In this document: in pieces, positions 1 through 33,442 of the stretch
How the letters are laid out: every line of letters begins with the position of its first letter
How positions within the stretch are numbered: the stretch's first letter is position 1
NCBI GenBank assembly: GCA_012519165.1
Contig: JAAYQT010000171.1
Location: 1-33,442, forward strand
Direction: 5' to 3'
Length of the DNA stretch: 33,442 nt
Source of the DNA: Synergistaceae bacterium
Lineage (GTDB): Bacteria > Synergistota > Synergistia > Synergistales > Aminobacteriaceae
Notes under the pieces: generated by a model
Seen by the model: only the letters and a program-made list of their open reading frames with translations
What the model was told of the DNA's origin: nothing
Database searches by the model: none
Made by a program: the position numbers and the translations under genes

Positions 1-172
1 CGGTGACGGTAAAAACATAAAGCCCCGCGTAGGCGCCCGCCGTATATACTGCGGCGTGGGCCACGTGCAAAATGCGCAAAACTCCGTAAACCAGGGCGAG
101 CCCCAGGGTGATCAAAGAGTAGATTGCCCCCATGGCCACGCCGTTGAGCAGCTGTTCCAGAAAGAGCTCCAT
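1..172 (-). CDS. Branched-chain amino acid ABC transporter permease (LivH-like), N-terminal fragment running off the window
   Basis: Reverse-strand translation from 172 reads MELFLEQLLNGVAMGAIYSLITLGLALVYGVLRILHVAHAAVYTAGAYAGLYVFTV, typical of the LivH N-terminus. Confidence 0.8.
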   Translation of the reverse strand, partial: MELFLEQLLNGVAMGAIYSLITLGLALVYGVLRILHVAHAAVYTAGAYAGLYVFTVT

Positions 173-260
173 ATGATTTTAACCTCCCGGTGGAGCAGGA
201 TGCTGTTGGCGCTAAGTCGGAGACGGTTTCAAATTCTACGGATCTGCAAAATTGATTCTA

Positions 261-1334
261 TCACACCTTAACCCCGGAGAACAAATCTCCCAGAGTAACC
301 CCCGCAGGCCGCTCCTGGTCCCGGATAGTGCGCATGGCGGCCCGGATAGTGTCCCGGATCTGGTCGGGGGAGTAGGACTGGGGAAAGTAGAGGGCGGCCG
401 AATCATCGTGGCCCCCGCCCCGGATCTTCCGCCCGTCCCTGAGCATTCCCACTACCTTTCCCGCCATTTCGCTCCGGCTTCTCAGAGAGACCGCCCATTC
501 GCCGGAGAACCGCTTTGCGGCCACCGCCACCATCATGGGAGGATTATCCATGCGGTCGAGGACAAGACCGCCGAAATCCGACACGTCGCCGAACTCCAGC
601 GCTCCCGGCGGCACGAAGGCAAGCTCTCTGTCTCCCCTGCCGATCTTTTCCAATGCTGCGGCGAAGCGCTTCTCCTGCTTCTCTACAAAATCCTCCGCAG
701 CCTCCCTTTCATGGGGCTCCAGCTCCGCTTTCGGGTTCCCGGCAAGCCTGGCGAAAAGGCTGTTCGGGCCGCACATGGTGACCAGGGCGTTCCACAGCCT
801 GCTGTCGGGGTTTTCATTTATCCACATATCCCTGTCGTTGGCAAGCTCCACCAGGGGTTCAAGAAACTCAAGGCCCTTTACGCCCCGGCTCCTCAGCCAC
901 CGGTAGTAGACAGCGGCGGCGCAGCAGGAGGTATCGGCCACAAGCCAGGGCCTGCCGCCGTAACGGGCCGCAGTGGTCTCGTGATGATCGAAGACAAAGG
1001 GGTCGTCCCCCTCGGAGTAGAACCGGTCCACCGCCTCCACCGTCCTGGCGTCCTGGCAGAACAGGTCGGCGGCCATAAAATCCTGCCCGGCAGCCAAACT
1101 TTCCATAATGAGGCCGTCCACCGCCCCGTAGCCGGCAAGGGAGACCTTCAGGGGCCGAAGACCCTTCCAGCGGTACCATGCGACGGCCGCAGCGGCCACC
1201 CCGTCCAGGTCCGTATGACTTATTACGTGAAGTACCGAAGAACCCATTTCTCCATCTCTCCCGGAATAAATGATTTTAGTTTCCCGCCCTTCGAAGGCAG
1301 TTTCATTCTCCACCATGGAGGGCTCCTTGTCCAC
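261..1334 (-). CDS. DHH-family phosphoesterase
   Basis: 357 aa ORF with VISHTDLDGVAAAA near the N-terminus and FVFDHHETT (DHH motif); start may be GTG 1334 or ATG 1316. Confidence 0.8.
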   Translation of the reverse strand: MDKEPSMVENETAFEGRETKIIYSGRDGEMGSSVLHVISHTDLDGVAAAAVAWYRWKGLRPLKVSLAGYGAVDGLIMESLAAGQDFMAADLFCQDARTVEAVDRFYSEGDDPFVFDHHETTAARYGGRPWLVADTSCCAAAVYYRWLRSRGVKGLEFLEPLVELANDRDMWINENPDSRLWNALVTMCGPNSLFARLAGNPKAELEPHEREAAEDFVEKQEKRFAAALEKIGRGDRELAFVPPGALEFGDVSDFGGLVLDRMDNPPMMVAVAAKRFSGEWAVSLRSRSEMAGKVVGMLRDGRKIRGGGHDDSAALYFPQSYSPDQIRDTIRAAMRTIRDQERPAGVTLGDLFSGVKV

Positions 1335-1637
1335 AAGCCCTTTTCCTTCCCCTGGCGGCCAAGGGGGGGACTAAACTTGTGCACAACCGTGGATTAACTG
1401 TGGATAACCTCTAAAAGCCCTGTTACTGCATAGCCGGGATATTGTTTACCAGGGGCCGAATTTTATAATAACTCCCCTCCCCGCGACCCGGTCAGTATTT
1501 CTACCTATCCACAAAAATAAACCTTTCTTGTGCATATGTGGATAAGTTTTGTGGAAAACTCCCCTTTATCCTCGTGGAAAGCTAACTTTTTGCGGGGATT
1601 TCCCCCAAATTTTCATGGTTTTTTCAAGTTATCCACA
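1327..1637. other. oriC part 1: DnaA-box cluster upstream of dnaA
   Basis: Exact TTATCCACA boxes at 1399-1407 (-), 1537-1545 (-), 1629-1637 (+); one-mismatch sites at 1327-1335 (TTGTCCACA), 1505-1513 (CTATCCACA), 1550-1558 (rc TTTTCCACA). Confidence 0.85.
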
Positions 1638-1690
1638 AAGGGGCTCCTTGTGATAATATGGTGTCATTCTCAGCACGAGGTGAAGCAAGC

Positions 1691-3016
1691 TTGGAAAACG
1701 ATCTCAATCAGCTGTGGGAGGAAATTCTGGCGGACGCGGGCGGCGCCCTTCCCGCCGGAGCGGCCGATTTGTGGCTTAAAACCTGCATACCCACCGAAAT
1801 GGTAGAAGGCGCGCTAGTTGTGGACGTGCCCAACGTCTTCGTCAAGGAGCAGATCTCCTCCCGCTTCCTTAAAGACCTGGTAAGAATCTTCCGGGAATCG
1901 GGAAAGGGAGAGGATATCGAACTCAGGGTCGGCGCCGAGACCAGGAAGGGCGAACAGAAGAGGGCCCAGAGGGCCGCTTCGGCTACCCAGTCCGACTCCC
2001 GGGGAGGGCTTAACCCGGGGTACGCCTTCAACTCCTTCGTGGTGGGAAAGTCAAACCGGCTGGCCCACGCCGCAAGCCTTGCCGTGGCGGAAACCCCCGG
2101 CGAGGCCTACAACCCCCTCTTTATCTGGGGAGGGGTGGGCCTGGGGAAGACCCATCTCATGCACGCCATCGGCCACTACGTCCTCGACCGGAGCCCCGGC
2201 CACAAGGTTACCTATGTAAGCTCGGAAAAATTTATCAACGAATTTATCCAGTCCATTAAAAACAACAAGACCCAGGAGTTCAAGGCCAAGTACCGCAGCA
2301 TGGACGTGCTGCTTATCGACGACATTCAGTTCCTGGGGAACAAAGGGAGCAGCCAGGAGGAGTTTTTCCACACCTTCAACCAGCTTCACACTTCAAAAAA
2401 GCAGATAGTCATCTGCTCCGACAGGCCCCCCAAGGAGATCCAGAGCATCGAGGACAGGCTTGTAAGCCGCTTCGAATGGGGCCTGGTCACCGATATCCAG
2501 TCTCCGGACCTGGAGACAAGGATTGCCATTTTACAGAAAAAAGCCCAGTTGAGGCGGTTTCAGATCCCCGACGACGTGATCAACTTTCTTGCAATCAACA
2601 TCCCCAGCAACATCCGGGAGCTTGAGGGGGCCCTCAACAGGGTGGTGGCGTGCGCAGAGCTGGCCGGGGAGCCCATAAGCGAGGAGAATACCGCTCTTTG
2701 GCTTAAGGACGTAATCCGCAAGGATGCCAGGGGCCCCGTGAGCGTGGATGAAATACAACACGCAGTGGCCGAGTTCTTCAGCTTTTCGGTGGACGACCTC
2801 CTCAGCGCGAAAAGGACCTCCGACCTGGCGCTGGCCAGGCAGGTGGCCATGTTCCTGTGCCGCAAGCTTACTGAAGTAAGCCTTCAGCAGATCGGCTTCT
2901 ATTTCAGGAAAAAGGACCACACCACCTTCCTTCACGCCCATAGAAAGATTAGTAAAATGGTAAAAGAACAGCCCCGGATGAAACAAATTGTGGATACCAT
3001 TGAGGGGAAACTGTGA
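1691..3016 (+). CDS. dnaA: Chromosomal replication initiator protein DnaA
   Basis: Contains NPLFIWGGVGLGKTHLMHAIGHYV, VLLIDDIQFL and C-terminal KKDHTTFLHAHRKI. ORF opens at ATG 1658, but TTG 1691 has a better SD (gaggtga, 7 nt upstream). Confidence 0.97.
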   Translation: MENDLNQLWEEILADAGGALPAGAADLWLKTCIPTEMVEGALVVDVPNVFVKEQISSRFLKDLVRIFRESGKGEDIELRVGAETRKGEQKRAQRAASATQSDSRGGLNPGYAFNSFVVGKSNRLAHAASLAVAETPGEAYNPLFIWGGVGLGKTHLMHAIGHYVLDRSPGHKVTYVSSEKFINEFIQSIKNNKTQEFKAKYRSMDVLLIDDIQFLGNKGSSQEEFFHTFNQLHTSKKQIVICSDRPPKEIQSIEDRLVSRFEWGLVTDIQSPDLETRIAILQKKAQLRRFQIPDDVINFLAINIPSNIRELEGALNRVVACAELAGEPISEENTALWLKDVIRKDARGPVSVDEIQHAVAEFFSFSVDDLLSAKRTSDLALARQVAMFLCRKLTEVSLQQIGFYFRKKDHTTFLHAHRKISKMVKEQPRMKQIVDTIEGKL

Positions 3017-3031
3017 TCAAGTTCGTATAAA

Positions 3032-3163
3032 TGTGGATAAGTTTACTTGTACAAAGCCTGTACACTTTTTTTTGTGGATTGTGTGTATAACATTAACGGT
3101 CCGGCGTTCTTTTATCCACAGCCCGAATTTCAGCCGCCATGCGCCGCCGCCGGGTTATCCACA
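3032..3163. other. oriC part 2: DnaA-box cluster in the dnaA-dnaN intergenic region
   Basis: TTATCCACA at 3032-3040 (-), 3112-3120 (+), 3155-3163 (+); TTATACACA at 3082-3090 (-). Confidence 0.88.
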
Positions 3164-3176
3164 CAATACACAGCGC

Positions 3177-3197
3177 TTATTACTATATCTGCTACTA
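3177..3197 (+). other. Candidate DnaA-trio / unwinding element
   Basis: TTA-TTA-CTA-TAT-CTG-CTA-CTA directly downstream of the 3155-3163 DnaA box and a short GCGC, followed by an AT-rich run. Confidence 0.5.
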
Positions 3198-3240
3198 AAA
3201 CCAAAACTAATAATAGATGCTCTTCGGGGAGGTAATTTCA

Positions 3241-4428
3241 ATGAAGCTTCAAATAAACAGAACGGAATTTATGAAGTACTGGCAGATCGCCGAAAGATGC
3301 ATCAGCTCTAAAAGCTCCATAACCGCCCTTACCGGAGTTCTTGTAAAAGCTGAAAGCGAAGGGGGCGAAAACAAAGTCCGCCTGGAGGCCACCGATCTGA
3401 AAACATCGGTAAAATGTATATCCGCAGGCGCTCTTGCAGAAGAAGAGGGAGAGGCGGTTCTTCCCGTTAAAACCGTAGGCGAGCTTATTAAAAAAGCGCC
3501 GTCAAACATTTTCACCCTATCGGTAAAGGAAGGCAAAGGCCTTATTATCTCCGGGAGAAACCGGTACAGGTTTACCACCTACCCCGCAAAGGAGTTTCCC
3601 ACCCTCCCGATGTCGGAAAACGCCTCCTTCTTCTGTTCCACCAGCGTATCGGAGCTGCTTAAGGCCGTTACCGAGGGGACGGTTGCAAGCACGGCGGGCG
3701 AAGAGTTTCCCAAGTACCTGGGCGCCTGTTTCTTTCAGCTTGCCGGAGGAGAACTCAGAATTGTATCCACCGACGGGCTGAGGCTTTCCCTGTCAAGATT
3801 TTTACCGGCGGAAACAGGCGAAGACAGGGAATTTCTTCTGCCCGTCACGGGCATAAGGGAGCTTCAGCGGCTTCTTTCATCCCTGCCCGACGATACGCCG
3901 GTCAGAATTGCCGCCGAGTCAACCCTGGTTTTCTTCCAGATGGGAAGTATTGAATTTTCAGTAAGAAGAGTAGAGGCTCAATTCCCCGCCTACGAAAAGT
4001 TTCTTGAAGGCAACAAAACCACCTCCCTGGAGGCGGACAGGACCGAACTTAACGCCGCCCTGGAGAGAATAGAAATTATTGTCCGTGACTTTAACAAAGC
4101 GGTAGTAATGGACCTCTCCCCCGGCGGGGACCTATCCCTGTCGGGTAGGGCGCCGGAAACGGGGGAGGCGGACGAGGTCATGGGCGCCGTCATAGACGGA
4201 GAGCCCCTGAAGACCGCCTTCAGAACAAGCTTTCTTATTGACGGCCTGAAATCCCTGCACAGCGACAGGGCTCTGCTTAACTTCAACGGCGCCGGCGCCC
4301 ACATGATAATGCAGCGGCCGGGCGACGATAATTTTATATACCTGGTAATGCCCATGAAGCTGTCCGAGCCGGAAAGCTCCTTCAGTGAAGACGGCGGCGG
4401 GGAGGAGGATTTTTCTCCTGAAGAATAG
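3241..4428 (+). CDS. dnaN: DNA polymerase III beta sliding clamp
   Basis: MKLQINRTEFMKYWQIAERCISSKSSITALTGVLV...; position after dnaA; SD ggggagg before ATG 3241; C-terminal NFIYLVMPMKL. Confidence 0.95.
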   Translation: MKLQINRTEFMKYWQIAERCISSKSSITALTGVLVKAESEGGENKVRLEATDLKTSVKCISAGALAEEEGEAVLPVKTVGELIKKAPSNIFTLSVKEGKGLIISGRNRYRFTTYPAKEFPTLPMSENASFFCSTSVSELLKAVTEGTVASTAGEEFPKYLGACFFQLAGGELRIVSTDGLRLSLSRFLPAETGEDREFLLPVTGIRELQRLLSSLPDDTPVRIAAESTLVFFQMGSIEFSVRRVEAQFPAYEKFLEGNKTTSLEADRTELNAALERIEIIVRDFNKAVVMDLSPGGDLSLSGRAPETGEADEVMGAVIDGEPLKTAFRTSFLIDGLKSLHSDRALLNFNGAGAHMIMQRPGDDNFIYLVMPMKLSEPESSFSEDGGGEEDFSPEE

Positions 4429-4431
4429 CCC

Positions 4432-5487
4432 ATGTGGTGCTCCGAGTACCTAACAAGAAACTTCCGTAACCTGCGGCCCCTTCGCACCCTGTGGGACCCG
4501 GGGCTGAACCTTGTAACGGGAAAAAACGGTTCCGGAAAGACAAACTGCCTCGAAGGCCTCCATCTCGTCACGGGATGGGGGCCCTTCGGGGAGAGAAGGG
4601 ACCTCCCCTCATGGGACGGGGAGGGAAGCAGAGCCTTTATTTCAGGGGCCTTCTGCGGCGAGGAGGACCTTTTTATCTCCATGGCTGCGGGAGGCGCCAC
4701 CCTTATAAAGTGCGACGGCAAACGGGCCTCCTTCACAGAGGTGAGGACGAGGGTTCCCGCCCTGGCTTTTCTCCCCGGCGACATGGCCCTCCTGGACGGC
4801 GCTCCCTCTGTAAGGCGGGCTTTTATGGACAGACTCTGCGCCCTTCTGTTTCCCCTCTACGCCCGGGGCTTGAGCGAATACGGCAGGGCCCTCCGTCATA
4901 AGGCCGCCCTGCTCCGGGAGGGCAAAAGCGCGGCGGCCCTGTCAAAGGTCATGGCCCCCCTGGCGGCTTCCATCTGGACCTCCAGGGAGGAGGCGGTCAG
5001 GCTGCTGTCCCTGGGACTTGCAAATTTTAAGGAGTTAACCGTTCTGCCGTTGCAGCTCTCCCACGAAAGAGGGGGCGCCTTCGGCGACGGGGCGGCTGAG
5101 GAAGACTGGTTCCGCTCCCTGGAGAAGTGGTCGGATAGAGAGAGGGCGGCCTGCGTCTCCCTGGTGGGCCCTCACAGGGACGACCTGAAGGTCCGGGCCG
5201 AAGGACGGCCTCCCGGGGCGGTCTTCAGCAGGGGGCAGCTGAGGAGGGCTTCGGTAGCCCTCATGCTCTCCGCCGCCAAAGCCGCGGAGGCCAGGCTCAG
5301 GCGGAAACCCGTCATACTGATGGACGAAATAGCCTCGGAGCTGGACGAAGAGGGCAGGAGAAGAACTATCGAGGCTCTTGGAGGAAGCGGCTGGCAGGTT
5401 ATCGCCGCCGCAGCGGAGCTCCCGAAACGGGAGTGGCCGGGAAAGATGTGGAAGGCCGACGACGGGGCTATTCTGCCCGTTCTTTGA
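4432..5487 (+). CDS. recF: DNA replication and repair protein RecF
   Basis: YLTRNFRNLRPL...LNLVTGKNGSGKTNCLEGLHL (Walker A), LVGPHRDDL, ILMDEIASELDEEGRR. Confidence 0.93.
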   Translation: MWCSEYLTRNFRNLRPLRTLWDPGLNLVTGKNGSGKTNCLEGLHLVTGWGPFGERRDLPSWDGEGSRAFISGAFCGEEDLFISMAAGGATLIKCDGKRASFTEVRTRVPALAFLPGDMALLDGAPSVRRAFMDRLCALLFPLYARGLSEYGRALRHKAALLREGKSAAALSKVMAPLAASIWTSREEAVRLLSLGLANFKELTVLPLQLSHERGGAFGDGAAEEDWFRSLEKWSDRERAACVSLVGPHRDDLKVRAEGRPPGAVFSRGQLRRASVALMLSAAKAAEARLRRKPVILMDEIASELDEEGRRRTIEALGGSGWQVIAAAAELPKREWPGKMWKADDGAILPVL

Positions 5488-5500
5488 AGGAGCGGAGTTT

Positions 5501-7402
5501 ATGGCCGGAGCGGAAAACAGATACGATGTTTTGGTGGTAGGCGGAGGCCACGCCGGATGCGAGGCCGCCCTTGCCGCCGCAAGAATGGGCGCCCGCACTG
5601 CCCTGCTGAACTTATACCTTGATAATACGGCGCTGATGGCCTGCAACCCATCCATAGGAGGCCCCGCCAAGGGACACCTTGTGCGGGAGGGGAGCGCCCT
5701 GGGGGGCGAGCAGGCGGAGGCGGCGGACAGGTCGGCCGTACTCCTCCGCAGGCTTAACACCTCCAAGGGCCCCGCAGTGCAGGCCCTCCGAGCCCAGTGC
5801 GACCTTAAAGACTACGCGGCCCACTTTACCATGGCGGTGGAGACCCAAAAGAACCTCCACGTCAGGCAGGAACTGGTTACGGATCTATGGGTCGACGGGG
5901 GCAGGGCAAGGGGAGTTAAAACCCGGTACGGCCCCCTATACGAGGCGAAAGCCATAGTCATCGCAGGCGGAACCTACCTGGGGGGGAGGGTTTTTATAGG
6001 GGACGAAAGTTTTTCCTCCGGCCCCCTTGGCCAGGTCCCGTCGAAGGAGCTCCCCCGGTCCCTGCGCGAGGCGGGGATAAAGACGGGCAGAATGAGGACC
6101 GACACCACGCCCAGGCTTCACCTGGACTCCCTGGACCTGTCCTCTCTTACCGCTCAGGGAAGCTCCGGGGAGCCCCTGGCCTTCTCCCTGTGGAACGAGG
6201 GCAAAATTTACGAAGGCTATTTCTGCTACCTGACCAGGTCGGGCCCCGAGACCCACCGTATAGTCAGGGAGAATCTTTGCAGGTCCCCCCTGTACTCCGG
6301 GGCCATGGCCGGGAGGGGTCCCCGGTACTGCCCCTCCATAGAGGATAAAGTAGCCCGGTTTCCCGAGAGGGAGAGCCACCCCGTCTTCCTGGAGCCCGTT
6401 TCGGGGTCCAACCGGGAGGTCTACATGCAGAACTTCTCCACCAGCCTGCCCTTCGATGTGCAGCTTGCCATGGTCCGCTCCCTCCCGGGGTGCGAAAAGG
6501 CCCGCATAGTCCGGCCCGGCTACACCATTGAGTACGACTATATCTTCCCCACCCAGCTCCTGCCCTCCCTTGAGACGAAGGCCGTGGGGGGGCTCTTCTT
6601 CGCCGGGCAGGTGAACGGCACCTCCGGGTACGAGGAGGCCGCCGCCCAGGGCCTGCTGGCCGGCATAAACGCCGCGCTTACGGCAAGGGGAGAGCCCCCC
6701 CTGGTTCTAAGCAGGGGAGAGGCCTACCTGGGCGTCCTGGTGGACGACCTTGTCACCCGGGGGACTGATGAGCCCTACCGGATGCTCACCAGCCGGTGCG
6801 AACACCGCCTTATCCTCCGCCACGACAATGCGGGGAGGAGGCTTTCGCCCATAGGCAGAAAACTGGGCCTCATCGACGACTGCCGGTGGGGCAGGCTGAT
6901 GGCGTCCTGGAAGAGGGTGGACGACGAGATTGAGCGGCTGGAGGGAGCCAGGATCCGTCCTTCCGATGGATTAAATTCGGCCCTTGCAGAGGCCGGATCG
7001 CCGCCCCTGTCGGAGACCGTAAGCGCGGCGGACCTGCTGAGGCGCCCAGAGGTGACCTACGGCCTGGTGGAAAAATTCTCCCCCTCTCCGGCGGCCCCCG
7101 TCGGTGAGGAAATCCTCGCCCTAGAGGTGGAGATAAAGTACGAAGGGTACATTGAGCGCCAGAGGAGACAGGTGGCCAGGCTGGCCAAAATGGAGGGGGT
7201 AAGGCTCCCGCCGGACCTGGACTACTCGGGGATCCCCGGCCTTCTGTCGGAGAGCAGGCAGAAGCTTGAGGCCCTCCGCCCCGTTAACCTGGGCCAGGCG
7301 GGCCGCATCTCCGGGGTGACCCCGGCGGATATTCACCTTCTGTCGGTATGGCTGAACGCCCTTCAGAGGAGGGACGGCCGTGAGGAACTACAGGAAGACT
7401 AG
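5501..7402 (+). CDS. mnmG: tRNA uridine-5-carboxymethylaminomethyl(34) synthesis enzyme MnmG (GidA)
   Basis: YDVLVVGGGHAGCEAALAAARMG, NPSIGGPAKGHLVREGSALGG, LNTSKGPAVQALRAQCD, AGQVNGTSGYEEAAAQGL; ATG 5501 start. Confidence 0.96.
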   Translation: MAGAENRYDVLVVGGGHAGCEAALAAARMGARTALLNLYLDNTALMACNPSIGGPAKGHLVREGSALGGEQAEAADRSAVLLRRLNTSKGPAVQALRAQCDLKDYAAHFTMAVETQKNLHVRQELVTDLWVDGGRARGVKTRYGPLYEAKAIVIAGGTYLGGRVFIGDESFSSGPLGQVPSKELPRSLREAGIKTGRMRTDTTPRLHLDSLDLSSLTAQGSSGEPLAFSLWNEGKIYEGYFCYLTRSGPETHRIVRENLCRSPLYSGAMAGRGPRYCPSIEDKVARFPERESHPVFLEPVSGSNREVYMQNFSTSLPFDVQLAMVRSLPGCEKARIVRPGYTIEYDYIFPTQLLPSLETKAVGGLFFAGQVNGTSGYEEAAAQGLLAGINAALTARGEPPLVLSRGEAYLGVLVDDLVTRGTDEPYRMLTSRCEHRLILRHDNAGRRLSPIGRKLGLIDDCRWGRLMASWKRVDDEIERLEGARIRPSDGLNSALAEAGSPPLSETVSAADLLRRPEVTYGLVEKFSPSPAAPVGEEILALEVEIKYEGYIERQRRQVARLAKMEGVRLPPDLDYSGIPGLLSESRQKLEALRPVNLGQAGRISGVTPADIHLLSVWLNALQRRDGREELQED

Positions 7403-7862
7403 GAGCGGACCCGAGGCGGCGGCAGCCCTTTTGGCCTCGGTAATGCCTCCGGGGGCGGAGGAAAAACTGGCCCTGCCCGAGCTTAGGCGGAAGTGGGAGG
7501 AGGTGGCCGGACCCCTCCTGGCAAAAAAAAGCTACGTAGAGGACATTGAAAAGGGGGAGCTCTTCATTAGGGCCGACAGCCCGTCGTCGGCCAAGTCCCT
7601 GTCCATGAGGGGGGCCTCGCTGGCCAGGGAGGCGGCCCGGGTAGGAGGGGTAAGGGTAACTTCCGTGAGGGTGGCGGTAGGCAAAACCGCCCCCCCGCAC
7701 CGAAAGGGCCCCGGGAAAGCTTCTTCCCCCGTAAGAGTAAGGAAGGAGGACGTGGACGCCGCCCTGGAGGAGGTAAAGGACAAGTTCTCCCCGGAGCGGC
7801 AGGATGCGGCCAGGAGGCTGGCCTCCCTTATGGCCCTATACAGGACCCGGTTCAGGGACTAG
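7380..7862 (+). CDS. DUF721 / DciA-like protein
   Basis: LPELRRKWEEVAGPLLAKKSYVEDIEKGELFIRADSPSSAKSLSMRGASLAREAARVGGVRVTSVRVAVG fits the DUF721 pattern; GTG start; last gene of the dnaA operon. Confidence 0.65.
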   Translation: MRNYRKTRSGPEAAAALLASVMPPGAEEKLALPELRRKWEEVAGPLLAKKSYVEDIEKGELFIRADSPSSAKSLSMRGASLAREAARVGGVRVTSVRVAVGKTAPPHRKGPGKASSPVRVRKEDVDAALEEVKDKFSPERQDAARRLASLMALYRTRFRD

Positions 7863-10800
7863 GACTCCAGCTCCTTCCTCATGGCCTCCTCCACCAGGGA
7901 ATAGTCATACAGGAGCCTGACGAAGAGCTCCGGAACGTCGGCCAACCGCCCGCTCTCTGCGGCAATCTGGACTGCCCTGGCAATGGAGGCCAGCTCGCGG
8001 GCGCAGCCGTTGGAGGCAGCGCCTTTTATAGTGTGGGCCGCCTTTGCGCAAGCAGGGCCGTCGCCGTCCTCCACTGCCCTGCGGAGGTCCTCCAGGTCCT
8101 CGGGCATAGTCTCCAGGAAAATTTCAAGCAGCATGAGGCCCTCCTCCCTGTCCCCCATAAGCTTGGAGAAAAAGGCCTCCCGGTCGAAGACGGAACTGCC
8201 GGACGAAAGCCTCTCCGGCAGGGACGGCGGCCCCGCCTCGGGCCGCATGGGTCGTTCCGGAGGGTAAACCCACCGGCCCACAAGCTCCAGCAGTTCTCCG
8301 GAGGAGAAGGGCTTGGGGAGGTAGTCGTTCATCCCCCGCCGGACGCACTCGTCGGCGAAGCCCTTCATAGCGTGGGCGGTGAGGGCGGCAATGGGCACGT
8401 TTCTGTCCAGTACCGGCGAAGACGGGTCCCTGATTGCGGCGGTGGCTTCGTAGCCGTCCATGCCAGGCATCTGGATGTCCATTAGCACAAGGGAGTAGCG
8501 GTGTTTCTTCAAAAGCTCCAGGGCCTCCTCGCCCCCTTCCGCCATGTGGGGAGTGTAGCCGTTCTTCTCAAGCATCATCCTTACAAGCTCCCGGTTTACC
8601 CTGTTGTCGTCTACAACCAGAATGAGAGGCCTCTCGCCGGGTTTTCCGTTTAAAGCCTCCCGACCCGGCGCCGGCCTTGGGGTCTCCTGTCGCCCTTCGG
8701 AAAGGCTTGCGACTTCAAGGTCAAGGGTAAGGCTGAAGCAGGCCCCCTCGCCCGGGTGGCTCTCCACGGCCAAAGTTCCCCCCATGAGGTCCGCCAGTTT
8801 TTTGGAGATGGAGAGGCCCAGTCCGGTCCCGCCGTATTTTCTGTTTAAAAAGGACTCCCCCTGTTTGAAGGGAGTAAAGAGCTGCTCCATTAACTTCCCA
8901 TCGATTCCCGTGCCCGTGTCGGAAACTGAAAAATTCACTCTGACTCTGTTTCCGTCCCTCTCCATAAGCTTTACGGTAAGGAATACGGCGCCCTTTTCGG
9001 TGAATTTAATTGCGTTGCTTAAAAAGTTGGTTACCACCTGTCTTATCCGCACCGGATCCCCAACAAGGGCGGGGGGCAGGTTCGGGTCGGCGTCGACGGA
9101 AAGGGAGAGGTTTTTTTCCCTGGCCCGGGCGTAGAAGGGGTTTAAACTGTCGTAAAGGAGTTTTTCGAGGGGGAAGGGTATTATTTCAAGGTGGAAGCGC
9201 CCCGACTCCATCTTTGAGAAATCCAGCAGGTCGTTCATCACCCCCAGAAGGCTCTCGGCGCTGTCGTGGATCATGGAGGCCAGTTTCTTTGGGTGCTCGC
9301 CAATGTCGGTGTCCAGAAGAAGCTCCGCCATGCCCATAACGCCGTTCATAGGGGTGCGGATCTCATGGCTGATATGGGCCAGAAACTCCGACTTGGCGGC
9401 GCTGGCCCGCTCCGCCTCGTCCCGGGCGGCTTTTATTTCTAGCTCCGCTTTTTTTCTCTCCGTGATATCCTCCCCGACGGACTGAATAAACTGAAGCCTG
9501 CCTTCGGAGTCGAAAAATCCCCTGTTAATCCATTTTTGCCATGCCTTGGCGCCGTTTGGACCGTAAAGCCATAGTTCATGGTCGAAGGCCGGGTTATCCG
9601 GGGTAATGGACATAAAACCCTTTTCGACGTTTTTAATCTGGTCACCGGGAAGGAGATTCCTGAAGGAGAGGCCCAGCATTTCATTTTGATCTTTTCCAAA
9701 CCATTGACTGAAGGAGTTATTGACATAAAGCATTGTCCCGTCAGGAAGGCAGGTTGTAAGTAAAATGGGCATATCCTCCGCAAGGGAGCGGTATCTTTTT
9801 TCGCTCTCCGCCAGGGCGTCGGAAGCCTTCTTTATGGAGGTAACGTCGTAGCCGCAGGCCACAAGGCCCGTAATTTCGCCGCCGTCGCCGAAAATAGGGG
9901 TTTTTATCGTTCTGAACCAGTAGTCTTTCCTGCCCGGCAGACCCCGATTCTCTACAACGGAGGGCTTGCCGGTCTGTATCAAATTAAGATCTTCCTGAAA
10001 AGCATCAGGCCCTATGGGTTCTCCCATTACATCCTTTGCAGTCTTGCCAAGAATCTCTTCAGTCGTAAAGCCAAAGCCCTCGCAGAAGGCCCTGTTGGCA
10101 AAGGTAAACCTCCCCTGGTCGTCCTTCATGTTAATGTGGACGTCGATAGCGTCCAAAATTTGCCTGCGGATTGCCAGCTCCCGCTCTATCTTTTCCTCCA
10201 GGGCTTTGCGCACGGTAATATCGTCGATAAAGCCGTCGATGAAAAGGGGCTCGCCGGAGGCAGACGGTACAACTCTATAGCGCAGGTGAACGTGGAAGGG
10301 AGTTCCGTCCCTCCTTAAAAAAACGTCCTCCCTGCCGAACCAGACCCCCGGGTTTGAAGCAATGTGCTCTATAACCGCAGGTCTGGCTTCGGGCCTCAGG
10401 TAGATTGAGGCGCCGTAAGACTTTCCGTAGTAATTTATTAGCTCCCCGGGGGACGAAAAGCCGAACATCCTGGCGTGGGCAAAATTTGATATCAGGATTT
10501 CCCCGTCAAGAGTTACCCGGTAAATCCCCACGGGGGCGCTCTCCATAATGGCCTTGTACTGGGCCTCCCGCTCCTCCTGCTCCCTCTCCTTAAGTTTTTC
10601 CTTTGTGATCTCCCGGCGGGACTCGAACACGGCTACGACCTCGCCCCGGTCGTCCTTCACGGGCATGGCCCGGGACAGGAAAATTTTGCCGTCAGAGGAC
10701 CAGGTGGTCTTCTCGCTTATCTCGCCCGTTTCGAAGGTTTCAATTACGGGGCAGTCGTCGCAGGGCGCGGGGGAATTCTGGTGGATGGAGTGGCATGTCC

Positions 10801-10987
10801 TGCCCAGCATGTCCAGGAGGCGCATCCCCGACTTGCCCGGGGTGGAAGGCGAGGCCCATATATGCTTCATATCCCGGTCCAGGAGGACAAGGTCCTGCTC
10901 CATGGAGTCAAGAAGGGGCTCCAGGGATTTTAAAGCCCTGAGGATCGGCTCGGCGAGCGTCCTTGTGTTTTCTGCCATCCTGTTCAC
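7859..10987 (-). CDS. Hybrid sensor histidine kinase with multiple PAS domains, HisKA, HATPase, REC and HPt domains
   Basis: FLAHISHEIRTPMNGVMGM (H-box), NFLSNAIKFT (N-box), GTGLGLSISKKL, VDDNRVNRELVRMML...LVLMDIQMPGMDG (REC), AHTIKGAA (HPt). Start GTG 10987 or ATG 10978. Confidence 0.93.
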   Translation of the reverse strand: MNRMAENTRTLAEPILRALKSLEPLLDSMEQDLVLLDRDMKHIWASPSTPGKSGMRLLDMLGRTCHSIHQNSPAPCDDCPVIETFETGEISEKTTWSSDGKIFLSRAMPVKDDRGEVVAVFESRREITKEKLKEREQEEREAQYKAIMESAPVGIYRVTLDGEILISNFAHARMFGFSSPGELINYYGKSYGASIYLRPEARPAVIEHIASNPGVWFGREDVFLRRDGTPFHVHLRYRVVPSASGEPLFIDGFIDDITVRKALEEKIERELAIRRQILDAIDVHINMKDDQGRFTFANRAFCEGFGFTTEEILGKTAKDVMGEPIGPDAFQEDLNLIQTGKPSVVENRGLPGRKDYWFRTIKTPIFGDGGEITGLVACGYDVTSIKKASDALAESEKRYRSLAEDMPILLTTCLPDGTMLYVNNSFSQWFGKDQNEMLGLSFRNLLPGDQIKNVEKGFMSITPDNPAFDHELWLYGPNGAKAWQKWINRGFFDSEGRLQFIQSVGEDITERKKAELEIKAARDEAERASAAKSEFLAHISHEIRTPMNGVMGMAELLLDTDIGEHPKKLASMIHDSAESLLGVMNDLLDFSKMESGRFHLEIIPFPLEKLLYDSLNPFYARAREKNLSLSVDADPNLPPALVGDPVRIRQVVTNFLSNAIKFTEKGAVFLTVKLMERDGNRVRVNFSVSDTGTGIDGKLMEQLFTPFKQGESFLNRKYGGTGLGLSISKKLADLMGGTLAVESHPGEGACFSLTLDLEVASLSEGRQETPRPAPGREALNGKPGERPLILVVDDNRVNRELVRMMLEKNGYTPHMAEGGEEALELLKKHRYSLVLMDIQMPGMDGYEATAAIRDPSSPVLDRNVPIAALTAHAMKGFADECVRRGMNDYLPKPFSSGELLELVGRWVYPPERPMRPEAGPPSLPERLSSGSSVFDREAFFSKLMGDREEGLMLLEIFLETMPEDLEDLRRAVEDGDGPACAKAAHTIKGAASNGCARELASIARAVQIAAESGRLADVPELFVRLLYDYSLVEEAMRKELES

Positions 10988-11127
10988 GCCCTTTGAGGAA
11001 GAATTTTAATGATTTTACATCAAAAGGGCCGCTTCCGCATTTTTATGGCCAAAATTTTACGCCAGTTTACTTAAAAAGAGGGTATAATCATTGATCATAG
11101 CTGATGAAGAACGGGGAGGGTGATTTT

Positions 11128-11892
11128 TTGAGAAAAAAACGCTATTTCGGGTTACTGTTAACCGCCGCCGCCCTGGTTTACCTGGCGGGAATGGCCGCAG
11201 CCGCAGATACGGAGACCCGTTTCGAGGAATTGACCCGGCGGTACGGCCAGAAAGCCGAAAGGACCGCCGCCGCAGAGGAGCTTAGGACGGACCTGGAGGC
11301 AAAGGCGGAGCCCCTGCCCCCCGAAAGGCTTTGGAGATCCCTGTTTCTGCCCGGACAGACGGCTGAACAGGGGGCCGCTAACGGCCTGGCGCTTCTGTCG
11401 GCGCTGGTAAAGGGCGGCGACCCGGTTAACTGGGAAGGGGCATCTGGTTTTTTCCTGCCTTCAGAGGTCCCCAAACCTCTTGTCGCAGCGGACGCAGTCT
11501 ACATGTCGTCCGTCTACCTTCTAAAAATGGAGGAGGAAGCTGCGGGCGCCCTTGCGGCATGGCTCATGGTAAGGCTGTTGGACTCGCCGAGGGGAAAGCA
11601 TTTTTTTATTTCTACAGGGCCGGCAGAATACGGTCCAATGGTTAGGGATATGACCGCCAGGGAGCTGCTGCCCTCCTTCGGGGTCTGGCCGGGGAGCGTT
11701 GCCAGGGGCGTTCTGCCCTTCGCCGCCCCGGTGCGGGGGTGGGTGAGCTACGGCACAGCGTTGATGAGAGAGATGGTTTTTCTGGACGGCGCGGGGAGGC
11801 CCGCCTCTAACGGTCTGTACGCCTGGGACCGGGATCGAGGCAGGATTTACATGGTGATACAGGAGTTGCGAAGAATTTTTCCCTTTGACTAA
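11128..11892 (+). CDS. Secreted hypothetical protein with signal peptide
   Basis: ORF 11104..11892; TTG 11128 follows a ggggagggtga SD and yields LRKKRYFGLLLTAAALVYLAGMAAAAD, a signal peptide; no family recognised. Confidence 0.65.
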   Translation: MRKKRYFGLLLTAAALVYLAGMAAAADTETRFEELTRRYGQKAERTAAAEELRTDLEAKAEPLPPERLWRSLFLPGQTAEQGAANGLALLSALVKGGDPVNWEGASGFFLPSEVPKPLVAADAVYMSSVYLLKMEEEAAGALAAWLMVRLLDSPRGKHFFISTGPAEYGPMVRDMTARELLPSFGVWPGSVARGVLPFAAPVRGWVSYGTALMREMVFLDGAGRPASNGLYAWDRDRGRIYMVIQELRRIFPFD

Positions 11893-11926
11893 AAAAACGC
11901 CGCCGGAATATTCCGGCGGCGTTTTT
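11893..11926. terminator. Bidirectional rho-independent terminator
   Basis: Perfect 17+17 palindrome AAAAACGCCGCCGGAAT/ATTCCGGCGGCGTTTTT between convergent genes. Confidence 0.9.
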
Positions 11927-11938
11927 AAATTATCCTGC

Positions 11939-12706
11939 TTATTGTTTAGGCAGATATTTTTCGGGGTTGACGGCCTTGCCGTTGACCAGAATGCTGAAGT
12001 GAAGGTGGTTGCATGTTGCCCGTCCCGTTCGGCCTACCTTGCCCACCGGCTGGCCCCTACGGACCCAGTCTCCCTTTTTGACCAGGTTTGAGCAGTTATG
12101 GCTGTACCTGGTTACAAATCCTCTTCCGTGATCGATGGTCACCGTGTTGCCGAATCCTCTTATTACCCCGGAGAAGATTACCCTTCCCGACCGGGCGGCC
12201 AGAATGGGAGTTCCCGGCTTTGCAGGGATGTCGATGCCGTCGTGAAGCCGTCCGCCCCGTTTGCCAAAGGGAGAGGTAACCCTGCCCTCCAGGGGCCTTA
12301 TGAGGGGCTCCAGGCCGTCCTCAAGGGAGACTGCGGGCTTTTTGGGGACTACGGGGACTGTTATGGGATTATCGGGCTTTATCTCGCCTACCAGGGTCTC
12401 TCCTCTGCGGCGGGCCCTGTGTTCGGCCAGGACGGAAATAAGGTCGGAGTCTGTTTTGGGGACAAGAAGTTTTTCTCCCGGCTGGATGGGTTTTCCCCTT
12501 GCGGTAAGCTCGTTGGCCCGCTCAATGGTCTTGGGTGAAACGCCGTGCTTCTCGCCGATGGAGTCCAGGGTTTCGCCCCTGCGGACCGAGTATTCTACCC
12601 AGGGAAGGTCTCCGGCCAGGGACGGGCGTACGGGAAAGAAGGTAAGACAGAGGGATAAAAACGCAAAAAACGTCAAAATTACCGGCAATCGTAGCCTGCA
12701 GGGCAT
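11939..12706 (-). CDS. LysM-domain M23 family metallopeptidase
   Basis: LysM VEYSVRRGETLDSIGEKHGVSPKTIERAN; M23 SPFGKRGGRLHDGIDIPAKPGTPILAARSGRVIFSG...NHLHF; start 12706 with SD aaaggagg. Confidence 0.92.
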   Translation of the reverse strand: MPCRLRLPVILTFFAFLSLCLTFFPVRPSLAGDLPWVEYSVRRGETLDSIGEKHGVSPKTIERANELTARGKPIQPGEKLLVPKTDSDLISVLAEHRARRRGETLVGEIKPDNPITVPVVPKKPAVSLEDGLEPLIRPLEGRVTSPFGKRGGRLHDGIDIPAKPGTPILAARSGRVIFSGVIRGFGNTVTIDHGRGFVTRYSHNCSNLVKKGDWVRRGQPVGKVGRTGRATCNHLHFSILVNGKAVNPEKYLPKQ

Positions 12707-12968
12707 ACAAACGCCTCCTTTAACGAGGATTAACACTATATGATTAAGGTATGCTAACTTACCGCCCGCCCGCGCCTCTCCGTAGATTTACTGATTTATA
12801 TAAATTTTTATTTCAGGGATTATTCGAAGGCGATTTGCGGTTTTGCCGGATTAAAGCGGCTCTGCGGTCTGGGTCATACTTGGATTTACAGGCCGAGGAT
12901 GTTAAGATGGTAACACGAAATATGATAAACGTAATATTTAGTATCGGAAATAATTGGGAGGGTAAACC

Positions 12969-13496
12969 ATGGACGAGTCAGTTTTTCCGGAGGAACTAAA
13001 GCCTCTGATAGCTTTTCACGGACACTACTGCCCCGGAATTCTTACAGGGTGGCGGGCCTCAAAACTTGCCATGAAGCTCCTGGGCGCGACCAGGGACAGG
13101 GATGAAGAGATGGTAGCCATAGTGGAAAACGACGCCTGCGGCGCGGACGCTATTCAGTTTGTTTTAGGCTGTACCTTCGGCAAGGGGAATTTTCACTTCA
13201 GGGATTACGGCAAACACGTCTTTACCGTGTTTCGCCGGTCCGACGGCAAGGGAGTAAGGCTCTCTCTTAAAGCTCCCCCCGAGGGGCTGACCAGGGAGGA
13301 GTCCGCCAGGCGGATGATAGAGGAAAGAGACGAAAATCTTTTCACTGTGGGGGAGCCCCTGGAGCCTATCCCCGATATGGCCGAGATACGAAATTCCATT
13401 GTCTGCTCCCGCTGCGGGGAGAGGGTCATGGAGACCAGGGCAAAGATGGCCCGCGACGGAAGCCCCGTCTGTATTCCCTGTTCAGCCGCAGAATAA
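12969..13496 (+). CDS. FmdE-family protein (formylmethanofuran dehydrogenase subunit E-like) with C-terminal Cys motif
   Basis: FHGHYCPGILTGWRASKLAMKLLG...ENDACGADAIQFVLGCTFGKGN and CSRCGERVMETR...CIPCS. Confidence 0.88.
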   Translation: MDESVFPEELKPLIAFHGHYCPGILTGWRASKLAMKLLGATRDRDEEMVAIVENDACGADAIQFVLGCTFGKGNFHFRDYGKHVFTVFRRSDGKGVRLSLKAPPEGLTREESARRMIEERDENLFTVGEPLEPIPDMAEIRNSIVCSRCGERVMETRAKMARDGSPVCIPCSAAE

Positions 13497-13517
13497 TGCC
13501 CCTTCCCCGTACAGAAA

Positions 13518-13546
13518 TTGTGGACACTGTGGACAGGTTGTCCACA
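13518..13546. repeat. Three copies of TGTGGACA/TGTCCACA in 29 bp, the last two forming an 8-bp hairpin
   Basis: TTGTGGACA c TGTGGACA ggt TGTCCACA; includes TTGTCCACA at 13538-13546. Confidence 0.7.
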
Positions 13547-13553
13547 AAAGACG

Positions 13554-15746
13554 CTATAAAAGGTGATGCTCGTTGTCCTTCAGGGTTTCGAATATGTCGG
13601 CCAGGGTATCGGCGTTCTTGATAAAAGCTGCCAGAGCGTGTCGGGAGAAGTGGGTGGGCTTTACCCTGCCATCTCCTGCAGTGATTATCTCCATGGCCCT
13701 TTCATGGCTGAAGGGCGGCTTGTAGGACCGGTAGGACCTAAGAGCGTCGTAGACGTCGGCCAGGGCGGCAACCTGTCCCTCCCAGGGGATTTCGTCGCCC
13801 TTAAGCCCCCTGGGGTAGCCCGTGCCGTCCCATTTTTCGTGGTGGGTGAGGCAGATGTGCCTTGCCATGGCCAGCCAGGAGGCGTCCCCCAGGATGGAAG
13901 CCCCCCACCCGGGGTGCCCCTTTATCACTGAAAATTCTTCAGCTGTGAGGGGGCCCGGCTTTGATAAGATGTTCCTGGGGATTTTTAACTTTCCGATATC
14001 GTGCAGCCTGGCAAAGAGCGCTATTTTTTCCTGCTCCTCCCTGCTCCTGCCTAGCTCCTCCGCCATGGACCTGCAGTACTCGCCGATTCTTGCAATGTGA
14101 TTTTCAGTCTCGTCGTGGTAGATGCCGGTGACAAACTGGAGTTTTTCCGCCAGGTACGAGTAGGAGGCCTCTATCTCCCTCCGCATCTTCAGTCCGTGGA
14201 TAAGTCCGCCCAGGTAGGAGGCCACCGGCGCCAGGGTCTCTATAAGAAAGTAGTCCGTTGCAGCTACGGAGTCAAAGGCTACCTCCAGCACTCCTTCTTC
14301 TTCCCCGCTCTGAAAGAGGGGCACCAACAGCTGGCTTCTAACGTCCGGGTGAACAGGCCGGGCCGCCGGGTAACGCCTTACGTCCTCCACCCAGAGGGGC
14401 GCGCCGGAGTCGATGCTCTCCGTTGCGGCTATCCCCTTTCTGGGTATGACGAAGGGTGTAAGTTCCCCGTTGTACCCGCAGGATTCAAAGAGCCTGAAAT
14501 GATCCCCCTCCGACGATGCTAAAAGAACGCCGAAGGCCCCCGTGTCCCTCCTGATTGTGTGAAGAGTGGAGAGAATGGCCCGGCGGGAGTCCCCTCCCAT
14601 GGAGAAGGATTTTGAGAACTCAAGAGTCCTCGACCAGAGGGTTTCTCTGGTCAGCAGGCGGTTGTTAACATTTTCCAGCTCCTGGTTCATGACCTCCATC
14701 TCCTCGTTGAAGGCGGTAAGTTCCTCCTGCTGGCGGGATATAACCTGGAAGAGATCCTTAAGGCTTCTGGTGAAGGCGTTCATCTCCGCCACGAAGGTGT
14801 CCTCCAGGGCCGAAAACCGGGAGGCCATGGTGTAGGTGGCTTCGGCTGCCTTTACGTGGTCCGTTCCGTCCAGGTCCGCAATCAGGGCGCCCATCTCACC
14901 CGACAGACGGCTGATTTTTTCTATGCTTTTGTAAATCCCCCGCTTCCATACAAACCAGATCAGGACAATAGCCAGAAGCGCCGCCACTGTTGCCGACCCC
15001 GATACGGCGGCGCCGTAGAGGGCCTGCCGGAGCAGAATGTGCAGCGGGTAGGCCAGGCTGAGGTCAAGGCCGTAAATAAAGGGCTCCTGGCTTAAGACCA
15101 CCCGCTCCCCGTAATGGGAGTCCAGAATGGACCATTCGCCGCGGGCCCCGGGCTTCTTTGCTACCAGGCCCCTTGCCCGGACGTGGGAGGCAAGGCCTTC
15201 CGTATCCCTGGATACGCCCGTCCATACCGCAGCCCCGGTGGGGGTTGAAAGCACCGGAAGGATCCCCGGGGCCGCTATGGCGTCCAGCTCGCTGAAGTCC
15301 AGGTCCAGAACCGCGAAGACCTGCCTGCCGTTAACGGTCATAACCCCGGATAGAAGATTTCTTCCAAACTGGTCAAGCAGATCGTTCACCCTCCACCCCC
15401 GGACAATGAGTTCGTAGGGCAGGGTAATACCCTCGGGAAGCCGGCCCTTCAGGACCCGGTCTATCCTGTTTTGGTCCAAAACCGCCGCCGCCAGGACTAT
15501 CTCGTTGCCCTCGTGGTGAGGGATACCCGCCGTCAGGCTTTTAACAGCATTCTCCCCCTGACGCACCTGGCGCTGCAGAAGATACCCCCCGGTCTTTGTA
15601 AAGGTCTCCCCCCATTCGGTAAAGGTCTTTAGCTCGGACCTTATTCTGAAATAGGCGGCTAGTCCTCCTTCAATGAGGACGATGAAGACGAAAAAGGCCA
15701 TGATTGCGGCGAAAAAGGTTCCAAGAGAGATAGTCCGGCGCTTCAC
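13554..15746 (-). CDS. HD-GYP domain protein with Cache-like extracellular region and GAF domain (predicted cyclic-di-GMP phosphodiesterase)
   Basis: ARLHDIGKLKIPRNILSKPGPLT...THHEKWDGTGYPRGLKGDEIP...LADVYDAL. GTG 15746 overlaps the upstream stop (GTGA); ORF extends to 15776. Confidence 0.9.
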   Translation of the reverse strand: MKRRTISLGTFFAAIMAFFVFIVLIEGGLAAYFRIRSELKTFTEWGETFTKTGGYLLQRQVRQGENAVKSLTAGIPHHEGNEIVLAAAVLDQNRIDRVLKGRLPEGITLPYELIVRGWRVNDLLDQFGRNLLSGVMTVNGRQVFAVLDLDFSELDAIAAPGILPVLSTPTGAAVWTGVSRDTEGLASHVRARGLVAKKPGARGEWSILDSHYGERVVLSQEPFIYGLDLSLAYPLHILLRQALYGAAVSGSATVAALLAIVLIWFVWKRGIYKSIEKISRLSGEMGALIADLDGTDHVKAAEATYTMASRFSALEDTFVAEMNAFTRSLKDLFQVISRQQEELTAFNEEMEVMNQELENVNNRLLTRETLWSRTLEFSKSFSMGGDSRRAILSTLHTIRRDTGAFGVLLASSEGDHFRLFESCGYNGELTPFVIPRKGIAATESIDSGAPLWVEDVRRYPAARPVHPDVRSQLLVPLFQSGEEEGVLEVAFDSVAATDYFLIETLAPVASYLGGLIHGLKMRREIEASYSYLAEKLQFVTGIYHDETENHIARIGEYCRSMAEELGRSREEQEKIALFARLHDIGKLKIPRNILSKPGPLTAEEFSVIKGHPGWGASILGDASWLAMARHICLTHHEKWDGTGYPRGLKGDEIPWEGQVAALADVYDALRSYRSYKPPFSHERAMEIITAGDGRVKPTHFSRHALAAFIKNADTLADIFETLKDNEHHLL

Positions 15747-16861
15747 TGGTTTTCTCTCCCCGTTCCCTGGCCGCATAGCTCTTTAACAGGCGTCCAGCCC
15801 CCGGCTTCGAGGCTCATGACGCAGCTTTTAACGGCGAGATCCCCCCGGTCGTTCACCAATACGGGGCCTGCGGAGGATTCTATTTTTTCAAGCCCCGACA
15901 GAGCCCCGGCCAGGGACGCCCGGTCGGCGGATTTGGCGGCCTCCAGGGCGGCGCTTAACATGGCGGCTCCGTCGTAGCCCATGGCCAGTATGCAGACGGG
16001 GATGTGGTCGCCGTAGGTCTCGGTTACAAATTTGTAAAAACCGTCGCTTCCCAGAAATTTTTTCCCCGGAGGCACGGCGGCAGATAAGAAGTCCTTGCCC
16101 AGGTTGCCTGCAAGCATAAGGGATCGGTGGGATATCACTCTGTTGGAGGCAAAAATGGGAATGCCGGGCGACTTAAGGCGAAGCTCCCTGAAGGCGATGA
16201 CTGCGGGCCAGTCGGGCAGCGCCAGGAGCATAGCGTCCATGCCGGATATAATTCTGTCAAAGTGGGCGATCTGTTTTTCCAGGCCTTCTCCGAAGACTAT
16301 TGTCCTTCTGGGGGGAACGCCGCCCAGCCCCGCTTCAAAATCCCTTATGAACTCCTGCACATAGCCGCTGTCAAAGCCGCTGACGATGACGGAGTAGGTT
16401 TTAACGCCTCTGCGGGCCGCTTCCCGGCCCAGTACGAAACCCCCCGTTCCGGGCCTTGGACGGAAGACAAGACTCTCCTTGCCGGGGATGAGCGATCCCG
16501 CCGCCAGAGAGATGACGGGGATGCCCCGTTCCTTTGAGATTTTTGCGATATTTGCCGAAAAAGTGACCCCGGGGCCCGTTATAAGGGCCGAGATGTCCGA
16601 CGGGGCGTGATCTACCGCCGAGACGGGATCTGACTGGTAGATGGGGACGGGCCTCATTTCAAAGGAAGAGGAGCGGGAGTTAAAGTACTCCATGGCCAGT
16701 ATCACAGATTGAAGGGCCTGTTTCGAAATTACTGCTTCAGACGTTTCTCCCGAATCGAAAAGTACTCCGATTTGTACTATTTCAGCGGATCTGCCGCGCC
16801 ATAAAATTAGTGAAACGAATAAAACCAATGCCGCAAAGAAAATAAGTCTGCGCACCGTCAC
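15743..16861 (-). CDS. Periplasmic-binding-protein (type I, ABC substrate-binding/receptor family) protein
   Basis: IVQIGVLFDSGE...ALQSVILAMEYFNSR...ISALITGPGVTFSANIAKISKERGIPVISLAAGS; N-terminal VTVRRLIFFAALVLFVSLILW. Start chosen at GTG 16861 with upstream GGAGGGGTG; ORF extends to 17287 over the neighbouring gene. Confidence 0.8.
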   Translation of the reverse strand: MTVRRLIFFAALVLFVSLILWRGRSAEIVQIGVLFDSGETSEAVISKQALQSVILAMEYFNSRSSSFEMRPVPIYQSDPVSAVDHAPSDISALITGPGVTFSANIAKISKERGIPVISLAAGSLIPGKESLVFRPRPGTGGFVLGREAARRGVKTYSVIVSGFDSGYVQEFIRDFEAGLGGVPPRRTIVFGEGLEKQIAHFDRIISGMDAMLLALPDWPAVIAFRELRLKSPGIPIFASNRVISHRSLMLAGNLGKDFLSAAVPPGKKFLGSDGFYKFVTETYGDHIPVCILAMGYDGAAMLSAALEAAKSADRASLAGALSGLEKIESSAGPVLVNDRGDLAVKSCVMSLEAGGWTPVKELCGQGTGRENQ

Positions 16862-16990
16862 TGTCTCACCCCTCCCGAATCCGCCCTCTGTCTCGGCGCG
16901 GATAAAATTTATTCTACCACCGGGGGGATTAGGATACAAATTGTTTTTATTGACTACCGCCTCCGGTAATTTGACGGGGCAATCTCGTCG

Positions 16991-17019
16991 TTGACAGTGT
17001 AAACACATTGCATTATATT
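16991..17019 (+). promoter_or_regulatory. Sigma70-type promoter for the nhaC transcript
   Basis: TTGACA (16991-16996), 17-nt spacer, TATATT (17014-17019). Confidence 0.75.
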
Positions 17020-17050
17020 TAAAATAGCAGCAATCCTTTCCGGGGAGGTG

Positions 17051-17140
17051 ATGAAACGCCGCAGGTATAGCGGCCCGGTTACGCTGCCAAGTGTTCTTAA
17101 ATCTGCCTTCGGGCGGAAAATCGGTCAAGGAGGAAAGTGA
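17051..17140 (+). CDS. Candidate 29-aa leader peptide upstream of and coupled to nhaC
   Basis: ggggaggtg atg aaa cgc ... aag tga encodes MKRRRYSGPVTLPSVLKSAFGRKIGQGGK; its TGA (17138-17140) is 1 nt before GTG 17142; the nhaC SD aaggagg lies within its last codons. Confidence 0.45.
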   Translation: MKRRRYSGPVTLPSVLKSAFGRKIGQGGK

Positions 17141-17141
17141 A

Positions 17142-18548
17142 GTGCCAGAAGAAAGAGTGCACAAGGAAATTTCTCTCGGCGGAGCAGTACTTATTTTTGC
17201 GATAATTCTCTCCACCATCGTTGTAGGACGCCTTATCCTGGGTTTCGACGTGGCTCTGCTGCTTATGTTCATCGGCATGTTTACCACGGCCGTCTACGTT
17301 TACTATTATAATTATTCCTGGGACGAGCTTTTTGAAAAAGGCGTAGTGCCCATGGTAGCCAGGGCCACCGGCGCCATTATGATTTTGCTCACTGTAGGCC
17401 CCCTGATTGCGGCCTGGATGGTCTCGGGGACTATTCCCTACCTTATCTATGCGGGCCTTCACCTTCTTAACCCTAAAACCTTCCTCGTGGCGGCCTTCAT
17501 TATATGCTCCCTGTCGTCCACCCTTACGGGAACCTCCTGGGGTACCGCAGCTACCTTCGGCGTCGCCTTCATGGGAATTGCCGAGGGCCTGGGCGTTCCC
17601 CTGGCGGCAGCGGCGGGCGCAGTGGTTGGCGGCGCCTACTTTGGCGACAAGCTGAGTCCCATCTCCGATACTACAGTGCTTGCCGCTGCGGTAGCTGAGG
17701 TGGACGTGGTAGATCACATCCGGTCCATGCTCTGGACCACCGTCCCCGCGTTTCTCATAAGCATCGGGGTGTACTGGTACGTCGGGTCCGGCGCCTCGGG
17801 CGAGATCGACATGACGACCGTAAACACCATTGTGGACGCCATTTCTAACACATTCAGCACCAATCCCATAGTCCTTGTCCCACCCCTGGTGGTGCTGGTT
17901 CTTGCCTATATGCGTTACCCCACCCTCCCCGTGCTCTGGGTGGCCATCGTGCTCGCCATCCCCATCGCCATGATGCAGGGCTACGACCTGACCACCATAG
18001 TAAAGGCCATGGCCTCCGGCCCCAAGATTACCACCGGGGTTCAGTCCATCGACGGCCTGTTGAGCAGGGGCGGCCTTGCCTTCATGTCGGGCTCGGTGGT
18101 GGTGGTGTTCTTCGCCTACATCTTTGCCGGACAGCTTGAATACACGGGCACCTTCCGCAAGATCTGCTCTTCCCTCAAGGAGAAGTTCATTGGCGCCAGC
18201 AAGGGCAGATTTGTCTTTTCGGCGTCCGTCACCGGCATTCTTACCGGCCTCGGCACCGGCAACTCCTACCTGAGCGAGATAGTGCCCGGCACCATGTATA
18301 AGGACCTGGCCGACGAGATGGATATCTCCCGGCGGGTGCTCTCCAGGACCCTGGAGGACTCGGGAACCGTGGTGGTGCCCCTCATCCCCTGGTCGGCGGC
18401 GGGAATTTACATGTCTACCGTCCTCGGCGTATCGGTCTTCGAGTATGTCCCCTGGACCATTCTCTGCTACTTTGGCTTCCTGACGGCCTGGTTCTACGGC
18501 TTTACAGGTATCGCCATCTGGCCCTCGGACAAGAAACAGTCTGCATAA
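17142..18548 (+). CDS. nhaC: NhaC-family Na+/H+ antiporter
   Basis: GTSWGTAATFGVAFMGIAEGLGVP...GGAYFGDKLSPISDTTVLAAAVAEVDVVDHI; GTG 17142 with SD aaggagg. Confidence 0.85.
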   Translation: MPEERVHKEISLGGAVLIFAIILSTIVVGRLILGFDVALLLMFIGMFTTAVYVYYYNYSWDELFEKGVVPMVARATGAIMILLTVGPLIAAWMVSGTIPYLIYAGLHLLNPKTFLVAAFIICSLSSTLTGTSWGTAATFGVAFMGIAEGLGVPLAAAAGAVVGGAYFGDKLSPISDTTVLAAAVAEVDVVDHIRSMLWTTVPAFLISIGVYWYVGSGASGEIDMTTVNTIVDAISNTFSTNPIVLVPPLVVLVLAYMRYPTLPVLWVAIVLAIPIAMMQGYDLTTIVKAMASGPKITTGVQSIDGLLSRGGLAFMSGSVVVVFFAYIFAGQLEYTGTFRKICSSLKEKFIGASKGRFVFSASVTGILTGLGTGNSYLSEIVPGTMYKDLADEMDISRRVLSRTLEDSGTVVVPLIPWSAAGIYMSTVLGVSVFEYVPWTILCYFGFLTAWFYGFTGIAIWPSDKKQSA

Positions 18549-18555
18549 AAACACC

Positions 18556-18594
18556 GGCCCCCGAAAGAATTTGGGGGCCTTCTTCTTTTTTTTC
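18556..18594 (+). terminator. Rho-independent terminator after nhaC
   Basis: GGCCCCC-GAAAGAATTT-GGGGGCC followed by a T-rich tract. Confidence 0.85.
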
Positions 18595-18629
18595 TGCGGG
18601 ACTCAAGTTCGGAAAGGAGCAACTGCGCC

Positions 18630-19799
18630 ATGCTGTTAATTAAAAATGCAGACCTCTACGACCCCGAACCAAAGGGGTTGTGCGATATTCTGATAATAGG
18701 CGGGCAAGTCGCCGCCGTAACGAGCGCGGGCAAGACCGATTTCAACGGCCTCTCCATTGCCGGGGAGCTTAAGACGGCCGACGTCGGGGGAAGTCTTACC
18801 ATGCCCGGCATAATCGACCGGCACGTCCACTTTAACGGCGCGGGAGGAGAGGGAGGGCCCGTAAACAGAACGCCCCCCCTTCAGCTGTCGTCCTTCATTA
18901 AAGCCGGCGTCACCTCCGCCGTGGGAATGCTGGGCACCGACGGCACGTGCCGGGCCCTGGAGGAACTTTTAATGAAGGCTAAAGCCCTGGAGGCGGAGGG
19001 GCTCTCCACATGGATCCTCACCGGGAGCTACGGCCTGCCTTCGCCCACCCTCACCGGAAATATACGCAGAGATCTCTGCCTTATCGATAAGGTCATAGGC
19101 CTTAAGCTGGCCGTCTCGGACCACCGGTGCGCCCACCCTTCAATAGAGGAGTTGAGGCGGGCTGTCTCCGACGTCCGGGTTGGAGGTATCCTCTCCGGCA
19201 AGGCGGGCTTCATGTGCGTCCACATGGGGGACGAGCCTACGGGCCTTGCCCCCCTGCTGGAGGCCATTGCGGGTACCGACGTACCCATAACACAGTTCGC
19301 CCCCACCCATATTTCCCGGTGCGAGGCCCTGGTGAAGGAGTCCGTCTCCTTCGGAACCAGGGGAGGGTATCTGGATATAACCGCCGCGCCCGGGAAGAAT
19401 CCGGTCTTCGGCTTGCCCACTGCCCCTGTGGTGGCGGGGCTGCTTGCGGCGGGGGTACCGGCGGCCAACATAACCTTAAGCTCCGACGGCAACGGGTCCA
19501 TGCCCTCCTTCAATGAGAAGGGGGAGATGGTAGGGCTGAAAGTTGGCCCCCTGGACTCGGTGATTGAATCTGTGGCGGAGATGCTTGAGGGCGGCGAACT
19601 ACCTAAAGAGACGGTGATCTCCATGGTAACTGCTAACCCTGCCGAACAGATGAAACTTCCCCGCAAGGGCAGGGTGCGCCCTGGCTTTGACGGCGACGTG
19701 CTCGTTCTGGACGACGGTTTTAAACCCCGGTTTGTGGCGGCAAAGGGGCGGGTTATGATGGAGGACGGGGAGACAGTGGTTAAGGGGACCTTTGAGTAG
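18630..19799 (+). CDS. iadA: Isoaspartyl dipeptidase (beta-aspartyl peptidase)
   Basis: MPGIIDRHVHFNGAGGEGG, GVTSAVGMLGTDG, ILTGSYGLPSPTLTG, SDHRCAHPS, HMGDEPTGLAPL, LSSDGNGSMPSF. Confidence 0.9.
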   Translation: MLLIKNADLYDPEPKGLCDILIIGGQVAAVTSAGKTDFNGLSIAGELKTADVGGSLTMPGIIDRHVHFNGAGGEGGPVNRTPPLQLSSFIKAGVTSAVGMLGTDGTCRALEELLMKAKALEAEGLSTWILTGSYGLPSPTLTGNIRRDLCLIDKVIGLKLAVSDHRCAHPSIEELRRAVSDVRVGGILSGKAGFMCVHMGDEPTGLAPLLEAIAGTDVPITQFAPTHISRCEALVKESVSFGTRGGYLDITAAPGKNPVFGLPTAPVVAGLLAAGVPAANITLSSDGNGSMPSFNEKGEMVGLKVGPLDSVIESVAEMLEGGELPKETVISMVTANPAEQMKLPRKGRVRPGFDGDVLVLDDGFKPRFVAAKGRVMMEDGETVVKGTFE

Positions 19800-19870
19800 G
19801 GCCGTAACGTTAACTCCCATAAAGAACATAAAGAAAAGCGGCCCCTCATAACAGCGGGGGCCGCTTTTCT
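19731..19870 (+). repeat. Diverged direct repeat, copy 1: iadA 3' end plus terminator
   Basis: TTTGTGGCGGCAAAGGGGCGGGTT... matches copy 2 at 22116; first 46 nt identical at 40 positions. Confidence 0.85.
19832..19870. terminator. Terminator hairpin after iadA
   Basis: AGAAAAGCGGCCCC...GGGGCCGCTTTTCT, 14-bp stem. Confidence 0.88.
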
Positions 19871-19879
19871 ATCCACTTT

Positions 19880-21091
19880 CTATCGGACGGCGTTAAGGCT
19901 ACTCTCGCCAAAAAGCGGGATCTGAATTGTATCCATATAGCCATATTCATCCTTTACGTTATCAATATTACGAAAATACTCCCTGATCTTTTCCGCCAAG
20001 GCCATGGCAAGAAGGGGAGGAACGGCATTTCCTATCTGTTGATATTGGGAGAGATTTTTTTCCCAGGACATGGTTGTTCTTTTACCCATAAAGACGTAGG
20101 TATCGGGGAACGATTGAAGACGGGCGCCCTCTCTTGCCGTGAAATTTCGGTGTAAGCGGGGATGTATGAAGTTGCTCTGGAAGGACGCCGCCACTGTGGG
20201 GGATGGCAGGTTGCCGAAGACGCGCATGTTGTTCTGGCTGAAGACCTTGCCCGATTTGACAGACGGATTGCCCCTCTTAAGGGCGGAGTGCTCATAGGGA
20301 ACGTCAGCAACGCTCTGTCCGCTTTGAATGACCTTAAATCTCTCCACAAGCCTTTTAGTATGACGCATTGCCACATGATTGAATACCCCGTCGGAGTTTT
20401 GACGCGCCCATATCTGGTAGTCGTTTCCCGGCGGGACAGGATAGGCCTGAAATTCTTTCCCTTCGCCGGCCTCCAGGGGGGGCAGATCGGAAATGGCCAT
20501 GTCTACAGTTACATACTCATCTTCCGCAAGCTTGCCTTCCGGAAAAATTTTCATCCTGGAGAAGGGAAACTGCCTCTGCACCCCTATTATGAAAATCCTC
20601 TCTCTTAACTGGGGAACGCCAAACAGGGCTGCGTTAAGTAGACAATGATCAGTCTTATATCCTGAAGCGGCGAACTCGTTTTTGATAATCTCAATTACTG
20701 ACTCTCCGCCGGCCGTTTTCATGGATAAGAGGCCGGGGACATTTTCCATAATGAAAAATTTAGGTTTAAAGTGGCTTACGCACCGGATAAAATCCATAAA
20801 AAGACTGTTACGGGGGTCGTTGGGGTCGCGATTTCCGCTCAATGAAAAGCCCTGGCAGGGGGGGCCCCCTATAATGCCGTCAAGATTTTGTATTCGCCCG
20901 TCGGGTAAAAATTTGTCCCAGTTTTGAATTTGCCGTATATCTCCCTGAACCACCGTTACTTCAGGGTGATTGCGTTTGTAGGTATCAGCAGCCCATTGGT
21001 CTATCTCGTTGGCGGCTACGGTTGTAAAACCCGCCATCTTAAAACCCAGGCTCATTCCCCCGCATCCGGCAAAAAGATCGATGATTCTCAT
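19880..21091 (-). CDS. DNA (cytosine-5-)-methyltransferase of a type II restriction-modification system
   Basis: MRIIDLFAGCGGMSLGFKMAGF, GGPPCQGFSLSGNRDPNDPRNSL, FIMENVPGLLSM, REGARLQSFPDTY, QQIGNAVPPLLA; start 21091. Confidence 0.93.
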   Translation of the reverse strand: MRIIDLFAGCGGMSLGFKMAGFTTVAANEIDQWAADTYKRNHPEVTVVQGDIRQIQNWDKFLPDGRIQNLDGIIGGPPCQGFSLSGNRDPNDPRNSLFMDFIRCVSHFKPKFFIMENVPGLLSMKTAGGESVIEIIKNEFAASGYKTDHCLLNAALFGVPQLRERIFIIGVQRQFPFSRMKIFPEGKLAEDEYVTVDMAISDLPPLEAGEGKEFQAYPVPPGNDYQIWARQNSDGVFNHVAMRHTKRLVERFKVIQSGQSVADVPYEHSALKRGNPSVKSGKVFSQNNMRVFGNLPSPTVAASFQSNFIHPRLHRNFTAREGARLQSFPDTYVFMGKRTTMSWEKNLSQYQQIGNAVPPLLAMALAEKIREYFRNIDNVKDEYGYMDTIQIPLFGESSLNAVR

Positions 21092-21111
21092 AAATACAGC
21101 CCGCCTTCCGC

Positions 21112-21951
21112 CTAGATCATAAGCCCGCTCTTTATTCTGGACTCCATGTCGCTCCACGGCGCCTCAAGATGTTCCTGCGTATCTTTGAAAAGGCTCCAGG
21201 CAACATCCTTGTCCACAGGATTTAGCTCTCTTTTCCCTTCGCTGCTCTTTTGTTTTCTTAAGACGTATATTTGGTCAATTTTAGAGTGTTTGGGGTCTAC
21301 GTCGTGGGTAACATCGTAAAATTCCGAAACAACTATAAAACGGCTATAGGGGTTGCCCTGTTTTATTCGTTCAGCCGTTGCCACGGCTCCCTCGTACATG
21401 GTTTTATCAATATAGGTTTTGCATTCAATGGATAAAACCGGAACAAAGATTAACTCGCCGGCGGGTTTGGGTCTCTCTTTTTCAGGAGACTCTCCGGGAG
21501 TCGCGCTAATATGTACTGCCTTTGATATGGCAAAATCCTGGTTTTTAGTATAAACGTTCATGCCGCAATCCACCTGTAGCTTTTTTAGATCGGCCGGGGC
21601 GAAGAAAAGATTGGTGTAGGCTCTCGTCGGACCCAGCTTCATCATGGCTTCTATATGGGGAATGCGCCGGAACAGGTAGTACATGAACTCCTCAAGCACC
21701 GTTGAATGGAGTTTGGATTGGGACGTAAATGCTTTTTTGTAGTCTTCTCCATCAATGAATTTTTTGTAGGCCTCGAAGTGATCAACCAACCTGTCATTGC
21801 TTTCGCGATTGGAACGTTCTATGGATAGAGATTGCTTCCTCCATTTTTCATACTCTGGCTCCAGTCCTTTAATCAGCGTCTCTTGAATTTTGGTCTGTTT
21901 CTTTTGTCTTTTTTTGGCTTCTATGTTATTGTCGTGAATAAAGCAGTTCAT
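21112..21951 (-). CDS. Predicted type II restriction endonuclease, possibly Bpu10I-like
   Basis: PD-(D/E)xK-like arrangement QDFAI...VPVLSIECKTY; paired 20 bp upstream of the C5-methyltransferase; ATG 21951 with SD aggagg. Family name is tentative. Confidence 0.65.
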   Translation of the reverse strand: MNCFIHDNNIEAKKRQKKQTKIQETLIKGLEPEYEKWRKQSLSIERSNRESNDRLVDHFEAYKKFIDGEDYKKAFTSQSKLHSTVLEEFMYYLFRRIPHIEAMMKLGPTRAYTNLFFAPADLKKLQVDCGMNVYTKNQDFAISKAVHISATPGESPEKERPKPAGELIFVPVLSIECKTYIDKTMYEGAVATAERIKQGNPYSRFIVVSEFYDVTHDVDPKHSKIDQIYVLRKQKSSEGKRELNPVDKDVAWSLFKDTQEHLEAPWSDMESRIKSGLMI

Positions 21952-22043
21952 GCGTCCTCCTGTATGAAAACGGCCCTGATTCGCCGCAATTACACCGGAT
22001 TTACCGATCCTTTCCCAGTCTGCTTTTAAACAACCTAAACTAA

Positions 22044-22058
22044 TATTACACTGTAATA
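22044..22058. promoter_or_regulatory. Candidate operator in the R-M promoter region
   Basis: TATTACA-C-TGTAATA, 7-bp perfect inverted repeat, overlapping a possible -10 on the minus strand. Confidence 0.45.
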
Positions 22059-22088
22059 AGGGAATTTGCACGATCCTGCTTAAATCCT

Positions 22089-22175
22089 GAAACCGCGCTG
22101 GGGGAAACAGAAAACTTCGTGGCGGCAAAGAGGCGGGTTGTGATAGAAGACGGGGAGGCAGAAGAGGACCTTTGA
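22089..22175 (+). pseudogene. Remnant of an iadA 3' end (copy 2 of the direct repeat)
   Basis: Reads ...ENFVAAKRRVVIEDGEAEEDL*, versus IadA tail RFVAAKGRVMMEDGETVVKGTFE*; no start or upstream gene body. Confidence 0.75.
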
Positions 22176-22201
22176 GCAGGTCTGTAAAGTCTACCCCATA
22201 A

Positions 22202-22241
22202 AAAAACGCGGTCCCCCATAATAGCGGGGGGCCGCGTTTTT
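22202..22241. terminator. Terminator hairpin; second copy of the iadA terminator and bidirectional for the aminotransferase
   Basis: AAAAACGCGGTCCCCC-(ATAATAGC)-GGGGGGCCGCGTTTTT. Confidence 0.88.
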
Positions 22242-22258
22242 AACGTGACGTCCGGGCC

Positions 22259-23410
22259 CTATAGCCCCTTCGCAAACTCCTCGACCCTGTCCATGGCCTT
22301 TACCAGGTCGTCCATGGACCTGGTGCAGGCAAGCCTTACGTAGCCCTCGCCGCACTCTCCGAAGGCGCCGCCTGGCAGGACGGCTACCTTGGCCTCCCTG
22401 ATGAGCCTCCAGGCGAAGTCCTCGCTGGAGAGGCCCGTGCCGGTGACGTCGGGGAAGAGGTAGAAGGCCCCCTCGGGGGGAGCGCACTTTATGCCCTTCA
22501 TGGCGTTCAGCCGGTCCGAACAGTAGGAGAGCCGCTCGAAGAAGATTTTGGCCCGCTCCGCAGTCTTGTGGTCGTGGTTGTCCAGGGCGTACTTGGCCGC
22601 CATCTGGGCGGAGACGTTAATTCCGTAGGTCTGGTTTGCCCCCAGTAGGGTCATGACCCTGATGAGGGGCGCGGGGCCTATGGCGTAGCCCAGTCGCCAG
22701 CCCGTCATGCAGTGGCTCTTGGAGAGGCCGCCCATGGTGAGGGTCCGCTCCTTCATGCCGGGGATGGAGGCGAAGGGTATGTGGTTCCCCTTGTAGACCA
22801 GGGCGTCATAGATTTCGTCGGAGAGCGCTATAAGGTCGTGCTTTTCCACAACTTTGGCTATACCCTCCATCCTGGCCCTGTCCATTACCCTCCCTGTGGG
22901 GTTGCTGGGGGAGCAGATCATGAGGACCCTGGATTTTGGGGTAATAACCCGCTCAAGAGACTCAGCCGACGGCATGAAGCCTTCTTCGGCGGTTGTGGCC
23001 AGATGGACAACCTTGCCCTGGTTCTGGTAGATCTGGTCAAAGTAGGGGCCGAAGCAGGGCTCGGCGGTGATTACCTCGTCGCCGGGGTTCAGCAGCGCCT
23101 GGAGGGCCAAATAGGCGGACTGGATGCCCCCCGCCATAATCTGAACCTCTTCGGGGGTAGATTTCAGCCCGTAGCGGCGGTCCCAGTAGTCGCACACCGA
23201 CTGGCGCACGGCGGGCAGCCCCTGGACGGGGCCGTAGTGGGTGAAGCCGGCCCTGGCCGCTCTGGCGGCCTCGTCTATAATGTCGGGCTCTGTGTCAAAG
23301 TCCGGCTCGCCGATGCCCAGGCTGATGACCTCGGGGTCGGCTTCTGCGGCCTGAAAGATCTTTAGCATCCCCGAGGGTTTTACATCTTTGAATCTCTCTG
23401 CAAACTTCAT
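22259..23410 (-). CDS. Pyridoxal-phosphate-dependent aminotransferase class I (aspartate/aromatic-type)
   Basis: VISLGIGEPDFDTEPDIIDEA, HYGPVQGLPAVRQSV, CSPSNPTGRVM, LSDEIYDALVY, GGLSKSHCMTGWRLGY. Confidence 0.92.
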   Translation of the reverse strand: MKFAERFKDVKPSGMLKIFQAAEADPEVISLGIGEPDFDTEPDIIDEAARAARAGFTHYGPVQGLPAVRQSVCDYWDRRYGLKSTPEEVQIMAGGIQSAYLALQALLNPGDEVITAEPCFGPYFDQIYQNQGKVVHLATTAEEGFMPSAESLERVITPKSRVLMICSPSNPTGRVMDRARMEGIAKVVEKHDLIALSDEIYDALVYKGNHIPFASIPGMKERTLTMGGLSKSHCMTGWRLGYAIGPAPLIRVMTLLGANQTYGINVSAQMAAKYALDNHDHKTAERAKIFFERLSYCSDRLNAMKGIKCAPPEGAFYLFPDVTGTGLSSEDFAWRLIREAKVAVLPGGAFGECGEGYVRLACTRSMDDLVKAMDRVEEFAKGL

Positions 23411-23435
23411 TTAGTCCTCTCGCCGTCCCTTCTCT

Positions 23436-24290
23436 CTACTCGTACTCTTTAAGCATGGCGGCGTACTCTTCCTCCATGCCCTTCCTAACGCGGTAGCAGT
23501 GCTCCTCGCCGGGGAACTTCCCGGTGCGGACGTCGTCGGCGTATTCTTTGAAGGCGTTGGTAATGGTCTCCGCCACGTTTGCGTACACCTTTACGAACTT
23601 TGGGGTGAAGGCTTGGAACATACCTATCATATCGCCGCAGATCAAGAGCTGGCCGTCGCAGGGACCGCCGCCGCCGATGGAGTAGACGGGGATGGAGAGC
23701 TTTTTGGCGATAAACTGGGTGAGCTCGGGCGGAATGGCCTCCACCAGAAGGGCGTAGGCGCCGGCCCTCTCCACTGCCAGGGCGTCTTCGATGACGTACC
23801 GGGCGGACTCCGGGTCCAGGCCCTGGGCCTTAAACCCTCCCAGGGGGCCGGAACTCTGGGGAGTAAGGCCGATATGGCCGCAGACCAGCATGCCCGCGTC
23901 GGCCATGGCCTTTATTCTGGATTCTACCCGCACGCCGCCCTCAAGCTTGATGGCGTCCACGTTTGCCTCCTTGAAGAAGCGCACGGCGTTCTCCACAGCC
24001 TGCTCGTCGGACTTCTGGTAGGAGCCGAAGGGCATGTCGCCCATGACGAAGGTGTTGGGCGCGCCCCTGCGGACGGCCTTGCAATGGCTGATGCAGTCCT
24101 CCATGGTGACGGGGATGGTGCTGTCGTAGCCCAGGGTGATCATCCCCAGGGAGTCCCCCACCAGGATCATGTCGATCCCCGCGGCCTCGACGAAGCTGGC
24201 CATGGGGAAATCGTAGGCGGTGACCCAGGTGACCTGCTCACCGTTCTTCTTCATGTTCACGAAATCGAGACGACCCTTTTTCTTTGCCAT
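23436..24290 (-). CDS. panB: 3-methyl-2-oxobutanoate hydroxymethyltransferase
   Basis: VTWVTAYDFPMASFVEAAGIDMILVGDSLGM, VMGDMPFGSYQKS, AIKLEGGV, GHIGLTPQS; ATG 24290 with SD aaaggag. Confidence 0.93.
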   Translation of the reverse strand: MAKKKGRLDFVNMKKNGEQVTWVTAYDFPMASFVEAAGIDMILVGDSLGMITLGYDSTIPVTMEDCISHCKAVRRGAPNTFVMGDMPFGSYQKSDEQAVENAVRFFKEANVDAIKLEGGVRVESRIKAMADAGMLVCGHIGLTPQSSGPLGGFKAQGLDPESARYVIEDALAVERAGAYALLVEAIPPELTQFIAKKLSIPVYSIGGGGPCDGQLLICGDMIGMFQAFTPKFVKVYANVAETITNAFKEYADDVRTGKFPGEEHCYRVRKGMEEEYAAMLKEYE

Positions 24291-24413
24291 CGAACATTCT
24301 CCTTTCGCTATTCGCAAAAATTAAAAAAACGTCGGTAAGTTTGTTTTCAATCCATTATATACTATATCCTATCCGTAGAAGCGGAGGCGAAAACCATTTT
24401 GGGCTTTTGCAGG

Positions 24414-24442
24414 TTTACCTCGTCCCTCTTTAGGGTTATAAT
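24414..24442 (+). promoter_or_regulatory. Sigma70-type promoter for the ABC transporter operon
   Basis: TTTACC (24414-24419), 17-nt spacer, TATAAT (24437-24442). Confidence 0.7.
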
Positions 24443-24477
24443 CACTGAAAGTTTCGAAGAACGAATTAAAAAAGGAG

Positions 24478-25494
24478 ATGATGTTGTTGAAAAAGCGCAC
24501 TCTGTTCCTGGTCGTTCTTTTGGCCCTGGCGGCCGTTATCGCCCCTTTTGCGGGGAACGTCGCTGCGGATGAAAAACAGTACGTAATGCTCTATTCATCC
24601 CTGAAGGACTCCCAGCTTGCCGCCATTAGGGAGGGGTTCATGAAGAAGTACCCCAACATCACCATGGACTACTACACCGCAGGCACGGGCAACGTTATGA
24701 CCAAGATAGCCACCGAGCACCAGTCCGGCGGCATTGCGGCGGACATGATCTGGGTGGGGGACCCCACCAACTACCTTACCTTCAAGAGGGACGGCATCCT
24801 CATGCCCTACGATTCCCCTGTGGCCGCCGACATCCCCGATAAGTTCAAGGACCCGGACAGGCTCTACATGTCGGCCCGGCTGATCATGCTGGGCTTCGTC
24901 TACAACACTAATCTACTTAAGGAGGACGAGGTCCCCAAAAAGTGGGAAGACCTGCTCAAGCCCGAGTTCAAGGACTATATCGCCCTCACTGACCCCACCA
25001 CTGCCGGTACCACCATGTTCACTGTGGCGGGGCTGATCCAGAACCCCAAGTACGGGTGGGATTTCATGGAGAAGCTGAAGGCTAACGGCCTCAAGCTTGA
25101 AAACGGCTCCAGCGCCGTGGTCAACAAGGCGGCCGCCGGCGAGTACAAGGTATCCATAGGCGTGGACTACATAGCCCGCACCGTCATGGCTCAGGGCGCC
25201 ACCGTGGGCTTTGCCTACCCCGAGGACGACATCCCCATTATCGAGAGCCCCATCGCCATCATCAAGAACACCAAGAATCTTGAGGCGGCGCAGAAGCTCT
25301 ACGACTACATCATCAGCGACGAAGGTCAGTCCGTCCTGGTGGAGGAGTTCACCATGCCCATAAACCCGGCTATGAAGCTGGAAGGGGCTATCGACGTTAA
25401 GGAAGCGGAAAAGAAGATGCTCCCCGTGGACCCCGAGGCCCTGGTCCGGGACAAGCTGGAGATACTGAAGAAATTCGACTCTATTTTTAAATAG
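24478..25494 (+). CDS. Extracellular solute-binding protein (family 1, FbpA/AfuA/PhnS-like)
   Basis: Signal peptide then KQYVMLYSSLKDSQLAAIREGFMKKYPNITMDYYTAGTGNVMTKIATE...ADMIWVGDPTNYLTFKRDGIL. Start may be TTG 24487 given SD spacing. Confidence 0.88.
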   Translation: MMLLKKRTLFLVVLLALAAVIAPFAGNVAADEKQYVMLYSSLKDSQLAAIREGFMKKYPNITMDYYTAGTGNVMTKIATEHQSGGIAADMIWVGDPTNYLTFKRDGILMPYDSPVAADIPDKFKDPDRLYMSARLIMLGFVYNTNLLKEDEVPKKWEDLLKPEFKDYIALTDPTTAGTTMFTVAGLIQNPKYGWDFMEKLKANGLKLENGSSAVVNKAAAGEYKVSIGVDYIARTVMAQGATVGFAYPEDDIPIIESPIAIIKNTKNLEAAQKLYDYIISDEGQSVLVEEFTMPINPAMKLEGAIDVKEAEKKMLPVDPEALVRDKLEILKKFDSIFK

Positions 25495-25521
25495 GAAGAG
25501 CAGCTTAAGGCTGTATTGCGA

Positions 25522-25547
25522 GCGGTCCGGGATAAACCCCGGACCGC
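25522..25547 (+). other. Intercistronic stem-loop between SBP and ATPase genes
   Basis: GCGGTCCGGG-ATAAAC-CCCGGACCGC, perfect 10-bp stem without a U-tract. Confidence 0.7.
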
Positions 25548-25571
25548 ATATCATATCCGGGAGGTGCATTC

Positions 25572-26681
25572 ATGCCCATTGTCTCCATGAAGGATATAAC
25601 AGTTCAGTACGGTAAAAATGTGGTAATAGAGGGACTCTCCCTCGATGTGGAGCGGGGGGAGAACCTGGCGGTGGTGGGTCCCTCCAGCTGCGGCAAGACC
25701 ACCCTTATGAGGGCCCTTTGCGGCTTTATAAAGATTTCATCGGGGGAGATTACGCTTAACGGCGTCACAGTTTCGTCGGCCTCCCCCAGAGTGACGGTGG
25801 CGCCGGAGAAGCGCAACATCGGCGTGGTCTTCCAGGACTACGCCGTTTGGCCCCACTTCACTGTTTTTGAAAATATTGTCTATCCCCTCCGGCGGCGCAA
25901 GGTCCCGAAAAACGAGGCCAAAGAGCGGGCAATGGCCGCCATGGCCCTGGTGAAGATGGCGGAATTCGCCGACCGCCTACCCTCTCAACTCTCCGGCGGG
26001 CAGCAGCAGCGGGTGGCTTTGGCGAGGGCCCTGGTCTCCTCTTCGGAGCTCATTGTCCTGGACGAACCCATAACAAACCTGGACGCCAAGTTAAGGGAGG
26101 AGATGGCCTACGAGATCCGAAACCTTCAAAAGACCATAGGCGTCACGGTAATTTACATTACCCACGACCAGGAGACGGCCATGACCATCTCCGACCGCAT
26201 GGTGATCATGGACCGGCAGGGCTACATCCGCCAGATAGGCGCCCCGGAGGACGTATGGAACAACCCTGCGGACCGGTGGGTCTACTCCTTCCTGGGAGTG
26301 TCCAACTTTCTGCCTGCGGTCAGAGCGGGAGACGGTTTTTGCCTGCTAACCGCAGAGGGGGAGAAAACGCCCCTGTCCCTGGACGCGGCCCCCTCCTGCC
26401 GGGGTGAAAAGCTGCTTATGGCGTCCCGGCCTACCACCGTAAAAATCTTCCGGGAGGGGGAGGTCGGCGGCGCGGCAAGGGGCGTGGTGGAACGGGTGAC
26501 CTACCTGGGGCACCAGTTCGACTACTTTATTAACGTGGGCGGACACACGGTGAGGGTGCAGGAGGACTCCCTGGAGGCCTTCGGCAGAGGAGTGCCGGAG
26601 GAAGGCTCCCCCTGCGGGGTGGAATTTCTGACCCCCGCCCTTTACGAGGCTGAAGCGGACGACCCCCGGTTCGCCCTCTGA
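25572..26681 (+). CDS. ABC transporter ATP-binding protein (first ATPase of the operon)
   Basis: GPSSCGKTTLMRAL, LSGGQQQRVALARAL, LIVLDEPITNLDAKL, ITHDQ. Confidence 0.93.
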   Translation: MPIVSMKDITVQYGKNVVIEGLSLDVERGENLAVVGPSSCGKTTLMRALCGFIKISSGEITLNGVTVSSASPRVTVAPEKRNIGVVFQDYAVWPHFTVFENIVYPLRRRKVPKNEAKERAMAAMALVKMAEFADRLPSQLSGGQQQRVALARALVSSSELIVLDEPITNLDAKLREEMAYEIRNLQKTIGVTVIYITHDQETAMTISDRMVIMDRQGYIRQIGAPEDVWNNPADRWVYSFLGVSNFLPAVRAGDGFCLLTAEGEKTPLSLDAAPSCRGEKLLMASRPTTVKIFREGEVGGAARGVVERVTYLGHQFDYFINVGGHTVRVQEDSLEAFGRGVPEEGSPCGVEFLTPALYEAEADDPRFAL

Positions 26682-26706
26682 TCCTTTACATTACAGGAGA
26701 ATTGCC

Positions 26707-28431
26707 ATGAAATTTTTTCTGACAAGCATGTTCGGAAAAGAGACGTCCAGGGGCGATAGGCGTTTCGGGCTGGACCGGATGGTCTTCCTGCTGTCGCTGT
26801 TCATCCTGGTGGTCACCGTCCTCATGCCCATGATCATGATCGTGGTGAGGACGTTCTTCAAGGAGGGCGCCCCCGACTGGGAGATGTTCGTCCGGGTGGT
26901 GCTGGAGCCGGAAAACCTGTCGGCGGTGTGGAACACCATTAAAATAGGCTTCCTGGTCACCGTCTTCGGCACTGTGCTGGGGCTCTTCTACGCCTGGCTC
27001 ATAGGCAGGAGCGACATCCCCATGAAGGGCTTCATGAAGGCCCTCTTCACCATCCCCTACATGTTCCCCCCCTTCTTCGGCGCCATGGCCTGGAGCCTCA
27101 TGCTGGCGCCCCGCTCGGGGTACTTCAACAAGTGGTTCATGAGCCTTACGGGGGGCACTACGCCGCTGCTGGACATTAACACCGTCGGCGGCATAGTCTT
27201 CGTGGAGACCTGCTACTACTTCCCCTTCGTCTTTCTGCAGGTGGTAAGCGCCCTGGAGAGGATGGACCCCACCCTGGAGGAGTCGGCCAGAATTGCCGGC
27301 GCGGGCCAGTGGTACGTCATCCGGAAGATCACCCTTCCCCTGGTGCTGCCCGCCATTGCCGCCGGGGCCATGCTGATCCTCATCTCGTCCATCTCCCACT
27401 TCGGCGTTCCCGCCATCCTGGGCTTCTCCAACAACATCTTCACCCTGCCCACCAAGATCTTCCAGCTGATCAACCGGGCGGCGGGCAGCTTCGAGGGCAT
27501 AAGGGAGGGGGCGGCGCTGTCAGTCCTGCTTGTGGTGGTGGTGGTGGCGGCCCTTTACATTCAGCGGCTCGTGCTCAAGACGGGCCGGTACGACATCATC
27601 AAGGGCAAGAGCATGAGGCCCATGCTCATCAAGCTGCGGGGGGCCAAAATCCCGCTGCTGGGCATAAGCCTGCTCTCCCTGTTCGTCATCGTGGCCCTGC
27701 CCCTGTTCATGATCTTCATCGTGGGCTTCCTGAAGGCCTACGGCCTGCCGCTGACGTTAAAGAACCTGACCCTCCGGAACTACGAGTACATCCTGGGCCA
27801 GTCCAAGATGGTGCGGGACTCCATAGTGAACAGCCTCATCCTCTCGGTGGGCTCGGGGGTGGTCACCATGTTCCTCGGCGTGATGATTGCCTACGTAATC
27901 ATCAAGGTGAGGCCCAGGGGAAAGGGGCTGCTGGAGATGCTCTCCCTGCTGCCCTATTCCATCCCCGGGCTGGTGCTGGCCATTGGCGTAATACTGGTGT
28001 GGAGCGGCGCCTTCGGCGTAAACCTCTACAACACCATCTGGATAATCTTCATAGCCTACATTGCCCGGTACGTCTCCTTCGCCATGAAGTCGGCGTCGGC
28101 GTCCCTTGAGCAGGTGCACTACTCCCTGGAGGAGGCGGCCCGGTCCTGCGGCGCCACCCACCTGGAGTCCCTGCGGGACATCACCATACCTCTCATCCGT
28201 CCCGGCATGATCGCGGGCTTCTTCCTCATCTTCCTGCCCGCCATGAGGGAGCTGACCACGTCGGTGCTGCTCTACGGCCCCTTTACCAGGACTCTGGGGG
28301 TGGCCATCTATGCCATTAACTCCGAGGGCAACACCGTACAGGCGTCGGCGCTGGCCACGGTGGCCATAGGGATTATCATCCTGGGGCACCTGGTGCTGCG
28401 CTATGTCACCAGAGAGAGAAAGGGTTTGTAG
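26707..28431 (+). CDS. ABC transporter permease, fused two-domain (FbpB-like)
   Basis: 574 aa, many TM segments, two permease halves with ESARIAGAGQWYVIRKITLPLVLPAI and EEAARSCGATHLESLRDITIPLIRPGM. Confidence 0.92.
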   Translation: MKFFLTSMFGKETSRGDRRFGLDRMVFLLSLFILVVTVLMPMIMIVVRTFFKEGAPDWEMFVRVVLEPENLSAVWNTIKIGFLVTVFGTVLGLFYAWLIGRSDIPMKGFMKALFTIPYMFPPFFGAMAWSLMLAPRSGYFNKWFMSLTGGTTPLLDINTVGGIVFVETCYYFPFVFLQVVSALERMDPTLEESARIAGAGQWYVIRKITLPLVLPAIAAGAMLILISSISHFGVPAILGFSNNIFTLPTKIFQLINRAAGSFEGIREGAALSVLLVVVVVAALYIQRLVLKTGRYDIIKGKSMRPMLIKLRGAKIPLLGISLLSLFVIVALPLFMIFIVGFLKAYGLPLTLKNLTLRNYEYILGQSKMVRDSIVNSLILSVGSGVVTMFLGVMIAYVIIKVRPRGKGLLEMLSLLPYSIPGLVLAIGVILVWSGAFGVNLYNTIWIIFIAYIARYVSFAMKSASASLEQVHYSLEEAARSCGATHLESLRDITIPLIRPGMIAGFFLIFLPAMRELTTSVLLYGPFTRTLGVAIYAINSEGNTVQASALATVAIGIIILGHLVLRYVTRERKGL

Positions 28432-28434
28432 AAA

Positions 28435-29547
28435 ATGAGCCGGATTCTGCTTAAAAACGTAACCAAACAGTTTGATACCAGGGGCGGCGGGAAGGTTACG
28501 GCCGTGGACAATTTCAACCTGGAGATTAAGGAGGGGGAGTGCTTCTCCTTCCTCGGCCCGTCTGGGTGCGGCAAAACCACCACCCTGCGGATGATCGCCG
28601 GATTCGAGGACCTCACCGAGGGGGAGATCTGGCTCGGCGACAGGCCCGTCTCCGTTAAGGAAAAGAACCTCTACGTCCCCCCCGAGGACAGGGGGCTGGG
28701 CATGGTCTTCCAGGCTTTTGCCGTATGGCCCCACCTTAACGTCTTTGAGAACGTGGCATTCCCCCTGAGGGTGAAAAAGACGCCTTCGGGCGAGCTCCGA
28801 GAGAAGGTGATGACGGCCCTGGACCACACGGACCTGACCGGCGCCGAGAAGGCCTTTCCGTCGGACCTGTCGGGAGGGGAGCAGCAGCGGATTGCCCTGG
28901 CCCGGGCCATTGTCACGAGCCCCAGCGTCATGCTTCTTGACGAACCCCTGTCCAACCTGGACCCGAAGCTGCGGGAGTCCATGAGGTTCGAGATAAAGGC
29001 CCTGCAGAAGAAGTTCAACTTCACCATCATCTTTGTCACCCACGACCAGTCGGAGGCCATGGCCCTGTCGGACAGGATGCTCGTCATGGATATGGGGAAG
29101 ATCATCCAGGCGGGCGCTCCAAGGGAGATGTACGAACAGCCGGCAAACCAGTTCGTCTACGGCTTTTTAGGCCAGTCCAACTTCCTTAAGGTGAGGGCGT
29201 CGGAGGGTAAGATCTTCCCCGCGGGATCCGAAGTCTCGCTGGATTCTCCCGTGGCGGGCGCCCCCGAAGGAGGGGAGGGGCTTACGGCCTCCCGCCCCAA
29301 CGAAATTATCCTCGGCAGGACGGCAGGGGAGGGGGGAGTCCGGGGCAGGGTGGAAAAACGGCTCTACATGACCTACTGCGTGGAGTACCACGTGGAGGTG
29401 GCAGGGCAGACGGTGCGGGTCCACGGCCCCCACAGGGACGCCCTCCCCGAGGGGAGCGAGTGCTTCCTGGGGTTCAGGAACGCCCGGTGGTACGACGCCG
29501 AGTCGGCGGAAGCGGAGCTTGAGCGCACCGAGCGGCAGGTGATTTAA
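28435..29547 (+). CDS. ABC transporter ATP-binding protein (second ATPase of the operon)
   Basis: GPSGCGKTTTLRMIAGFE, LSGGEQQRIALARAI, VMLLDEPLSNLDPKL, VTHDQSEAMALSDRM. Confidence 0.94.
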   Translation: MSRILLKNVTKQFDTRGGGKVTAVDNFNLEIKEGECFSFLGPSGCGKTTTLRMIAGFEDLTEGEIWLGDRPVSVKEKNLYVPPEDRGLGMVFQAFAVWPHLNVFENVAFPLRVKKTPSGELREKVMTALDHTDLTGAEKAFPSDLSGGEQQRIALARAIVTSPSVMLLDEPLSNLDPKLRESMRFEIKALQKKFNFTIIFVTHDQSEAMALSDRMLVMDMGKIIQAGAPREMYEQPANQFVYGFLGQSNFLKVRASEGKIFPAGSEVSLDSPVAGAPEGGEGLTASRPNEIILGRTAGEGGVRGRVEKRLYMTYCVEYHVEVAGQTVRVHGPHRDALPEGSECFLGFRNARWYDAESAEAELERTERQVI

Positions 29548-29550
29548 CAA

Positions 29551-29587
29551 AAAAGGCCCGGCGAAGACCTACTTCGCCGGGCCTTTT
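29551..29587. terminator. Bidirectional terminator between ABC operon and PAS kinase gene
   Basis: AAAAGGCCCGGCGAAG-ACCTA-CTTCGCCGGGCCTTTT, 16-bp stem. Confidence 0.9.
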
Positions 29588-31581
29588 CAGACGGTTTCTT
29601 TAGCCGGCCGAGCCAGGGCCTCCATCAGCTGCGCCAGCTCGTTAAGGAGCGATTCCATCAGGGGGGCGCACGTCTCTTTATCTACGGCCTTGCCCGCCTT
29701 TTCCATCCTGAAGGAGGCGGACCTTAAAAGGGGCGCCTTCAGCCGGCCGGATTGAATTTTCAGCAGGCGGGCCTGCCTGGCGGCATCCCGGTAGTCCTGC
29801 CGGTAGAGGGCGCTGCTCAGGCGGGAGGCCGCCGTAAGCGAAAGGCTGATAAAATCGGCGGCAGCCCGGCGGGCGGCCTCTTTATCGCCGCCGCAGGACT
29901 CCAACAGGGCTTCCGCGTTAAAAACCTCCGGCGCGGGGCGGCCAGTAAGGGTCGGGGGCGCTTTCCGGCCTCCGGCAGGTAGCCCCAGCCGCACGGCAAA
30001 GGTGAAGATGGAGCCCGGCCTTTTCGGGTCGGTTCCCGCAGGGCTTTTTACTGAAATCCACCCGTTCATCAGCTTAACAAGCCCCCTGGCAACTGCAAGC
30101 CCCAGGCCGGACCTGCGCCTGCAGCCGGCAATAAACTCCTCAAGACTGTCCATGCCCTCAAACAGGGAGGGGAGGGCGTCGGGCGGGATGCCGGGGCCCG
30201 TGTCCCTGACGGAGAAGGTCAGCGTTGTTTCGGAGGGGTTTGCTTCGCCGGCCGAAATCTGGACCTCCACCTCGCCCTCGTCGGTAAAGGCAAAGGCGTT
30301 CGACAGCAGGATGTCCAAAATCTGCCTGAGCCTGGCCGGGTCGCCGCTGAGCGTCCGGGGCGCGTCGGAGTCGATTACCCGCAGGAGCCTTATCTTTTTT
30401 TCGCCGGACCCGTAGTCCCGGCAGATTTCGTCCACAAGCTCATCAAGATTAAAGAGGGAGGGGGTGAGTTTCAGCCTCCCCTTTCCAAGGTCCGACAGGT
30501 CCAGAAGGTTGCTCACAAGCTCGATCAATGACTCGCCGTTTTTTCTTACGGCTTCCGCGACGGGTTTAAAACCCCCGGAGCCGGGGGATCCCTCCGACAG
30601 CGCGGCCATCCCTGCAATTCCGTTTAGGGTGGTGATCAGGTCCCGGCCGATATCCACCAAAAATGCGCTTCTTGCCCTGGCGGCCTTTTCCAGCTCCAGG
30701 GCCTCTTCTTTGCGCAGGGCGGACTTTTGTTCGAGCTCCCTCATGGCGGCGTCGAGGGCGTCCCGCGTCTTCTTCTGTTCGGTAATGTCCCTCGTTACCC
30801 CGATTATCCCCGCCGGATTTCCTTCGGGGTCGTAAATCCCCGAAAAAGTGGCCTCCGTCCAGACGGTGGAGCCGTCCTTGCAGGGCTGCTCCAGCTCGTA
30901 GCGGTTATGGTGGGAAAACATGGGCCTGCCGGCGGCAATATTTTCGTTAATTTTCTTCATGCCTTCGGTCAGGTGTATTCTGGACCCTTCCGTAAGGGCT
31001 TCCCCGGGGGTCTGCTTCATTACCTCCTCGGGGGTGTAGCCCCGGAGCTCCATGACGGAAGGGCTGACATAGGTGAAGCCGCCGTTAAGGTCCATGGTCC
31101 AGATGACGTCCCTGGTGCTCTCCGCCAGGGTTCTGAAGTTTTCCTCGCTCCTGCGGAGCTCGTCCTCCGCTTCTCTCTGTTCAGTCACGTCCTGGACGCT
31201 GGTTAGAAAAATTGAATTATCGTCGTCCAGGGGGACTACGTTCAGCTCCACGTACCGCAGCGAACCGTCGGCCAGCTTATGGACGCTTGAGAAAACTTTT
31301 TGTCGGTCGGATTTTACCAGCTCCATGGCCGGCATAATTTCTTCCCGGGACCGTTCTGCAATATCAAGGACGGTCATGGACAAAAATTCCTCCGGCCGGT
31401 AACCGTAGAAGGACCAGGCGGCAGGGTTGGCTGCAAGAATACGGAGGGTCGCAGGGTCGGATATAAACATGGGCAGGGCGCTTCGCTTAAAAAAATACCG
31501 AAGGCCCGGATCGACGCCCTCCGGAAAAAAATCCCCGGAGAGGGAGTTTGAGCCGTCTTTGCAAGTTTTATCCGTACTCAT
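29587..31581 (-). CDS. PAS-domain histidine-kinase-like protein with degenerate HisKA and HPt domains
   Basis: PAS repeats, HATPase motifs (LLSNAFAFTDEG, DTGPGIPP, GLGLAVARGL), H-box region FLVDIGRDLITTLNGI, HPt-like ARLLKIQSG. ORF extends to 31647, but a TATAAT lies just inside that start. Confidence 0.8.
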   Translation of the reverse strand: MSTDKTCKDGSNSLSGDFFPEGVDPGLRYFFKRSALPMFISDPATLRILAANPAAWSFYGYRPEEFLSMTVLDIAERSREEIMPAMELVKSDRQKVFSSVHKLADGSLRYVELNVVPLDDDNSIFLTSVQDVTEQREAEDELRRSEENFRTLAESTRDVIWTMDLNGGFTYVSPSVMELRGYTPEEVMKQTPGEALTEGSRIHLTEGMKKINENIAAGRPMFSHHNRYELEQPCKDGSTVWTEATFSGIYDPEGNPAGIIGVTRDITEQKKTRDALDAAMRELEQKSALRKEEALELEKAARARSAFLVDIGRDLITTLNGIAGMAALSEGSPGSGGFKPVAEAVRKNGESLIELVSNLLDLSDLGKGRLKLTPSLFNLDELVDEICRDYGSGEKKIRLLRVIDSDAPRTLSGDPARLRQILDILLSNAFAFTDEGEVEVQISAGEANPSETTLTFSVRDTGPGIPPDALPSLFEGMDSLEEFIAGCRRRSGLGLAVARGLVKLMNGWISVKSPAGTDPKRPGSIFTFAVRLGLPAGGRKAPPTLTGRPAPEVFNAEALLESCGGDKEAARRAAADFISLSLTAASRLSSALYRQDYRDAARQARLLKIQSGRLKAPLLRSASFRMEKAGKAVDKETCAPLMESLLNELAQLMEALARPAKETV

Positions 31582-31745
31582 TTTTAACATCCGCCAGACT
31601 GTATTGTGATTAACGCCGGTAGGCCGTTGTTTATCCTCATTATACATTTAAATTGTCAATCCTGTAACGGTTTCGAAGGAGAGAAAATTGAAAAAAAGTT
31701 AGCGCCCCCGCATATCGTTACGGCCAAAGCGGGTTTTAAGCGCTG

Positions 31746-33137
31746 CTAACCCGCCTTTGACGCTTTTTTTCTTTTTATAAACCGCTCTATCTCCTCCGAG
31801 CTGAGGCGGGTCAGCTCCTGGACGGGAAGCTTTGCCAGAAGGTCCCAGCCCATGTCCAGGGACTGGCCTATCTCCCTGCTCTCGTCGGCCTCCTGGTTAA
31901 GAAAGGCCCGCTCGAAATCGTCGCCGAAGGCCAGAGACGCCCTGTCGGCGGGGCTCAGCTCGTCCTCGCCCACCACCCCGGCCAGGGACCGGACTTCGTT
32001 GACCCTGCTGTAGGAGGCAAAGAGCTGACCTGCCAGGTTGGGGTGGTCCTCCCTGGTATAGCCCTTGCCGATTCCGTCCTTCATAAGCCTGGAGAGGCTT
32101 GGAAGAATTTCCACCGGCGGGTAGACGCCCCTGGCCTCCAGGTCCCTGGACAGGACTATCTGCCCCTCGGTGATAAAGCCGGTGAGGTCCGGGATGGGGT
32201 GGGTAATATCGTCGTTGGGCATGGTGAGGATAGGAATCTGCGTTACGCTCCCCTGCCCCTTCCGGAGCACTCCGGCCCGCTCGTAGAGGGAGGCCAGGTC
32301 GCTGTACAGGTACGACGGGTAGCCTTTTCGGCTGGGCACCTCGTCCCTGGCCACCGACAGCTCCCGGAGGGCCTCGCAGTAGCTGGTCATGTCGGTCATG
32401 ATAACCAGCACGTGCATGCCCAGGTCGAAGGCAAGGTACTCCGCCGCCGTAAGGGCAAAGCGGGGGGTGGCTATCCGTTCAATCACGGGGTCGTCCGCCA
32501 AGTTCAGGAAGAGGGTAAGGTGACCCCCCTGGCCGTCGCCGGAAAGGTTTCGCTGAAAGTAGGCGGCGTCGTCGTGTTTTATGCCTATCCCCGCGAAGAC
32601 CACGGCGAAGTTCCCGGCCCCCACGAGTTTGGACTGGTCCGCAATCTGAACGGCGAGCCTGTTGTGGGGCAGGCCGTTCCCGGAGAAGATGGGCAGCTTC
32701 TGCCCCCGGATTAGGGTGAGAAGCACGTCGATGGAAGAAATTCCGGTGGAGATAAAGTCCCTGGGGTACTCCCGCGCCATGGGGTTGATGGCGGCGCCGC
32801 TGACGGGACGCTTAATGCCTCCGAGCACGGGGCCGCACCCGTCTCTGGGCTCGCCCAGGCCTGAAAAAGTCCGCCCCAGGATGGAGGGGGACAGGGAAAT
32901 TTCCAGCTCCTTGCCCGTAAATCGCACCGACGTGGACGACGGCGCAAGGCCTTCAGTGCCGGAGAAGACCTGCACCAGAGTGGAATCTCTGTCCACCAGT
33001 ACCACCCGCCCCTTTCGCTGCTCTCCGCCGGGGGAGAGCACGTCCACTATTTCGTCGTACCCTACTCCCGGAATTCCTGAAAGGAGCAGGAAGGGGCCCG
33101 AAATTCTATCCACGCCCCGATATTCAGTAAATGACAA
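31746..33137 (-). CDS. atpB: V-type ATP synthase subunit B
   Basis: SGISSIDVLLTLIRGQKLPIFSGNGLPHN, VVFAGIGIKHDDAAYF, ALTAAEYLAFDLGMHVLVIMTDMTSYCEALREL, PSRKGYPSYLYSDLASLYERAG; TTG start. Confidence 0.96.
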   Translation of the reverse strand: MSFTEYRGVDRISGPFLLLSGIPGVGYDEIVDVLSPGGEQRKGRVVLVDRDSTLVQVFSGTEGLAPSSTSVRFTGKELEISLSPSILGRTFSGLGEPRDGCGPVLGGIKRPVSGAAINPMAREYPRDFISTGISSIDVLLTLIRGQKLPIFSGNGLPHNRLAVQIADQSKLVGAGNFAVVFAGIGIKHDDAAYFQRNLSGDGQGGHLTLFLNLADDPVIERIATPRFALTAAEYLAFDLGMHVLVIMTDMTSYCEALRELSVARDEVPSRKGYPSYLYSDLASLYERAGVLRKGQGSVTQIPILTMPNDDITHPIPDLTGFITEGQIVLSRDLEARGVYPPVEILPSLSRLMKDGIGKGYTREDHPNLAGQLFASYSRVNEVRSLAGVVGEDELSPADRASLAFGDDFERAFLNQEADESREIGQSLDMGWDLLAKLPVQELTRLSSEEIERFIKRKKASKAG

Positions 33138-33139
33138 TC

Positions 33140-33442
33140 TTACCCCTCCCTTCCGGGGGCGGTCCGCTCGCGGTCCACCACGTCCATCTGCTCGAACAGG
33201 CGCGCTTTAAGGTCCTCGAAGGCCTTCTCCTCGCCTGCGGGAATCTCCCTAAGTCGGTTGAGCTCCGCCACTTCGGGCAGTTTTTGAAGCAGGGAAAGAG
33301 GGCACCCCCTGTGAAGCTGCCTGTCCGCCTTCTCGTGGAAGGCCAGGATTGCGTCCAGGATGCCTATGGCCTTAAGGGGCGGACAGTATGAGTCCTGCCC
33401 GAAGGCGCCCTGCTGAAGGTAGCCGTTTTTAAGCAGCGACGC
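33140..33442 (-). CDS. atpA: V-type ATP synthase subunit A, C-terminal fragment
   Basis: Reverse-strand reading ...LLKNGYLQQGAFGQDSYCPPLKAIGILDAILAFHEKADRQL...EEKAFEDLKARLFEQMDVVDRERTAPGREG*, immediately upstream of atpB. Confidence 0.85.
   Translation of the reverse strand, partial: ASLLKNGYLQQGAFGQDSYCPPLKAIGILDAILAFHEKADRQLHRGCPLSLLQKLPEVAELNRLREIPAGEEKAFEDLKARLFEQMDVVDRERTAPGREG

What the first reader, a model, noticed from the sequence alone, without database searches (positions are those of the whole stretch)
19731..22241. R-M module flanked by diverged copies of the iadA 3' end plus terminator
The C5-methyltransferase/endonuclease pair lies between two direct repeats. Copy 1 (19731-19870) is the true end of iadA and its terminator. 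Copy 2 (22116-22241) contains a diverged iadA tail (FVAAKRRVVIEDGEAEEDL* versus FVAAKGRVMMEDGETVVKGTFE*) and a similar terminator. The first 46 nt match at 40 positions and all six differences are transitions; copy 2 then lacks 6 nt. No transposase, integrase or tRNA is visible. The arrangement resembles insertion with long target duplication, a mode proposed for R-M mobility by Kobayashi's group. The divergence suggests an old event, or that one copy came in with the island from a relative.
Basis: partly seen in the sequence, partly recalled or inferred. Interest (0 to 1): 0.78.

Follow-up and report, generated by a model that had tools for sequence, protein, structure and literature searches.

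The report
Restriction-modification pair inserted with target duplication
A DNA-defence gene pair inserted between two housekeeping genes and duplicated the 130-140 bases where it landed, leaving both neighbours intact, each with its own stop signal for transcription; this is a known but poorly understood way for such gene pairs to move.

Summary
Copy 1 (19731-19871, iadA 3' end plus bidirectional terminator) and copy 2 (22116-22242) are direct repeats: 40/46 identical, then 75% over 142 columns. They are the only two copies in the genome and flank a 2,244-nt, low-GC insert carrying only a C5-methyltransferase and a BbvCI/Bpu10I-family endonuclease.

Four congeneric genomes have the same iadA-aminotransferase convergent junction with one iadA end, no second copy and no R-M pair. 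Copy 2 is closer to copy 1 (54/61) than to any relative's iadA (at most 43/61), carries a 5-nt frameshift (not 6 nt), and has lost the stop codon. Both terminators survive, with two compensatory pair changes and one G-U change.

Best explanation: one R-M operon inserted with a long target duplication (about 0.13-0.14 kb), a mode described by Kobayashi's group.

A survey of 60 other C5-methyltransferase loci in the order found an even cleaner second case: a HaeII-type R-M flanked by 337-nt copies of a lysR end, with a single-copy empty site in a sister species. A third, EcoRII/Vsr-type locus is ambiguous. Such repeats are not significantly more frequent than at control loci.

New member of a known kind.

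The parts
18630..19799 (+). iadA, beta-aspartyl (isoaspartyl) dipeptidase; target gene, intact
   Evidence: TIGR01975 at 413 bits, cut-off 331; ortholog in all four congeners
19731..19871 (+). copy 1 of the duplicated target: last 69 nt of iadA including its stop, plus the terminator
19830..19871 (.). bidirectional terminator hairpin of copy 1; presumed to end iadA (+) and the methyltransferase mRNA (-)
   Evidence: arms at 19830-19845 and 19857-19872; folds at -28.1 (+) and -29.1 (-) kcal/mol with T tracts on both strands
19872..22115 (.). unique insert of 2,244 nt, GC 0.471 (window median 0.576), absent from four congeners
19880..21091 (-). C5-cytosine DNA methyltransferase, 403 aa; stop codon 8 nt from the repeat
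   Evidence: PF00145 E 1.9e-79; TIGR00675
21112..21951 (-). type II restriction endonuclease, 279 aa, BbvCI/Bpu10I family, single subunit, PD-(D/E)XK motif IECK present
   Evidence: PF09549 E 2.4e-31; BbvCI subunit 2 (PDB 6eg7) E 1.5e-34
21952..22115 (-). 164-nt region upstream of the endonuclease, presumed R-M promoter (palindrome TATTACAGTGTAATA inside)
   Evidence: sequence; no sigma-70-like match found there
22116..22242 (+). copy 2 of the target: decayed iadA tail (5-nt frameshift deletion, stop TAG to CAG) plus terminator
22202..22241 (.). bidirectional terminator hairpin of copy 2; presumed to end the aminotransferase mRNA (-) before it enters the R-M genes
   Evidence: -31.0 (+) and -30.0 (-) kcal/mol; two compensatory pair changes vs copy 1
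22259..23410 (-). class I/II aminotransferase, right-hand neighbour of the target site
   Evidence: PF00155 E 3.6e-63; conserved next to iadA in congeners

Best explanation
A bare type II R-M operon (promoter, BbvCI-family endonuclease, C5-methyltransferase) inserted at the convergent iadA/aminotransferase junction, and the insertion duplicated about 130-140 bp of target: the iadA 3' end plus the one bidirectional terminator that had served both genes. Shown: the repeat, its uniqueness, and the empty site in four congeners. Inferred: that the duplication arose at insertion, either by fill-in of a widely staggered break or by joining of the R-M fragment to two sister chromosomes at offset positions. 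The duplication leaves iadA, the aminotransferase and the R-M operon each with a terminator. Copy 2's coding part then decayed while both hairpins were kept.
For: Repeat unique in the genome and far above chance. Empty site with one iadA end in four congeners, synteny nhaC-iadA-aminotransferase-panB where visible; no relative of the endonuclease in those genomes. Insert is the GC minimum of the window and holds only the R-M pair. Copy 2 is closest to copy 1 (54/61 vs at most 43/61 to relatives), with frameshift, lost stop and change of a near-invariant glycine. Both terminators keep pairing through A-T to C-G and G-C to A-T double changes and one C-G to T-G. The same arrangement with a clean empty site exists in the order: G120 HaeII R-M between 337-nt lysR-end copies, single copy in sister genome G136, flanks colinear with no net loss at the site. 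A review describes R-M insertion with target duplications of the order of 100 bp (PMC3874152).
Against: The congeners are about 25% diverged in iadA DNA, so they show the ancestral order, not the immediate pre-insertion site. The two copies have diverged a good deal (11% coding, more in the terminator), so original identity is inferred. Homologous integration of a circle bearing a close relative's iadA tail would leave the same anatomy. At the order level, flanking direct repeats are not clearly more common at methyltransferase loci than at random loci (3 of 61 vs 5 of 180).
Confidence: 0.68

Rival explanations
1. Campbell-type homologous integration: an R-M-bearing circle or fragment that carried an iadA tail plus terminator from a close relative crossed over with the resident iadA end, leaving one resident and one foreign copy. 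Such a circle could come from excision between the repeats of an earlier insertion at the same locus.
For: Leaves the same anatomy; copies are 11% apart in the coding part. In the G120 and G136 loci the copies are about as far apart (5%) as the sister species.
Against: Copy 2 is closer to copy 1 than to any of 19 relatives' iadA tails. No relative of the endonuclease next to iadA was found. In G120 the two copies share 16 sites against the sister species, vs 10 and 7 discordant, which fits duplication within the lineage.
Confidence: 0.18
2. A tandem duplication of the iadA end and terminator came first, and the R-M operon later inserted between the copies.
For: Anatomically equivalent; not excluded by divergent congeners.
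Against: No congener has the tandem copy, and it needs two independent events with insertion exactly at the duplication joint (8 nt from the methyltransferase stop).
Confidence: 0.09
3. Artefact or coincidence: chance similarity of two terminators, a dispersed repeat, or a chimeric contig.
For: The genome is fragmented (410 contigs); reads could not be examined. The genus does carry dispersed palindromic repeats.
Against: The repeat is coding plus terminator, found only at these two places, far above chance; flanks are colinear with congeners.
Confidence: 0.03

Closest known systems
Insertion with long target duplication of R-M genes (Nobusato et al. 2000; Furuta et al. 2010; cited in PMC3874152, PMC1643837, PMC3031569)
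   Same: R-M genes alone, no transposase, flanked by direct repeats of target of the order of 100 bp, with an empty site in relatives.
   Different: Here in another lineage, with older, diverged copies, and the duplicated unit includes a bidirectional terminator that both copies have kept.
BbvCI / Bpu10I / Bsu36I / BlpI family (PF09549) of type II endonucleases
   Same: Endonuclease matches BbvCI subunit 2 over its whole length; the residues aligned with R2 Gln83 and Met186 are kept, as in relatives that read CTNAG cores.
   Different: One endonuclease gene, so presumably a homodimer with a palindromic site, unlike the two-subunit BbvCI; gene order is endonuclease then methyltransferase, while the relatives in L028 and L036 have methyltransferase first.
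R-M movement as composite transposon or IS co-integrate (PMC3031569)
   Same: R-M unit between direct repeats, which would allow amplification or excision by recombination.
   Different: The repeats are host target sequence, not IS elements.

Membership tests
R-M insertion with long target duplication | R-M unit flanked by direct repeats of target sequence, about 100 bp or longer | tested here: met
   141/127-nt copies of iadA end plus terminator
R-M insertion with long target duplication | Related genome with a single copy of the repeat and no R-M genes | tested here: met
   four congeners; but only at about 75% DNA identity
R-M insertion with long target duplication | No transposase, integrase or IS at the ends | tested here: met
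   insert contains only the two R-M ORFs; repeat occurs nowhere else in the genome
R-M insertion with long target duplication | Copies identical at insertion, i.e. duplication made by the insertion event | tested here: inconclusive
   copies are each other's closest relatives, but 11% or more apart; no same-species empty strain held
BbvCI/Bpu10I endonuclease family (PF09549) | Profile match above cut-off and catalytic motif | tested here: met
   109.5 bits, cut-off 25; IECK aligned with BbvCI R2
BbvCI/Bpu10I endonuclease family (PF09549) | Cleavage at a CTNAG-type site | not testable with these tools
   predicted from the aligned Gln and Met residues only
C5-cytosine DNA methyltransferase | PF00145/TIGR00675 above cut-off with PCQ and ENV motifs | tested here: met
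   motifs visible

The most novel reading that the evidence does not exclude
R-M operons may preferentially enter the hairpin terminator between convergent genes and duplicate it, so that insertion harms neither neighbour and insulates the operon. In both cases with an empty site (window and G120) the R-M lies at a convergent junction, and one edge of the duplicated segment falls at the terminator hairpin.
Probability: 0.12. Interest if true: 0.65.

Novelty: new member of a known kind. Interest (0 to 1): 0.42.

Why it matters
How bare R-M operons move without a transposase is unresolved, and the examples named in the papers read here come mainly from Helicobacter comparisons. This gives one old case with kept terminators and one recent, nearly nucleotide-exact case (G120/G136) in another bacterial order. 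It also gives a testable idea: insertions that duplicate a shared terminator at a convergent junction are the harmless ones and so the ones that persist.

Tried and rejected
Transposon-like ends: no shared motif or inverted repeat seen at the insert ends of the window and G120. Cutting by the element's own enzyme: the only CTNAG site between 18500 and 23500 is at 22961, outside the insert and repeats; no HaeII site within 5000-9300 of the G120 locus, and one at 3875 in G136, 436 nt outside the duplicated stretch. R-M family carrying its own flanking repeats: none at 14 distant relatives beyond AT-rich or repeat-rich noise, nor at G059 in the same family. Plasmid or phage carriage of the endonuclease: no match. 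Enrichment of flanking repeats at methyltransferase loci: 3 of 61 vs 5 of 180 for random centres, not significant and with slightly different filters. The third locus (G136 EcoRII/Vsr) is not counted as clean: the flank before the left copy is not colinear with G120. An AT-rich 52-nt repeat in L026 was judged low-complexity chance.

Full report
Observation. The two stretches are a genuine direct repeat. Ungapped, 19731-19776 matches 22116-22161 at 40 of 46 positions, with six transitions. The whole repeat is 19731-19871 vs 22116-22242, 74.6% over 142 columns, E 3e-19. None of about 400 random 46-mers of the window found more than 34/46 elsewhere. The only other direct repeats in the window at that threshold join two paralogous ABC ATPase genes. 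In the whole 2.19-Mb assembly the repeat occurs at these two places only. One correction: copy 2 lacks 5 nt, not 6, which shifts the frame, and the iadA stop TAG reads CAG.

What lies between. The 2,244-nt insert (19872-22115) is the GC minimum of the window, 0.471 against a median of 0.576. It holds two genes on the minus strand: an endonuclease of the Bpu10I/BbvCI family (PF09549, E 2.4e-31; BbvCI subunit 2, E 1.5e-34) and a C5-methyltransferase (PF00145, E 1.9e-79). The methyltransferase stop lies 8 nt from copy 1. The endonuclease start is 164 nt from copy 2. Relatives of the endonuclease are scattered over WOR-3, Chloroflexota, archaea and Bacteroidota at 29-50% identity, and in only one other of 83 genomes of the family, so the pair is most likely a horizontal acquisition. 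The residues aligned with BbvCI R2 Gln83 and Met186 are kept (my count on the alignment). According to PMC6326814 relatives with these residues read a T:A pair in each half-site and leave the central base free, so a CCTNAGG- or GCTNAGC-like site is a prediction, not a result.

Empty site. In four congeneric genomes (G001-G004) iadA and the aminotransferase are convergent neighbours, with 227, 100, 319 and 77 nt between them, and the wider order nhaC-iadA-aminotransferase-panB is kept where visible. None of the four has the endonuclease or a second iadA end. G002 and G004 have one iadA end and one strong hairpin. In G001 and G003 the gap is longer because of a dispersed palindromic element of the genus.

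History of the copies. Over 61 aligned coding positions copy 2 matches copy 1 at 54 and no relative's iadA at more than 43. At the seven differing positions most of the closer relatives agree with copy 1 at four and with copy 2 at two. Copy 2 also changes a glycine that nearly all relatives keep, is frameshifted and has lost its stop. It is a decayed relic that shares a recent ancestor with copy 1. The hairpins behave differently: both fold strongly on both strands, and aligned on their CGG core they differ by two double, pairing-preserving changes (A-T to C-G, G-C to A-T) and one C-G to T-G change, with no pair broken. Both hairpins therefore look selected since the duplication. This is a small sample (two sequences).

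How it most likely works. Before the insertion one bidirectional terminator served two convergent genes. After it, transcription from the aminotransferase (minus strand) meets the copy 2 hairpin before the R-M genes; the R-M mRNA (minus) ends at copy 1; iadA (plus) ends at copy 1 too. The duplication therefore keeps iadA whole and gives each unit a terminator. Gene directions and hairpins are shown; termination itself is inferred. How the duplication is made is unknown. A widely staggered break with fill-in, or joining of the two fragment ends to sister chromosomes at offset positions, would both give it; an own-enzyme cut is not supported.

Is it isolated? PF00145 was searched in 151 genomes of the order and 60 further loci were fetched, some with short flanks at contig ends. 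Strong flanking direct repeats were found at the window, at G120 (L077) and at G136 (L093), and weaker multiple ones at L086. At G120 a HaeII endonuclease (PF09554, E 3e-138) and its methyltransferase lie between a full lysR gene and a 337-nt copy of its 3' end, 94.4% identical. In sister genome G136 the 337-nt segment is single copy and the flanks run through without loss (1571 nt at 94.5% and 2096 nt at 93.9%, overlapping by exactly 337 nt). The two G120 copies share 16 sites against G136, vs 10 and 7 discordant. This is a cleaner case of the same phenomenon. At G136 an EcoRII-C/Vsr/C5-methyltransferase cluster lies between a partial (about 724 nt) and a full copy of an ABC ATPase gene, but the left flank is not colinear with G120, so it stays ambiguous. 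A control with random centres gives repeats of at least 100 nt in 5 of 180 tests, so frequency alone proves nothing; the empty sites do.

Compared with what is known. Kobayashi's group described R-M insertion with long and variable target duplications, of the order of 100 bp, first from Helicobacter pylori (PMC3874152; PMC1643837; PMC3031569). The 2010 systematic study (PMC2853133) is not held; from memory it reports the mode for several R-M types. The locus meets the anatomical tests of that mode. The unproved test is that the copies were made by the insertion itself. Novelty is thus a new member of a known kind, with two additions: retained, co-varying terminators, and an independent clean example in the same order.

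Limits. No same-species strain was available, the metagenome collection could not be scanned, and reads could not be inspected.

Noticed in passing
L077 (G120:C3:55592-70485), 5505-5841 and 8127-8463: HaeII-type R-M operon between 337-nt copies of a lysR 3' end, with a single-copy empty site in sister genome G136 (L168 3103-3439): a clean insertion with long target duplication.
   Followed up: yes
L093 (G136:C1:467441-482367), 4202-4925 and 8896-9617: EcoRII-C endonuclease, Vsr and MerR-fused C5-methyltransferase between a partial and a full ABC-ATPase gene copy (95% identical); left flank lies in a variable region.
   Followed up: partly
iadA/aminotransferase junctions of L002 and L004 (G001, G003): A dispersed palindromic intergenic repeat (dozens of copies in G001, G002, G003; none found in G000 or G004) has inserted at the same convergent junction.
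   Followed up: partly
L077 9004-9069: A 66-nt dispersed repeat that occurs many times in the genus of G120.
   Followed up: no
window 22044-22058: Palindrome TATTACAGTGTAATA (minus strand) upstream of the endonuclease, a possible operator or promoter element of the R-M operon.
   Followed up: no
L037 (G059:C96), 5372-7469: Distant relative of this R-M pair (methyltransferase first, endonuclease second) directly downstream of a biotin carrier protein gene of a decarboxylase operon; no flanking repeat.
   Followed up: partly
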